Assembly: GCA_022340305.1 (NCBI GenBank)
Contig: JAJDOF010000108.1
Location: 1-64,000, forward strand
Direction of reading: 5' to 3'
Length of the DNA stretch: 64,000 nucleotides
From: Gammaproteobacteria bacterium
GTDB lineage: Bacteria; Pseudomonadota; Gammaproteobacteria; GCA-001735895
Notes under the pieces: model-generated
The model's database searches: none
What the model saw: the letters and a program-made list of their open reading frames with translations, nothing else
What the model was told of the DNA's origin: nothing
Shown here: positions 1-64,000 of the stretch, in pieces
Position numbering within the stretch: position 1 is the stretch's first letter
How the letters are laid out: every line of letters begins with the position of its first letter
Position numbers and translations under genes: made by a program

Positions 1-2
1 GC

Positions 3-314
3 TGTATCGAGCATCCCGCAGCCGCGAATCAGATTTTCCTGGCGGGTGATGGCCAGGATGTTTCGACAACCGAGTTGTTGTATAGCCTGGGCAGGGCATT
101 GGGTAAGCCGGCTCGATTATTGCCATGCCCGGTCAGCCTGCTGTCGATGGTGGCCGTGTTGCTGGGCAAAAAGGAACTAGTCGAGCGCCTGACCGGCTCG
201 CTACAGGTCGATATTTCGCAGGCTCGCGCATTACTCGGATGGGAACCCCCGATTACGCTGCAGGAGGGTCTGCGCAGGGTTGCAGAGGATTTCAAACAGC
301 ATTCAGATCCGTAA
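3..314 (+). CDS. NAD-dependent sugar epimerase/dehydratase, C-terminal part (5' truncated)
   Basis: The reading frame is open from base 3 to a TAA at 312-314 and enters from outside the window, leaving about 103 residues. The visible part has the C-terminal pattern of extended short-chain dehydrogenases acting on nucleotide sugars (UDP-glucose 4-epimerase type): a 'FLAGDGQDVSTTEL' segment, then a hydrophobic stretch, and near the end 'ALLGWEPPITLQEGLRRVAEDF', the usual closing motif. The Rossmann domain and active site lie outside the window, so the substrate cannot be told. It faces a sugar transferase gene tail to tail with 9 bp between stops. Together with the WbpM-like gene beyond, this suggests the end of an O-antigen or capsule locus. 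The family call is solid; the exact epimerase is not. Confidence 0.8.
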   Translation, partial: CIEHPAAANQIFLAGDGQDVSTTELLYSLGRALGKPARLLPCPVSLLSMVAVLLGKKELVERLTGSLQVDISQARALLGWEPPITLQEGLRRVAEDFKQHSDP

Positions 315-323
315 TCAAGATAC

Positions 324-884
324 TCAGGTGAGCACCGCTCGTACCCGGTCGCCATGCCCCTTGCCAATGGCAGTCGCAGCAATCATCTTGAAATAAAGCC
401 TGAGACTCATGCGCTTGACCATAACCTGGTCGTAGCGCGCGAGCTTGCGCGGGGTGGACATGTCCACCTCGTTGACCTGCGCAATGCCGGTAATCCCGGG
501 GCGAAGCGCGAACACACCACGCCTCAACCTTTCCTGAATCAGTTCTGTCTGATTTGGCAAGCAAGGTCGGGGGCCGACCAGACTCATCTGGCCCATCAAA
601 ACATTGATCAGCTGTGGAAGTTCGTCGAGCTTGGTCTTGCGTAAGAAGCGCCCGAGCCTGGTGATTGAGGTCGGATCGACCAGATGTGTTCCCACCGACC
701 GGGTCCCGATAGCCATGGTGCGAAATTTCACCAATGTAAAGGGCTGCTGTTCTCTACCTACGCGTATTTGCCGGAAAAAAGGTGATCCATGATCTAGCAG
801 GCTGAGGAGAATGACGACCAGGAACACCGGAATTCCGAAAATCATGCCTAACAGCGAAAACAGGATGTCGAATGCTCTTATCAT
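324..884 (-). CDS. Bacterial sugar transferase (monotopic phosphoglycosyl transferase)
   Basis: This 186-residue protein belongs to the bacterial sugar transferase family (PglC/WcaJ catalytic domain). It moves a phosphosugar from a UDP-sugar onto undecaprenyl phosphate at the inner membrane, the first committed step of a surface glycan. Visible features are an N-terminal hydrophobic re-entrant helix at about residues 4-28, the basic 'PFFRQIRVG' segment, 'LVKFRTM', 'TKLDELPQLINVL' with the catalytic Asp-Glu pair, and 'SLVGPRP'. The length matches the minimal PglC type rather than the long WcaJ/WbaP type with extra membrane helices. It lies tail to tail with the epimerase fragment and diverges from the WbpM-like gene. 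The sugar specificity cannot be read from sequence. Confidence 0.9.
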   Translation of the reverse strand: MIRAFDILFSLLGMIFGIPVFLVVILLSLLDHGSPFFRQIRVGREQQPFTLVKFRTMAIGTRSVGTHLVDPTSITRLGRFLRKTKLDELPQLINVLMGQMSLVGPRPCLPNQTELIQERLRRGVFALRPGITGIAQVNEVDMSTPRKLARYDQVMVKRMSLRLYFKMIAATAIGKGHGDRVRAVLT

Positions 885-1088
885 TTTGACTTTTGTGGTT
901 TCCGAGGCCCTGCAAATACAGCCGTATATCGGGTGGCCGCAGTTGACAGGAGTCGCGCAGTTTACAAGTAAAATACCCGATTCGCTAAGGATGATTTGAT
1001 GGAAATATGCTAACCTGCTGTTCCTGCTGATGACGACCCAATACGAAACCTATGCCTGGCGCGATCTGCCAGATAATGCGATAGCCTC

Positions 1089-3080
1089 ATGATTGTCAGT
1101 AAAATCCTGTCTCTGCCACGTAATATCAAGCGATCCATCGTTTTATCGATGGATTTGTTGATTGTGCCGTTCGCGTTATGGTGTTCTTTCTCGTTGCGAC
1201 TCGGCGTATTTTTTGCGCCGCAAGACTTGACCTTTGTGTCCGCCGAAGCGCGGAGTGAGGTCCTTTACCTGTTTCTTATCGCGCCCGTTATCGCGATCCC
1301 GATTTTTATTAAATTTGGCCTGTATCGCGCAATAATCCGCTTTGTCGGATTTGTCGCAATGTGGTCGATAATCAAGTCCGTCAGCCTTTATACGGCGGTG
1401 ATTGCTGTCGTCATTCTGTTGAGCGGAATGCCGGGAGTACCGAGATCGGTAATCATCATTAACTGGCTGGTGCTTATTTTGTTGATCGGCTGTACGCGAG
1501 CAGTGGGACGTTGGTGGTTAACCGGCAGCTTCAACCCGGCTTCACGGGGTATAGCGAAAAGCAAGGTTGTTATATATGGTGCTGGTCATGCGGGTGTCCA
1601 GATTGCCTCCGCACTGGCTAGCGGGTCGGAATTGCAACCGGTTGCGTATATCGATGACAACCCGGCACTGCAGGGTAACTATATTGAGGGCTACCGGGTG
1701 TACCCGTTGAGCAAACTTGGCAGTTTGATCGAGGACTTCGGGGTCAGGGAAGTGATCATGGCGATGCCGTCAGTATCACGCTTCCGGCGCAGCCAGGTGA
1801 TCGCCCTCCTCGAACCCTATACAGTGCATGTCACCACGGTTCCCGGGCTCCATGACCTCGCCAGCGGTAAGCTCAAGGCAGATGATATTCGCGAAGTCGG
1901 TATCAATGATTTGATGGGAAGGGTGCCTGTTGAACCGGATCAGGAACTGCTCAATGCCAACATTAAAGGAAAGGTGGTCCTGGTAACCGGTGCCGGCGGA
2001 AGTATTGGCTCCGAGCTGTGCCGACAGATCATCAGGCTAAATCCGAGCGCTTTAGTACTTTACGAACGCAGCGAGCACGACCTCTACCTGATAGAGAACG
2101 AAACGCTCCACATGCAACAAAAACTCTATCCCGGTAAGCCGAATCGGATTACGCCGATTCTCGCTTCTATTCTCGATCAAAATCGCATGGAGGCTGTTTG
2201 CCAGGCTTTCGGGGTGGAAACCATCTACCATGCCGCTGCCTATAAGCATGTGCCAATGGTCGAGAAAAATCCTTCCGAAGCGGTGCGAAATAATGTGCTT
2301 GGAACCTACCGTGTGGCGCTGGCCGCGATCAACTCCAATACCGAGACATTTGTCCTGATATCCACGGATAAGGCGGTAAGACCCACCAGTACGATGGGCG
2401 CAACCAAACGATTTGCGGAAATGATTCTGCAGCAACTCGCGCAGAGAAAGAAATCCACTACCCGTTTTACCATGGTGCGCTTCGGCAATGTGTTGGGTTC
2501 GTCGGGCTCGGTTATACCGTTATTCCGCGAGCAGATTAAGAACGGAGGGCCGGTGACCGTTACGGATGCGAGAATAACGCGCTACTTCATGACTATTTCT
2601 GAAGCGGCTCAGCTGGTGATTCAGGCGGGTGCCATGGGTGAAGGTGGAGAAGTTTTCGTACTCGATATGGGTGAACCGGTAAAGATACTGGACATGGCCA
2701 AACGATTGATACACCTGAGTGGTCTCGAGGTGAAAGACGATGAAAACCCCGAAGGTGATATTGAAATTGTCTACTCGGGTTTACGTCCCGGTGAAAAGTT
2801 ATATGAAGAACTGCTGATCGGTGAAAACGATATGCCAACCCGGCACCCGCTGATAATGGCGGCAAATGAAGAGGGACTTTCCTGGGAGGTGTTGAATGAC
2901 TACCTGGTGCAGTTTGAACAGGCGGTCGAATCACACGATGTCGAGAGAAGCAGGGCATTACTTGTCGAGTCGGTTAAAGGATTTGCGCCGCAGTGTGATG
3001 TCGCTGATCTGGTCCAGCAAAAGAATCGGAAGTCTGCGGGCGGGTCGCCGATAGACAATATTATTCAATATCCGGGCTAG
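1089..3080 (+). CDS. WbpM/PglF/CapD-type nucleotide-sugar 4,6-dehydratase
   Basis: A 663-residue membrane-bound dehydratase or epimerase acting on UDP-GlcNAc-type sugars for surface polysaccharide or glycoprotein glycans. The N-terminal about 145 residues carry four hydrophobic helices. A first nucleotide-binding fold follows ('VVIYGAGHAG', near residue 160), then the catalytic SDR domain with 'VTGAGGSIGSEL' near residue 298. The catalytic region reads 'STDKAVRPTSTMGATKR': Met stands where classical SDRs have the catalytic Tyr, which is known for the FlaA1/WbpM/PglF group and is not a defect. The ATG at 1089 overlaps the stop of a possible 20-codon leader ORF (1030-1092). About 200 bp separate it from the divergent sugar transferase gene, where the promoters should lie. 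Family call is firm; the product isomer is not determined. Confidence 0.9.
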   Translation: MIVSKILSLPRNIKRSIVLSMDLLIVPFALWCSFSLRLGVFFAPQDLTFVSAEARSEVLYLFLIAPVIAIPIFIKFGLYRAIIRFVGFVAMWSIIKSVSLYTAVIAVVILLSGMPGVPRSVIIINWLVLILLIGCTRAVGRWWLTGSFNPASRGIAKSKVVIYGAGHAGVQIASALASGSELQPVAYIDDNPALQGNYIEGYRVYPLSKLGSLIEDFGVREVIMAMPSVSRFRRSQVIALLEPYTVHVTTVPGLHDLASGKLKADDIREVGINDLMGRVPVEPDQELLNANIKGKVVLVTGAGGSIGSELCRQIIRLNPSALVLYERSEHDLYLIENETLHMQQKLYPGKPNRITPILASILDQNRMEAVCQAFGVETIYHAAAYKHVPMVEKNPSEAVRNNVLGTYRVALAAINSNTETFVLISTDKAVRPTSTMGATKRFAEMILQQLAQRKKSTTRFTMVRFGNVLGSSGSVIPLFREQIKNGGPVTVTDARITRYFMTISEAAQLVIQAGAMGEGGEVFVLDMGEPVKILDMAKRLIHLSGLEVKDDENPEGDIEIVYSGLRPGEKLYEELLIGENDMPTRHPLIMAANEEGLSWEVLNDYLVQFEQAVESHDVERSRALLVESVKGFAPQCDVADLVQQKNRKSAGGSPIDNIIQYPG

Positions 3081-3193
3081 CATAGCGCATGCCTCCAGAT
3101 CTCTTTTACCGCTCTCTTTGAAAACGCTGGAAACCCACGCAGACACCGTGTATGTTGCGCGCTTTTGCCCCGGCATTGATCTAGAATAGGCGC

Positions 3194-4519
3194 ATGAGCG
3201 GTAAAGTATATATCAAGACCCATGGTTGCCAGATGAACGAGTACGACTCGGCAAAAATGCTGGATGTGCTCGCGGCGGGCTGCAACCTGTCGGTTACCGA
3301 TATCGAAGCCGAGGCGGACGTGCTGTTGCTGAATACCTGCTCGATTCGTGAAAAAGCGCAGGAAAAGGTATTTTCACAACTGGGGCGCTGGAAAAAACTG
3401 AAACAGCTGAAACCAGGCATGGTGATCGGCGTCGGCGGCTGTGTCGCCAGCCAGGAAGGCGAGGCGATTCGCCTGCGCGCACCCTTTGTCGACCTGGTGT
3501 TTGGCCCGCAGACCCTGCATCGTTTACCGGAAATGCTGCATCAATCGCGCAGCAGCGGTAAGGCGGTGGTCGATGTCAGTTTCCCCGAGATCGAGAAATT
3601 CGATCATTTACCCGAACCCCGTTCAGATGGCGTCAAGGCCTTCGTTTCGATCATGGAAGGCTGCAGCAAGTACTGTACCTTTTGCGTGGTGCCCTATACC
3701 CGCGGCGAAGAGATCAGCCGACCGCTCGACGATGTCATTGCCGAGGTTTCCAGTCTGGCCGGGCAGGGCGTGCGCGAAGTCAATTTGCTGGGGCAGAACG
3801 TCAATGCCTACCGCGGCGAGATGGATGATGGTGACATCGCCGATCTGGCCTTGCTGATTCATTACGTTGCCGCCATCGAAGGGATCGACCGGATCCGTTA
3901 TACCACGTCGCACCCCGTCGAGTTTTCCGATAACCTGATCGAGGCCTACGCCAGCGTTCCCGAACTGGTGAGCCACCTGCACCTGCCGATACAAAGCGGT
4001 TCGGATCGCATCCTGTCGATGATGAAGCGCGGTCATAGCGCGATCGAATACAAGCACAAGATCAACAAGTTGCGCAAAATCCGACCCGATATCAGCATGT
4101 CCTCCGATTTTATCATTGGCTTTCCCGGTGAAACCGAGGCCGATTTCCGCGCAACCATGAAGTTGATCGAGGATGTCGGTTTCGACATGTCGTTCAGTTT
4201 CATATATAGCCAACGGCCCGGAACCCCGGCGGCTTTCATGCCGGATGACGTCAGCCTCGAAACCAAGAAACTAAGATTGCAGGAATTGCAGACTAAACTG
4301 CTGGAGCAGGCGAATCGGATATCGCGGCAGATGGTCGGCACAACCCAGCGTATCCTGGTCGAGGGTTATTCGCGAAAATCGGAACTGGAGATTTCGGGGC
4401 GTACTGAAAACAATCGCGTGGTCAATTTCGTCGGTTCCAGGGACCTGATCGGTGAATTTGTAAGGGTCGAGATCACCCAGGCGCTCAATAACTCGCTGAA
4501 AGGAATTCTGGCGGAATAG
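3194..4519 (+). CDS. miaB: tRNA-2-methylthio-N6-dimethylallyladenosine synthase MiaB
   Basis: A 441-residue radical-SAM methylthiotransferase that adds the 2-methylthio group to i6A37 of tRNAs reading UNN codons. The N-terminal UPF0004 domain supplies Cys12, Cys49 and Cys83 for the auxiliary [4Fe-4S] cluster. The radical-SAM motif 'CSKYCTFC' gives Cys157, Cys161 and Cys164, the same numbering as in E. coli MiaB. A C-terminal TRAM domain covers the last about 65 residues ('[10 protein letters not shown]...'). The ATG start is followed directly by the conserved '[16 protein letters not shown]'. It is followed after 6 bp by ybeZ, the usual gammaproteobacterial order, so the genes are probably co-transcribed. 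Confidence 0.97.
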
Positions 4520-4525
4520 GTCCTG

Positions 4526-5470
4526 ATGCCCACGATCAACCTGGCAAATATGACGCAGGAGCAAATCTCCAATTTCTGTGGTGTCCTGAACCGCAACGTC
4601 AAGGCGATTGAGCAGCATTTCGGCCTGAGTTTGCGCTTCAAAGACGATCGGCTTGAACTGGTGTCGCCGGACACCGTCGCGCAAACCGTCATCGACACGG
4701 TCGAGCATATCCTCGAGCAAAGCCGCAATAGCGCGCTGCCTTTGCAGGAAGTCGAGAAAATACTGAATGTGGCCGACAAGCATTCGCTTGTAGATCTCGA
4801 GCGTTACGCGATCAAGCTGCGCAGCATGTACATCACCCCGCAGTCCGAACTGCAATGCCGCTACCTCGAGCGTATCGCAAAAAAAGTCATTAATTTCAGT
4901 ATCGGCCCGGCCGGCACCGGCAAAACCTATCTCGCCGTGGCCGCGGCGGTGCAGGCGCTGGAGAACGAAGAGGTGAGCCGCCTGATACTGACGCGCCCCG
5001 CGGTCGAAGCCGGCGAGAAGCTCGGTTTCCTGCCCGGTGACCTGGCGCAAAAGGTCGATCCCTACCTGCGCCCGGTTTACGACGCGCTGTATGAAATGAT
5101 TGGCTTCGATAAAGTGGAGAAAATGATCTCGCGCCATGTCATCGAGGTCGCGCCATTGGCCTATATGCGCGGGCGCACCCTGAATAACGCTTTCGTGATC
5201 CTTGACGAGGCGCAGAATACCACGCCGGCGCAGATGAAAATGTTCCTCACCCGCATCGGCTTCGGCTCGCGCGCCGTGGTGACCGGCGACATCACGCAAA
5301 CCGACCTGCCCGACCAGAAAACCTCCGGGCTGCGCCACAGCATCGAGATCCTGAAGCAGCTCGAGCAAATCGGTTTCACTTATTTCACTTCGCAGGACGT
5401 GGTGCGCCATCCGTTGGTGCAATCCATAGTCGAAGCCTACGACAAGTTTGAGAATGGCGATCGTCATTGA
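4526..5470 (+). CDS. ybeZ: PhoH-family ATPase YbeZ
   Basis: A 314-residue PhoH-like P-loop NTPase that works with YbeY in rRNA maturation and ribosome quality control. The Walker A motif 'GPAGTGKTY' starts near residue 127, and the Walker B segment '[10 protein letters not shown]' is followed by '[12 protein letters not shown]'. Its N-terminal about 100 residues form the extension typical of the YbeZ subgroup. The gene lies 6 bp after miaB and its 3' end overlaps the ybeY start by 17 bp, consistent with translational coupling. Confidence 0.95.
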
Positions 5471-5903
5471 CCTGCAAAACGATGCTGGATGTGCAGATGT
5501 GCCTGCGCTGCCTGAATTTGAGCGCTGGGTGACGGCCGCCTTGCAGGCTAGCCATGCGCAGCTCGAGCAGACCATCTGTGTGGTTGACGAGGCCCGGAGT
5601 CGTGACCTGAACCATCGTTTTCGTGCTAAGGATACTGCCACCAACGTGCTGGCGTTCCCGGCCGATAACGATTTCCTCGACTACGACTGTCTCGGCGATC
5701 TGGTGATTTGTGCGCCACTGGTAGCCACCGAGGCACGACAACAGGGCAAACCGGTGGATGCGCACTGGGCCCACCTGGTCGTTCACGGGATGCTGCATTT
5801 GCAGGGCTTCGACCACCAGGCGGACGCGCAGGCGACCCGCATGGAGACGCTCGAGGTAGAAATTCTTGATACCCTGGGCTATACAAACCCGTATAATGCT
5901 TGA
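5454..5903 (+). CDS. ybeY: Endoribonuclease YbeY
   Basis: A 149-residue single-strand RNA endonuclease of the UPF0054 family needed for 16S rRNA 3'-end maturation and 70S ribosome quality control. The zinc-binding motif '[11 protein letters not shown]' is intact, giving His111, His115 and His121. The ATG at 5454 was preferred over an in-frame TTG two codons earlier because it gives the usual short N-terminus 'MAIVIDLQN'. It overlaps ybeZ and is followed 26 bp later by corC. Confidence 0.95.
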
Positions 5904-5929
5904 CGCTAGGATTGCTGACGAGGGCGAAG

Positions 5930-6787
5930 ATGGCTGACGCTGACAACAGCGGGTCGACAAAGGGGTGGCTGGATCGTATCTACAGCGTTTTTACCGGCGA
6001 GCCCCAGGATCAGAAACAGTTGCTGGAACTGCTGAAAAACCTGCAAGCGGCGGAACTCTTCGGCGCTGATGAATTAACCATGATCGAAGGCGTGCTGCAG
6101 GTTGCCGACATGCAGGTGCGCGACATCATGATACCGCGCGGACAGATGGTGGTCCTCGATCACGAAGACAGCTTCACGGAAATCATTGAGAAGATCACCG
6201 AATCGGGGCATTCGCGCTTCCCGGTTATCGATGACGACAAGGATGACGTGGTCGGTATTCTGCTGGCCAAGGACCTGTTATCGGTGTCCCACGAGCAAAG
6301 CCAGAATTTCGAAATCAACGAGTACATCCGTTCAGCATCGTTTATCCCGGAAAGCAAACGCCTGAACGTCCTGCTGAAGGAATTTCGTCTGAATCGCAGT
6401 CACATGGCGATGATCGTCGATGAATACGGTGGTGTTTCCGGGCTGATTACCATCGAGGACGTACTCGAGCAAATCGTCGGCAAGATCGATGATGAACACG
6501 ACGATGAAGACGATGAGGTCGATATCCAGCCGCATGGGGTAAATCGCTACAGCGTGCGCGCGCTGACGCCGTTGCCGAAATTCAACGATTACTTCAATAC
6601 CGGGTTCGAGATCGAGGATGTCGAAACCATCGGCGGATACCTGCTGCGCCAGATCGGCTATCTGCCCGAGCGCGGTGAAACGATTACCCTGGATCACCTG
6701 ACGTTCAAGGTTATGAGTGCCGATAGCCGCCAGGTCCACATGTATCAGGTCATCGATAACGGCGGGCTTACCGCTGGACACCACTAA
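5930..6787 (+). CDS. corC: CorC/YbeX CBS-domain transporter-associated protein
   Basis: About 285 residues with two CBS domains (roughly residues 60-185, 'MIPRGQMVVLDHED' and 'HMAMIVDEYGGVSGLITIEDVLE') and a C-terminal CorC_HlyC domain ('YLPERGETITLDHLTFKVMSAD'). The family is linked to magnesium/cobalt efflux and, in the ybeZYX-lnt operon, to ribosome maturation. The ATG at 5930 has an AGGGCGAAG purine run 5 bp upstream. Alternative starts upstream would run back into ybeY and are less likely. It has no membrane helices of its own. Confidence 0.93.
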   Translation: MADADNSGSTKGWLDRIYSVFTGEPQDQKQLLELLKNLQAAELFGADELTMIEGVLQVADMQVRDIMIPRGQMVVLDHEDSFTEIIEKITESGHSRFPVIDDDKDDVVGILLAKDLLSVSHEQSQNFEINEYIRSASFIPESKRLNVLLKEFRLNRSHMAMIVDEYGGVSGLITIEDVLEQIVGKIDDEHDDEDDEVDIQPHGVNRYSVRALTPLPKFNDYFNTGFEIEDVETIGGYLLRQIGYLPERGETITLDHLTFKVMSADSRQVHMYQVIDNGGLTAGHH

Positions 6788-6791
6788 ACTT

Positions 6792-8264
6792 TTGGACCGC
6801 CTTCGTCCGGTCCTGTCGCTGCTATTGGGCGCGCAGCTGGCGCTCGCATTTGCACCGTTTTTCCTGTGGCCACTGGCGATCCTGATCCCGGCCGTTTTGT
6901 TCTGGCTCAATCGCAACGAATCTTCCCTGCGCCGCTTGTTTGCCAGCGGCTGGTTGTTCGGTGTCGGTTATTTCGGCTGTGGCGTTTACTGGATATATAA
7001 CAGCCTGCACGATTTCGGCATGGCGCCGCCGATAGTCGCCGGCGCTATCACCGCCTTGATGGTGGTCTACCTGGCGTTGGCGCCGGGCTCCATTCTGTTG
7101 TGCTGGCGGCTGGCGCAAAATTTCCTCGGCAGTGCTGCCATCTGGGTTTTGCCATTACTCTGGTTCGGTATCGAGTGGCTCAAGGGCTGGATCGGCACCG
7201 GCATGCCCTGGCTCAGCCTGGGGTATTCGCAAACGCCGTCGCCACTCGCGGGTTTTGCACCGCTCGTCGGTGTATACGGGATCGGCGCGCTGTGCATCCT
7301 GATGTCAGTGACGCTGGTAGTGCTGCTCGACAAAAGGCGTTATCCATGGGTCGCCCTGCTGTTGGCAGTACCCACAGCGGGGTATGCATTGCAACAGGTC
7401 GACTGGACCGAAGCCATGGCAGCGCCGCTGAAGGTCACCATGGTACAGGGTAATATCCCGCAGCAGCTGAAGTGGCGACGGGATCAACGCGACAACATAT
7501 TCAATACTTACTGGCGCGAAACCAGCCAGCACTGGGACAGTGATCTGATCATCTGGCCCGAGACGGCGTTGCCGGGTCATTCGCTGCAAATCAGTGACAG
7601 CCTGCTGCCGGCGCTGCAGGCGGCGGCGCGCGAGCACGATACCGTGATACTCAGTGGACTGGTGTACGGCGCCGCTGAAGGCGACAGGTTTCACAACAGT
7701 GTGATGCAGTTTGGCAAGCAGCGCGGGCTTTACCACAAGCGTCACCTGGTCATGTTCGGTGAGTACTACCCGATGCGCTGGTTGCTGGACTCCCTCAGGG
7801 GTTTGATCAGTATTCCCTATTCTGACCTTGCGGCAGGACCCGAACAACAGGAATTGATGCAGGTGGGGGATTATCGACTCGGGGTATCGATCTGTTTCGA
7901 GGACGTGTTCAGTCGCGATATTCTGCTGGCATTACCGCAGGCGAACCTGCTGGTCAATGTCAGCAACGATGCCTGGTTCGGTAATTCGACGGCGCCACAT
8001 CAGCACATGCAGATCGCGCAGATGCGCAGCCTGGAAAGTGAGCGGGTGATGATGCGCGCTACCAACACCGGCATCACCGCCTTTATCGATCACAAGGGCC
8101 GGGTGCTGTCGGTTAGCGATCAGTTTACCACGCAGTCGATAAGCGAGGTGGTGCAGGGGCGCAGCGGCGCCACGCCGTTTTACTATTTCGCCAGGATCCA
8201 GTGGCTCATTGCACTGCTACCGTTGGCCGTGTTGTTGCTCGGGGTCAGGCGCAGGACAGATTAA
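6792..8264 (+). CDS. lnt: Apolipoprotein N-acyltransferase
   Basis: Lnt adds the third acyl chain to the N-terminal Cys of lipoproteins at the inner membrane. The protein has about six N-terminal membrane helices, then a nitrilase-fold periplasmic domain. The catalytic triad is complete: Glu257 in 'WPETALPGH', Lys316 in 'YHKRHLVMFGEYYP' and Cys368 in 'SICFEDVF' (numbered from the start chosen here). A last hydrophobic helix closes the protein. The TTG at 6792, 4 bp after corC, places the first helix as in E. coli Lnt but has no clear ribosome-binding site. A GTG at 6717 inside corC would add 25 residues. The start is therefore uncertain, the identity is not. Confidence 0.93.
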   Translation: MDRLRPVLSLLLGAQLALAFAPFFLWPLAILIPAVLFWLNRNESSLRRLFASGWLFGVGYFGCGVYWIYNSLHDFGMAPPIVAGAITALMVVYLALAPGSILLCWRLAQNFLGSAAIWVLPLLWFGIEWLKGWIGTGMPWLSLGYSQTPSPLAGFAPLVGVYGIGALCILMSVTLVVLLDKRRYPWVALLLAVPTAGYALQQVDWTEAMAAPLKVTMVQGNIPQQLKWRRDQRDNIFNTYWRETSQHWDSDLIIWPETALPGHSLQISDSLLPALQAAAREHDTVILSGLVYGAAEGDRFHNSVMQFGKQRGLYHKRHLVMFGEYYPMRWLLDSLRGLISIPYSDLAAGPEQQELMQVGDYRLGVSICFEDVFSRDILLALPQANLLVNVSNDAWFGNSTAPHQHMQIAQMRSLESERVMMRATNTGITAFIDHKGRVLSVSDQFTTQSISEVVQGRSGATPFYYFARIQWLIALLPLAVLLLGVRRRTD

Positions 8265-8309
8265 AACGTTCCAGTTCCTCGACCAGATCACTGGTAACTG
8301 TCCAGATTG

Positions 8310-10920
<2,611 letters not shown>

Positions 10921-10924
10921 TTCG

Positions 10925-11446
10925 ATGTTTCGATTCGATACCCGTAACCTTCGCTACCGCAGCCTGCGAACCTGTCTGCTGGTGTTGCTGGCCAGCTGTT
11001 GCCTGTCAGCCTGTGGGTTCAGGCTGGCGGGAACCGCTGAGCTGCCGCCACAGTTGGCATCGATATACCTGGTGACCAGCGATTTCAGCGATCCCCAGCG
11101 CAACCAGTTGCGCCGCAGTCTGCGCAATGCCGGCGCCAGCCTGGTCGAGCAGCCGGGTTCGAAAACGGTGCAGCTAAACGTTAGCCTCAAGGCCTCGCCG
11201 GACCGGGAAATGGCCAGCAGCGCGAGTACCGGGGCGATCGTCAAGCGCATCAGTCGTAGCCTGAGTTTCAACGTCAAGGCAGCCGATGGTAAAGTTCTGC
11301 TGGAAGCGCGTACCCTGCGTCAGCAAAAAGATGTTTCCCTCGACGATGACAACCTGCTTGCCTCGGACCGGGAGAAGGAGACGGTAGCCCGGAACCTGGA
11401 ACAGGCCCTGTTCGATCAACTTATTCGTCAGTTAACGCTGATTTAA
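10925..11446 (+). CDS. lptE: LPS-assembly lipoprotein LptE
   Basis: A 173-residue outer-membrane lipoprotein that plugs the LptD barrel in lipopolysaccharide export. The signal peptide ends in the lipobox 'LSAC' with Cys30 as the lipidated residue, followed by the conserved 'GFRLAG'. The rest is small and beta-rich, as expected. The ATG lies 4 bp after leuS, which supports an operon. In many relatives holA follows directly; here a four-gene module and a small RNA intervene. Confidence 0.92.
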   Translation: MFRFDTRNLRYRSLRTCLLVLLASCCLSACGFRLAGTAELPPQLASIYLVTSDFSDPQRNQLRRSLRNAGASLVEQPGSKTVQLNVSLKASPDREMASSASTGAIVKRISRSLSFNVKAADGKVLLEARTLRQQKDVSLDDDNLLASDREKETVARNLEQALFDQLIRQLTLI

Positions 11447-11458
11447 TGACTAGTTAAA

Positions 11459-11487
11459 TTTACCCGTTGGCAACAAGTGTTTATAAT
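11459..11487 (+). promoter_or_regulatory. Probable sigma70 promoter of the vWA/ABC module
   Basis: A perfect -10 hexamer TATAAT at 11482-11487 is preceded at 17 bp by TTTACC (11459-11464; four of six matches to TTGACA). The predicted start is near 11494. It lies just after lptE and would give the following four genes their own transcription, supporting the view that they are an inserted unit rather than part of the leuS-lptE operon. Confidence 0.65.
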
Positions 11488-11591
11488 TCGTCCATCCCGG
11501 ACATGGTCGGCACGATGTCGGCGGCAATGTTGACATGAAACTGTTGACGTTGAATGAGGGAATCGAATCAGCGAGATCATCGAAAACAAAA

Positions 11592-12200
11592 ATGTCAGAA
11601 CCGAATGAAGCGACACCATCGCCACGCCGTAATCCGTTAATCTGGATCGTGGTGATCGTCGTCGGCGTGATCCTGGCTATTTTTTTGAGTGGCGAGCGTG
11701 GCGAGGTACCGATCGCCGTGCCGAAAGCCAGTCCGGCGGTTGTTACCCTGAGCACGGATGAGGCAGCGTCGGATATTGTAGTCGGTACGATCGAACGCAG
11801 CCTGCTGGTACCGCCTGGTATGCGCGCGCGCCAGTATATCGAGCAGATGCGCGCCGCCGGTAAGCCCTATCCATTGTCACAGGCCTTTGAAAAAGCACAG
11901 CAATTCCGCACTGAAGGCAGCCTCGCGGACGCTCATTTATTGTTTTTCTTTGCTGCCCGTGAAAATCATTTGCCGGCGATCATGATGATGGGCGAAATGT
12001 CTGACCCGATACGGTTTCGTGCGCAGGATTCATTGCTTGATCAGGCCGATGCCATCCAGGCCTACAAGTGGTATAACAAGGCCGCCCAACTGGGGCAGCC
12101 GAGCGCTACCGAACGACTCGACGAACTCGGCCGCTGGGCGAGTGAAGCTGCTGCCACGGGCAATTCCGAAGCCCGGCAACTGCTACTTAACATTCAATAG
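11592..12200 (+). CDS. Membrane-anchored Sel1-like repeat protein
   Basis: About 202 residues: a short Pro/Arg-rich cytoplasmic N-terminus, one membrane helix ('LIWIVVIVVGVILAIFL'), then a predicted periplasmic helical domain ending in a Sel1/TPR-like repeat ('AIQAYKWYNKAAQLGQPSA'). Sel1 repeats usually serve as protein-binding scaffolds; no catalytic motif is seen. The ATG at 11592 gives a normal N-in anchor. An ATG at 11535 would add 19 residues; neither has a strong ribosome-binding site. The gene stops 8 bp before the vWA gene and is surely co-transcribed with it. A role as partner of the secreted vWA protein is inferred from position only. Confidence 0.7.
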   Translation: MSEPNEATPSPRRNPLIWIVVIVVGVILAIFLSGERGEVPIAVPKASPAVVTLSTDEAASDIVVGTIERSLLVPPGMRARQYIEQMRAAGKPYPLSQAFEKAQQFRTEGSLADAHLLFFFAARENHLPAIMMMGEMSDPIRFRAQDSLLDQADAIQAYKWYNKAAQLGQPSATERLDELGRWASEAAATGNSEARQLLLNIQ

Positions 12201-12208
12201 GTGACACG

Positions 12209-14206
12209 ATGCAGAGCAACACCAGCCGCGACCATTTCAGCCGCAATAATTCCAGGCGAATAAGCTCCAGCCTGCTGCTGATGTGTTTGCTGCTGGTGCA
12301 GACGACGAGCCTTTATGCCACCGCCAGGCCGCTACTGATGGAAGGCAAGAAGACACTGTATCAACGCGTCCTCAGTATCCCCGATGCGCGCCTTTATGAA
12401 ATCCCGGTTGGCTCGGCTACCTCCAGCGAAATCGTTCCGTTCAGTGTGCTCTACGTATACGAGAAAAGCACTGACTGGATCAAGGTAGGCTATGACAGTT
12501 TCGGCAATACAGCGGGATGGGTCGCCAGCGATAAGGCCATCGTCTGGAACCAGGCGTTGACCGTCTCCTTCAAGGATCCGCAGGATATTCAGCGGGTTAT
12601 GATGTTCGCCGAAAAGGATAAATTGCAGCAGCTGGTCGATGACTACGACACCGAGGGTTACCAGGCGCTTTACGATGCTATCGTCAACAATGAGATCCCG
12701 GACGACTCGCCGGTCATCGCGATTCAACCCGAGGCGCATCTCGATATCGGTGAAAGTTTTTACCTGGTGCCGATCAAGCAACACGAGGATGTGTTCCTCG
12801 GCAACGAACAGGCGCGCCTGCTCCAGATCGCCAGCGTGCCGCTCGACGATAGCTCATCTGAATCCAGCCCTGTCACCATGGCGGCAAGCAAACGCAGCTA
12901 TCGCAGCGGTATCCATTTTGTGATCGATTCAACCCAGTCGATGGAGCCCTATATCGCTCGCACCCGCGAAGCGGTCGCCCGGGTTTACTCGGCCATCGAA
13001 AAGCAGGGCCTGACTAACCAGGTCAGCTTTGGTCTGACCGCCTATCGCGATAACACGGCCGAGATACCGGAACTCGAGTACCTGACGCGTCATTACGTTA
13101 GCCTGCAGCAGGGCACCAACGTCGACCAGTTCTTCGAGCGGGTGAATTCGTTGAGTGCGGCGCAGGTTTCAAGCAGGGACTTCCGCGAGGATGCCTATGC
13201 GGGTATCAAGTCGGCTATCGAGGATACCGACTGGACCGATTTCGACGCACGTTACGTGGTGCTGATTACCGATGCCGGGCCGCGCGACAGTCATGATTCG
13301 CTGGGTGCGACCCGGCTTGGTGCCCAGGCATTGCGGCAGTTGGCATTTGATAAGGGCGTTTCGATCTGGGTGTTGCATTTGCGCACCCCGGAGGGCTCGG
13401 CAGATCACGAATCTGCCGAATCACTCTACAAGCAGTTGTCCTTCTTTCCCGGCATCGGAGATTTTTACTACGGAGTCAATCTCGGCGAAGTGGACGAGTT
13501 CGGTAACGTACTGGAGACGCTGGCCAGGCAGATTACCCAGCAGGTAATGGCGACTACCAATGGCCTGCCGCCGATACCGCTGCCACAACAGCCAGTTGCA
13601 GTTGCAGTTGCAGAGACGCCACTCGAACAACTCCAGGGTCGGGTCGACAAGCTGGGCAATGCGCTGCGCATGCGTTACCTGCAAAAGAAATCCGGGCAAC
13701 CCCCTCCGGCAGTATTTGACGCCTGGATGGTGGACCGTGACTTCAGGAATCCCGAGCGTTCGGCGGTCGATGTACGGGTGCTGCTGACGCGCGACCAGCT
13801 CAGCGATCTCAAGCAGGTTATGCAACAGGTTCTCGAACTCGCAGAGGAGGGTGTTCTCAGCCCGCAAAGCTTCATCGACGACCTGAAAAGCCTGGCGGCC
13901 ACGGTAAGCCGTGATCCATCGGCGGTAGGTAGCAGCACCTCGGAAGCGGGGACTAACCTTGCCGACATGGGATACATGCGTGAATACATCGAAGATTTGC
14001 CCTATACCGGTGAGGTCATGGGACTGACCCTCGAAACCTGGGAAGAGTGGTCGGCCAAGGTGCAGATCGAGTTCATGCACCGGCTCGAAAGCAAGATAAA
14101 TTATTACCAGGCTTTGCACGATCACACCGATCTGTGGGTGACTCCGGGAGGCGGTTCGGTTAACGGTAATTCGGTATTCCCCGTTGCCCTCGAACTGCTG
14201 CCCTGA
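12209..14206 (+). CDS. Secreted SH3/von Willebrand A protein resembling the PpkA C-terminal region
   Basis: A 665-residue protein with a long N-terminal signal segment (hydrophobic core 'SLLLMCLLLVQTTSLYA', residues about 22-37). A bacterial SH3-like region follows at about 45-110 ('VLYVYEKSTDWIKVGY', 'GWVASDKAI'), then a vWA domain from about 233. The metal-site motif is D-S-T-Q-S with Asp240, followed by 'LTAYRDN' and 'VVLITDAGPRDS'. The C-terminal about 200 residues ('VFDAWMVDRDFRNPERSAVD', 'SPQSFIDDLKSLAATVSRDP') look to me like the periplasmic half of PpkA, the type VI secretion kinase. No kinase domain is present. It is encoded directly upstream of a TagT/TagS-like transporter. The vWA call is firm; the PpkA relationship comes from recognition and needs a profile search. 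Confidence 0.8.
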   Translation: MQSNTSRDHFSRNNSRRISSSLLLMCLLLVQTTSLYATARPLLMEGKKTLYQRVLSIPDARLYEIPVGSATSSEIVPFSVLYVYEKSTDWIKVGYDSFGNTAGWVASDKAIVWNQALTVSFKDPQDIQRVMMFAEKDKLQQLVDDYDTEGYQALYDAIVNNEIPDDSPVIAIQPEAHLDIGESFYLVPIKQHEDVFLGNEQARLLQIASVPLDDSSSESSPVTMAASKRSYRSGIHFVIDSTQSMEPYIARTREAVARVYSAIEKQGLTNQVSFGLTAYRDNTAEIPELEYLTRHYVSLQQGTNVDQFFERVNSLSAAQVSSRDFREDAYAGIKSAIEDTDWTDFDARYVVLITDAGPRDSHDSLGATRLGAQALRQLAFDKGVSIWVLHLRTPEGSADHESAESLYKQLSFFPGIGDFYYGVNLGEVDEFGNVLETLARQITQQVMATTNGLPPIPLPQQPVAVAVAETPLEQLQGRVDKLGNALRMRYLQKKSGQPPPAVFDAWMVDRDFRNPERSAVDVRVLLTRDQLSDLKQVMQQVLELAEEGVLSPQSFIDDLKSLAATVSRDPSAVGSSTSEAGTNLADMGYMREYIEDLPYTGEVMGLTLETWEEWSAKVQIEFMHRLESKINYYQALHDHTDLWVTPGGGSVNGNSVFPVALELLP

Positions 14207-14211
14207 CGTCC

Positions 14212-14937
14212 GTGACGGTCGTCTACTCGCTGAAGAACGTCAGCAAGGAACGCCTCATTGACGGTGTCGGTTTCCGTCTGTTGGTGCCCAACATTCAAAT
14301 CCACGCCGAGGAAAATATTGCACTGATCGGGCACAGTGGCTGTGGCAAGAGTACGCTGCTGGACATGCTTGCGCTGATACTGCGCCCCGATAAATCGGAT
14401 AGTATGAATCTGCATCCGGTGCATGGGGATAGCCACGATGTCGCGCGGCTTTGGCAGGGCGATCGCTACAGTCAGTTATCGCAGATTCGCAAGCAGCACA
14501 TCGGTTACGTATTGCAATCCGGTGGCCTGTTGCCTTACCTCACGGTGCGCGAAAACATCGAGCTTCCGCGTCGACTGCTGGATCTGCCCGATGACGATTC
14601 GATCGACTCGATCTCCAAGGTGCTCGGAATCAGTCGTCAACTCGACAAGCTGCCGGGGCTATTGTCGGCTGGCGAACGCCAGCGCGCGGCCTTTGCGCGC
14701 GCGCTTTCGCACCGGCCGTCGATTTTGATTGCCGATGAGCCGACCGCGGCGCTTGACCCGATTACCGCGCACAAGATTATGGCGGTGGTAATGGAGGTTA
14801 TTCGTGGACTCAAAATCACTTTGATTACCGCTAGCCATGACTGGGCCCACGTCTACAAGATGGAGCTGCGTACCCTGAAGCAGGAAGCGAAAGCGCTCGA
14901 AGGCGGCAAGATCTACCAGTCCAGCTTCAGCGATTGA
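14212..14937 (+). CDS. ABC transporter ATP-binding protein, TagT/LolD-like
   Basis: A 241-residue ABC ATPase. Walker A is 'GHSGCGKST', the Q-loop region 'GYVLQSGGLLPYLTV', the signature 'LSAGERQR' (Ala in place of the usual Gly), Walker B 'ILIADEP', and the switch His is in 'TASHDW'. It belongs to the MacB/LolD/FtsE group that pairs with FtsX-fold permeases, often for mechanical work in the cell envelope rather than solute transport. The GTG start lies 5 bp after the vWA gene and the permease follows after 10 bp. In type VI loci the corresponding pair is TagT-TagS, which acts upstream of PpkA. Confidence 0.85.
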   Translation: MTVVYSLKNVSKERLIDGVGFRLLVPNIQIHAEENIALIGHSGCGKSTLLDMLALILRPDKSDSMNLHPVHGDSHDVARLWQGDRYSQLSQIRKQHIGYVLQSGGLLPYLTVRENIELPRRLLDLPDDDSIDSISKVLGISRQLDKLPGLLSAGERQRAAFARALSHRPSILIADEPTAALDPITAHKIMAVVMEVIRGLKITLITASHDWAHVYKMELRTLKQEAKALEGGKIYQSSFSD

Positions 14938-14947
14938 TGTCTCGATA

Positions 14948-16159
14948 ATGTCCCAGTTCAACAATATCGTTCGCCTGAGTTTTCGTGATTACAGCCACGA
15001 GTGGCGCATGTCGGGTTGTTTTATCCTGGCACTGGCATCGGTGCTGGCGCCAATGATGATACTGTTCGGGCTGAAATTCGGGATCGTAACCACGATGGTC
15101 AGCGGGTTGATTGAAAATCCGGCAAATCGCGAGATCAGCCCGATCGGCAGCGGGCGCTATGATGACACCTGGATTGACGCGCTGCGCGACCGTCGCGATG
15201 TGGCATTCATCATTCCAAGAACCCGTGCGCTGGCCGCGACCATCCAGCTCAAGAGTTCGACGGCTAAGCGTATCCTGTCTACCGAATTACTCGCTACCGC
15301 GCCAGGGGATCCATTACTTGCCGGGGTTAGCCGCTTGCCGAAGAATTATTTCGAAGTCATTCTCAGTCACAGCGCCGCCGATAAACTCAATGCCAAGGTC
15401 GGTGATGAAATCGATGCCAGCCTGGCGCGCCAGTTCAAAGGTAAACGCGAGCGCGTACATTTGCCCCTGGAAGTCATCGGCGTCACCGGCGCCCAGGTCA
15501 TTTCGCGCAGCGTCGCATTTGTGAATCTCAAATTACTGCTTGCCAGTGAGCAGTTCAAGGACGGGCGTATGGTGGTAGACCTGGGATGGCGGGGTAATAT
15601 CGGCACCCCGGATGGGCGGGTATATCCTTCGTTTCGGCTCTACGCGAAGTCCATTTACGATGTTGCCGGGCTTGTTAGCGTGCTTGAAGAACAAGGTAGC
15701 AACGTGAAGGCAAACGTCGCCGAAATTTCGACGGTGCAGTCGATCGACGATAATCTCACCGTCATTTTCTGGATTATCGCTTTTGTCGGCGCCACAGGCT
15801 TTGCCTTTTCGCTGGGGGCAAGCCTTTGGGCCAACGTAGATCGCAAACGCAAGGAATTGAGCGTATTGCGCCTGGTAGGTTTCAAGAGCGCACGCATCGT
15901 CTTGTTCCCGGTACTGCAGTCCTGTTATACAGCGGTTCTCGGCTGGTTACTCGCGGTGCTGGTTTACCTCGCTTTCGAATATCTGCTCAACACCTTCCTG
16001 GCACCGCGCCTCAATCTCGACCGTACCTTGTGCTTTTTACTGATCGAGCACTTTCTGTGGGCGCTGGCGTTGACTTTCGTGATTGCGATTTCGGCCGCAA
16101 TTCTCGGCGGCTTACGAGCCGCCGGAATTGAACCATCCGACGGCCTGCGGGATATTTAA
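14948..16159 (+). CDS. FtsX-fold ABC permease, TagS/MacB-like
   Basis: A 403-residue membrane protein with one N-terminal helix (about residues 22-45), a large extracytoplasmic domain (about 50-270) and three C-terminal helices ('IFWIIAFVGATGFAFSLGAS', 'VLGWLLAVLVYLAFEYLL', 'WALALTFVIAISAAILGGL'). The last part ends in 'AAGIEPSDGLRDI', the typical FtsX-family close. The topology matches MacB, LolC/E and TagS permeases. It completes the transporter encoded by the preceding gene. The stop is followed after 4 bp by a GacA-type box. Confidence 0.85.
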   Translation: MSQFNNIVRLSFRDYSHEWRMSGCFILALASVLAPMMILFGLKFGIVTTMVSGLIENPANREISPIGSGRYDDTWIDALRDRRDVAFIIPRTRALAATIQLKSSTAKRILSTELLATAPGDPLLAGVSRLPKNYFEVILSHSAADKLNAKVGDEIDASLARQFKGKRERVHLPLEVIGVTGAQVISRSVAFVNLKLLLASEQFKDGRMVVDLGWRGNIGTPDGRVYPSFRLYAKSIYDVAGLVSVLEEQGSNVKANVAEISTVQSIDDNLTVIFWIIAFVGATGFAFSLGASLWANVDRKRKELSVLRLVGFKSARIVLFPVLQSCYTAVLGWLLAVLVYLAFEYLLNTFLAPRLNLDRTLCFLLIEHFLWALALTFVIAISAAILGGLRAAGIEPSDGLRDI

Positions 16160-16163
16160 CCAC

Positions 16164-16181
16164 TGTAAGTCTTTTCCTACA
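16164..16181 (+). promoter_or_regulatory. Candidate GacA-binding upstream activating sequence
   Basis: The sequence TGTAAG-N6-CCTACA matches the established GacA (UvrY/LetA-type) activating box TGTAAGN6CTTACA at 11 of 12 defined positions, with correct spacing. It lies about 85 bp upstream of the inferred start of the small RNA at 16259-16400. Such boxes are the hallmark of rsmX/rsmY/rsmZ-type promoters. No good -35 is seen, only a weak -10 (TACCAT, 16247-16252), as expected for an activator-dependent promoter. Confidence 0.7.
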
Positions 16182-16258
16182 AAGAATAGTGCTGCAGCCT
16201 ACATTAAAAAAAGCCTTGCCGAGTAGGGGAGGCCCGCTGCTACGCATACCATAGAAAT

Positions 16259-16400
16259 CGTGTGCGGATGGATTCGCAACACGGAGATGTAACCTGGACT
16301 CATTCCAGCGCATCGCAGGCAGGATGCCTTGCAGCAAGCTGTGAATGATCAAGCAGGTAATCTTCGGGTCCTCTTACCTTCGGGTTTGAGGACCCTTTTT
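16259..16400 (+). ncRNA. Candidate RsmY/RsmZ/CsrB-type regulatory small RNA
   Basis: An approximately 140-nt transcript is inferred between a GacA-type box and a strong terminator. Three consecutive hairpins carry GGA motifs, the core of CsrA/RsmA sites. The first is an 8-bp stem (16259-16266 with 16275-16283, one bulged A) and loop GATGGATT. The second is a 4-bp stem (16294-16297 with 16305-16308), GGA at its loop edge. The third is a 6-bp stem (16315-16320 with 16326-16332, one bulged T) and loop AGGAT inside a CAGGATG motif. Further GGA motifs occur at 16266, 16283 and in the terminator stem (16390). Family members titrate CsrA/RsmA and switch motility, biofilm and secretion programmes. 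The 5' end is approximate. It does not match 4.5S RNA and I see no 6S-like fold. Confidence 0.68.
16366..16400 (+). terminator. Strong rho-independent terminator of the small RNA
   Basis: GGGTCCTC (16366-16373) pairs perfectly with GAGGACCC (16388-16395) over a 14-base loop containing CTTCGG, and is followed directly by TTTTT (16396-16400). It would end the small RNA and any read-through from the ABC permease gene, separating this block from holA. Confidence 0.9.
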
Positions 16401-16506
16401 ATTGGCAGCGTTTTATGGCATTTACGCTCGCCAGCCAAAAGGCTGCATTGCCAATAATGACGCGCTGTAATCGCTTGTCGTCAAGACTGTGGTAGCATTG
16501 CCGCCC

Positions 16507-17520
16507 ATGCAGGGATCTCAGATCACACAACAGTTAAAGCCGGTTTATTTGCTGGCAAGTGCCGAGCTGTTATTAACGCGGGACTGGCTTGATGACGCCA
16601 GAACTGCGCTACGTGAAGCCGGTTTCGAAGATATTTTGAACCTGCAAAGCGATATCGGATTCGACTGGCAATCGTTGTTGCAGGAGGGTGATATGTTGTC
16701 ACTGTTCTCGAGCTGCAAATGCCGTATCGTGACCTTGCCGAGCGGCAAACCCGGCCAGTTGGGTAGCAAGGTTATTCAGGAATTGTGTGAAAATCCGGGT
16801 GAGGGTAATGTCTATATATTCGTCACCCCGCCACTCGATGGGCAAACTCGCAAAACCAGTTGGTGCAAGGCGATACAGGCGGCTGGCGCAATCGTCGAAA
16901 TCAAGCCGGTTTACGATAATCAGCTGGCCGAGTGGTTACGCCAGCGAGCGCAGTACAAGGGTTTCAGTATCGATAACCAGGCGGCTCAGTTTCTTGCCGT
17001 CTGCACCGAGGGTAACCTGTTGGCGGCGGACCAGGAACTGGAAAAGTTGTCGATTCGTTTTGCGGGCCAGGACAGCATCGATTTTGAAACCATCCAGACT
17101 TCGGTCGCGCAGTCGGCACGTTATAGTCATTTTCTGCTGGTTGACGCCTGCCTTGGCGGCCAGAGCCGTCGTGCCCTGCGTATATTGAAAAGCCTGCAGG
17201 CCGAGGGCTATGCCAGTACCCAGCTACGCTGGGCGCTGCAGAATTCGCTGCAACAACTGGATCGACTCAAGCTGGCAGAATCGGGTGGAACCCTCGGTGA
17301 TCGCAGCTGGCAGGAACTGCGCATCTGGCAAAGCAAGCAACGGCTTTATCGGCTGGCTTTATCGCGCCTGAGCGGCGCGCAGATTGAGCGTTTCCTGCAA
17401 AGCTGTGCTACATTAGATCGCCTTGGCAAGGGGCAACAGGACAGCGATTTTCCCGACCAGGAATGGTTCGAGATCAAATCGCTGGTGATCGAGTTCAGTG
17501 GTGCCAATTCAGTGGTGTAA
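16507..17520 (+). CDS. holA: DNA polymerase III subunit delta
   Basis: A 337-residue clamp-loader subunit that opens the beta sliding clamp. The N-terminus 'QQLKPVYLLASAELLLTRDW' matches the HolA pattern in which a degenerate P-loop domain begins with 'YLL..D'; the C-terminal helical collar domain follows. The ATG at 16507 was preferred to a GTG at 16489 because it gives the usual N-terminus. The gene follows the small-RNA terminator by about 100 bp; that gap contains an inverted repeat ATTGGCA/TGCCAAT at 16401-16456 of unknown meaning. proA starts 12 bp after the stop. Confidence 0.92.
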   Translation: MQGSQITQQLKPVYLLASAELLLTRDWLDDARTALREAGFEDILNLQSDIGFDWQSLLQEGDMLSLFSSCKCRIVTLPSGKPGQLGSKVIQELCENPGEGNVYIFVTPPLDGQTRKTSWCKAIQAAGAIVEIKPVYDNQLAEWLRQRAQYKGFSIDNQAAQFLAVCTEGNLLAADQELEKLSIRFAGQDSIDFETIQTSVAQSARYSHFLLVDACLGGQSRRALRILKSLQAEGYASTQLRWALQNSLQQLDRLKLAESGGTLGDRSWQELRIWQSKQRLYRLALSRLSGAQIERFLQSCATLDRLGKGQQDSDFPDQEWFEIKSLVIEFSGANSVV

Positions 17521-17532
17521 CTGGTAGTTAAT

Positions 17533-18822
17533 ATGAGTGCAGCGTTAAAAGACGGGCTTACGACGGATTTGTCACAGTACATGTCCGCACTCGGGATTGC
17601 CGCGCGAGCGGCAGCCAGTGAACTTGCCTGCGCCGATCCGCAGCATAAGAACCAGGCATTGCTTGCGATCGCCGAGGTTCTTGACCAGCGGCGTGAATTT
17701 ATCCTGGACGAAAATGCCCGGGATCTCGGCGCAGCGACCAAAGACGGCCTCGCGAGCGCAATGCTTGAACGCCTCGACCTTGGCAAGGATCGTATCGACG
17801 CGATGATCGAGGGATTGCAGCAGGTTGCTGCGCTTGCAGACCCGGTCGGAGAAATCAGCGAATTACGTTATCGGCCTTCCGGTATCCAGGTCGGTAAAAT
17901 GCGTGTGCCGCTCGGCGTTATCGGCATCATTTATGAATCGCGTCCGAACGTAACCATCGATGCCGCGGCCCTGTGCCTGAAGTCGGGCAATGCCAGTATT
18001 TTGCGCGGAGGCAAGGAGGCATTGTATTCCAACCAGGCGATATACAGTTGCATCCAGCAGGGGCTGCAGCAGGCAGGGATGATCGACACCGCGGTGCAGG
18101 TGGTCAATACCATCGATCGGGCGGCCGTCGGGCACATGCTGCAAATGCAGGACAGCATCGACATTATTATTCCGCGTGGTGGTAAGTCGTTGATTGAGCG
18201 AATCAGTGCCGAGTCGCGGATTCCGCTGATCAAGCACCTCGATGGTGTTTGTCACGTTTATATCGATGCAGCGGCGGATCAGCAAAAAGCACTCGACATA
18301 GCGATCAATGCCAAGACCCGGCGTTACGGTGTCTGTAATGCGATGGAAACCCTGCTACTGTCTGCTGCTATCGCGGCCGAGCTGTTACCTCGAATTGTCA
18401 TGGCCATGTCAACCCACGGTGTCGAGCTGAGGGGTTGTGAGCAGAGTTGCCGGATCGACAGCGAGCACATCAGGCCGGCTGTTGAAGACGACTGGTATAC
18501 CGAGTATCTCGCCCCGATTCTGTCGGTTCGCATCGTCGATGACCTGCAACAGGCGATCGAGCACATCAATCACTACGGTTCAAAGCATACCGATGCCATC
18601 GTTACCGAAAATTACAGCCATGCGCGTGAATTTTTGCGCCGTGTCGATTCCAGCTCGGTGATCGTCAATGCCTCGACCGGATTCGCCGATGGTTTCGAAT
18701 ATGGTCTCGGTGCCGAGATCGGCATCAGCACGGACAAACTGCACGCTCGCGGCCCGGTTGGGCTGGAAGGACTGACCTCGCAAAAATACGTTGTCTTCGG
18801 AGACGGAAACCTGCGCAGTTGA
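17533..18822 (+). CDS. proA: Gamma-glutamyl phosphate reductase
   Basis: A 429-residue aldehyde-dehydrogenase-fold enzyme that reduces glutamyl-5-phosphate to glutamate semialdehyde in proline synthesis. The catalytic Cys268 lies in '[10 protein letters not shown]', and '[17 protein letters not shown]' and 'IIPRGGKSL' are family motifs. The protein has full length. It sits between holA and nadD, an order found in several gammaproteobacterial groups, and is probably in their operon. Confidence 0.96.
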
Positions 18823-18838
18823 TTAACCCGGTAACAGT

Positions 18839-19459
18839 ATGATAGGAATACTGGGTGGAACTTTCGATCCGATTCACCTTGGGCACTTGCATATCGCCAG
18901 CCAGGTTACGACGCGACTGGGCTTGCAGCAATTGCAGTTCATGCCCTGCGCGCAGCCGGTGCATCGTGATCGTCCGCGTGCCAGCGCAGCGCAGCGTTGC
19001 TGTATGATAGAACTGGCTATTGAAGATCAGCCTGCATTCGTGTTGAATACCCTCGAGTTGCAACGTGGCGGGCCGTCCTACAGCGTCGACAGTTTGCGTG
19101 AGATTCGACGACAAAACACGCAGAACCTGGTGCTGATACTCGGCGCTGATGCTTTTAATGGCTTCGCCGACTGGAAGTCGCCCGGTGAAATCCTCGAACT
19201 CGCCCACCTGGTGGTTTGTGGCCGACCCGGCTTTGAAATTGACAAGGCGATATATGGCGATCACCGTGTCGAGGCGTCGGGCGAACTCGCCAGCCGCCGT
19301 GCGGGTGGCATCCTGGCATTGACAATCGATGCGATCGACTGTTCGTCGAGCAGGGTTCGCGAGGCACTGGAATTGGGTAATACACCGCGGCAGTACCTGA
19401 CTGCAAAAGTTGCGGATTACATTGACGAACATCACTTATACCGGAAACCTTGTGACTGA
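18839..19459 (+). CDS. nadD: Nicotinate-nucleotide adenylyltransferase
   Basis: A 206-residue nucleotidyltransferase converting nicotinate mononucleotide to deamido-NAD. The ATP-binding 'GGTFDPIHLGHLHIA' is at the N-terminus and the second motif 'DCSSSRVREAL' near the C-terminus (the usual ISSTxIR site, here with Ser-Ser-Arg). The gene overlaps the next gene rsfS by 8 bp, which indicates translational coupling. Confidence 0.95.
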   Translation: MIGILGGTFDPIHLGHLHIASQVTTRLGLQQLQFMPCAQPVHRDRPRASAAQRCCMIELAIEDQPAFVLNTLELQRGGPSYSVDSLREIRRQNTQNLVLILGADAFNGFADWKSPGEILELAHLVVCGRPGFEIDKAIYGDHRVEASGELASRRAGGILALTIDAIDCSSSRVREALELGNTPRQYLTAKVADYIDEHHLYRKPCD

Positions 19460-19811
19460 TTTAAAAACCAGCGATTTACAGACAGAAGCAACAAAGAAAT
19501 TAGCGCTTACCGCGCTGGAAGCACTCAAGGCCGACCAGGTGGAGGTGCTGGATGTGCGTAAGGTGGCCAGTTTCACCGATTACATGATCTTCGCCAGCGG
19601 CAGCTCCAGGCGCCACGTTTGCGCCATCGCGGAATCGGTTGTCGAGGCGGCCGAGGCGGCCGGGCAAGCGCCGGTTGGTGTTGAAGGCGAAGATATCGGT
19701 GAGTGGGTACTGGTTGATCTCGGTGATGTCGTGGTGCACGTCATGTTGCCCGATGTGCGCCGCTACTATGAGCTGGAAAAGCTCTGGGGCGAAGAACTGG
19801 CTGCCTCCTGA
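19452..19811 (+). CDS. rsfS: Ribosomal silencing factor RsfS
   Basis: A 119-residue Iojap/RsfS protein that binds uL14 on the 50S subunit and blocks subunit joining during starvation. Family motifs are 'VLDVRKVASFTDYMIFASGSSRRHV', 'GEDIGEWVLVDLGDVVVHVM' and 'YYELEKLWG'. The start is a GTG inside the last codons of nadD; upstream in-frame starts would lengthen the overlap without family support. Confidence 0.94.
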   Translation: MTDLKTSDLQTEATKKLALTALEALKADQVEVLDVRKVASFTDYMIFASGSSRRHVCAIAESVVEAAEAAGQAPVGVEGEDIGEWVLVDLGDVVVHVMLPDVRRYYELEKLWGEELAAS

Positions 19812-19824
19812 GATATCTCCTTGC

Positions 19825-20295
19825 ATGCAGATACAGTTGATCAACGTTGCGCAGAAGATGCCGGCCTGGGTCGACGCCGGTTGTGCGGATTACCTCAAGC
19901 GGATGCCCCGCGAGCTGGGCCTGACACTGATTACGGTGCCGTTGGCGGCCTCCGGTTCACGTCAATCGGCCACTCAGCGCCGCGCGCGTGAAGCCGACTC
20001 AATTGCTGCAAAATTACGCCCGGGAAGCCTTAATATCGCCCTTGATGACAAGGGCGAAGACTGGAGCAGTAGCGACTGGTCGACGCAGTTGCAACGCTGG
20101 ATGGCGGAATTTACCCATGTGAACCTGATTATCGGTGGACCGGACGGTCTTTCATCACAATGTCTGCAAGCCTGCCAGCGGCGCGTGTCGATGGGCCGTA
20201 TGACAATGCCGCACGCCCTGGTAAGGCTGGTTTTGCTGGAACAGTTATACCGTGCCTGGACAATTTACCAGGGTCATCCCTACCATCGCGAATAG
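19825..20295 (+). CDS. rlmH: 23S rRNA pseudouridine-1915 N3-methyltransferase RlmH
   Basis: A 156-residue SPOUT methyltransferase modifying pseudouridine 1915 in helix 69. The C-terminal trefoil-knot region is intact: 'NLIIGGPDGLSSQC', 'RMTMPHALVRLVLLEQLYRAW' and the terminal 'GHPYHRE'. The length equals that of E. coli RlmH within one residue. The ATG at 19825 gives the canonical 'MQIQLINVAQKMPAWV'. It follows rsfS by 13 bp, the standard order. Confidence 0.96.
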   Translation: MQIQLINVAQKMPAWVDAGCADYLKRMPRELGLTLITVPLAASGSRQSATQRRAREADSIAAKLRPGSLNIALDDKGEDWSSSDWSTQLQRWMAEFTHVNLIIGGPDGLSSQCLQACQRRVSMGRMTMPHALVRLVLLEQLYRAWTIYQGHPYHRE

Positions 20296-20593
20296 GTGGC
20301 TTGCGAATTTCGAACTGGCAGCCGGTCGGACCTGGTGAATCGCAGTGAGGTGCGTGGGAAAGCGAGTCCATTTTTTTTGCGGCGCAGGGCCTGCCCCATG
20401 AGCGTAGCGAATGCTTTGGGCATAGTGGAAACGGCGCAACGACAAATCTGCCAGGAGCAGAATTGGGCCGCGCAACGACCCCGCGGGGGGGTGTGCGCCA
20501 GGGAGGGAGCGCATCAAAAAGATCGGGAAACAGGCTGATTTGCGCCGTCGCAGTAGATTATCCCTAAGTCCGACAGGCTGCTATCATGCCGCG
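20296..20593. other. Intergenic region with short repeats, no gene recognised
   Basis: The 298 bp between rlmH and maf hold no credible gene; the open frames there have biased, low-complexity composition. They contain a run of eight T (20371-20378), two direct copies of GCGCAACGAC (20434-20443 and 20470-20479), a G-rich run followed by an inverted repeat TGCGC/GCGCA (20494-20498 with 20509-20513) around CAGGGAGGGA, and several smaller dyads. The look is that of a repeated extragenic element. Whether it recurs in the genome cannot be seen from this window. Confidence 0.4.
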
Positions 20594-21169
20594 ATGATTT
20601 ATCTAGCCTCCCGATCGCCGCGCCGCGCTGAATTACTACGTCAGATCGGTGTCGAATACGTAGTGTATGCCAGCGACATCGATGAGCGCCAGTTGACTGC
20701 GGAATCACCGGAAGACTACGTATCCCGGCTGGCTCAGACCAAGGCCCGGGTGGCCGCCGCCGAAATTGCACAAAAGCATGCATCCTGGGTGGTACTGGCA
20801 GCGGATACTACCATCGCTATCGATGGTGAGATTATCGGTAAGCCGGCCGACTCCAGTCAGTGCCGGTGTTTTCTGCGTCGGTTGTCTGCCAGGGAGCACC
20901 TGGTGTTGACGGCGGTCGCCGTGGCAACAAGCGCAGGCCTTGATTTTCGCCTGACCCGCAATCGAGTCAAGTTCCGCGAACTGAGCGAAGTCGAGATGGC
21001 AAGCTATTGTGAGAGCCCGGAACCCATGGACAAGGCTGGAGCATACGCTATACAGGGTAAGGCAGCGGTGTTCGTGGAGCGACTGGAAGGCAGCTACTCG
21101 GCGGTAATGGGATTACCGCTGTGCGAGACGGCCGAGTTGTTGCGTGCGGCCAATATCGAGATTTTTTGA
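20594..21169 (+). CDS. Maf-family nucleotide pyrophosphatase (dTTP/UTP type)
   Basis: A 191-residue Maf protein that hydrolyses non-canonical or excess nucleoside triphosphates, often regarded as house-cleaning. The start 'MIYLASRSPRRAELLRQIG' carries the invariant 'SxSPRR' and the catalytic 'AADTTIAIDGEIIGKP' follows. 'DKAGAYAIQGKAAVFVERLEGSYSAVMGLPL' is the conserved C-terminal part. It resembles the YhdE subgroup, which acts on dTTP and UTP. rng starts 2 bp after the stop, the maf-rng order known from E. coli. Confidence 0.93.
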   Translation: MIYLASRSPRRAELLRQIGVEYVVYASDIDERQLTAESPEDYVSRLAQTKARVAAAEIAQKHASWVVLAADTTIAIDGEIIGKPADSSQCRCFLRRLSAREHLVLTAVAVATSAGLDFRLTRNRVKFRELSEVEMASYCESPEPMDKAGAYAIQGKAAVFVERLEGSYSAVMGLPLCETAELLRAANIEIF

Positions 21170-21171
21170 AT

Positions 21172-22650
21172 ATGACAATAAATGAAGAAATACTGATCAA
21201 CATTACCCCCCAGGAAACCCGGGTGGCGATCGTGGAAAATGGCGCTTTGCAGGAAGTCAGTATCGAGCGCCAGGCCAGTCGCGGTATTGTCGGCAATATC
21301 TATAAGGGTAAGGTCAACCGGGTACTGCCTGGAATGGAGGCCGCTTTTGTCGACATCGGCCTCGACAAGGCCGGTTTCCTGCATGTATCGGATATCGATA
21401 CCGTCGCTACCCACAGCAGTGGTGAAGAGAACGCCACGCGGCCGGTGATCAATGAATTGCTGCACGAAGGACAAACCCTGCTGGTGCAGGTGGTAAAGGA
21501 CCCCATGGGTACCAAGGGTGCACGACTCACCACCAGTATTTCGGTACCATCGCGTTACCTGGTGTATATGCCGAATTCAACCAGTGTTGGCATTTCGGTC
21601 AAGATCGAGGACGAGACTGAGCGCGAGCGTCTGAAGACACTGCTGGAGGCCTGCCGTGCCGAAAACCAGATTGGTGGCTGTATAATTCGTACCGCCGCGG
21701 AAGGGGTCGATGAGAGGGAATTGCAGCGTGATATCTCGTTTTTATCCAAGGTTTGGGGCGCATTGCTGAAGTCTGTCGACACCATTCCGCCGGGAACCAT
21801 TGTTCACGAGGACCTCCCATTATCGATTCGAACGCTGCGCGACATGGTTGGCGTCGATACGAATGTGGTCAAGGTTGATTCGCGCGAAACATTCCAGAAG
21901 ATGAGCGATTTTGCCAGGCGCTACATTCCTGACCTGCCGTGCCGAATTGAGCACTATCCCGGTGAACGGCCACTGTTTGACCTGTACAACATCGATGATG
22001 AATTACAGCGTGCGCTGGCACGCCAGGTTGGGCTGAAGTCGGGTGGATACCTGATCATCGATCAAACCGAGGCAATGACAACCATCGACATCAATACCGG
22101 GGCGTATGTTGGCCATCAGAATCTGGAAGAAACCATTTTCAAAACCAACATGGAAGCCTCGCAGGCAATCGCGCGGCAACTCAGGTTGCGTAACCTGGGC
22201 GGCATCATCATTATCGACTTCATCGATATGGAGCGCGAAGACCACAAACGCCAGGTGTTGAATTCGCTGCAGAAATATCTCGACAAGGATCACGCCAAAA
22301 CTCAGGTCTGTGAAGTATCGCCGCTAGGGCTGGTGGAAATGACGCGTAAGCGTACGCGGGAGAGTCTCGAGCACGTGTTATGTGAAACCTGCAAGACTTG
22401 CCATGGTCGAGGATCGCTAAAGACAACGCAAACAGTGTGCTACGAAATATTTCGCGAAATTCTGCGCGAGGCGCGATTCTACGAGGAAGCCCAGCAGTTG
22501 CTGGTGATGGCGAATCAGGATGTGGTCGATCGTCTGCTGGACGAAGAAGCTGCCAATCTCGCGGAACTGGAAACCTTTATCAAAATTCCAGTCAAATTGC
22601 AGGTGGAGGCGCATCTATCGCAGGAGTCTTATGATGTGGTGCCTGTTTAG
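21172..22650 (+). CDS. rng: Ribonuclease G
   Basis: A 492-residue RNase E/G-family endonuclease that matures the 5' end of 16S rRNA and turns over mRNA. It has an N-terminal S1 domain (about residues 38-130, 'GNIYKGKVNRVLPGMEAAFVDIG'), the catalytic Asp-rich segment 'TIDINTGAYVG' and 'GGIIIIDFIDM', and a zinc-link Cys motif 'CETCKTCHGRG'. It lacks the long C-terminal scaffold of RNase E, so RNase G is the better name. It is followed after 18 bp by yhdP, the usual neighbour. Confidence 0.95.
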   Translation: MTINEEILINITPQETRVAIVENGALQEVSIERQASRGIVGNIYKGKVNRVLPGMEAAFVDIGLDKAGFLHVSDIDTVATHSSGEENATRPVINELLHEGQTLLVQVVKDPMGTKGARLTTSISVPSRYLVYMPNSTSVGISVKIEDETERERLKTLLEACRAENQIGGCIIRTAAEGVDERELQRDISFLSKVWGALLKSVDTIPPGTIVHEDLPLSIRTLRDMVGVDTNVVKVDSRETFQKMSDFARRYIPDLPCRIEHYPGERPLFDLYNIDDELQRALARQVGLKSGGYLIIDQTEAMTTIDINTGAYVGHQNLEETIFKTNMEASQAIARQLRLRNLGGIIIIDFIDMEREDHKRQVLNSLQKYLDKDHAKTQVCEVSPLGLVEMTRKRTRESLEHVLCETCKTCHGRGSLKTTQTVCYEIFREILREARFYEEAQQLLVMANQDVVDRLLDEEAANLAELETFIKIPVKLQVEAHLSQESYDVVPV

Positions 22651-22668
22651 CCGTCGCCGGCCAGCAAA

Positions 22669-25600
22669 ATGGAAGGGTTGAAAAGACTGGGTCTGGCTGT
22701 GTTCGTCAGTGCCGTCATCCTGCTGGCCCTGATCATGGGTGGGATGCGCCTGGTGATCAGCAATATCGATTTTTTCAAACCCGAAATTGGCTATTTGCTG
22801 GAACGCGATGTCAGCAAGGGAATCGTGTTCAATCGTGTCAGCGGATCGATGAATCGCTTCAATCCGGTGCTGCTCATCGAAAATGTTTCGCTAAACCTGC
22901 CCGACCGCTCGCAGCCGTTGTTCATCGACCGTCTCGAGGTTGAGTTCGATTTTTGGAGTAGCCTGCGAAACCGTGCTCCCGTGGTACTGGAGGTCAGCGG
23001 TAAGCTCGAGAAACTGGAACTGATTCGGGATGTATCTGGATTGTGGTGGCTAAACGAGTATCAAATCGGTAGCGGTGAGGCTGTTATGCCCGGATTCTCG
23101 CAGTTCCTCGAATTGCTGCCGCGCTATTTGCAGCTCGACCTGCGGCGACTGATTATCCGTGATGAGACGCATCAGGAAACACATCAACTGTCTGGCCTGA
23201 GTGCTCGTATCAATCATCGCAAGGGCAAGTTTTTCACTCAGCTGAGTGTGGGCTTGCCGGCCGAGTTCGGACGCAGCCTGTTGCTCAAATCGGTAATAGA
23301 CCCGACCTCCAGTTTGATCTACCTGAATTCATCTGATCTGCAATTATCCCCGGTGGCACGTCTTTTCGGCATCGATACGCGGGGTCTGAAAAGTGGCGGA
23401 CTCGACGGCGAAGTGTGGCTCGACATGTCGGAGTATCGAATAACCGCGGTAAAAGGTGATCTCCTGCTAAGGCAAGGTATCCTGCAGGTCACTGCCGATA
23501 AGTCGCCACTGTCGATCGACTACCACGCAAAATTCAACTCCGCGGCGGGTAAACGGCATTGGCGCGTCAGCAGCAAGATCGATGGCCTGGTAATCGACGG
23601 CGACAAGGTGCCGGGGTTTGCTGCGCAGGTGGACATTCCCGTCGCAGCGGGTACCGATAAACTGTCTGCCTGGATTGACCGATTGCCGATCTCGAGCTTG
23701 CCGGTGGTCGCGGGTCAATGGTTACCCAATACGCTCGACAAGCAGATTTCTGATGGCCGGTTGCAGGGACTGATGCGCAATGTACTGTTCGAGATCAACT
23801 TCGATCAGGCCGAAACATTCAGGCTGGCCGCAAGCATTGAGGGCCTCAGTAGCCAGCGCTCCGCACATGTCCCGGGTGTGACCAATCTGAATGCAGACCT
23901 GGTGATGGGCAACAACCGACTTGCAGCGACATTATATGGCGAAGGTGTCAGTCTCGATTTCGGCGATCAGTTCCGTGGGCCGTTAGAAGCTGATTCGATC
24001 AGCATGCAGGCAACACTGGATCGTCAGCCATCGGGCAATTTGTTGCTGGCAGTCGATGACATTCGGTTGCGCAACCCGGATCTCAGTGCTATCGGTCGCC
24101 TGCGCCTGGAGACGGATGGGGATAACGCTCCGTTCATGTACCTGCGTGCCAGCTTTAGTGACGCAATCGCGAGCAGAACCGGGAAGTATCTTCCCGTCAA
24201 GCTGATGTCCGCCAAGATTACCGAATGGCTGGATCGAGGCATAATCGGTGGTTTCGTGCCTGCCGGAGACTTGCAGTTTCATGGTCGCCTGCGAGACATT
24301 CGCAAGCTGGCACGTGAGCGCGCGGTTGAGTTTTTCGTGGATTTCGGCGTTCGCAATGCCGAGATATTTTTTGCGCCGGGCTGGTTGCATGCGAAAAATG
24401 GGACGGGTCGAATACTGTTCCATAATGTCGGCGTCGAGTTCGATCTCGAGCAGGCCAGCTTCGACAATATCCATGGATTGAAGGTCCAGGGCGGGATAGC
24501 CAATTTCCAGCAGGCCTCGCTGGATCTGGCCATTCAGGCTGACGCAGCAACCGGGGACGCGGTGCGGGTGTGGCGCGATACGCCGGTGGGTGCACGCTTT
24601 CGAGACGTACTGGACAGGTTGCAGGATTTCAACGGTGAGGTTAGTTGTGCCATCGACATTCGCCTACCCCTGGGCTCTGGCCAGGACGAACGCAAGGTGA
24701 GTGTCGAAGTCGATTTGCAGAACTCCGCTGCGCGCGTACCCGGCTGGGGCCTCGACCTGTCGCAGATCACGGGTCGGATCAAGGTCACCGATGCCAGCGT
24801 TGCCGCGAGTAATATCTCGGCGCGTTTTTTCGGTGATCCGGTCACGATCGACATCGATAGCGATGGTCCCGGAGTGAATACACGGGTGGCGGTGCAAGGA
24901 AACCTGGCCTCGGCAAACCTGTTGCGGCGTATGCCGCCATACCTGGCCGAGGCAGTATCGGGTAACAGTGACTGGCAATTGCATCTGGACATTGCCGGAG
25001 ACGCAGCGCCGCCGGGATCTCCCTATTTACAAATCAAGGCCGCCAGTGACTTAAAGGATACCAGTGTCGCGATGCCGCTACCCTTTAACATCAACGCTGC
25101 AGAGGCGATCAGTATCAGCACCGAGGTGAATTTTTATCCACAACAGATACGATTCAGCAGCAAACTGGGAGCCAACATCCTGGGTCGTGGCTCCCTGGCG
25201 AGTATCGATGATGGTGAATTCCGTCTTGAGGCGTTAGAAATCGCATTTTTCAGCGAGCTGGCGGCAGCGCAGACTGCAGGCATCAATCTCCATGGCCAAC
25301 TTGCCGAGCTAAATATTGACGACTGGCTGGCATTTCTTTCCGGCGGTGGCGCAGACGATCCAGCATTGCTGCGATCGGTCCGTCTCAGCGTGGATCGGGC
25401 GCTAGCCTTCGGTCAAAAAATGGAGTTTCTGGTGTTCGAGTTACAGCAAGTCGAGCAGCGCTTTACTGGTGTGGTCGATGCATCGATTGTTCAGGGCCGT
25501 TTCGACTTCCCGCTTGAAATATCCGCGCAGGATCCGCTGAAAATTGATCTCGATTTCCTGGATATTAAAAAACTGGATCAGGAATCCGAGCAGACGTTCA

Positions 25601-26457
25601 AGCCTTCCAGTCTTCCCGCTGTGCGTCTCGCCAGTAAGTCGGTTCGCTACGCTGATATGTTATCCAGCGATTTGCTGTTCGAAGCTAGCCCGACCGGGGA
25701 GATCCTCAAGGTCACCGGGTTCAGTCTGCGTCACGACGCGCTGCAACTGAAAGGTAGTGGTCAGTGGCAATACGACCCGCTCACGCACAGGCACCTGTCC
25801 AGCGCCAAGGTCAATCTCAAGGGCTCCCAACTCGGAGAGTCGATGGCCAAACTCGGCTTCGGCAACAGTATGTCGGGCGGCAAGATGGAATTTAATGGAG
25901 ACTTCAGCTGGCCTGCACCGTTCTTCGACTTCAATCTGGATACGCTGGCAGGTGAGGCGCGCATGAAAATTACCGACGGTGTGATGAATAATGTGGAGCC
26001 GGGTAGTGGCCGATTTGTTGGTTTGCTGAGTTTGACCGCGTTGCCGCGGCGCCTGGGGCTGGATTTTTCTGATGTCCTCATCGGCGGCATGGCCTTCGAT
26101 GAAATTACCGGTAGCTATCGTATTGGCGCTGGCATCCTGTATACCAAAGACACGCGCGTGGATGGTCCTGCGGCCAGGATCAAGATTAGCGGAAAAACCG
26201 GTATAATAACCCGCGACTATGACCAGGTTATTCGTATCGTACCCAAAATCAGGCAGACCTTGCCATTGATCGGTGCGGTTGCCGCCAGCACTACGGTGGG
26301 CTGGGGGTTATTGTTGTTACAAAACCTTTTTAAAACAGCTATCGACGACGCCGTCGAGGTAGAATATCACGTTACCGGCAGTTGGGATGATCCCGAAATA
26401 GAATTGATAAAGGCAGTCGATGAAAAGCAGCGAGCATTACCGAAGATTGACAAATAG
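22669..26457 (+). CDS. yhdP: YhdP family AsmA-like envelope protein
   Basis: A 1262-residue giant protein with one N-terminal membrane helix (residues about 6-27) and a very long periplasmic beta-rich domain of the AsmA-like/DUF3971 type (TIGR02099 family). In E. coli YhdP, TamB and YdbH bridge the periplasm and carry phospholipids to the outer membrane. The C-terminal 'LDFSDVLIGGMAFDEITGSYRIG' and 'DGPAARIKISGKTGIITRDY' are the conserved family close. The length equals that of the E. coli homologue within a few residues. It lies in the rng-yhdP-...-tldD order. Confidence 0.92.
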   Translation: MEGLKRLGLAVFVSAVILLALIMGGMRLVISNIDFFKPEIGYLLERDVSKGIVFNRVSGSMNRFNPVLLIENVSLNLPDRSQPLFIDRLEVEFDFWSSLRNRAPVVLEVSGKLEKLELIRDVSGLWWLNEYQIGSGEAVMPGFSQFLELLPRYLQLDLRRLIIRDETHQETHQLSGLSARINHRKGKFFTQLSVGLPAEFGRSLLLKSVIDPTSSLIYLNSSDLQLSPVARLFGIDTRGLKSGGLDGEVWLDMSEYRITAVKGDLLLRQGILQVTADKSPLSIDYHAKFNSAAGKRHWRVSSKIDGLVIDGDKVPGFAAQVDIPVAAGTDKLSAWIDRLPISSLPVVAGQWLPNTLDKQISDGRLQGLMRNVLFEINFDQAETFRLAASIEGLSSQRSAHVPGVTNLNADLVMGNNRLAATLYGEGVSLDFGDQFRGPLEADSISMQATLDRQPSGNLLLAVDDIRLRNPDLSAIGRLRLETDGDNAPFMYLRASFSDAIASRTGKYLPVKLMSAKITEWLDRGIIGGFVPAGDLQFHGRLRDIRKLARERAVEFFVDFGVRNAEIFFAPGWLHAKNGTGRILFHNVGVEFDLEQASFDNIHGLKVQGGIANFQQASLDLAIQADAATGDAVRVWRDTPVGARFRDVLDRLQDFNGEVSCAIDIRLPLGSGQDERKVSVEVDLQNSAARVPGWGLDLSQITGRIKVTDASVAASNISARFFGDPVTIDIDSDGPGVNTRVAVQGNLASANLLRRMPPYLAEAVSGNSDWQLHLDIAGDAAPPGSPYLQIKAASDLKDTSVAMPLPFNINAAEAISISTEVNFYPQQIRFSSKLGANILGRGSLASIDDGEFRLEALEIAFFSELAAAQTAGINLHGQLAELNIDDWLAFLSGGGADDPALLRSVRLSVDRALAFGQKMEFLVFELQQVEQRFTGVVDASIVQGRFDFPLEISAQDPLKIDLDFLDIKKLDQESEQTFKPSSLPAVRLASKSVRYADMLSSDLLFEASPTGEILKVTGFSLRHDALQLKGSGQWQYDPLTHRHLSSAKVNLKGSQLGESMAKLGFGNSMSGGKMEFNGDFSWPAPFFDFNLDTLAGEARMKITDGVMNNVEPGSGRFVGLLSLTALPRRLGLDFSDVLIGGMAFDEITGSYRIGAGILYTKDTRVDGPAARIKISGKTGIITRDYDQVIRIVPKIRQTLPLIGAVAASTTVGWGLLLLQNLFKTAIDDAVEVEYHVTGSWDDPEIELIKAVDEKQRALPKIDK

Positions 26458-26800
26458 CCTCTGCGCTTTTTGCCTGGTGTTTTTTACCCTGGCGGCGCAG
26501 GCGAACACCTCGCGTATCTTTGTCCTCAGTGCCGATGAGTGGGCAAGGCCGCGCAGTGGGGCTGTGATTGCAGAATTCCAGGCGGTACGTGCGGCGGTCA
26601 GGTACTGGGACAAGGTCGATAATGCGGTCATCATCGTGCACTATCCTGGCGAAGACAGCGGCGAACTATGGGCAGCCGAACTGCGTGACTGGTTGATATC
26701 CCTGGGTGTGCCCTCAGATTACATTCGTCTGGTCGCGGGTACGCAGGCTGCCGACGAAATCAGGTTGCTGGTTGGCGACCGCAACGAACTGGAGCAATAG
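26420..26800 (+). CDS. Small exported protein of unknown function
   Basis: A 126-residue protein with an N-terminal signal peptide (basic start, hydrophobic 'SLCAFCLVFFTLAAQAN', probable cleavage after 'AQA', residue about 28). The mature part is an alpha/beta-looking domain with 'AAVRYWDKVDNAVIIVHYPGED', 'ELRDWLISLGVP' and 'IRLVAG'. No catalytic motif is recognised. Its ATG lies inside the last 38 bp of yhdP and its stop is 6 bp before tldD, so it should be co-translated with them. The position between yhdP and tldD suggests an envelope role, but that is inference. Confidence 0.75.
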   Translation: MKSSEHYRRLTNSLCAFCLVFFTLAAQANTSRIFVLSADEWARPRSGAVIAEFQAVRAAVRYWDKVDNAVIIVHYPGEDSGELWAAELRDWLISLGVPSDYIRLVAGTQAADEIRLLVGDRNELEQ

Positions 26801-26806
26801 CAAAAC

Positions 26807-28249
26807 ATGTCATCAATACTGGAAACCGTTGGTCGAAACATTCTCGAGCCGAGTGAACTGGGGATCGATCAACTCGGTGGATATCTCGATGCGCTGCAGG
26901 GCAAGTTCATCGATGCCGGCGATCTGTACTTTCAAACCAGTCAGCAAGAGTCCTGGGTAATGGATGACGGTATTCTGCGCGAGGGTAGTTTCAATATCGA
27001 AAAGGGTGTGGGCATTCGTGCCATGTCTGAAGAAAAAACCGGCTTTGCCTATTGCGATGATCTGCATGCCAACGCGATTACCCAGGCGGTAAACAATGCC
27101 CGTGCGATCGTGCGCCAGGGGCAGTCACGCAGCCACGGAATTTCGCTCGCAAGCCACTCGACCAGGGCTCTGTATACTTCGGAGAACCCGGTCGATGGTC
27201 AGCTCGCAGAGGACAAAGTCGCGCTGCTCAAAAAACTGGACGTTTATACCCGTTCCCTCGATACGCGTATCGAACAGGTCATCATATCCCTGTCTGGCGG
27301 TATCGATCATATCCTGGTGGCGGCGACCGATAATACCCTGGCTGCCGATATCCGCCCGCTGGTGCGCCTCAATGTCACCGTGCTGATGTGCCACCAGGAA
27401 AGGCGAGAGCAGGGTACTGCCGGCGCTGGTGGGCGACATGCCTATGATATCTTCTTCAATAGCGATAAACCTTACGAACTGGCGCGCGAGGCGGTGCGCC
27501 AGGCATCGACCAATCTGGAATCGGTTGCGACTCCGGCGGGTGCCATGCCCGTGGTACTGGGGCCGGGTTGGCCGGGTGTGTTACTGCACGAGGCGGTTGG
27601 CCACGGGCTGGAGGGCGATTTTAATCGCAAGGGAACCTCTGCATTCAGTAACCGCATCGGCGAGCAGGTGGCTTCCAGCCTGTGCACGGTAGTTGACGAT
27701 GGTACTCTGCCGGATCGTCGCGGCTCACTCAGCATCGACGACGAAGGTGTGCCCGCGCAATGCACGACCCTGATTGAAAACGGCATTCTCAAAGCCTACA
27801 TGCAGGACAAGATGAACGCTCGACTGATGGGCACCCACTCAACCTCCAATGGTCGGCGTGAATCTTTTGCCCACCTGCCGATGCCACGCATGACCAATAC
27901 CTACATGTTGCCCGGCGAGAGCGATCCGCAAGAAATCATTCGCTCGGTGAAAAAGGGACTTTATGCGGTTAACTTCGGTGGTGGTCAGGTGGATATCACC
28001 TCGGGTCGCTTCGTGTTTTCACTGTCCGAGGCTTACCTCATCGAGGACGGCAAAATTACTGCGCCCGTCAAGGGCGCCACGTTGATCGGGTCGGGCCCTG
28101 AAGTCATGGGCAAGATATCGATGGTTGGTAATAACCTCGAACTGGACCAGGGCGTCGGGGTTTGTGGCAAGGAAGGTCAATCGGTGCCGGTTGGCGTGGG
28201 TCAGCCCAGCCTGAAAATCGATGAAATTACCGTCGGTGGCACCGATTAG
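26807..28249 (+). CDS. tldD: Metalloprotease TldD
   Basis: A 480-residue PmbA/TldD-family metalloprotease. With TldE/PmbA it degrades unfolded or leader peptides, for example in microcin B17 maturation and CcdA turnover. The zinc motif HExxxH is at His261-Glu262-His266 in '[14 protein letters not shown]', and the C-terminal '[40 protein letters not shown]' is intact. It follows yhdP and a small exported-protein gene. The partner pmbA is not in this window. Confidence 0.96.
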
Positions 28250-28297
28250 CCGGGCGCTGCTGCGTCACGGGCTGCTCGCCGGGCCTGGCGGTGCGCG

Positions 28298-28651
28298 TCA
28301 GGTCACCGATAATGCACTGATTTCCATACCGGATTCGCCGCTTTGCAGGGTTAGCAGCCCGAGAAACTCCCCGGCGTAGCTGGAGCTGGTCAGACGCCAT
28401 ATTATGGTGACCGATTTTTCACGATGAATCGAATCGATAAATTCGAAATCATCCTCGATCGTTGTCAACAGTGGAAAGTCCTCACAGCTCTCACGGAAGT
28501 GATCTTCCGAAAGTTTCGACAGCAGGTCATTGGAAAAGCCGCGCGAAAAACGGGCATAGTCGCGCTCGCGTGCTGCGGCGATGATGTTTTTCCAGATGGG
28601 TTGCGCTACGGAGCGCAATTGTTCCTTTTGCAGGCGCGAAAATTGAGTCAT
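28298..28651 (-). CDS. Small soluble protein of unknown function, coupled to an RND pump gene
   Basis: A 117-residue protein with no signal peptide or membrane helix. It begins 'MTQFSRLQKEQLRSVAQPIW', has a charged helical first half and a beta-looking second half ('VTIIWRLTSSSYAGEFLGLL'). I do not recognise it; a nuclear-transport-factor-2-like fold is possible but not shown. Its ATG overlaps the stop of the RND pump gene by 4 bp (ATGA type), so it is translated with the pump. It ends tail to tail with tldD, with 48 bp between. Confidence 0.7.
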   Translation of the reverse strand: MTQFSRLQKEQLRSVAQPIWKNIIAAARERDYARFSRGFSNDLLSKLSEDHFRESCEDFPLLTTIEDDFEFIDSIHREKSVTIIWRLTSSSYAGEFLGLLTLQSGESGMEISALSVT

Positions 28652-31600
28652 GTGGTTTCCACAGGGGTTGAGGTTTCAGACTGTAATGCGGCGTGCGCGT
28701 CTTCATAGATCGATAGCATCGCTGGAATGACCAGCAAGATCAACAGGGTGGCGAAGGCAAGGCCAAAGGCGATCGATACGGCCATCGGAATCAGGAACTG
28801 GGCCTGGCGCGAGGTCTCGAAGAGCAATGGTGTCAGCCCGGCGATGGTCGTCATCGAAGTCAGCAACACCGCACGCAGACGTTGACAGGCTGCTTCCACC
28901 AGCGCCTCGTCTATGGCCATACCGCGAGCGCGAATCTGCCGATAAAAGATCACCAGGATAATCGAGTCATTGACGACGATGCCGGACAGGCCAAAAAAGC
29001 CAAACATCGACAGGATAGTCAGGTTCATGTCCAGCAACCAGTGGCCGAGGACCGCACCGGTCAATCCCATTGGAATGGTCAGCATGACCAGCAATGGCCA
29101 GCCATAGGATGAGAACACCCAGGCCAGCACCAGGTACATCAACACCAGTGCGATCAGCGCGCCGAGGCGCATGTCGGCAAAGGTCTCACGTTGACTGGCG
29201 GAACGTCCCTCGACGCTGATCTGTACGCCGTATTTGCTGGTGAGCGCCGGTAACGTGAACTGTTGCAGATCGGCGACGATCTCGGCGGTATTGTTAAGCG
29301 CTGCGTTAACGTCGGCGGAAACGTCGACCGACAGCATGCCGTTGAAATGACGCAAGGTTTCGAAACCTTGCGCGGAGCGCCAATCGGCGACGCTTTCAAG
29401 GGCGACAAAATCGCCATTGGCGAGCTTGATCGGTAAATGCAACAGGCTGTCCAGACGACGTTGTTCGGCATCTGGGAGTTGCAGTCTGACCTCGACTTCG
29501 TCAGCGCCTTGCTGAAAGCGTTGCAGGATAATGCCATCGTAGGCAGCGCGCAGTTGCCGTCCTATGTCGGTAATCGATAGCCCCATGGCTTCGCCCGCCG
29601 GACTCAGTTGGTAGATCAACTGTTCCCTGCCATAGGGCAGGTCGTCGTCGATCGCGCTGACTCCGGAGATGGTCTCCAGTGTTTGCGCGAGATCCAGTGC
29701 CGCGGTTTTTAGCCGATGGGCAGACGATCCGGTAAGTCGCAGGTTGAGTTCGCGTCGCGCCGGACCAACGGTACGCGAGGTGATCTGGAAACTCTCGACG
29801 CCGGGTGGAACCGTAATGCGGGATCGCCAGTTGTGGATGAAGGTTGCGTTGTCGGTACGCCGTTGATCCGAGCCGACCAGTTCGACGTACAGTGAACCCA
29901 CCCGTTCACCGTTAATAGCCCTGCCACGCCCCACGGTGGAGGCGTGCGAGCGGTAGTAGGTCGATACGACCGTTTCGTCGATCTGCGCAATCGTATTCAG
30001 TAACTCGTCCTCTACCTGCTCAACAAAGCGGTCGACAACCGTACTGTCGGTGCCGGAGACAAAGCGTACATTCGCATAAACCGTGGTCGATTCAGGAGAA
30101 GGGAAAAACTGCCAGCCGGTCTTGCCACTGACGAATAGTCCTGCGGCAAGCAGCAGAAAACCGATAGCACAGGCGATAGTGGTCCAGCGAAACTCGATGG
30201 CAAGGGTGACCAGGTTGCGAAACCAGTGATCGCGCAGGCGGGCAAAGCCGCGATTGAGCCACTGGCGAATGCGCGATGGCTTTACCTCTCGACCCTTGAC
30301 AAAGGCATGGCGCAGATGACCGGGCAAAATCAGGAAACTTTCGATCAGCGAGGCCACGATGACGCAGATAATGACGATTGGTATCGCAATCATAATACTA
30401 CCCATACGTCCGCCGATCAGCATTAACGGCAGAAAGGCGGCGATGGTCGTCAGCGATGAGGCGAGTACCGGGGCGAGCATGCGCCTGGCACCTCCCTCCG
30501 AAGCCATCAGTGGGTCCTCTCCCATATCGAAATGCGCCTGGGCGTCCTCGCCGACAACGATTGCATCATCGACAATAATGCCGAGCGCCATGATCAGGGC
30601 AAACAGGCTGATCATATTGATCGACCCACCCACCAGGTACAACACCGCCAACGTCGCCATGAACGATACCGGGATACCGACCGCAACCCAGAATGCTACC
30701 CGCGTCGACAGGAACAGGTACAGAATAATCAGGACCAGCGCCAGTCCGCTGGCGCCATTTTTTACCAGCAAAAGGATGCGATCCTTGATCAGTTGCCAGC
30801 TCTCATTGAATACCTGGATTTTAATATTTGCCGGTAACTGTTGGCGGGCATTGTCGAGCCAGTTCTGCAGGATCTGCGCTGCTTCCAGCGAATCGCCAGT
30901 TTCGTTACGCCGCAATACCATCACCAACGCGTTGCTGCCGGCAAGACTAATGGTCGGCGATCCGGGTAAATGTCGCTGTTCGATGTGCGCGATATCACCG
31001 AGGTTTATGCGCTTGTCAGCCTCGCTGATGATCGCGAGGCTGGCGAAGTCCTGGGGAGTTCTGCGCTGGTTCTGGCTACGGATTTCGCGCGCGCCGTCCT
31101 CTTCACCAATCTGGCCAGCGGGCAGATCCTGGCTGTCGGCATCGATTCTGCGCGCCAGTTCGTCGATCCCGATGCCGAGGCGCTGCATTTGTTCAGCGGC
31201 AATTTCGATTTTTATCTGTTGCTGGGGCAGGCCCTGAATGTCGATCTTGTCGATGCCGGCATTGATCAATTCCTGTTCGAACTGGCGCGCGAGCATGCGC
31301 AATTCTTCGATGTGGGTCGGTCCACTGATGAGCAGGCGCGCCACCGATTCGTAACGCACGAGTTGGACTACCTTTGGCTGTTCGGCATCGTCGGGCAGGT
31401 TCTGAAAGTCGTCCACCTGCCTTTTGACTTCATCCAGTGCCAGCGACATATTGGTTTTTTCGTCGAATTCGAGCGTAATGCCGGAAGACCCGCTGGCCGA
31501 GGTCGACGTCATTTCCTTGAGGTGGTCGACGCTGCGTAACCTCTGCTCTAACGGGATGGTTATTCCCGCTTCAATGTCTTCGGCGCTTGCACCGCTCCAG

Positions 31601-31755
31601 CTGGTACTGACGCTGATCTGGTCGAGTTCAAAGTTAGGAAAGAATTGTACATTCAGTTTTTGCAGCGCGATGTAACCGGCTAACAGCATCATCGCCATCA
31701 ACAGGTTGGCAGCCACACGGTGGCGTGCAAACAGACCGAGCAGACTAGTCTGCAT
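28648..31755 (-). CDS. RND-family efflux pump permease
   Basis: A 1035-residue inner-membrane transporter of the resistance-nodulation-division superfamily. It shows the usual plan: membrane helix 1 at the N-terminus ('VAANLLMAMMLLAGYIAL'), a porter domain, helices 2-6, a second porter domain and helices 7-12. The proton-relay Asp pair in helix 4 is present in 'GIIVDDAIVVGEDAQAH'. The adaptor gene lies upstream on the same strand; no outer-membrane channel gene is nearby, so a shared TolC is likely. The ATG at 31755 gives a normal N-terminus; earlier in-frame starts run into the inverted-repeat segment. The start codon itself lies inside one arm of that repeat. The substrate is unknown. Confidence 0.92.
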   Translation of the reverse strand: MQTSLLGLFARHRVAANLLMAMMLLAGYIALQKLNVQFFPNFELDQISVSTSWSGASAEDIEAGITIPLEQRLRSVDHLKEMTSTSASGSSGITLEFDEKTNMSLALDEVKRQVDDFQNLPDDAEQPKVVQLVRYESVARLLISGPTHIEELRMLARQFEQELINAGIDKIDIQGLPQQQIKIEIAAEQMQRLGIGIDELARRIDADSQDLPAGQIGEEDGAREIRSQNQRRTPQDFASLAIISEADKRINLGDIAHIEQRHLPGSPTISLAGSNALVMVLRRNETGDSLEAAQILQNWLDNARQQLPANIKIQVFNESWQLIKDRILLLVKNGASGLALVLIILYLFLSTRVAFWVAVGIPVSFMATLAVLYLVGGSINMISLFALIMALGIIVDDAIVVGEDAQAHFDMGEDPLMASEGGARRMLAPVLASSLTTIAAFLPLMLIGGRMGSIMIAIPIVIICVIVASLIESFLILPGHLRHAFVKGREVKPSRIRQWLNRGFARLRDHWFRNLVTLAIEFRWTTIACAIGFLLLAAGLFVSGKTGWQFFPSPESTTVYANVRFVSGTDSTVVDRFVEQVEDELLNTIAQIDETVVSTYYRSHASTVGRGRAINGERVGSLYVELVGSDQRRTDNATFIHNWRSRITVPPGVESFQITSRTVGPARRELNLRLTGSSAHRLKTAALDLAQTLETISGVSAIDDDLPYGREQLIYQLSPAGEAMGLSITDIGRQLRAAYDGIILQRFQQGADEVEVRLQLPDAEQRRLDSLLHLPIKLANGDFVALESVADWRSAQGFETLRHFNGMLSVDVSADVNAALNNTAEIVADLQQFTLPALTSKYGVQISVEGRSASQRETFADMRLGALIALVLMYLVLAWVFSSYGWPLLVMLTIPMGLTGAVLGHWLLDMNLTILSMFGFFGLSGIVVNDSIILVIFYRQIRARGMAIDEALVEAACQRLRAVLLTSMTTIAGLTPLLFETSRQAQFLIPMAVSIAFGLAFATLLILLVIPAMLSIYEDAHAALQSETSTPVETT

Positions 31756-32014
31756 GTTGCACCAGTATCGCGGCAGATGACACCGGACAGATGCGGCTGA
31801 ACGCCGGGCTGGACCGAAATCCATAGCTTGAGCTATGGATAGAACCGTGCCGGGAGCGGCGAAGGCCAAGTTCAGGCGTATCTGGACAAGTCAGAGCCGG
31901 CATAGGGCACGGGCCGATGGCTAGTGCTGCGAACCTGGAACGACGAAAATACGATTCAATATTGCCATTTGAACACTCATGAAATGGGCCGAGCCCGACT
32001 GGTGCAACATGCAG
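31750..32014. repeat. 265-bp segment bounded by perfect 17-bp inverted repeats
   Basis: Bases 31750-31766 (ctgcatgttgcaccagt) are the exact reverse complement of 31998-32014 (actggtgcaacatgcag). The repeats enclose 231 bp without a credible gene, and fill exactly the gap between the adaptor stop (32016) and the RND pump start (31755). One arm contains the pump's ATG. Inside lies a further perfect dyad, ATCCATAGCT-TG-AGCTATGGAT at 31819-31840. The layout suits either a miniature inverted-repeat insertion or an RNA structure that masks the pump's start codon. No flanking target duplication was noticed. Confidence 0.7.
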
Positions 32015-32015
32015 G

Positions 32016-33257
32016 CTATTGCTCACTATGCTTTACCTTGAGGCCTGATATGGCATTCGGCAGGTGAGTGGCGGCAATCAGTTCACCGTCGTCGATCTGC
32101 TGGCTGCGGATCAGTACCTGGGCCGGCTGGCCTTCAGTCCTTGACTGGCCGATAGTCTCAACGTCTACGGCCACCAACCGGTCCCCGACAACCTTATAAA
32201 TTCTCGAATTTCCATATATCGCCTGGTAAGGAACAGCAAACACGTTGCTCTCTGCGGGTAGCTCGAGGTTTAGCGCCAGTAACTCACCGGGGCGAAATTG
32301 TGTGACTGCGCCGTGCAGTGAGAAATAGGCGTCAATTCCCGTGGCTTCGGCTTCACCGGCGAGGCGCAACAGCGGGAAGCGGCCGAGCTCTGCGCGATTG
32401 GCAATGTCGGCAGACAATACCTGTCCGGCAGCGATTGAGCGCTGCACCGATGGGATGTAACTGGTGGGCAGATGAGCTCGTATTTCGAGTGCGTCGAGTG
32501 GAAACAGTGATACCAGTATCTGACCCAGCGAAACACGATCGCCGGCTGCGACAGCGACTTCGCTGACGATCGCGTCAAACGGGGCGCGCAGATCCGACCG
32601 TTCCATCGCCAGCCGGGTCTCTGCCACCATCGCCTGGTTGCGATCGTGCCTTGCCTGCAGAATACGCAACTGTGTCGGATAGCTGTCGACTTCGAACTGG
32701 CGCGCAGTGACTTCCAGCTGACGTCTCCCCAGTTCACTGCGTGCGGCATTGAGCGCCGTATCTGCGCTCAGGTTCTGTTTCTTCAGCTGGACCAGACGTT
32801 CCACTTCGGCATCGGCCAGCGATGCCAGTTCGCGTTCGGTCTGCAGTGCCGACTGGTTGGAGCGATGGCGGATTTCCAGCTCGGCAATCTGACTGTCAAT
32901 GTCACGCAGATCCGCTTCAGCCTGCAACAATGCAGCGCTGAAGTCACGCCGGTCCATGGTTACCAGTGGGTCGCCCCGGCTGACGGCCGCACCATTACGC
33001 ACGAACACACGTTCGATGATGCCGCCGCCGGGTGCTGCGGATTTCAGTAACTCGGGTGATTCGATGCGGCCATACAGTGTCAGGTTGGGCGATAGTGCCT
33101 GTCGTCGCGCCGTCATGACATCAATCTGCCAGACTTTTTCAGTCAGTACCGGGCGATCCCGTTGGGTTTTACTCGAGACCAGCGAATAGTAGACGCCAGC
33201 GGATAACAGCAGCACCAGCATCGGCAGCAATAGCCTGACGGTGGACCTTGCAGTCAT
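32016..33257 (-). CDS. RND efflux periplasmic adaptor (membrane fusion protein)
   Basis: A 413-residue HlyD/AcrA-like adaptor. It has an N-terminal membrane anchor (residues about 8-27), a barrel-sandwich lipoyl half ('ERVFVRNGAAVSRGDPLVTMD'), a long coiled-coil hairpin (about 100-220, 'LLQAEADLRDIDSQIAELEI'), the second lipoyl half ('SDLRAPFDAIVSEVAVAAGD') and a beta-barrel domain. It bridges the RND pump and an outer-membrane channel. It precedes the pump gene on the minus strand with an unusual 260-bp gap, and follows a single-domain asparaginase-like gene by 42 bp. Confidence 0.92.
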   Translation of the reverse strand: MTARSTVRLLLPMLVLLLSAGVYYSLVSSKTQRDRPVLTEKVWQIDVMTARRQALSPNLTLYGRIESPELLKSAAPGGGIIERVFVRNGAAVSRGDPLVTMDRRDFSAALLQAEADLRDIDSQIAELEIRHRSNQSALQTERELASLADAEVERLVQLKKQNLSADTALNAARSELGRRQLEVTARQFEVDSYPTQLRILQARHDRNQAMVAETRLAMERSDLRAPFDAIVSEVAVAAGDRVSLGQILVSLFPLDALEIRAHLPTSYIPSVQRSIAAGQVLSADIANRAELGRFPLLRLAGEAEATGIDAYFSLHGAVTQFRPGELLALNLELPAESNVFAVPYQAIYGNSRIYKVVGDRLVAVDVETIGQSRTEGQPAQVLIRSQQIDDGELIAATHLPNAISGLKVKHSEQ

Positions 33258-33299
33258 TGGTAGTTGTTACAGGACGATGGTAGGTGCACAGAAATCTTC

Positions 33300-33803
33300 T
33301 CAGTCGGACCGCGTGGGCTCGGCAATTTTCTCAAAACGGGCTTCAGCCCGGTTCTTGGTAACTTCGTCGGGGTCAAAGATTTGACCATTCATTGCGATGT
33401 AAATTCCCGCTGGCAGAATTTGTACCGCGGCACTGGCGATGCCGAGATTGAACATGGCGTCGCTATAACGCATACGTGCCGGCTGCATGGCGCCGAACAG
33501 CACGATCGTCTTGTTTTCAATTCCTTGCAGGTCTTTGGCCGTGGCAACCATGGTGTCGGTGCCGTGGGTGATCAATACCATTGATTCTGTTGCGCGTTGG
33601 ACGCGACCACGGATCATTGCGCGGTCCTCTGCCGTTATTTCCAGGCTATCTTTGTGCAACAGCGGTTCGACGCTGTAGGCAAAAGTCACATTGGCCTCCT
33701 GGAGTAATTCGCTGACCATCGGATCGCCGATATGGAATTCGCTCAAGGCATCGAAATAGACCTTGTCAAATGTGCCGCCGGTAGTGAATATCTTGATTGT
33801 CAA
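33300..33803 (-). CDS. Single-domain asparaginase-like protein
   Basis: A 167-residue protein matching only the N-terminal domain of L-asparaginases. The first catalytic segment 'FTTGGTFDK' and the second, 'LITHGTDTMVATAKDL', with the Thr-Asp pair, are intact. Normal type I/II asparaginases have about 330 residues and a second domain that completes the active site; it is absent here without sign of a frameshift. The start is a TTG with AGGGAG 7 bases upstream; no ATG fits. It lies upstream of the RND adaptor on the same strand. Whether it is active is unclear; short asparaginase-domain proteins are known as a separate group. Confidence 0.85.
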   Translation of the reverse strand: MTIKIFTTGGTFDKVYFDALSEFHIGDPMVSELLQEANVTFAYSVEPLLHKDSLEITAEDRAMIRGRVQRATESMVLITHGTDTMVATAKDLQGIENKTIVLFGAMQPARMRYSDAMFNLGIASAAVQILPAGIYIAMNGQIFDPDEVTKNRAEARFEKIAEPTRSD

Positions 33804-33895
33804 TGCGTGCTCCCTGGGCAGGTGAAAATTGATCCCTGGCTAAGCAATATATTGTAAACTCACCGCGCGCGCTCTACTAATCTGATTCGCCTGAA

Positions 33896-35122
33896 ATGAC
33901 TAACGATTCACTGGTCCGCTCCAAAATACCGATTTTCGCGATTTCCTGCGCCTGCCTGATTTCACTGCTGGCATTCGGCCCACGCTCCGCGATGGGTTTT
34001 TTCCAACTGCCGATGCTGCAGGACACCGGTTGGGACCGGACCACCTTCGGCATGGCAATGGCATTGCAAAACCTGTGCTGGGGTATCGGCCAACCGCTGT
34101 TCGGCATCATCGCGGACAAGTATGGTGCCTGGCGCGTGTTGACGACTGGCGCGCTGTTACAGTTGCTGGGAATGCTGTTGATGGCGATTGCGCCCAGTCC
34201 GCTGTGGTTGCACATCGGCGGTGGTGTGTTGATCGGTCTCGGCGTGGCAGCCTGTTCTTTCGGCGTTGTGCTCGCCGCGATCGCGCGCCTGGTGAGTCCC
34301 GAAAAGCGTTCCTTTGCCTTCGGCCTGGGCACGGCCGCGGGCTCGGCTGGCATGTTCCTGTTTGCGCCGATTTCACAGGGCTTGATCGATGCCCTCGGCT
34401 GGTCTGATGGCCTCGTTACGCTCGGTATATTCATGCTGGCGATTCCATTGCTGGCGATTCCGCTGCGCGGTAATTCGTCTACCTCGAAGATCGCTGCTGC
34501 CGAATTCAAACATAGCGCCGGTGACGCATTGCGCGAGGCCCTTGCTCACAGGAGCTACCTGCTGTTGATTTCCGGCTTCTTTGTCTGTGGCTTCCAGGTG
34601 GCTTTTATTACCGCACATTTCCCGGCCTACATCAGCGACCTGGGCATTGCCGCGCGCTGGGCGGTGGTCGCCATCAGCCTGATCGGATTCTTCAATATTA
34701 TCGGCTCGCTCGCCGCCGGTGTTCTCGGCCAGTATTACTCCAAACCGATATTACTGGCACTGATCTACATCGCCCGCTCGATACTAGTGACTGCATTTCT
34801 GCTGCTGCCGGCCAGTCCGACCACCGTGGTGATATTTGCCAGTGTGATGGGATTGTTGTGGTTGTCGACGGTAGGGCCGACGAATGCGCTGGTTGCCGTC
34901 ATGTTTGGTACCCGCTACCTCGGAATGCTCGGCGGCATCGTATTTTTCTCTCACCAGGTAGGTTCGTTCCTCGGTGTGTGGATGGGCGGATTCCTCTACG
35001 ACATCTATGGGTCTTACGATGGCGTCTGGTGGCTGGGGGTCGCGCTCGGCCTGTTTGCCGCCGCCGTGCACTGGCCGATTCGAGAACAGGCCGTGCAGCG
35101 TCCTGTGCCACAGGCAATTTAA
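33896..35122 (+). CDS. MFS transporter, monocarboxylate/oxalate-formate antiporter-like
   Basis: A 408-residue major-facilitator protein with twelve predicted helices. The loop 2-3 motif region reads 'GIIADKYGAWRVL', close to the family's G-x-x-x-D-R/K-x-G pattern. Sequence style ('FGPRSAMGFFQLPML', 'WGIGQPLFG', 'GVGLAACSFGVVL'-like helices) fits the monocarboxylate porter/oxalate-formate branch. Substrate unknown. It is divergent from the asparaginase-like gene with 92 bp between, and convergent with the AstE-like gene. Confidence 0.88.
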   Translation: MTNDSLVRSKIPIFAISCACLISLLAFGPRSAMGFFQLPMLQDTGWDRTTFGMAMALQNLCWGIGQPLFGIIADKYGAWRVLTTGALLQLLGMLLMAIAPSPLWLHIGGGVLIGLGVAACSFGVVLAAIARLVSPEKRSFAFGLGTAAGSAGMFLFAPISQGLIDALGWSDGLVTLGIFMLAIPLLAIPLRGNSSTSKIAAAEFKHSAGDALREALAHRSYLLLISGFFVCGFQVAFITAHFPAYISDLGIAARWAVVAISLIGFFNIIGSLAAGVLGQYYSKPILLALIYIARSILVTAFLLLPASPTTVVIFASVMGLLWLSTVGPTNALVAVMFGTRYLGMLGGIVFFSHQVGSFLGVWMGGFLYDIYGSYDGVWWLGVALGLFAAAVHWPIREQAVQRPVPQAI

Positions 35123-35213
35123 GTTCGCACAGACCCAACCCTCGAAGCCAGGAGTCTTACCAGCTATCGAAGCTGGCGCAAACGGATACGACAATCGATT
35201 AAACGAGAGCCGA

Positions 35214-36260
35214 TCAAACCAGCGGCGGTTCGTCGCTCAACTTCTCATCGGTGTTGGGATCGAGTTCATCGTTGTAGGCGTCGATGTTATCGGCTACCTG
35301 GTCGATTTCCTCGTAACCGGCGATATTGAAGATCGCCTCGCCGGCAAACACCAGCGGCAGGTTGGTTTTACCGATGACGATGCCGGAAACCGGGCTGATC
35401 AGCTCTTCCGTGTGCTCACCCAGCGGATTGTTGATATAGGCCAGCACATCACCTTGCTGTACCTTGTTTCCGGTACCCACCAGCGAGCGCAAAATACCAC
35501 TTTGTCCGGCACGCACCCAGCGCGCGGTGTTGGCCACCATCGATTCCGTTTTGCGCGGACGCTTGCTGCGCGGGCGCATGCCGAGCTCGATCATCACCTG
35601 CAGTACGCCCCGCGTACCTGCGCGAATAGACACTTCGTCGAAGCGCAGTGCTTCGCCAGCCTCGTACAGTAAAACACTGATGCCCTTGTCGAAAGCGGCG
35701 GCGCGAAACGAATGTTCGAGAAACTCGGCATTGAGGATGACGGGTACGCCGAACGCTTTTGCCAGTGTTTCAAGTTCCGGGTTGCCGCGCAGCTTGGCAC
35801 GGATCTGCGGTAGATTTTCACGGTTCACCGCGCCGGTATGCAAATCGATGATGTGCGTGGTGTGCGGCAGAATCTGGGTCATCAGCACGTGGGCCAGGCG
35901 CGAGGCCATGGAGCCATTTTCGGAACCGGGAAAAGAACGGTTCAGGTCACGGCGGTCGGGCAGATAGCGCGATTTGGAAACGAAACCGTAGACGTTCACC
36001 ACCGGAATGGCGATCAGCGTGCCCTCGATGCGGTTGAGTGACCTGTGCGAGAGCAGTCGGCGGATGATTTCGACGCCATTGATCTCGTCACCATGTATTG
36101 CGGCGCTGACCAGCAGCACGGGTCCGGAACGGCGGCCGTGCACCACGTGTACCGGCATGTTGACGCTGCTGTGGGTGTAAAAACTCGGCAGCGCAATATC
36201 GATCGATTGCCGGGTACCGGCTTTGATACTTACTCCGGCAATCTCTATTGGCGGTCGCAT
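35214..36260 (-). CDS. AstE/aspartoacylase-family zinc hydrolase
   Basis: A 348-residue M14-like protein of the succinylglutamate desuccinylase/aspartoacylase family. The zinc site is visible as 'HGDEINGVE' (about residues 58-66) and 'HIIDLHTGA' (about 138-146). The C-terminal about 80 residues form a lipoyl-like beta domain ('SGILRSLVGTGNKVQQGDVLAYINNPLGE'). It is encoded last in the order rimB-like, rimK, this gene, with 12 bp to rimK. Enzymes of this family cleave N-acyl or gamma-linked amino acids. In this context removal of RimK-added glutamates or processing of a RimK-made peptide is a reasonable but unproven role. Confidence 0.85.
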   Translation of the reverse strand: MRPPIEIAGVSIKAGTRQSIDIALPSFYTHSSVNMPVHVVHGRRSGPVLLVSAAIHGDEINGVEIIRRLLSHRSLNRIEGTLIAIPVVNVYGFVSKSRYLPDRRDLNRSFPGSENGSMASRLAHVLMTQILPHTTHIIDLHTGAVNRENLPQIRAKLRGNPELETLAKAFGVPVILNAEFLEHSFRAAAFDKGISVLLYEAGEALRFDEVSIRAGTRGVLQVMIELGMRPRSKRPRKTESMVANTARWVRAGQSGILRSLVGTGNKVQQGDVLAYINNPLGEHTEELISPVSGIVIGKTNLPLVFAGEAIFNIAGYEEIDQVADNIDAYNDELDPNTDEKLSDEPPLV

Positions 36261-36272
36261 GCGCGGTACTCT

Positions 36273-37175
36273 TTAACCCGCACCACGCGTACTGGTCTGT
36301 CCCGGTTTACTTTTTTCGAGGAAAGCGATCATCATTCCGGCGATATCCTTGCCGGTAGCACCCTCTATGCCTTCAAGACCCGGACTGGAATTGACTTCCA
36401 TGACCACCGGACCGTGGTTGGAACGCAGCAGGTCGACACCGGCCACGGTCAGGCCCATGATTTTGGCGGCACGCGCTGCCGTGGAACGCTCTTCGGGCGT
36501 AATTCTGATAAGGCTGGAAGCACCGCCACGATGCAGATTGGAGCGAAATTCACCCGGCGCACCCTGGCGTTTCATCGCTGCGACGACCTTGCCGTCGATG
36601 ACGAAACAGCGAATATCGGCGCCACCGGCTTCCTTGATGAATTCCTGGATCAGGATATCGGCCTTGACGCCCATGAAACCCTCGATGACGCTCTCGGCAG
36701 CCTTCTGCGTTTCTGCAAGCACCACGCCAATACCCTGGGTACCTTGCAACAGCTTGACCACCAGCGGTGCGCCACCGACCATCTTGATGACGTCCTTGAT
36801 GTCATCGGGCTTGCTGGCATATCCGGTCAACGGCATGCCGATGCCCTTGCGCGATAACAGTTGCAACGAACGCAGTTTGTCGCGCGAGCGGGTGACCGCA
36901 ACCGATTCGTTGAGTGGGGTTACACCCATCATTTCAAACTGGCGCAGTACCGCCGTTCCGTAGTGAGTAACCGAAGCCCCGATGCGCGGGATAACGCAAT
37001 CGAAATCTTCGAGTACCTTGCCACGATAGTGAATCGTAGGCTTGTGGGAGGCGATGTTCATGTAGGCGCGCAGCACGTCGATGACGACAATTTCGTGTCC
37101 ACGGGCTTCGGCGGCTTCAATAATTCGATTAGACGAGTACAGTCTGCGATTCCTCGACAGCAGGGCAATTTTCAT
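36273..37175 (-). CDS. rimK: RimK-type ATP-grasp glutamate ligase
   Basis: A 300-residue ATP-grasp ligase, the same length as E. coli RimK, which adds glutamates to the C-terminus of ribosomal protein S6 and can make poly-alpha-glutamate. Conserved parts are '[24 protein letters not shown]', '[17 protein letters not shown]', '[18 protein letters not shown]', 'FRSNLHRGG' and '[14 protein letters not shown]'. It lies 12 bp from the RimB-like gene upstream and 12 bp from the AstE-like gene downstream, all on the minus strand. Confidence 0.93.
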
Positions 37176-37187
37176 AGGAGTTCCGGT

Positions 37188-37652
37188 TTACAGTTGGTAA
37201 AGCTTACGGGGTCTTAATCTTCCGTTTATGTAAGAGGCGGCTGGATCGACCAGGTAACGGTCTTCCATGGCGCGACGTCCCAGCAGCATTCGAAACGCCA
37301 TTGTATCACGATTTGTCAAGGTCATTTCAATTGGCCAGCGAGCATCGCCGATGACAATATCGCTCTGGATGACGTAGCGCATTTCGCGATGCCCACCGGA
37401 ATCGGTGACCTCGCGCTGATCGAATACCGGGCAATGGCATTCGACTTCGAGATCCTGGTTGCGCTGGATTGGATGGATCAGGAAGCGCAACATATCGACG
37501 CCATCCTGCTGGTAGGGCTCGATCAGGAAGGCGTGCAGCGCCGATGTTCGGGCGCCGGTGTCGACCTTGGCCTTGATCGCGGGCAGCTTCAGGTTGGGCA
37601 ACGCGACCCATTCGCGCCAGCCGATGCTGGGCAGTTCGGAGTTTATCGTCAT
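37188..37652 (-). CDS. RimB-like retropepsin-fold protease (DUF618)
   Basis: A 154-residue protein of the family often annotated as ATP-dependent zinc protease. The active-site-like '[13 protein letters not shown]' (Asp-Thr-Gly-Ala near residue 31) matches retropepsin-type aspartic peptidases, and '[20 protein letters not shown]' is the conserved end. In Pseudomonas RimB proteolytically trims RimK-modified S6. It is the first gene of the minus-strand cluster with rimK and an AstE-like hydrolase. Confidence 0.88.
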
Positions 37653-37677
37653 GTAACCGTGATTCAGGGTGATTCAA

Positions 37678-38856
37678 TCAGGCGAATTCTGAGGCCTCGC
37701 GGCAGCGTTGTACAAGGTTTTCGATCATTTGATCACAATTGGCGAGTTGTGCACGGCTGACGAATTCATCGGGCTTGTGCGCCTGGTCTATGCTGCCCGG
37801 GCCGCACACCAGGCAGGCGATGCCGATCTCGTCGAACAGTCCTGCCTCGGTGCCGAAGCTGACATTGTCGCCGATACGATCGATGGGGTTGATCGCACGC
37901 GTGTAGGCAATGACAGTCGAAGCCAGGTCGGTACGCAGCCCGGGGTAATAGGAGAGTTCAGCGAATTCGATCGACGCCTCGGGGTAACGCGTTTGCATCT
38001 CGGGGAGCAGCACGTCGTTGGCGTAGTGCTTGATGTCGTGCACCAGCGTTGCGCTATCCTGTTGTGGCAGATTACGAATCTCGAACTCGAACTGGCATTG
38101 TCGTGGCACGATATTGAGGGCGGTACCACCGTTGATGTTGCCGACATGAAAGGTCGAGTAGGGTACCGAATAACTCTGATCGAGTTGCTGCTGTTGCACG
38201 CGGGTATTCATCGCGCGAATAAAAGCGATCAGTTCGGCGGCGTATTCGACGGCGTTTACTCCGTTGCTGATGTAAGCGGAATGACAGGATAAACCGGTTA
38301 CCGTGACGCGGTAGGACACCTTGCCCTTGTGTCCCAGCACCATCGCCATCTCGGTCGGCTCGCCGATCAGGCCGATTCGTGGTTTTACCTCGAAACCTGC
38401 CATGGTCTCAACCAGTCGTTTTGCGCCCACGCAACCGATTTCCTCGTCATAGGAGAAAGCAAGATGGATTGGCGTTTTCAGCGACTCGGCGCTGATCTGC
38501 GGCAACGCCGCCAGCACGCAGGCGATGAATCCTTTCATATCGCAGGCACCACGGCCGATCAGCTGTTGATCCCCGCTTAGCATCTGGTAGGGGTCGCTAT
38601 TCCAGTCCTGTCCACTGGTAGGCACGACATCCGTATGCCCGGAAAGCATCACCCCGCCGATATTGTCTGGACCGATGGTGGCATAGAGGTTGGCGCGGCT
38701 GCGATCGTCGCTGTGTACCAGCTGCGTGGCGATGGCGTGCTCATCCAGCAGGTTGCGCACGAAGTCGATGAGTTGCAGATTCGACGTGGTGCTGGTGGTG
38801 TCGAACGCGATCAGGCGCGCCAGAATCTGTTCACTATTCATGGTGACGCCGTTCAT
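37678..38856 (-). CDS. argE: Acetylornithine deacetylase-like M20 peptidase
   Basis: A 392-residue M20 metallopeptidase of the ArgE type. Metal ligands are visible in 'MLSGHTDVVPTSG', 'GACDMKGF' and 'YDEEIGCVGAKRL'. ArgE removes the acetyl group from N-acetylornithine, but paralogues often deacylate other amino acids. The ATG at 38856 overlaps the stop of the DUF1028 gene by 4 bp, so the two are translationally coupled. Coupling to DUF1028 and a divergent ridA suggests a catabolic or salvage role rather than the main arginine pathway. The symbol is used in the family sense. Confidence 0.85.
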   Translation of the reverse strand: MNGVTMNSEQILARLIAFDTTSTTSNLQLIDFVRNLLDEHAIATQLVHSDDRSRANLYATIGPDNIGGVMLSGHTDVVPTSGQDWNSDPYQMLSGDQQLIGRGACDMKGFIACVLAALPQISAESLKTPIHLAFSYDEEIGCVGAKRLVETMAGFEVKPRIGLIGEPTEMAMVLGHKGKVSYRVTVTGLSCHSAYISNGVNAVEYAAELIAFIRAMNTRVQQQQLDQSYSVPYSTFHVGNINGGTALNIVPRQCQFEFEIRNLPQQDSATLVHDIKHYANDVLLPEMQTRYPEASIEFAELSYYPGLRTDLASTVIAYTRAINPIDRIGDNVSFGTEAGLFDEIGIACLVCGPGSIDQAHKPDEFVSRAQLANCDQMIENLVQRCREASEFA

Positions 38857-39527
38857 CGGGGATCCCCGGGAACGCCATAGGCCGGCGCATCTTGCGGATT
38901 GTAGGCGCGGGTGACGTAATCCTCGATTTGCGGTTCATAAACGATCCAGCCCGCCTGCATTTTTGCCACGGGATCGTCGTCCCAGTCGATGCGCAATTCA
39001 GCCAGTGGCCAGCTGGGTTTGCCGCCGAGCAGCAACCCTGCCGAATGCACGGGACCGGCTTCGCCGCCAGCTGCGATTCCGGCTGCCAGCGCCGCCAGCA
39101 GGCGTGAGCCGAAACTACCCTGGGCGGCTTCAAGGCCACTCACCATGGCACCGGGAACCGACTCGTTGGCGAGCAGATTGCCGGCAGCGACGCAATGTCG
39201 ACCCTCAGCCGAGGCAAAGCAGCCGAGGACACCGGCGCCGGAATACAGTCCGGTATTGCCGCCAGTATCGATCAGGGCGAGCTGGCGATATCGAATGTAG
39301 GGAGTGCTGTGCACCGTGGCATCGAGTGCTGCGTTCACGGCAACACCATCAGCGATCAGGGCCAGCATGCGCGGGCCGAGGCGTGGGTCGGTGATGTTCT
39401 GACTGAGCGCGATGCCAACACCGGGGCGCCAGTGCAGACAGCGGCTGGCAACGCTGGGACTGGAGGATGCAATGATGGCGCCGAGCTGGCCGGTGGTTTC
39501 ATCCCAGGCGGCGATGGATAGTGTCAT
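38853..39527 (-). CDS. DUF1028 family protein
   Basis: A 224-residue DUF1028 protein, an Ntn-hydrolase-like fold of unknown activity. Family marks are the start 'MTLSIAAWDETTGQLGAIIAS', 'GVGIALSQNITDPRLGPRMLALIADG', 'YSGAGVLGCFASAEGRHCVAAGNLLAN' and the C-terminal 'GLLLGGKPSWPLAELRIDWDDDPVA'. The putative nucleophile after Met1 is a Thr. It is first in a two-gene unit with argE and diverges from ridA across 448 bp. This grouping suggests amide or imine chemistry on amino acid derivatives; the reaction is not known. Confidence 0.88.
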   Translation of the reverse strand: MTLSIAAWDETTGQLGAIIASSSPSVASRCLHWRPGVGIALSQNITDPRLGPRMLALIADGVAVNAALDATVHSTPYIRYRQLALIDTGGNTGLYSGAGVLGCFASAEGRHCVAAGNLLANESVPGAMVSGLEAAQGSFGSRLLAALAAGIAAGGEAGPVHSAGLLLGGKPSWPLAELRIDWDDDPVAKMQAGWIVYEPQIEDYVTRAYNPQDAPAYGVPGDPR

Positions 39528-39975
39528 AGGTCGATCTCTGTGTCGGTGTCCAATCTAAATCTGTCGAGTTGCTGAAAGCGGCCGGTCGTGATGCCCGGAT
39601 GAACCGCTATGGGGCCACCGGGCAAAGCGCCGGTTATGCTGGTGGCTGGTCGAACCGGTTGGCGAAGAATAACATGGCTGGCGCTAATGTCATCGGTCAT
39701 CATGGCTGGTGCGCCGGCGACTTCACGGCTTGTGCTGACGAATTGCTGCGCACTCGTTGCGCCCTCCATTTGAGGGTCGCCGGGGTATTCAGCTCGTTGC
39801 AGAGCTGGGCAATATAGTCTTTTCGTAAGCATTGCCGCAACAATTGCCTGCAATTTGCGGCAGCGAGGGAATTGAGTCAAGAAAAACGATTCACCGTACC
39901 TGAAAAAAATAGTTTACACGATCCAGAATACCACCGAGAATCCAGCTATTCCATCTCCAGGCCAGGGTTATATCT
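39528..39975. other. 448-bp divergent intergenic region with inverted repeat
   Basis: No convincing gene was found between DUF1028 (minus) and ridA (plus); the open frames present lack family similarity and a ribosome-binding site. It contains a perfect 8-bp inverted repeat TGCCGCAA/TTGCGGCA (39833-39840 with 39855-39862) and a 6-bp GCCACC/GGTGGC dyad (about 39616-39648). AT-rich DNA lies before ridA. The dyads are possible operators for the divergent promoters, perhaps for the LysR protein encoded next to ridA. Confidence 0.45.
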
Positions 39976-40389
39976 ATGCCAACTCATAAGCGTATTCGCA
40001 TGTTTAATACCAGGGACACTTACCCCAACCAGGCGCTCGATAACGACCTGTGCCAGGCCGTGATTGCGGGAAATACGGTTTACCTGCGTGGTCAAATCGG
40101 CACTGATTTCGATGGAAACCTGGTTGGGCTCGGCGATCCCGGCGCCCAGGCCGAGCAGGCCATGAAGAACGTCAAGCAACTGCTGGAAGAGGCGGGCAGT
40201 GATTTGAGCCATATCGTCAAGACGACGACTTATATTACCGATCCGCGATACCGTGAAGCGGTGTATCAGGTCGTCGGCAAATGGTTGAAGGGCGTATTTC
40301 CGATCTCGACCGGGATCGTGGTAGCCGGTCTCGGTCAGGCCGAGTGGCTGATGGAGATCGATGTGATTGCCGTGATCCCGCAGGATTAG
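39976..40389 (+). CDS. RidA family enamine/imine deaminase
   Basis: A 137-residue YjgF/YER057c/UK114-family protein. RidA proteins hydrolyse reactive enamines and imines such as 2-aminoacrylate, or take part in specific catabolic pathways. The conserved close 'QAEWLMEIDVIAVIP' and the 'GDPGAQAEQAMKNVKQLLEEAG' helix are present, but the substrate-Arg motif of true RidA (C-I-V-R-like) is not seen: the sequence here reads 'STGIVVAGLGQAEWLMEID', so it belongs to a non-canonical subgroup. It is followed after 8 bp by a LysR gene and the demethylase gene. Confidence 0.88.
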   Translation: MPTHKRIRMFNTRDTYPNQALDNDLCQAVIAGNTVYLRGQIGTDFDGNLVGLGDPGAQAEQAMKNVKQLLEEAGSDLSHIVKTTTYITDPRYREAVYQVVGKWLKGVFPISTGIVVAGLGQAEWLMEIDVIAVIPQD

Positions 40390-40397
40390 CCTGCGCG

Positions 40398-41321
40398 GTG
40401 CAATTCACGCTGAAACAGCTCGGCTATTTTGTTGCCACGGGCGAGGCCGGCAGCATCTTGCGAGCCGCGGAAAATATCCACGTGTCACAGCCTTCGATTT
40501 CAAACGCGATAACGCATCTGGAAGACGTTTTCCAGGTCCAGCTTTTCATCCGCCACCATGCCCGGGGTATGAGCCTGACCACGGCAGGCAGCCAAATCAT
40601 GGAACAGGCGCAGGCGCTGCTGCGCGATGCGGACGAATTGCGCAGTTTCGCCGGCAAACTGTCGGATCAGGTATTCGGCTCGATAAACGTGGGGTGTTTC
40701 ACACCACTTGCCCCCATCGTAACCCCCAAACTGTGTCATGGTTTCATGCAATCGCATGAGGGAGTCGAGGTCAATGTCAGCGAGGGTAACCAGGCCGAGT
40801 TGCTCGGCAAGCTGAAGAAGGGTGCGATCGATCTGGCGCTGACCTATAATCTGCAACTCGAAAGTGATATCGCTTTTACCACCCTGGTCGAGTTAAAGCC
40901 CTACGTGCTGCTGGCCGCGGATCATGCGCTTGCCGGCAAGGCTTCGATAGCGCTGGAGAACCTGGCTGATGAACGTTTCATCCTGCTGGATTTGCCGCTC
41001 AGCGATACCTATTTCATGTCATTGTTCGAAAGTCACAATATCAAGCCGAATATCTACGCGCGTACCTGTCATATCGAGGTGCAACGAGCGCTGGTGGCGC
41101 AGGGTTACGGCTACAGTCTCGGTAATGTGCGCCCGATCAACCAGCATTCTCTCGACGGTAGTCGCCTGAGCTATGTTCCCTTATCGGGTTTCAACCCCGG
41201 GCTGACCCTCGGTATGGCAACGCTCGCCAATAGCAGAAAGACGATCGTGGTCGATATTTTCAGCCAGTTTTGCCGCCAGCAGATCAGCCCTGATAAAATT
41301 CCGGGCATGGCCAGATTATGA
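40398..41321 (+). CDS. LysR-type transcriptional regulator
   Basis: A 307-residue LysR regulator with an N-terminal winged helix-turn-helix ('LGYFVATGEAGSILRAAENIHVSQPSISNAITHLE', residues about 6-40) and a C-terminal effector domain. The GTG at 40398, 8 bp after ridA, gives the usual start 'MQFTLKQLGYF'; an upstream frame inside ridA is not credible. Its placement in line with ridA, the TMADH-like gene and the cupin gene suggests it controls them. Confidence 0.9.
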   Translation: MQFTLKQLGYFVATGEAGSILRAAENIHVSQPSISNAITHLEDVFQVQLFIRHHARGMSLTTAGSQIMEQAQALLRDADELRSFAGKLSDQVFGSINVGCFTPLAPIVTPKLCHGFMQSHEGVEVNVSEGNQAELLGKLKKGAIDLALTYNLQLESDIAFTTLVELKPYVLLAADHALAGKASIALENLADERFILLDLPLSDTYFMSLFESHNIKPNIYARTCHIEVQRALVAQGYGYSLGNVRPINQHSLDGSRLSYVPLSGFNPGLTLGMATLANSRKTIVVDIFSQFCRQQISPDKIPGMARL

Positions 41322-41338
41322 GTTTACAGGGAGGGCCA

Positions 41339-43411
41339 ATGGCCAGAGATCCACGTTATGACGTCTTGTTTGAGTCCGTCAAGATAGGACCGGTTACCGC
41401 GAAGAACCGTTTCTACCAGGTGCCGCATTGCAACGGTGGCGGTTATCGTGATCCGTCTGCGGTCGCGGCGATGCGTCGGGTCAAGGCCGAGGGTGGCTGG
41501 GGTGTCGTGTTTACCGAGCAGGTGGAAATGCACCATAGCGGTGAAATCGCGCCGTTCATCGAACTGCACCTTTGGGACGATGACGATATCCCGATGCTGG
41601 CGAAAATGTCCGACTCTATTCATGAATTCGATACGCTTGCGGGAATTCAACTGGCTTATTCGGGTGTCAATGGCCCCAATTTATATTCGCGCGAAGTACC
41701 CATGGCACCAAGCGCTATGCCGATCCGTGCTTTCGATAACGACCCCTTGAGTGCACGTGCGATGAGCAAACGGGATATTCGTGATTTACGTCGCTGGCAT
41801 CGGAATGCGTTCAAGCGTGCGAAGACCGCTGGTTTCGATCTGGTCTGCCTGTATGGAGCGCACGGCTTCGGTATTATCCAGCACTTCCTGTCGCGCGCCA
41901 CCAATCAGCGCAGCGACGAATATGGCGGCAGCCTCGAGAATCGTTCACGCCTGATGCGCGAACTGGTCGAAGAGGGCAAGGATGTCGTCGGTGACAGTTG
42001 TGGGATTACCCTGCGCCTATCGCTCGATGAAACCATCGGTGATCTCGGCTTCGCCAACAGTGAGTTACGCGACCTGATCGAGATGCATGCCGAATTACCC
42101 GATCTATGGGATCTTGCGCACGGCGCCTGGGAGGATTGTTCGGGTCCCTCGCGTTTCAAGGATGAGGCGGCGCAACGGACTCTGGTCAGCGGTATTCGCG
42201 AACTCACGCCAAGGCCGATAGTAGGCGTGGGGCGTTTTACATCACCCGATGTCATGGTTCAGCAGGTTAAATCGGGCACCCTGGACTTCATCGGTTGCGC
42301 GCGCCCGTCGATCGCCGATCCGTTCCTGCCGCGCAAGATCGATGAGGGTCGGGTAGAGGACATTCGCGAATGTATCGGCTGCAATATCTGCATCTCCGGT
42401 GATTTGACGATGTCGCTATCGCGCTGTACGCAAAACCCGACCTTCATGGAAGAGTGGCGCAAGGGATGGCACCCTGAAAATATTGCAGTGAAGGGTGGTA
42501 GCGATACGGTGTTGATCGTCGGGGCCGGCCCCGCCGGACTGGAAGCGGCGCGAGCGCTCGGCGAGCGTGGTTACCAGGTGGTTCTGGCGGAAGCGGACAC
42601 CCGACTGGGTGGGCGCGTTGCGCGCGAACGCGAGCTGCCGGGATTATCGGCCTGGGGACGCGTTGCGGACTATCGTGTTTACCAACTAAGCCAGATGCCC
42701 AATGTCGATATCTACCTGGAAAACGAACTCAGCGCCGATGATATCCTTGAGTCCGGATACGAGCATGTGGCACTGGCGACCGGTTCGAGCTGGCGTGCAG
42801 ATGGTGTCTCGCGGCATCATGTAATGCCGATTCCGACTGATGCGTCGTTGCCGGTTTACACGCCGGACGACCTGATGGCGGGCCGGCTGCCGGCAGGCAG
42901 GATCATCCTCTTCGACGATGACCATTATTACATGGGTGGCGTGGTGGCCGAGTTGTTGGCCGCAAACGGCTGTTCAGTCACCCTGGTGACCCCGGCTGCT
43001 TACGTTTCCAGCTGGTCTAACAACACCCTCGAGCAGGCAGCTATTCATGCTCGTCTGCTCGATGTCGGGGTCGATATCGTACTGAATCGAGCGCTAACCC
43101 GTATCGAGCAGGGTCACATCATCAGCGCATGTGTTTATTCGGGCAGAACCAGCTGCATGTCGGCGGATGCAGTGGTTATGGTTGCCTCACGCCGTGCAAA
43201 TGATAACATCTGGCAGCAATTGAGCGCGCGCGAGGCGGAATGGGAAGCCCATGGAATCAAGTCGATCAAGGTGATTGGCGACGCCCAGTCTCCGGCCCCC
43301 ATCGCCTGGGCAACCTACGCCGGCCATCGTTACGCGCGCGAACTGGATGAACCTGATATCGGCGATGCATTGCCTTTTCGGCGCGAAATCGCCCAACTAA
43401 AAAATGACTGA
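41339..43411 (+). CDS. Trimethylamine dehydrogenase-like flavoprotein (probable N-demethylase)
   Basis: About 690 residues in two parts. An N-terminal old-yellow-enzyme barrel binds FMN; a C-terminal half resembles glutathione-reductase folds ('VLIVGAGPAGLEAARALGERGY', near residue 390). Cys31 in 'NRFYQVPHCNGGG' corresponds to the Cys that carries covalent 6-S-cysteinyl-FMN in trimethylamine dehydrogenase. 'CIGCNICISG' plus a later Cys forms the [4Fe-4S] site, and 'YGAHGF' retains the active-site Tyr and His. Relatives include DgcA (dimethylglycine) and N-methylproline demethylases. The ATG at 41339 has a strong AGGGAGGG site; an ATG at 41318 overlapping lysR is possible. The substrate is most likely a methylated amine or amino acid. 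Confidence 0.88.
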   Translation: MARDPRYDVLFESVKIGPVTAKNRFYQVPHCNGGGYRDPSAVAAMRRVKAEGGWGVVFTEQVEMHHSGEIAPFIELHLWDDDDIPMLAKMSDSIHEFDTLAGIQLAYSGVNGPNLYSREVPMAPSAMPIRAFDNDPLSARAMSKRDIRDLRRWHRNAFKRAKTAGFDLVCLYGAHGFGIIQHFLSRATNQRSDEYGGSLENRSRLMRELVEEGKDVVGDSCGITLRLSLDETIGDLGFANSELRDLIEMHAELPDLWDLAHGAWEDCSGPSRFKDEAAQRTLVSGIRELTPRPIVGVGRFTSPDVMVQQVKSGTLDFIGCARPSIADPFLPRKIDEGRVEDIRECIGCNICISGDLTMSLSRCTQNPTFMEEWRKGWHPENIAVKGGSDTVLIVGAGPAGLEAARALGERGYQVVLAEADTRLGGRVARERELPGLSAWGRVADYRVYQLSQMPNVDIYLENELSADDILESGYEHVALATGSSWRADGVSRHHVMPIPTDASLPVYTPDDLMAGRLPAGRIILFDDDHYYMGGVVAELLAANGCSVTLVTPAAYVSSWSNNTLEQAAIHARLLDVGVDIVLNRALTRIEQGHIISACVYSGRTSCMSADAVVMVASRRANDNIWQQLSAREAEWEAHGIKSIKVIGDAQSPAPIAWATYAGHRYARELDEPDIGDALPFRREIAQLKND

Positions 43412-43424
43412 ACGGAGCAAGCCG

Positions 43425-43781
43425 ATGAGAGCCGTGGCGAAAGGCGAACGACTGATGATCAATATCGATGACGTCGACTTCGAACCCTATATCAGTAGCA
43501 ATGGAGAAGCCGATGGGCTGGCGTTTCAACTCGATCGCAGCAAACGGCTTGGCACCGGGTTCCACCTGTATAAAATGGAACCGGGGTATACGACCATACC
43601 GCATCAACACAATGGCAACGAAGAATTTTTCATGATCAGCGGCGAAGCTGTCGATAACGACGGTACTGTCTATCGGGCGGGGGACCTGGTGTTAATGAAA
43701 GACGGCACGGAGCATTGCAGCTATAGCAAGGACGGCTGCGTAATCCTGGTTTACCTCGAGGGCCCGGAGACCGGCGTCTAG
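43425..43781 (+). CDS. Small cupin protein
   Basis: A 118-residue single-domain cupin. The first metal-binding motif is 'TTIPHQHNGNEEFFMISGEA' with two His and a Glu; the second is 'LMKDGTEHCSYSKDG' with one His. The ATG at 43425 has GGAG 8 bp upstream; an ATG at 43404 that overlaps the preceding stop would add 7 residues. It is placed directly after the TMADH-like gene and probably acts in the same pathway, as an enzyme or sensor; its reaction is unknown. Confidence 0.85.
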   Translation: MRAVAKGERLMINIDDVDFEPYISSNGEADGLAFQLDRSKRLGTGFHLYKMEPGYTTIPHQHNGNEEFFMISGEAVDNDGTVYRAGDLVLMKDGTEHCSYSKDGCVILVYLEGPETGV

Positions 43782-43918
43782 TCTGAGTGTTGCAGACAGT
43801 CGCTGGAGCGAGTATTGCTCGGTTTCCAGGCATGACAACCCGGAGCCGTCAGAATCAGTTTATTTACTGGCGATCAAATCAGTATGGTGAAAATGACCAT
43901 TGAACTTTCCACCTACAT

Positions 43919-43949
43919 CATTCAGACATAATAATTGATATTCTGAATG
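43919..43949. repeat. 8-bp inverted repeat upstream of an outer-membrane protein gene
   Basis: CATTCAGA (43919-43926) pairs with TCTGAATG (43942-43949) over a 15-base AT-rich spacer. It lies in the 239-bp gap before the beta-barrel gene at 44021, has no T-run, and could be an operator or a 5' hairpin. The rest of the gap holds nothing recognised. Confidence 0.4.
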
Positions 43950-44020
43950 CCCTTGCTGATTAACATGCGTTTCCTTGATAAGCGCTGAAGAACAACCCGA
44001 TATAGCGGAGCAATAAACCA

Positions 44021-44539
44021 GTGAAAAAAATTGTCGTACTAGTCGCAATTTTCTCCCTGGCCGGTTCCGCCCCGGCCAATGCAGCTCCTGCGGAAGTCAG
44101 GGATACCTACATCGGGCTCCAGTTCGGCAACTCCGATGTCGCTTTTAATGCTGAATCCGACCTTGATCTCGATTTGACCCTGTTGCAGTTCGGCATCTGG
44201 GTGAGCGATGACATCTCGCTGGAAGGCCGCTCAGCACGTGGCGGCAATGCAGACACCATTCAGGGTGTTGATTACGAGATTGAATCCATTTACGGACTGT
44301 ACGGTTTGTACCATTTCCATTTCGGCGAATTTGCATCTCTATATGCCAGCGCTGGTATGTCACGAGCAGTGCTCAAGACCTCGGTGCCAGGAGTTTCCGA
44401 GCAGCAGGAGGAAAGCAGCTTTTCCTATGGTGTCGGTGCGAAATTGTCGGTCTTCAGTATCGACTTCATGCGCTATATGGATATTGACGAGATGGAAATC
44501 GATGTGGTTTCGGTCGGCCTTCAATATACTTTCAATTGA
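44021..44539 (+). CDS. Small outer-membrane beta-barrel protein
   Basis: A 172-residue protein with a clear signal peptide (basic start, 'VVLVAIFSLAGSAPANA', cleavage after residue about 22) and alternating-pattern beta strands ending in 'VVSVGLQYTFN', the terminal aromatic signature recognised by the BAM complex. It matches the OmpA-transmembrane/OmpW-like eight-strand barrel class. The GTG start is preceded by GGAG. It is a lone transcription unit; function unknown. Confidence 0.85.
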   Translation: MKKIVVLVAIFSLAGSAPANAAPAEVRDTYIGLQFGNSDVAFNAESDLDLDLTLLQFGIWVSDDISLEGRSARGGNADTIQGVDYEIESIYGLYGLYHFHFGEFASLYASAGMSRAVLKTSVPGVSEQQEESSFSYGVGAKLSVFSIDFMRYMDIDEMEIDVVSVGLQYTFN

Positions 44540-44652
44540 TGCAATCCCGACGGAGCGGCAGATACGGTATCAGGCGCTGAAGCGGAATTCACCGAACACG
44601 GCCAGCTCTTTCTCATTTACGCCGCCGTATGTCCAAAGGCAAAAATTTCCAG

Positions 44653-44892
44653 CTAGGCTTGCTGGATCATCCGATACAGTTCGTCTTTCAGGCTCAGGCG
44701 AATCTTCTTGCGCTCCTCGAGGTATTCGTCTGAAGTGTTCTCGATACCGGTTTCGATACGCCGCACTTCGTGATCCACCTGGTGATACTCGTCGAACAGG
44801 CGGGCAAAGTGATTATTGGTCGTCTTGAGCTTGTGGATCGTATCGCGATGCTCGGGGAGTTCATGTACCAGGTCGTGTTTTTCGCTTAGCAT
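44653..44892 (-). CDS. YdcH family (DUF465) small coiled-coil protein
   Basis: A 79-residue charged helical protein. 'HDLVHELPEHRDTIHKLKTTNNHFARLFDEYHQVDHEVRRIE' followed by 'EYLEERKKIRLSLKDELYRMI' is the DUF465/YdcH pattern, a helical hairpin of unknown function. It follows the DksA-like gene by 27 bp on the same strand. Confidence 0.92.
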   Translation of the reverse strand: MLSEKHDLVHELPEHRDTIHKLKTTNNHFARLFDEYHQVDHEVRRIETGIENTSDEYLEERKKIRLSLKDELYRMIQQA

Positions 44893-44919
44893 TTTCGGGT
44901 CTCGTGGTTGGTTGCCTTG

Positions 44920-45264
44920 TCAGCGTTCAGACTTTTCCGCGCAATCGACGCAGTGTGGCGTAAAGGGCAGCAGGTCCAGGCGCGCGCGCGGAATGGGTTC
45001 ACCACATTCGGCGCAGGTGAAGTAATTGCCTTCTTCGATGCGCAGCAGGGCGTATTTAATCATTGACAGCTCCTCTTCGGAACTAATTCCAAGCGACTCG
45101 AGTACTTCATCATTTTCGCGTTCGCTGGCCTGTTCGCTCCAGTCGGCGGACAGGTCTTCGTGGCGAATGTCGCGATCGATCGACTTGATGCGGCCGCTAA
45201 GCTCGCGTTTCCGCTCCAGCAGTAGTTGTCGGTAGTGGTTGGTATCCAAAGCTATAAGCTCCAT
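44920..45264 (-). CDS. DksA/TraR-family C4 zinc-finger protein
   Basis: A 114-residue protein with a coiled-coil N-terminal part and a C4 zinc finger at Cys84, Cys87, Cys105 and Cys108 ('CAECGEPIPRARLDLLPFTPHCVDC'). It is shorter than DksA (about 150 residues) and resembles the YbiI/TraR-like group. DksA itself binds the secondary channel of RNA polymerase to support the stringent response; activity of this short form is not established. Confidence 0.9.
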   Translation of the reverse strand: MELIALDTNHYRQLLLERKRELSGRIKSIDRDIRHEDLSADWSEQASERENDEVLESLGISSEEELSMIKYALLRIEEGNYFTCAECGEPIPRARLDLLPFTPHCVDCAEKSER

Positions 45265-45361
45265 AAAGTGTTGTCAGGAGAGTTTAAACCGGGACTGAGT
45301 CAGGCACGGCTCGGTATCAGTATTGCCAGCACCGGGCAGAAAATTATTGATCCAGGACAAG

Positions 45362-46327
45362 TTATCCCGCGATGTGAGCTTGAAGCCGCGCCTTTTTTCG
45401 ATCCCGGTTTTCCAGATACATGACCAGCAGGCCGCTACTGATAATCAGGCCGGTGCCGACGAAAGCGGGCCAGTCCGGCCAGTCGCCCCACAGGTAGTAA
45501 CCGACGATCAATGCGAACGGCAGCGACGCGTACTCAAAGGGAGCGACGATAGGCGCTTCCCCCAGTCGGTAGGCCTGGGACATCAGGTAGCCCCCGCAAG
45601 CGACGATCAGGCCGCAAATCAGCAATAGCTGAAATTGTATGAAACTGGGCCAGTACCAGGCGCGCAGTAAAAAATGCAGCGACGGGTTGTCGTAATTATC
45701 GAATTTGCCATCACCGGTCACCAGGCCGATCGCCGAGCTGATCAGCAGAAAGGCAACCTGGATGTAGAAAGTCAGGGCGCCGCCACTTTCGCGAATACCG
45801 AGCTTGCGCGTCATCATGGTCATCGCCGCATAGCACAGGGCTGCCATGATCGGTAACAGGCTGACCATGCGAAACAGATCACTGCCCGGGCGCAGCATGA
45901 CGATGGCGCCGAGCATGCCGACGACGATGACAAACCAGCGTCGCAACCCGACTTTCTCACCGAGTAGCGGTTGTGAAAGCATGCAGATGAATAAGGGCGC
46001 GGTATAAAACAGGACAACGGTTTCTGCCAGTGGCATCGCGGCGAGTCCAACAAAGAAGAACATGTTGGCCAGCACCAGCATCGAGCCGCGCAATAAATGC
46101 AGTAACGGGCGTTCTGTCTTCAGTCTTGCCAGGCCGCCCTCGAGTCGCACGATCAGCATCACCGCGAGCATTGCAAAGCAGGAGCGCCAGAAAGTGATCT
46201 GGTGCAGCGGCATGTCGTCGCTGACCCACTTGATTATCGAGTCGCTGATGGTCAGGCTGCCGAGTGCCCCAACCAGGCATAGAATCCCTAACGTATTCGG
46301 ATTGAGCGAGGTTAGCCGGTTGCGCAA
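45362..46327 (-). CDS. EamA/DMT-superfamily transporter
   Basis: About 321 residues with ten hydrophobic helices in two EamA repeats ('LAAMPLAETVVLFYTAPLFICMLS' in the first, 'YRLGEAPIVAPFEYASLPFALIVGYYLWGDWP' in the second). The family exports metabolites such as amino acids; the substrate here is unknown. No ATG is available near the N-terminus. The TTG at 46327 has GGAG 8 bases upstream; a TTG at 46357 would add 10 residues. It follows the deacetylase gene on the minus strand at about 120 bp. Confidence 0.85.
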   Translation of the reverse strand: MRNRLTSLNPNTLGILCLVGALGSLTISDSIIKWVSDDMPLHQITFWRSCFAMLAVMLIVRLEGGLARLKTERPLLHLLRGSMLVLANMFFFVGLAAMPLAETVVLFYTAPLFICMLSQPLLGEKVGLRRWFVIVVGMLGAIVMLRPGSDLFRMVSLLPIMAALCYAAMTMMTRKLGIRESGGALTFYIQVAFLLISSAIGLVTGDGKFDNYDNPSLHFLLRAWYWPSFIQFQLLLICGLIVACGGYLMSQAYRLGEAPIVAPFEYASLPFALIVGYYLWGDWPDWPAFVGTGLIISSGLLVMYLENRDRKKARLQAHIAG

Positions 46328-46449
46328 TTTACTGTCTCCACGGGATATTTTCGGCAAGGCTGGAATCGACTCGATATCAGCCGCGGGTATCCGCGATCAC
46401 CCGGTATCCACCTGTGGCACGATCAGCACGCGAACCATGTCTGCCCCCA

Positions 46450-47478
46450 CTATCCTGCTTCATATCCCTCGAGAACGTTCACCGCGTTGGTGCCGATCTC
46501 CGCGACTGCGTAGCCGCCCTCCATCACAAACAGGGTCGGCAAATTGAGCGCGGCGATAGTCGCGCCGTAGCGTTTGAAGTCGTCGCTGGTGAGCTTGAAG
46601 AATGAAATCGGGTCGTGTTCGAAGGTGTCGACGCCGAGCGATATGACCAGCGCGTCGGGCGCATAGCGGCCGATTTTACGGCAGGCATCGGCGAGTGCTT
46701 CCCCCCAGGTGCTATAACCGGTACCGGGCCCCATCGGGTAGTTGTGATTAAATCCTTTGCCGTCGCCTTCACCGGTCTCGTCGGCATAGCCGAGAAAGTG
46801 TGGGAAAGCCTCTCTTGGATCACCGTGCAGCGACACAAACATGACATCGGAACGATCGTAGAATATCGCCTGGCTGCCGTTTCCGTGATGAAAATCGACG
46901 TCGAGCAGGGCGACGCGTGCGGCACCCTGGTCGATGAACGCCTGCGTGGCAACCGCGGCATTGTTGATGAAGCAGTAGCCGCCGAACATATCCGCTGCGG
47001 CGTGATGCCCGGGAGGTCGACACAACGCGAATGCCGCGCCTGCACCATCGCGCAGTGCGGCCTGTGCGGTCAATGCGACGTCGACGCTGGCGCGTGCCGC
47101 TTCCCAGGTGCCGTTGCAGATCGCGGTCTCGGCGGCCAGCGCATAGTAGCCGAGCTTGCCATCGATCTGATCCGGAATGCGCAGCTGCATGCCCCGCGCC
47201 GGCCAGCAGGTGGCGATAGCTTCGCCGTGGTAACCCTCGGCAGACCACTCGCTCCAGCAGGTTTCCAGGAAGCGAATAAAGTCGGCATCGTGGATGCGGG
47301 TGACGTGCTCGATAGCAAACTGCGCGGGCGCGATGATGTTGCCGAGCTTCACCTCGCGAACCCGCTCTAGTATGTGCTCGGCGCGCGCCGGGCACTCGAA
47401 GGGTGCTACCAGTTCGCCGCCGAAGAGTTCGGTTTTGGAATCGCGTAGTGCGTGTTTTTCACTGAATACAGTTAGCAT
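46450..47478 (-). CDS. Histone-deacetylase-family amidohydrolase (acetylpolyamine type)
   Basis: A 342-residue zinc amidohydrolase of the HDAC/acetylpolyamine amidohydrolase family. The catalytic His pair is in 'CRPPGHHAAADMFGGYCF', and zinc ligands lie in 'ALLDVDFHHGNG' and 'SLGVDTFEHDP'. The catalytic Tyr region is 'VMEGGYAV', where the usual Gly-Gly-Tyr is intact. Bacterial members often deacetylate acetylputrescine or acetylcadaverine. The ATG at 47478 has a GGGGAG site; an upstream TTG at 47505 is less likely. It diverges from a PuuB-like amine oxidase gene, which supports a role in polyamine or diamine breakdown. Confidence 0.9.
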   Translation of the reverse strand: MLTVFSEKHALRDSKTELFGGELVAPFECPARAEHILERVREVKLGNIIAPAQFAIEHVTRIHDADFIRFLETCWSEWSAEGYHGEAIATCWPARGMQLRIPDQIDGKLGYYALAAETAICNGTWEAARASVDVALTAQAALRDGAGAAFALCRPPGHHAAADMFGGYCFINNAAVATQAFIDQGAARVALLDVDFHHGNGSQAIFYDRSDVMFVSLHGDPREAFPHFLGYADETGEGDGKGFNHNYPMGPGTGYSTWGEALADACRKIGRYAPDALVISLGVDTFEHDPISFFKLTSDDFKRYGATIAALNLPTLFVMEGGYAVAEIGTNAVNVLEGYEAG

Positions 47479-47505
47479 GCCTGGTCTCCCCTGGAAATAC
47501 GTCAA

Positions 47506-47655
47506 TCAAAGCGCAGCCGGGAGTAGGCGCCGGTGGTGGCCCCCCGAAAGCAGATTTTCGGCTCGTTCGACGCTGGCGGGAAGCTCCCACCAGCAGGCCA
47601 GTGCGTGGCTGCAACGTGCATCATTGACATGATAAAACTCCAGAACCTGCGGCAT
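47506..47655 (-). CDS. Possible small ORF upstream of the deacetylase gene
   Basis: A 49-codon ORF starts with ATG at 47655 and ends with TGA at 47506, 27 bp before the deacetylase start and in the same frame. The translation (start 'MPQVLEFYHVNDARCSHALA', then a Trp-Trp pair and 'ASVERAENLLSGGHHRR') looks protein-like, with codon use like its neighbours, but no ribosome-binding site is evident. It may be a real small gene, a leader, or the remnant of an N-terminal extension separated by one stop codon. Confidence 0.35.
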   Translation of the reverse strand: MPQVLEFYHVNDARCSHALACWWELPASVERAENLLSGGHHRRLLPAAL

Positions 47656-47749
47656 GAAAGGGCCAATTCTTATCGATTTCGGTTGGCTTGGCTAGCTTTA
47701 AAATATTGAATCGAGCACAATCCGCCGATCACCATATCGATGTAATTCA

Positions 47750-49045
47750 ATGGCTGCATTCCTGCCACAAGATAACAATGAAAAATCCCTGTGGGTAGAT
47801 ACCGCGATTGCGCCGCCCTGCTGTGAAATTTTGCGCGACAGCCTGCAAACCGATGTGCTGGTGATCGGCGCCGGCTTCACCGGGTTATCCAGTGCGCTGC
47901 ACCTCGCCGAGCAAGGTGTTTCAGTTGTATTGCTGGAAGCCGCTAGCATCGGTTACGGTGGGTCCGGTCGCAATGCCGGACTGGTTAATGCAGGACTGTG
48001 GAAAAATCCCGAGGAGGTGAGTAAACAGCTCGGTGTTGAGGCCGCCGGGCGCCTTAACCAGGCGCTGCGTGATTCCCCAGCGCTGGTGTTCGACCTGGTT
48101 CGGCGTTTCGCGATGCAATGCGAGGCAAAGGCTTGCGGTACGGTGCACATGGCTCATAGCAAGGCCGGCGGGTCTTACCTCGAAGATCGTTGTCGACAGT
48201 TACAGGATCTTGGTGCCGGCGTTGAATTGATCGATGGCGCACGCTCCCGGGCAGTGTCGGGGTCAGCCGAATACCGTTACGGTGGCATTCTCGACCCGAA
48301 CGCAGGAACCATCCAGCCGCTCGGATATGTGCGCGAACTTGCTCGTGCCGCTTGCTCCCAGGGGGTGTCCCTGTTTCAGCAATCGGCGCTCAAAGCCATC
48401 AAACGGCGGGACGATCGATGGCTGGCAACTACCGAGTTCGGTCAGGTTTCGGCCGATCAGGTGATCATTGCGACCAACGCTTACGCTGACGCCAACAGCC
48501 TCGATGTGCGCGAGTCGACCGTACCGGTTTATATTTTCCAGTGTGCGACGCCGCCACTGCCCGGGCATCTGGCAGCCAGCATCATCCCACAGCGTGAGGG
48601 TTTATGGGATACGGATACCCTGCTGACCTCGTCGCGCATCGATGCCGACGGGCGCCTGGTGATGAGTTATCCCGGTCATCTACCTGCCGGGCAGCGCGCG
48701 TTGCGCCAGGCCTGGGCAACCCGTAAGCGGAACCGCCTTTTTCCCGAACTGCGCGGTATTCCCTGGGAGTACTACTGGAGCGGACGCGTCGGCGTCACTA
48801 CCGGCAAGATACTGCGCGTGCAACTGCTGGCACCGGGTTTGTATGCGCCGGCAGGCTTTAATGGCCGTGGTATCGGCACCGGTAGCGTCATGGGAAAACA
48901 TCTCGCGCAGACGATTGTCAGCGGCGACCGTGGTGACTTCCCATTCCCGATCGAGGCCCTGTACCCTGAAAAGTGGCGTCGTAGCCGCGCCGCCTACTAC
49001 GACTATGGCACGCTTGCGCTGCAGTTTTTCGATAAACGCTGGTGA
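47750..49045 (+). CDS. FAD-dependent amine oxidoreductase, PuuB/DadA-like
   Basis: A 431-residue DAO-family flavoprotein. The dinucleotide-binding motif is 'VLVIGAGFTGLSSALHLAEQG' near residue 36; 'GYGGSGRNAGLVNAGLW' and the C-terminal 'GLYAPAGFNGRGIGTGSVMGKHLA' are characteristic of the PuuB (gamma-glutamylputrescine oxidase) and related amine oxidase group. It should oxidise a secondary amine or amino acid side chain with release of peroxide. It diverges from the deacetylase gene and precedes glutaryl-CoA dehydrogenase by 103 bp. Confidence 0.88.
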   Translation: MAAFLPQDNNEKSLWVDTAIAPPCCEILRDSLQTDVLVIGAGFTGLSSALHLAEQGVSVVLLEAASIGYGGSGRNAGLVNAGLWKNPEEVSKQLGVEAAGRLNQALRDSPALVFDLVRRFAMQCEAKACGTVHMAHSKAGGSYLEDRCRQLQDLGAGVELIDGARSRAVSGSAEYRYGGILDPNAGTIQPLGYVRELARAACSQGVSLFQQSALKAIKRRDDRWLATTEFGQVSADQVIIATNAYADANSLDVRESTVPVYIFQCATPPLPGHLAASIIPQREGLWDTDTLLTSSRIDADGRLVMSYPGHLPAGQRALRQAWATRKRNRLFPELRGIPWEYYWSGRVGVTTGKILRVQLLAPGLYAPAGFNGRGIGTGSVMGKHLAQTIVSGDRGDFPFPIEALYPEKWRRSRAAYYDYGTLALQFFDKRW

Positions 49046-49148
49046 AGGCTGGATTGCCCCAGTTTAACACTACCAAACCGCCTAATTGGCTGGAATTATC
49101 CACCAGTGCGGATAAAATGCGCCCACGACTAGCAGCAGAGCAATCTCG

Positions 49149-50333
49149 ATGACACAGGCAAAAAGAGTTACCTTCGACTGGCAGGACCCGATGTTTCTCG
49201 AACTTCAACTCAACGACGAGGAACGTATGATTCGCGATGCCGCGCGCGACTACTGTCAGGATCGATTGATGCCGCGCGTAAAAATGGCCAACCGCAACGA
49301 AGTGTTCGATCGCGAGATCATGAATGAATTCGGTGAGCTCGGTTTGCTGGGCGCGACTATTCCGGAAAAGTACGGCTGCGCGGGCGCCAATTATGTTTCC
49401 TATGGACTTGTTGCCCGTGAAGTGGAGCGCGTCGATAGCGGTTACCGCTCGGCGATGAGTGTTCAGTCGTCATTGGTGATGCACCCGATTTATGCCTATG
49501 GCAGCGAAGCGCAGCGCGAAAAATTTCTGCCCCGGCTGGCCAGTGGTGAGCTGGTCGGCTGCTTTGGACTGACCGAACCCGATGCCGGGTCGGATCCGGG
49601 CAGCATGAAATCAACCGCGACCATAGTCGATGGCGGATTCCGCCTCAAAGGTGCAAAAATGTGGATTACCAACTCGCCGATCGCCGATGTGGCGGTCGTC
49701 TGGGCCAAGCTCGAGGGTGTCATTCGCGGCTTTATTCTGGAACGAGGCATGGAAGGGTTTTCGACGCCCAGAATCGAGGGCAAGTTTTCGCTGCGGACCT
49801 CGGCTACCGGCGAAATCGTGATGCAGGATGTATTGGTTCCCGAGGAAAACCTGCTGCCGGACGTCGCCGGACTAAAGGGTCCGTTCGGTTGCCTTAACCG
49901 CGCACGCTACGGCATCGCCTGGGGTTCGATGGGTGCCGCTGAATTCTGCTGGCATGCCGCGCGTCAATATACCCTGGAGCGCATTCAATTCGGTCGGCCG
50001 CTGGCCGCAACTCAACTGGTCCAGAAGAAGCTTGCCGACATGCAGACCGAGATCGCGCTTGGGCTGCAAGGGTGCCTGCAAATGGGCCGCCTGATGGATG
50101 CCGACAATTGCCCGGTTGAACTGGTGTCGTTGATGAAACGCAATAACTGCGGCAAGTCGCTGGACATCGCCCGGGTGGCACGGGATATGCACGGTGGTAA
50201 CGGGGTATCTGACGAGTACCACGTGATTCGCCACGTGATGAACCTGGAGGCAGTCAATACTTATGAAGGAACTCACGATGTGCATGCACTGATTCTGGGT
50301 CGCGCACAAACCGGAATCCAGGCCTTTAACTAG
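49149..50333 (+). CDS. Glutaryl-CoA dehydrogenase
   Basis: A 394-residue acyl-CoA dehydrogenase that oxidises and decarboxylates glutaryl-CoA to crotonyl-CoA. The segment '[16 protein letters not shown]' contains the Arg that holds the substrate's distal carboxylate, typical of this enzyme. The catalytic Glu is in '[20 protein letters not shown]', and '[15 protein letters not shown]' is the flavin-contact motif. The next gene, 11 bp on, is a family III CoA transferase that could supply glutaryl-CoA. Together they indicate breakdown of glutarate from lysine or cadaverine. Confidence 0.93.
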
Positions 50334-50344
50334 ATGGCCAACTA

Positions 50345-51559
50345 GTGGCTGGCCCCCTGCAGGGATTTAGAGTCCTCGACCTCAGCCGTATTCTGGCCGG
50401 GCCCTGGGCCAGTCAGATGCTGGCCGACCTCGGCGCCGAGGTCATCAAGGTCGAACGTCCCGGAAGCGGTGACGACACGCGCGCCTGGGGGCCTCCCTAT
50501 ATGCCGGATCAATCCGGGGTGGCAACCGGCGAGGCGGCTTATTTCCACAGTGCCAATCGCGGCAAGCGTTCGGTCAGTATCGATATCGCGCAAGCCCGTG
50601 GACAGGATTTGATTCGCAACCTGGTGGAGCATTGCGATGTCTTTATCGAAAACTTCAAAGTCGGCGGTTTAAAGAAATACGGTCTCGATTACGCTAGCCT
50701 GCAAGCGCTCAACCCGAAGTTGGTGTATTGCTCGATTACCGGTTTCGGGCAGGACGGTCCCTATGCACAACGTGCGGGTTACGATTTTATGATCCAGGCC
50801 ATGGGCGGGATGATGAGTATCACCGGTGCGGCGGATGGCGAGCCACAGAAGATCGGTGTTGCACTTGCGGATGTGACGACTGGATTGTATGCGGCAAACG
50901 CGATCCAGGCAGCGCTGATCCATCAACTGAAATCAGGGCAGGGGCAGTATATCGACATGGCGTTGCTCGATGTTCAGGTGGCGACGCTCGCTAACCAGGC
51001 GATGAATTTTCTGGCGACCGGCAACAACCCCAGGCGCTATGGCAATGCGCATCCCAATATCGTGCCTTACCAGTCTTTTCAGTGCAGCGATGGCTTCATT
51101 ATTCTCGCGGTTGGCAATGATGCCCAGTTTACGCGCTTTTGCGCGCTTGCCGGCAAGCCTGAACTCGCCGCCGACGAGCGCTACCAGACAAACAGTGGGC
51201 GAGTTCGAAATCGCGACAGCCTGCTGCCAATGGTGAGCGAGATCATGCTTTCGAAATCGACTGCGGACTGGCTCGAGCTATTGAATCAGCGCGGAATTCC
51301 CTGCGGTCCAATCAATAACCTCGACCAGGTGTTCGCCGACCCGCAGGTGCGCCACCGCGGTTTACAACTCGAGCTTGCGCATCCCACTGCGGGGCGGGCG
51401 GCCAGCGTGGCCAACCCGATCAAACTGTCGAAAACAGCGATCGAATACAAGCTCGCGCCACCGCTGCTCGGGCAGCATACCGACGAGGTGCTGGGGCGTT
51501 TGCTGAATCTTGATGACGACGCCCTCGCGACCTTACGCGCCGCGGCTATCATCGCCTGA
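50345..51559 (+). CDS. CaiB/BaiF family III CoA transferase (probable glutarate CoA-transferase)
   Basis: A 404-residue family III CoA transferase. The N-terminus 'VLDLSRILAGPWASQMLADLGAEVIKVERP' is typical, and the probable catalytic Asp209 is in 'IDMALLD'. Members move CoA between carboxylic acids; the mammalian SUGCT homologue makes glutaryl-CoA from glutarate and succinyl-CoA. The start is GTG, 11 bp after glutaryl-CoA dehydrogenase, so glutarate is the likely acceptor. A hairpin with a T-run follows at 51581-51608. Confidence 0.88.
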   Translation: MAGPLQGFRVLDLSRILAGPWASQMLADLGAEVIKVERPGSGDDTRAWGPPYMPDQSGVATGEAAYFHSANRGKRSVSIDIAQARGQDLIRNLVEHCDVFIENFKVGGLKKYGLDYASLQALNPKLVYCSITGFGQDGPYAQRAGYDFMIQAMGGMMSITGAADGEPQKIGVALADVTTGLYAANAIQAALIHQLKSGQGQYIDMALLDVQVATLANQAMNFLATGNNPRRYGNAHPNIVPYQSFQCSDGFIILAVGNDAQFTRFCALAGKPELAADERYQTNSGRVRNRDSLLPMVSEIMLSKSTADWLELLNQRGIPCGPINNLDQVFADPQVRHRGLQLELAHPTAGRAASVANPIKLSKTAIEYKLAPPLLGQHTDEVLGRLLNLDDDALATLRAAAIIA

Positions 51560-51580
51560 ATTTTAACCCGGTTGTGTTAT

Positions 51581-51608
51581 TCGAGTGATCTGCTCGAGCC
51601 GGTTTTTT
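51581..51608 (+). terminator. Probable terminator after the glutaryl-CoA genes
   Basis: TCGAG (51581-51585) pairs with CTCGA (51593-51597) over a 7-base loop; after GCCGG comes a T6 run (51603-51608). The stem is short, but an outer AACC/GGTT pairing can extend it. It lies between the convergent CoA-transferase and proline-racemase-family genes. Confidence 0.5.
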
Positions 51609-52639
51609 CAGGGTTTTAACGGCCAGGTATCGCTGATGCGATATCCACCGGGCCAGGGGTCGTCCGGGTCGAGCATGAGCTGATGCGTGCCAGTGATCCA
51701 GGCGCGGCCCTGGATCGACGGGATGATGGCGGGACGGTCGCCGACACGAGTTTCGGCGACGATGCTGCAATCGAAACGAGAATCGATGATCGAGCGGCCA
51801 CTCATGCGCTCACCGGGTTTCATCAGTCCCTTCGCATGCAGCACCGCCATGCGCGCGGAACAGCCGGTGCCGGTCGGGGAGCGGTCAATTTTACCGGGAT
51901 CGATAGCGACCGCGTTGCGACTCACCAGGAGCCCATCCTGGCGACTGATCGGCAGGCCAAATTGGCAGAATGAAATATGCGCCCAGTCGGGGTTGTCGGG
52001 GTGATTGAAGCCGAGTTGCTGGTTGGCTGCGGCGGTAATCCTGGGTCCAAGGCCGGCCAGTTCACGCGCTTCTTCAGGCCTGATTTCGTATCCGAGCGCG
52101 GCTGCATCAACGATCACAAAACTATCGCCGCCGTACGCGGTATCCACTACCAGGGTGCCGAGCCCCTCGACCTCCAGCCGGGCGTCCAGGCGGTCGGCAA
52201 ATGAGGGTACGTTATGAATCTTGATGCTTTGTGCCTTGCCGGCATCACAATAGGCGGTGACGGCGACCAGGCCACCAGGCGCCTCGAGGACGAACTCGGT
52301 AGTCGGTTCCTGCATCTCGATCAATCCGCTGTCGAGCAATACGGTTGCGACGCAGATCGAATTTGAGCCGGACATCGGCGGGGTGTGTTCCGGTTCCATG
52401 ATGATGAAGCCGAAACTTGCCTGCGGGTGCTTTGCCGGAACCAGCAGGTTGATGTGCTTGAACACGCCTCCACGCGGCTCGTTCAATACCAGGTTGCGCA
52501 AAGTCCTGTCGCTGTCGATCCAGCGCGACTGTTGCCACAGGGTATCTCCCGGAGGTGGGCTGACCCCGCCAACGATGACATTGCCTACTTCACCTTCGGC
52601 GTGGCAGGACACGATGTGAATGATATTCTTGCTTCTCAT
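51608..52639 (-). CDS. Proline racemase-family protein, probable hydroxyproline dehydratase type
   Basis: A 343-residue member of the proline racemase superfamily. In racemases and 4-hydroxyproline epimerases two Cys act as acid and base. Here the first site reads '[10 protein letters not shown]' with Ser90, and the second '[14 protein letters not shown]' with Thr256 where Cys is usual. Thr at the second site is typical of trans-3-hydroxy-L-proline dehydratases, so a dehydratase is more likely than a racemase; having Ser at the first site as well leaves the reaction open. A Cys260 lies four residues after Thr256. The gene is alone on the minus strand, convergent with the CoA transferase. Confidence 0.85.
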
Positions 52640-52750
52640 GACTGATCAACCTGATGAGCGAAATGATATGGCCAGGTGTGCATAAACTCGAAGTACGTCC
52701 CAGGCCCCTGAAAAATTCCGCTATCGAGCCGCGAACGATACTTGAAGTCT

Positions 52751-52770
52751 AGCGCTGACCTGGCAGCGCT
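52751..52770. repeat. Perfect 7-bp hairpin between the racemase-family and DUF2914 genes
   Basis: AGCGCTG (52751-52757) and CAGCGCT (52764-52770) pair over a 6-base loop. No T-run follows on either strand, so it is not a typical terminator. The 222-bp gap holds nothing else recognised. Confidence 0.4.
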
Positions 52771-52861
52771 TAACAGGTGACAGGGGACTTAAGCGGATAC
52801 TTCGTCACAACAGGTGAAGCCTGAAAACAGCCGCTGTGGAACGCGAAGATTTGCTCGCATG

Positions 52862-53269
52862 CTACTGATATTCGAATGATTTACTGACTAGAAGGTTGCG
52901 TTCATTGTCGAGCACGTTAACCATCCAGATACCCGACCAGGCCGGAATCAGTGTCTTGCTGGTCCAGATACGCCAACGCGCCGCCCTCACCTCGAAAGTT
53001 TTCTCAAACATCACCTGGTCCTGGTACATCCACTGGTGAGTGACCGTTTGCCCTGACATGTCGTTTACTTCGGTGAAAAAGGTAATCGAGTTGTTGGTGC
53101 TGCTGTCGATGCTATCGACTATAGCCACAGGCTCACGATTATCGATGCCAGTGGTAAACAGTGCCCGGCTAACTTCGCCAGCTGCGGCGGTGCCACCCAG
53201 AAACAGAGCGAAGATCAATATGATGCTCGATAATGGGCCAGGCATCCGTGATTTTATGGAAGCATGCAT
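52862..53269 (-). CDS. DUF2914 family exported protein
   Basis: A 135-residue protein with a signal peptide ('SIILIFALFLGGTAAAG', cleavage near residue 30) and a single DUF2914 domain. Conserved elements are 'VSRALFTTGIDNREPV', 'FFTEVNDMSGQTVTHQWMYQDQVMFEKTFEV' and 'RWRIWTSKTLIPAWSGIWMVNVLD'. The family is a small beta-sandwich of unknown function in the envelope. It is monocistronic as far as can be seen. Confidence 0.85.
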   Translation of the reverse strand: MHASIKSRMPGPLSSIILIFALFLGGTAAAGEVSRALFTTGIDNREPVAIVDSIDSSTNNSITFFTEVNDMSGQTVTHQWMYQDQVMFEKTFEVRAARWRIWTSKTLIPAWSGIWMVNVLDNERNLLVSKSFEYQ

Positions 53270-53338
53270 TTAAGTTTCCTCGGAAAATTGAAATTACTAT
53301 AGCAATTATAAAGCCCCTTTGCAGCTCTCACGATGGTG

Positions 53339-54235
53339 TTATTGGTGAGTCTTGCCGAGCGCTTCATTGCGCCCCTGCCGCAACAGATCGATCATCGCGC
53401 TGGAGCTCAACGACAGGGTGCGATTCTGGCGCGTGACTATGCCGAGCGGGCGTTTGATATCAAGGCCGGGTAAATTGTGCCTGACTAGCGTCGAGTCGAC
53501 CATGCTTTCGGGTAATATACTCCAGCCAAGATTGGCCGAGACCATGACCTTGATGGTCTCGAGGTAATTGGTTTCCAGGATAATGTTGAGTCGCTGCTCA
53601 TCGCCTGCGAACAGGTTGTTGATGATTCTGCGGGTGAAGGTGCCTATCGATGGCAGGATTGCTGCGTGCATGAGCAAGTTGGTGGGCGAAATCTCGTTTT
53701 GCATAGCCAGTGGGTGATCCGCTGCCATCACTACTACCAGCCGATCGATCCATACCGGTTCGCACAGGAGTCGTTCGTCGGAGTGCTCGGGCAACGTCAC
53801 GATGGCGAGTTCCAGTTCGCTGTTGGCAATCGCCGCGCAGGCATCCTCTGAATCCATGAAATGCAGGTCCAGATCGACGCGTGGATAGCGAATCTTGAAT
53901 TGGCGCAGAGTTTGTGGCAAACGATGCAGGCCGATGTGATGGCTGGTGGCGAAGCTCAGACTGCCACTGGGTGTTGCCTGTTGCCTGCTCAGACCGGTGC
54001 GAAAGGTTTTCAGTTCCTGCAGGATACGCTCTGCATGCGGTTTGAAGGCCCTGCCATTGGGAGTCAGGATGCTGCGTTTGCCGATGCGGTCGAACAGCGA
54101 GGCATTGACAATGGTCTCGAGCTGGTGAATGCGCTTGCTTACCGCCGGCTGGGTGATGTGCAGCCGCTCGGCGGCGAGAGAGAAAGACTCGAGCTCGGCT
54201 ATTGCAAGGAAAGCATTGATTTGATTGATTTGCAT
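53339..54235 (-). CDS. LysR-type regulator divergent from leuC
   Basis: A 298-residue LysR regulator; the helix-turn-helix is in 'INAFLAIAELESFSLAAERLHITQPAVSKRIHQLE' (residues about 5-39), followed by the effector domain. The ATG at 54235 gives the standard N-terminus; an ATG-like start at 54271 would add 12 residues and overlap the operator-like palindrome. It is divergent from leuC with 112 bp between, the classical layout for a LysR activator of its neighbour, so control of the leu genes is likely. Confidence 0.9.
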   Translation of the reverse strand: MQINQINAFLAIAELESFSLAAERLHITQPAVSKRIHQLETIVNASLFDRIGKRSILTPNGRAFKPHAERILQELKTFRTGLSRQQATPSGSLSFATSHHIGLHRLPQTLRQFKIRYPRVDLDLHFMDSEDACAAIANSELELAIVTLPEHSDERLLCEPVWIDRLVVVMAADHPLAMQNEISPTNLLMHAAILPSIGTFTRRIINNLFAGDEQRLNIILETNYLETIKVMVSANLGWSILPESMVDSTLVRHNLPGLDIKRPLGIVTRQNRTLSLSSSAMIDLLRQGRNEALGKTHQ

Positions 54236-54253
54236 CAGTGATCCGGGATAGTC

Positions 54254-54268
54254 ATTCCAATAAGGAAT
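54254..54268. promoter_or_regulatory. LysR-type operator palindrome
   Basis: ATTCC-AATAA-GGAAT is a perfect interrupted palindrome containing the LysR-family T-N11-A core. Its centre lies about 65 bp upstream of the start predicted from the -10 at 54314, the usual recognition-site position for LysR activators, and 19 bp upstream of the regulator's own ATG, suiting autorepression. Confidence 0.7.
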
Positions 54269-54313
54269 CAAATAAATGAAAATAATGAATTAGTGTTATT
54301 TTAAGCACGAGAG

Positions 54314-54319
54314 TAGAAT
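54314..54319 (+). promoter_or_regulatory. Probable -10 hexamer of the leuC promoter
   Basis: TAGAAT matches TATAAT at five of six positions. No good -35 is present at the right distance, as expected for a promoter that needs an activator. The predicted start is near 54326, about 22 bp before the leuC ATG. Confidence 0.5.
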
Positions 54320-54347
54320 CAGACAAGTTTTTTACGGGTAACGACTA

Positions 54348-55766
54348 ATGGCTGGAAAAACCTTATACGACAAGATCTGGGACTTGCACCAGGTGGATAC
54401 AAGCGCGGACGGCGCCGGGTTGCTGTACATCGATCGCCACCTGGTGCATGAAGTGACTTCACCGCAGGCCTTCGAAGGACTCGAGATCGCACAGCGAACT
54501 TTATGGCGCAAGCGCTCGATCCTCGCAGTCCCTGATCATAACGTACCCACCACCGGCCTCGAAGCGGGCATTACCGATCCGGTCGCGCGCCTGCAGGTGG
54601 ATACTTTAAACGATAATTGCGACAAGTACGCTCTCACTGAATTCAAAATGGGCGATGTGCGCCAGGGCGTGGTGCACGTGATCGGTCCAGAGCAGGGTGC
54701 GACACTGCCGGGGATGACCGTGGTATGTGGCGATTCTCATACCTCGACTCACGGCGCTTTTGCCGCGCTTGCCTTTGGTATTGGCACCTCGGAAGTCGAG
54801 CACGTGATGGCGACGCAATGCCTGATTCAGAAGAAATCAAAAAATATGCGAGTTACCGTAGCCGGCGAAGTGGCCGAGGGGATCACTGCAAAGGACATCG
54901 TGTTGCACATCATTGGTGAAATAGGCACGGCCGGTGGTACCGGTTGCACCATCGAGTTTGCCGGCGAGGCAATCACCGGACTTTCCATGGAAGGACGTAT
55001 GACCGTGTGCAATATGACCATCGAGGCGGGTGCTCGCGCTGGTTTGATCGCCTGTGACCAGACGACGCTGGATTACATTGCCGGTCGCCCGTTTGCGCCC
55101 AGTGGCGAGATGTGGGATCAGGCGGTGGCTTTCTGGGGTGATCTGCATTCCGATGACGACGCTATTTTTGACCGTGAGGTGGTTATCGATGCGGCCGATA
55201 TAGCGCCCCAGGTTACCTGGGGTACGTCGCCGGAGATGGTGTGTTCGATTAACCAGCGGATTCCCGATCCAGCCGACGAAGTCGACACGATCAAGGCTGG
55301 CGGCATGCGCGCGGCACTGGATTACATGGGGTTGAAGGCGAATACGTCGTTCGACCAGATTCACGTCGACAAGGTTTTTATCGGTTCCTGCACCAATTCG
55401 CGCATCGAAGATTTGCGCGCGGCGGCGGGTGTCGTCAAGGGACGTAAACTGGCCGCGAATATCAAGCTCGCACTGGTCGTGCCCGGGTCGGGTCTGGTCA
55501 AGCAGCAGGCCGAGCTGGAAGGGCTGGACCGAATATTTGTCGATGCCGGTTTCGAGTGGCGCGAGCCGGGCTGCTCGATGTGCCTGGGCATGAATGCCGA
55601 CCGGCTAGATCCGGGCGAGCGCTGTGCTTCCACTTCGAACCGAAATTTTGAAGGGCGCCAGGGTACCGGTGGACGCACTCATCTGGTATCCCCCGCAATG
55701 GCCGCGGCTGCCGCTGTGCAGGGCCATTTTGTCGATGTACGTGAGCTGATGAGAGGTGAGCTATGA
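54348..55766 (+). CDS. leuC: 3-isopropylmalate dehydratase large subunit
   Basis: A 472-residue aconitase-family subunit that with LeuD isomerises 2- to 3-isopropylmalate in leucine synthesis. The [4Fe-4S] ligands are in '[12 protein letters not shown]' and '[11 protein letters not shown]'. The start '[16 protein letters not shown]' is canonical. It heads leuC-(small lipoprotein)-leuD-leuB; leuA is not adjacent. Confidence 0.97.
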
Positions 55767-55900
55767 GAGCATTTCTACTGTTAACAATGGTGCTGATGAT
55801 TCTCGGGTTAAGTGGTTGCGAGACCATGGAAGGACTCGGCAAGGATGTCAAGTCGCTGGGTGAAACGATCGAAAAGAAGGCGAGTGATTCGAACGAATAG
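55763..55900 (+). CDS. Small entericidin-like lipoprotein inside the leu cluster
   Basis: A 45-residue ORF whose ATG overlaps the leuC stop by 4 bp. It has a short signal peptide ending in the lipobox 'LSGC' (Cys19) followed by '[21 protein letters not shown]', the amphipathic helix pattern of EcnA/EcnB-type lipoproteins. Entericidins are small cell-envelope lipoproteins; EcnA and EcnB act as an antidote-toxin pair in E. coli. A lipoprotein gene between leuC and leuD is known from related Gammaproteobacteria, though its link to leucine synthesis is unclear. leuD starts 29 bp later. Confidence 0.85.
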
Positions 55901-55929
55901 AGTAATGACTGAACAAGCGGAATAGACTA

Positions 55930-56565
55930 ATGAACAAGTTTGAAAATTTTACCGGCATCGTCGCAGCCTTCGATCGCTCCAATATCGATACCGATGCGAT
56001 AATTCCCAAGCAATACCTGAAGTCGATCAAGCGCTCCGGTTTTGGTATTAACCTGTTTGACGATTGGCGTTATCTCGATCCGGGTGAGCCCGGGCAGGAT
56101 AATTCGCAGCGTCGCCTGAATCCGGAATTTCTGCTCAACCGCGAACCCTATAATGCGGCTCAAATATTACTGGCGCGTGAAAACTTCGCCTGTGGTTCGT
56201 CACGCGAGCATGCGGTCTGGGCGCTGATGGACTTCGGATTCAAGGTCGTCATTGCGCCCAGCTTCGCCGATATCTTTTACAATAACTCGTTCAAGAATGG
56301 CCTGCTGCCGATCGCGCTGGATGAGGAAGTGGTCGATCTGCTGTTTACCGAATTGCAGGGACAGCCGGATTATCGCCTCAGTGTGGATCTGCAGGGCCAG
56401 GTGGTCAGCAATGCCGGCGGTGTCGAATTCCCCTTCGAAATCGACGAGTTTCGCAAGTATTGCCTGTTGAACGGTTTGGACGACATTGGTCTGACCATGC
56501 AGAAATCGGAGCAGATCAAATCCTTCGAGCAACAGTATTATCAGAAGCTACCCTGGTTGCAGTAG
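55930..56565 (+). CDS. leuD: 3-isopropylmalate dehydratase small subunit
   Basis: A 211-residue swivel-domain subunit, partner of LeuC. Conserved parts are '[24 protein letters not shown]', '[40 protein letters not shown]' and the C-terminal 'LPWLQ'. Full length. It precedes leuB by 21 bp. Confidence 0.97.
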
Positions 56566-56586
56566 CTGAAATCCCGTGAGTTTATT

Positions 56587-57675
56587 ATGAGTGCAAAAAT
56601 TGCAGTACTGGCCGGTGATGGTATCGGCCAGGAAATTATCGCCGCTACGCTTGGCGTGCTGGAATGCCTGCAGCAGGAATTCGGTTTTGCTGCGGAACTG
56701 GAGCACGCGGCTATCGGCGGAGCGGGCTACGATGCATATGGTCAACCACTCCCCGAGCAAACGCTGGCTGTTTGCCAGCAGGCCGACGCCATATTGTTTG
56801 GCGCAATCGGTGGCCCACAATACGACGGCCTGGAGCGCGATCTGCGTCCGGAGAAGGGGCTGCTTAAACTGCGCTCCTCCCTGTCGTTGTTTGCGAATCT
56901 GCGCCCGGCGATTCTGTATCCCCAGCTTGCCGATGCCTCGAGCCTGAAGTCCGAACTGGTGGCGGGGCTCGACCTGATGATCGTGCGTGAGTTGACCGGC
57001 GGAATTTATTTTGGTGAGCCGCGTGGCATTCGCGTGCTCGAAAATGGTGAGCGCCAGGGGTTTAATACACTGGTCTATGCAGAGCATGAAATCGAGCGTA
57101 TTGCGCGCTCGGCCTTCGATATCGCCATGCTCAGGGAGCGTCGCCTGTGCTCGGTCGACAAAGCCAATGTGCTCGAGGTTTCCGAGCTCTGGCGTGAAGT
57201 CGTGAGCCGGGTAGGGCTGGATTATCCCGAGGTCGAATTGAATCACATGTACGTCGATAATGCTTCGATGCAGCTGGTGCGCGCACCCAGGCAATTTGAC
57301 GTGATGGTGACCAGTAATCTGTTTGGCGATATTTTGTCGGATACCGCGGCAATGTTAACCGGGTCGATTGGTATGTTGCCGTCGGCTTCGCTGGATGCAA
57401 ATGCCAGGGGAATGTACGAACCGGTGCACGGTTCGGCGCCGGATATCGCCGGCAAAAACCTGGCTAATCCGTTGGCGACGATACTGTCGCTGGCAATGTT
57501 ATTGCGTTACAGCCTGCGCGAACTGGAACTTGCCGAGCGCATCGAAACAGCGGTTGGTGAGGTCCTCGACCGGGGGATACGCACTGCAGACATTGCCGGT
57601 GCAGCAGCAAGTGTCGGAACCAGCGAAATGGGGATGGCGGTAGTGACGGCGCTGCGTAGCGCCGCTAGTCGCTAG
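56587..57675 (+). CDS. leuB: 3-isopropylmalate dehydrogenase
   Basis: A 362-residue NAD-dependent decarboxylating dehydrogenase, the third step of leucine synthesis. Marks are '[20 protein letters not shown]', the substrate Arg segment '[17 protein letters not shown]', '[15 protein letters not shown]' and the metal and NAD site '[26 protein letters not shown]'. It is followed after 16 bp by asd. Confidence 0.97.
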
Positions 57676-57691
57676 ACGAATGGGAGTCAGC

Positions 57692-58807
57692 ATGAAAAGG
57701 GTCGGTTTTGTTGGTTGGCGTGGCATGGTTGGATCGGTGTTGATGCAGCGTATGCTCGACGAAGGGGATTTTTCCAGGATCGAAGAGCCGGTTTTTTTCA
57801 CGACCTCGCAGGCGGGTGGGGTGGGCCCCGATATCGGCAGGGAGATCCCGGCTTTGCGGGACGCCCATGATCTGCAGCAGTTGAGCGCAATGGATGCCAT
57901 CGTCAGTTGCCAGGGTGGTGACTACACGACACAGATACACGCTGCATTGCGCAGTAGCGGATGGCAGGGTTACTGGATAGATGCGGCCTCAGCGCTGCGC
58001 ATGCACGATGACAGCGTCATCATACTGGATCCGGTAAATCGCTCGGTCATCGACAATGCCCTGGTTGCAGGCAAGCGTGATTTTATCGGTGGTAATTGCA
58101 CGGTAAGCCTGATGATGATGGCGATGGGTGGTTTGTTCGATCACGATCTGGTCGAGTGGATGAGCGTGATGACTTACCAGGCAGCCTCCGGCGGTGGTGC
58201 CCGCCACATGCGCGAATTGATTGCCGGGATGGGTAGTTTGCATCAGAGCGTGGCAGAATTACTCGATGATCCGGCATCGGCGATACTTGAAATTGATCGC
58301 CTGGTGACCGCGCGTTTGCGTTCGGCCGATTATCCCAGTGAACAATTTGGGGTGCCCCTGGCCGGTAGCCTGATCCCATGGATCGATACCCAACTCGACA
58401 ATGGGCAGAGTCGCGAAGAGTGGAAGGCTGGTGTCGAGGCCAACAAGATTCTGGGGCGCACCACTGACCTGATCCCCATCGATGGACTCTGTGTGCGGGT
58501 TGGTGCGATGCGTTGTCATTCGCAGGCGCTAACCGTGAAGCTCAGGCGCAATATCCCCGTCGATGAAATTCGGCAAATGCTGGCCGAGTCGAACGACTGG
58601 GTTCAGGTTTTAGCAAACGACCGGCAGATTTCGATGGAGCATTTGACCCCGGCCGCGGTGACCGGTTCGCTTGATATTCCGGTAGGCAGGTTACGTAAAC
58701 TGAATATGGGTGACGATTATCTCGCCGCATTCACGGTCGGTGATCAGCTGTTGTGGGGAGCAGCGGAACCTCTGCGGCGTATGTTAAACATCTTGCACGA
58801 GTATTAG
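57692..58807 (+). CDS. asd: Aspartate-semialdehyde dehydrogenase
   Basis: A 371-residue enzyme reducing aspartyl phosphate to aspartate semialdehyde, the branch point to lysine, threonine and methionine. The NADP motif '[18 protein letters not shown]' is N-terminal and the catalytic Cys136 lies in 'GGNCTVSLM', matching E. coli Cys135. The ATG at 57692 has GGGAG upstream; an ATG at 57680 would add four residues. usg follows after 1 bp. Confidence 0.96.
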
Positions 58808-58808
58808 C

Positions 58809-59756
58809 ATGACACATCGCATTGCGCTTTCTCACGCCAGTAGTGTCGCCGCCGAAGCCATACTCGAAAAACTTCCCGAATCCGGCATAGCGTCGGATTC
58901 GCTGGTTTTACTGGATCATCAAACCAACCTCGGCAAACGCATTGCCTATGGCGGCACTCATCTGGCGTTGCTGGATCAGCAGCAGCACGATTTATCGGGT
59001 TGTTCGCTGTTGTTGATGCCGCAGGCCGAACCTGAACTCGAATCGTCCGCGTTGCAGCAAGGGTGTCTGTTGGTGAGTCATTCCATTGTGGATGAGCGCG
59101 CGCCAGTTTTTGTCGGGGTTGGTGATATGCCGTCGATCTCCTATAGTGAAACACGGCTGCGACTCGCTGGCCCCGAATTGACGTGCCTGTTGCCGGCGCT
59201 GATTGAGCTCGAACAGCTGGCTGGTATCACGCAGTTGCACGTTACGCTGATGCGCAGCGCCGAGTTTCGCGGTAAGGCTGGAATCGATGAATTGGCGTCG
59301 CAAACGGTGAACCTGCTGAGTTCACGCGATATCGAACCCGTAGTCTATTCGCAACAGATCGCCTTCAACCTGTTACCCGAAGCGACAAGCCCACAGGTAG
59401 AAGCCGATTTCAGGCATTTTTTAGGAAATAGTTCCTGTTCGATTGCGCTGCAAACCGTTAATGTGCCGGTATTCCATGGATTTGCCGCGGCAGTGCAGAT
59501 CGGGTTTGACGTCGATGTACCATTGAAGGACTGCGAAAGGCGATTGTCCGCCCTTGATAAGGTGACGATAAAAAATACCGATTCGAGTCCGATTGCCGAC
59601 TGTAATCAGTCGTTTGGCTGTGTTATCAGCCAACTGAAACAGACCTCGAATCAACCCGCCAACCTGCAATTTTGGATGGTTGCAGATCCCATGAGATACG
59701 GATTGGCAAATAATTACGTGAATGTTGCAGACTTTTTGCTAAAATCTTTTTTGTAA
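58809..59756 (+). CDS. usg: Usg: aspartate-semialdehyde dehydrogenase paralogue without the catalytic Cys
   Basis: A 315-residue protein with the overall Asd fold. The conserved 'YSQQIAFNLLPEA', 'VPVFHGFAAAVQI' and the C-terminal 'VADPMRYGLANNYVNVADFLL' are those of USG-1/Asd2 proteins. Where asd has 'GGNCTV' this protein has 'GPELTC', so the catalytic Cys position seems replaced, as is known for Usg. The asd-usg-fimV-truA order is typical of Pseudomonas-like genomes. Its function is unknown. Confidence 0.88.
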   Translation: MTHRIALSHASSVAAEAILEKLPESGIASDSLVLLDHQTNLGKRIAYGGTHLALLDQQQHDLSGCSLLLMPQAEPELESSALQQGCLLVSHSIVDERAPVFVGVGDMPSISYSETRLRLAGPELTCLLPALIELEQLAGITQLHVTLMRSAEFRGKAGIDELASQTVNLLSSRDIEPVVYSQQIAFNLLPEATSPQVEADFRHFLGNSSCSIALQTVNVPVFHGFAAAVQIGFDVDVPLKDCERRLSALDKVTIKNTDSSPIADCNQSFGCVISQLKQTSNQPANLQFWMVADPMRYGLANNYVNVADFLLKSFL

Positions 59757-59820
59757 TCTATAGTTACATCTACTTGTGAAAGTGCTTTCTTTAAAGTAAA
59801 TTCTCTGGCTATCATCATAG

Positions 59821-59843
59821 GTGCATGGATTTAATGCACTTTT
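59821..59843 (+). terminator. Weak hairpin with T-run before fimV
   Basis: GTGCAT (59821-59826) pairs with ATGCAC (59834-59839) over a 7-base loop and is followed by TTTT. It could end the leuC-usg transcript or form part of the fimV 5' leader. The AT-rich 124-bp gap probably also holds the fimV promoter; a GGGAG motif lies about 13 bp before the fimV GTG. Confidence 0.4.
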
Positions 59844-59880
59844 AAATAAGAAATAAGTTAGGGAGCTGGGAGACTAAAAC

Positions 59881-62800
59881 GTGCGTAATCTGGGACTAAT
59901 AGTAGCATTGTGGTTGACGGTTTTTTTGCCGATAAACAGTTTTGCCCTGGGTCTTGGCGAGATTGAAGTCAATTCATTTCTGAACCAGCCACTGAATGCG
60001 GAGATCCAGGTTATTTCCGCGCGCCCGGGTGAGATCGATGATCTTCTGGTTAGCCTGGCATCTCGCGAAGCCTTTAGCCGTGCCGGCCTCGAGCGTCCAC
60101 TTCACCTGTCTGATCTCAAGTTCACAGTCAGGAGAAATGAATCAGGTGATAGCGCCGTGATCGTCGTAACCACGCGCGACTCCATAAAAGAGCCATTTCT
60201 TAATTTTCTTATCGAAGCAGACTGGTCCAAGGGTCGCCTGTTGCGTGAATTTACCGTTTTGCTGGATCCTCCCTTTTATGCTGATCAGCCCGCGGCTGCC
60301 GAAACGCTGGGACAAAGCAGTCTACCTGCGGCCACCGACGATGCCACGGCTAGCGATAGCATGTCGTCATCCGGTGCTGACCTGGCTTCCGATGAAGCTG
60401 CTGCGGATGGTTCCATTACCGAGCCGATTGCGCTATCCGGGGATGGTTCGAGATCGCAGGCATCCACCACTATCTCGCAAACATCGAGTCCACCCTCCAG
60501 TAGCGAATACGTTACTGACGAAACTCAAAACATCATCCAGGGTGATGTTTTAGTCGTTAAGGGGGATACCTTGTGGAGTATCGCGTCGCGCTTCAAGGAT
60601 GACGCCCACAGTATGGCCCAGGTGATGCTCGCTTTTCAGCGCACTAATCCGAACGCCTTCAACGATGGCAATATCAACAACATGAAAGTGGGCGCGGTAT
60701 TGCGCGCGCCGAGTGCCAATGAACTTGATGCCCTCTCGAAGCAGGCTGCCTATGCCGAAACCCTGGTGCAAAATGGTCTGTGGGATGAATATGTCGCCCG
60801 CGTCACCGGAGTTTCTCCAGCGCCTGGTGCCGCTGCTGCAGGCGATTCACAGTCAACCTCTGCAGGTGAATCTGAACCGCAGGGTGAACTGAGCCTGTTA
60901 TTGCCGGGCGAGGGCGATAGCAGCTCGACGGGCACCGGTGAAAGTACCAATATCGGGCAGTTACGGACCAAACTGGCGTTAGCTGAGGAAGAGCTGGAAG
61001 CTTCCCGTATTGAGAATAAAGATCTGGAATCCCGAATATCGGAGCTGCAGGCGCGACTTTCCAAGGTCGAAGAATTGCGGAAGATGGTCGAAATCCAGGA
61101 CGATAGCCTCGCGCAGTTACAGGCCGGGCTGAGCGACAGTCAAACACAGGATATTGTCGATGGCGAAAGCGAAGACAGCATGGTTGAAGACGCTACGAGT
61201 AGTGGCGCAGCGGGTGCAAATACCGTTGAAGATACGATAAAGGCCGACGAAGAGGCATTGCTCGAAGAATTACTCGCCGAGGAAGCCACGGCGCAAGCCG
61301 AAGAGCAGGCCGCGCTGCAGAAAGGTGACATGCCCGATGGCGAGAGCGAGTCGGCCGTAGAGGATGAAATTGTAAAAGTGCAGCCGATGGCCGACGGAAC
61401 CGAGCAGATGGTCGACGACGAGGCGAGGCCAGCGGTGGCGGTTCCTCCTCCGGCACCCGTGATTATTACCGAACCGACGAGCAGTAGCGGTGGCTCGATG
61501 CTTGACGGCATATTACCGCAGGAAGTCGTCGACATGCTCCCGTCGATGGGTGGTATTTTCAGTAATCCAATTATTCTTGCTGCGCTCGGTGGTGTCATTG
61601 TTCTGTTGTTGGTCCTGGTCGTAATCAAGCGTAGAAAAGCCGCGGAGGATGATGATTTTGGCCTTGGTAGCGATACTGGTAATGATGATTTGTTCGCCAA
61701 CGATGACGAAGATGAGTTGACGCCGATCCATCTGGCTGAAGTCGAAGATCAGCTAGAAACCGATATAGAAGTCCCCGCTGCGGAGGATAAGGTAACTGCG
61801 GAAATATCTGCCGGGCCTGCAGAGGAAGTCGAGGACGAATTCGCTGCGACCGCAATTATTTCAGCGGCCGACATGCCCCAGTCCCCGGCACCGGCGACTC
61901 CGGTTGCTGAACAGGATGACGTGCTGAATGAAGTCGACGTCTATCTCGCCTATGGTTTGTACGACAACGCTGAAGATCTGTTGAAGAATAGTCTGGTTGA
62001 GAATCCCGATCGAGCGGATTATCGTTCGAAACTGCTGGATACCTATTTTGCGACCAGGAAGGTGGATGACTTTGTTAAGGAAGCTGAAAACCTCAAGGGG
62101 ATGGGCGACCTGGGAAGCGCGTACTGGAATCGCGTGCAAATCATGGGTTATGAGCTGGCGCCAGATAACGCATTATTTTCCGCCGCCAAGGATAGCGGGC
62201 TTAGCGCCGCCGACCTCGAGATAGCCAAACCCCAGGAGGCCGATTTTGACCTCGGTGCGGCCGAAGACGAAGACGTCAGTTTCTCCACTACGGACTTTAA
62301 TCTCGGAGAGGAAGATGGCGGTAGTGATTTCGGTGGTGCCACAAACCTGACTGCGGGCGGCGAACTGGAGTCTACCCAGCAGATTCCCACCAAGGCGGGT
62401 AAATCGCCAGCGCTAGATGATGATAGCGATGCCGCAGATGACTCGTTTGAACTGCCAGACGACATAGGCGATGAACTCGAATTCTCAATGGACGATGATG
62501 CCGCGGGCGCTGAGTTACCGGCTGGTTCGGAATTAGCGGATGACGAAACCGGTGAATTTGGCATGCTGGACGATCTTGATCTCGAAGATTTCGGCGCAGA
62601 CGAAGTCGACCAGGCTGCTGATGATGACGAAGTCGCACTTGATTTTGGCATGGAGGATGAGGAGGACGGCGACGACCAGGTGGGGGCCAAAACGGAAATA
62701 ATCACTCCTAACTACGATGAAACTGCAGTTCTCGAGATGGAGGATGACGACGAAGACGTTACTGCTGATGACTTCACGGATGGAGACGAAGACGGCATAG

Positions 62801-63276
62801 ACCTGGGGATGGAAGACACGGCATTGAAGACTTCCGAGGACCACATCGAAGATACCGGTGAACTGGTGCTCGATGTCCAGGACGGCACCGAGGATATCTC
62901 GATCATAGATTTTGGTGGAAACGACTTCGAAGAACCGACAGATAAAGTCCCGTCAATTTCCGATTCTGAGCTCGATATTGATGATGATGACTTTGTGCTC
63001 GATGACGAAGACGATAAAGACGCCAGAACGGGCACTTTTGCGCCGGGTGATTTTGACGAACCGACCGCCGTCGTCGACTCGCTGGCTAATCTTGATGATA
63101 TGGATGATCTCATGCTGCCGGACGATGTGGACGAAGTATCGACCAAGCTCGATCTGGCGCGCGCTTTTATCGATATGGGCGATACCGAGGGTGCCCGCGG
63201 TAGTCTCGAAGAGGTAATGTCGGAAGGTAATGCTGAACAGAAGGCCGAAGCCAGGACCTTGCTGGATCAGATTTAA
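59881..63276 (+). CDS. fimV: FimV/HubP-type polar landmark protein
   Basis: A 1131-residue inner-membrane protein that organises the cell pole, type IV pili and cyclic-AMP signalling. It has a signal peptide (about residues 1-22), the FimV N-terminal domain ('GLGEIEVNSFLNQPLNAEIQVISARPGEIDDLLV'), a LysM domain at about 222-275 ('VVKGDTLWSIASRFK'), a coiled coil at about 362-410 and one membrane helix at about 563-583 ('PIILAALGGVIVLLLVLVVI'). A TPR-like segment ('DVYLAYGLYDNAEDLLKNSL', about 684) and a very acidic stretch follow, then the conserved C-terminal FimV domain ('KLDLARAFIDMGDTEGARGSLEEV'). The GTG start follows a GGGAG motif. Confidence 0.94.
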   Translation: MRNLGLIVALWLTVFLPINSFALGLGEIEVNSFLNQPLNAEIQVISARPGEIDDLLVSLASREAFSRAGLERPLHLSDLKFTVRRNESGDSAVIVVTTRDSIKEPFLNFLIEADWSKGRLLREFTVLLDPPFYADQPAAAETLGQSSLPAATDDATASDSMSSSGADLASDEAAADGSITEPIALSGDGSRSQASTTISQTSSPPSSSEYVTDETQNIIQGDVLVVKGDTLWSIASRFKDDAHSMAQVMLAFQRTNPNAFNDGNINNMKVGAVLRAPSANELDALSKQAAYAETLVQNGLWDEYVARVTGVSPAPGAAAAGDSQSTSAGESEPQGELSLLLPGEGDSSSTGTGESTNIGQLRTKLALAEEELEASRIENKDLESRISELQARLSKVEELRKMVEIQDDSLAQLQAGLSDSQTQDIVDGESEDSMVEDATSSGAAGANTVEDTIKADEEALLEELLAEEATAQAEEQAALQKGDMPDGESESAVEDEIVKVQPMADGTEQMVDDEARPAVAVPPPAPVIITEPTSSSGGSMLDGILPQEVVDMLPSMGGIFSNPIILAALGGVIVLLLVLVVIKRRKAAEDDDFGLGSDTGNDDLFANDDEDELTPIHLAEVEDQLETDIEVPAAEDKVTAEISAGPAEEVEDEFAATAIISAADMPQSPAPATPVAEQDDVLNEVDVYLAYGLYDNAEDLLKNSLVENPDRADYRSKLLDTYFATRKVDDFVKEAENLKGMGDLGSAYWNRVQIMGYELAPDNALFSAAKDSGLSAADLEIAKPQEADFDLGAAEDEDVSFSTTDFNLGEEDGGSDFGGATNLTAGGELESTQQIPTKAGKSPALDDDSDAADDSFELPDDIGDELEFSMDDDAAGAELPAGSELADDETGEFGMLDDLDLEDFGADEVDQAADDDEVALDFGMEDEEDGDDQVGAKTEIITPNYDETAVLEMEDDDEDVTADDFTDGDEDGIDLGMEDTALKTSEDHIEDTGELVLDVQDGTEDISIIDFGGNDFEEPTDKVPSISDSELDIDDDDFVLDDEDDKDARTGTFAPGDFDEPTAVVDSLANLDDMDDLMLPDDVDEVSTKLDLARAFIDMGDTEGARGSLEEVMSEGNAEQKAEARTLLDQI

Positions 63277-63283
63277 TAGTCGT

Positions 63284-63304
63284 CGCGGGGTGTCTGACCC
63301 CGCG
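63284..63304 (+). repeat. Perfect 8-bp hairpin after fimV
   Basis: CGCGGGGT (63284-63291) pairs with ACCCCGCG (63297-63304) over loop GTCTG, 7 bp after the fimV stop. It has no T-run of its own; with the terminator that follows it may protect the fimV mRNA 3' end. Confidence 0.6.
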
Positions 63305-63315
63305 CCAGATTGACG

Positions 63316-63345
63316 GCCTGTGGCGTAAGCTGCAGGCTTTTTTTT
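63316..63345 (+). terminator. Rho-independent terminator of fimV
   Basis: A 9-bp stem (63316-63324 with 63329-63337, two G-T pairs) closed by a GTAA tetraloop is followed by eight T (63338-63345). This clearly ends the fimV transcript. The 157 bp up to truA contain an inverted repeat GGCATCC/GGATGCC (63366-63372 with 63396-63402) and presumably the truA promoter. Confidence 0.85.
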
Positions 63346-63502
63346 GCATCGACTGCAGGAATTTTGGCATCCTCGTGCCCTTAACATTCCGTCTGGGATG
63401 CCTGCTGCGTCGCTACTCTGTGATAGGGAATATGCGCATAGGCTTGTTTTTCGTACCGAGGGAACCAAATATGCGAACTTTAGATTGTAAACTAACAAAA
63501 TC

Positions 63503-64000
63503 GTGGTCGGATTAGTGAAATATGCCGTGGGCGTCGAGTACCGTGGCTCGGCCTATTGTGGCTGGCAGCGTCAGCCGCATTGTGATTCCGTTCAGCAAAA
63601 CCTTGAGCAGGCGCTCAGTTTTGTCGCCGATCACGCGATCGAACTGGTCTGTGCGGGGCGTACCGATAGCGGTGTGCATGCAGTAGAGCAGGTCGCTCAT
63701 TTCAATAGCATGTCCAAACGCAGTGAGCGCGCCTGGTTGATGGGGGCAAATTGCCGCTTGCCACGCGATATTCGAATTAAATGGGTGGTGCCGGTATCGG
63801 ATGATTTTCATGCCCGTTTTGGCGCACAGGCCCGCGCTTATCGCTACCTTATTCTTAATAATACGGTTCCCAGTGCCTTATTCCATGATCTCAGCGCCTG
63901 GGAGTTTCGTGATCTCGACCACCACAAGATGCATGAATGCGCTCAGATCTTACTCGGTGAGCACGATTTCAGCAGTTTTCGCGCGGTTGGTTGCCAGGCG
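63503..64000 (+). CDS. truA: tRNA pseudouridine(38-40) synthase TruA, 5' part
   Basis: The frame runs off the end of the window; 166 residues are visible. The catalytic Asp55 is in 'CAGRTDSGVHA', and 'VEYRGSAYCGWQRQPH' and 'FHARFGAQARAYRYLILN' are conserved TruA segments. TruA modifies U38-U40 in the anticodon arm. Two GTG codons can start it, 63503 and 63515; neither has a clear ribosome-binding site. Its place after fimV agrees with the Pseudomonas order fimV-truA-trpF. Confidence 0.93.
   Translation, partial: MVGLVKYAVGVEYRGSAYCGWQRQPHCDSVQQNLEQALSFVADHAIELVCAGRTDSGVHAVEQVAHFNSMSKRSERAWLMGANCRLPRDIRIKWVVPVSDDFHARFGAQARAYRYLILNNTVPSALFHDLSAWEFRDLDHHKMHECAQILLGEHDFSSFRAVGCQA

Follow-up and report, generated by a model that had tools for sequence, protein, structure and literature searches.

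A candidate RsmX/Y/Z-CsrB-type small RNA upstream of holA in an uncultured gammaproteobacterial family, and a second RNA with a matching promoter layout

The window analyzed here, a 64-kb stretch of gammaproteobacterial DNA, holds an intergenic region between a gene for an FtsX-like permease (14948-16159, + strand; Pfam PF02687) and holA, which encodes DNA polymerase III delta (16489-17520, + strand; Pfam PF14840; the start is 16489 or the ATG at 16507). Does this region contain a small RNA gene of its own, and could its product be an antagonist of CsrA? A sequence-only reading had listed a GacA box with 11 of 12 matches at 16164-16181 and a perfect 8-bp hairpin followed by T5. Both are present, the former with one mismatch and the latter ending at 16400, and the segment 16258-16400 very probably encodes a small RNA of the RsmX/Y/Z-CsrB type, a putative CsrA antagonist. 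The upstream operon, which the sequence-only reading had labeled envelope-signalling, encodes a VWA-domain protein, an ABC ATPase and the FtsX-like permease (by Pfam). The permease is the upstream neighbor in homologous loci too, and holA lies downstream in 24/28 of these, the Olavius algarvensis Gamma 3 symbiont being an exception. The operon (11535-16159 of the window) also encodes a 221-amino-acid protein with no Pfam match, and the whole of it is an insertion separating lptE from holA. The permease has distant relatives in Thiodiazotropha, tubeworm symbionts, Chromatium and some Desulfobulbus-type bacteria.

The RNA is approximately 140 nt long and lies on the + strand. Its 5′ end was placed near 16258-16260, 3′ of a weak -10 element, from that element and the conserved block, and its 3′ end from the Rho-independent terminator (16366-16400, + strand). 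The terminator arms, GGGTCCTC (16366-16373) and GAGGACCC (16388-16395), pair perfectly over 8 bp, enclose an inner ACC-UUCG-GGU stem and are followed by T5 at 16396-16400; across 30 homologues, 9 of the 11 terminator pairs have changed on both sides. The free fold of the RNA is more stable than 200/200 dinucleotide shuffles (z -5.4), and a covariance model of the family, R1, matches the window copy at 16258-16399 with 125.4 bits. A coding reading was rejected: no + strand ORF of at least 80 amino acids was found within the RNA, and the lengths of homologues differ by non-multiples of three.

By blastn the RNA region was found in 17/95 sampled genomes, all from one genus, and these 17 sequences (alignment A3) were used to build R1. 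The model finds matches in 28/41 genomes of the family, with all three genera represented, and none in the other 13, some of which are fairly complete. Most named records with the RNA are uncultured marine Gammaproteobacteria (“marine” being judged from isolate names and the named symbiont), and the Olavius algarvensis Gamma 3 symbiont belongs to the family. Across the class-wide sample R1 detected no such RNA beyond family members, save one false match: L059, in another family, was rejected as it overlies the 3′ end of a reading frame and a terminator. On the named permease loci of Thiodiazotropha, tubeworm symbionts and Chromatium the model gave no convincing match. In isolate Cli_6 (L094:3217-3330) a remnant of the box remains 3′ of the permease while the RNA and terminator are gone, an apparent natural deletion.

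The leader (16259-16365) contains GGA at 16266, 16270, 16283, 16296 and 16322. In the predicted free fold those at 16270, in an AUGGAU loop, and 16322, in CAGGAUG, are fully unpaired, and the other three are partly or wholly paired. Hairpin 1 (16259-16283) carries the AUGGAU loop with the unpaired GGA 16270-16272, which is kept in 29/30 homologues; all four of its model pairs have changed on both sides and 90% of cells are paired. It is followed by a linker, GGAGAUG (16283-16289), with GGA in 30/30 homologues, and by helix 2 (16286-16314, from a span-limited fold), a GAUGU...GCAUC-type helix around a small UGGA...UCCA hairpin, in which 96.6% of cells are paired and four of five pairs show double changes. 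Hairpin 3, AGGC-AGGAU-GCCU (16317-16329), presents the CsrB-like CAGGAUG (GGA 16322-16324), with 98.3% of cells paired and GGA in 28/30 homologues. Hairpin 4, GC-AGCAA-GC (16331-16339), has lost its GGA: relatives have CAGGA(A/U/C)G here, and the window copy is the sole exception among the 30 homologues (29/30). A fifth site, GUGAAUGAUCAAGC (16341-16354), is likewise degenerate in the window copy, which lacks the GGA found in 23/30 homologues; many relatives have GCUGGAUGAAAUAAGC. The window copy has therefore mutated two conserved GGA positions (loop 4 and site 5), and two sites are left that are predicted to be fully unpaired. The GGA hairpins that had been read from the sequence alone are real, but instead of three GGA-loop hairpins at 16259-16332 there are about four helices ahead of the terminator.

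How strongly is this structure maintained? With the 30 homologues placed on the model, 95.7% of cells are paired; the fitting of this alignment to the structure favors pairing, but slid controls drop to 28-49%. Changes on both sides are seen at 19/26 pairs, a result reached by 0/500 shuffles. While the helices covary, four positions keep GGA in 28-30 of the 30 sequences. Outside the terminator, GGA occurs on average 6.2 times against 3.1 in dinucleotide shuffles, and unpaired GGA 3.7 times against 1.6. Loops 3 and 4 have the form CAGGA(U/A/C)G across homologues, which is the repeat element of CsrB (PMC7652899); in SELEX, CsrA selected the site RUACARGGAUGU, its GGA lying in a loop (PMC7652899). 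Several conserved GGA motifs are found in hairpin loops or single strands, fewer in the window copy than in its relatives.

An antagonist of this kind presupposes its partners, and a search of the genome for csrA, gacA/uvrY and gacS/barA, which the sequence-only reading had proposed, recovered all three, the last two below their NCBIfam cut-offs. The gene for CsrA (PF02599, 90.6 bits) follows that of a lysC-like aspartokinase; the protein differs from E. coli CsrA at few residues over positions 1-57, where it is near-identical to solved CsrA chains, and its RNA-binding core is intact by sequence. Two genes before uvrC lies a response regulator with 50% identity to UvrY (the query being an approximate UvrY sequence). 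Its best family is UvrY/SirA/GacA, scoring 260 bits to the runner-up's 147 and falling below the NCBIfam cut-off of 280. A hybrid kinase of 914 amino acids with HAMP-HisKA-HATPase-REC-Hpt architecture and a weak sCache_4 match adjoins a cysM-like gene, and its best family is BarA (531 bits, under the NCBIfam cut-off of 890). Judged by best family, the regulator near uvrC is the likely GacA orthologue and the cysM-adjacent kinase is GacS/BarA-like.

Upstream of the RNA, TGTAAGTCTTTTCCTACA (16164-16181, + strand) has one mismatch to TGTAAGN6CTTACA, and its assignment as a candidate GacA/UvrY-type box draws on similarity to the published consensus. One-mismatch boxes are expected by chance 0.04 times in the 64-kb window. 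By itself the box is not strong evidence: such boxes are about as frequent in a reversed control, the genome-wide count (3 vs. 2 in the control) not being above chance. The exact degenerate form TGTARGN6CYTACA is found at only two sites in the 4.35-Mb genome and at none in the control. One site is the box at 16164-16181; the other (G000:C139:4131-4148) heads a second RNA on the minus strand. Since this second RNA, with its CsrA-site repeats, was found by the box search alone, it provides an independent test of the interpretation.

The second RNA (L058:1272-1518, equivalent to G000:C139:3902-4148, minus strand) lies between TtcA-like (ttcA) and prolyl-aminopeptidase-like genes, both named by inspection. 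Its repeats are of the AGGGA/AAGGA form, GCGC-AGGGAU-GCGC among them; it has a terminator and is conserved in 22/41 family genomes by blastn and 25/41 by its own model, R2. An expanded version (L074; G016:C82, minus strand) reaches 268 nt with 14 GGA, a size and repeat number like those of CsrB. Of the weak class-wide matches to R2, three (L178, L179 and L180) were rejected because they look like terminator matches. Another of them, in a different family (L177:1501-1626, genome G402), looks like a real Csr-type RNA that lacks annotation: CAAGGAUG/CAGGAUG recurs in it, a terminator is present, and it gave no Rfam match at E 0.1.

Near its 3′ end the second RNA has a nearly invariant UCUC-UCCUC-GAGA hairpin (L060 and relatives; alignment A6, columns 110-122), the loop of which resembles an anti-Shine-Dalgarno sequence and could pair with Shine-Dalgarno sequences. 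Non-GGA stretches are also conserved in the first RNA, e.g., GCAGGUAAUC near its 3′ end. Is the first RNA instead a GacA-activated sRNA of the Hfq- or ProQ-type, which acts mainly by base-pairing with mRNAs and in which GGA is incidental? This is very unlikely, as GGA is kept while stems and flanks vary, the loops are of the CsrB-type CAGGA(U/A/C)G, and the two RNAs, despite their common promoter layout, have little in common except GGA repeats. A combined scheme, with two unrelated-looking families of CsrA-sponge RNAs under one GacA promoter layout and a dual function for the ttcA-side RNA (CsrA titration plus pairing of its UCCUC hairpin with Shine-Dalgarno/GGA sequences), is less improbable, although we would still bet against it. 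Both RNAs are best read as CsrA antagonists of the RsmX/Y/Z-CsrB type, with every defining feature that can be computed from sequence present.

The promoter layout also bears on whether the first RNA is an independent gene. In the window the box begins only ~4-5 nt past the permease stop codon, and the terminator would end the operon as well, so the whole element might belong to the VWA-ABC-permease operon as its structured 3′ UTR and terminator. Among homologues, however, a box with no more than one mismatch, mostly in the form TGTAGGN6CCTACA, lies 92-95 nt 5′ of the first model position of the RNA in 25/28 cases, while the gap between permease stop and box ranges from 5 to 162 nt. The box of the unlinked second RNA is spaced equally, 94-95 nt 5′ of that RNA. 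Profiles of 25 promoters of the first RNA and 17 of the second reveal a second half-site at a fixed offset 3′ of the palindrome, CCTACA in the window (16198-16203, + strand), with consensus cTACA for the first RNA and TGACA for the second. Between box and RNA sits the weak -10 element TACCAT (16247-16252, + strand), a conserved element that is mostly TATAAT in relatives; a sigma-70 scan found no full promoter and no recognizable -35 consensus. A box and -10 at fixed distance to the RNA rather than to the permease, in a layout common to an unlinked RNA, make the 3′ UTR explanation still more improbable than base-pairing. A chance palindrome and hairpins between two genes might be suggested by the background frequency of one-mismatch boxes and the silence of Rfam, and this is refuted, to the point of a negligible probability, by conservation in 28/41 genomes, covariation and fixed spacing. 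The box, GGA loops and terminator, which it had been proposed to look for in relatives, are conserved there. Of the refuting outcomes named in the sequence-only reading, none that sequence data can decide occurred.

From the computed conservation, covariation, box position, GGA retention and the finding of csrA, gacA and a gacS-like gene we infer transcription, activation by GacA, and binding and sequestration of CsrA. The GacS/BarA-like hybrid kinase would activate GacA by phosphorylation, and phosphorylated GacA would bind the palindrome at 16164-16181, probably together with the half-site at 16198-16203. Bound GacA would turn on the promoter with its -10 at 16247-16252, and transcription would yield an RNA of ~140 nt that stops at the terminator. 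The GGA sites of this RNA, located in hairpin loops and a linker, would bind CsrA dimers and draw them off target mRNAs, with the second RNA (ttcA/prolyl-aminopeptidase-like locus) predicted to act in parallel.

These RNAs are candidate CsrA antagonists for an uncultured marine gammaproteobacterial family with the Olavius algarvensis Gamma 3 symbiont among its members, and they open the Gac-Csr switch of these bacteria and symbionts to testing. The mechanism itself is already known; what is new is two RNA families outside Rfam, with alignments and models. Scanning for the variant box TGTARGN6CYTACA together with GGA repeats picks up rapidly diverging Csr RNAs that escape the Rfam models.

How do these RNAs compare with known systems? 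A search of the window and the second locus against Rfam release 15, at E up to 10, gave chance matches only, with no CsrB, CsrC, RsmX/Y/Z or TwoAYGGAY, whereas E. coli csrB as a positive control scored 380 bits with the same tool, and so neither RNA belongs to an existing Rfam family. The earlier guess that covariance models would miss the RNA was right. R1 itself matches E. coli csrB weakly (13.9 bits, E 0.011). The Rfam family TwoAYGGAY shares a hairpin with AUGGAU in the loop, although cmscan finds no match to it even at E up to 10. With the enterobacterial CsrB/CsrC the present RNA shares CAGGA(U/A/C)G in hairpin loops and a UvrY box with an extra half-site: in E. coli csrB a partial repeat, TGTAGGAGA, comes after the 18-nt UvrY palindrome, and in csrC a half-site lies upstream (PMC4682653). 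The present RNA is, however, shorter with fewer sites, and its box lies ~94 nt upstream whereas that of E. coli csrB is centered near -183. Compared with RsmX, RsmY and RsmZ of Pseudomonas, the GacA-dependent antagonists of RsmA/RsmE, it differs in matching none of their Rfam models, in gene neighborhood and in box form (TGTAGGN6CCTACA in most relatives vs. TGTAAGN6CTTACA in Pseudomonas), yet it shares with them the palindromic GacA box upstream, a length of ~100-150 nt, GGA in hairpin loops, a Rho-independent terminator and a host with gacS-gacA-csrA.
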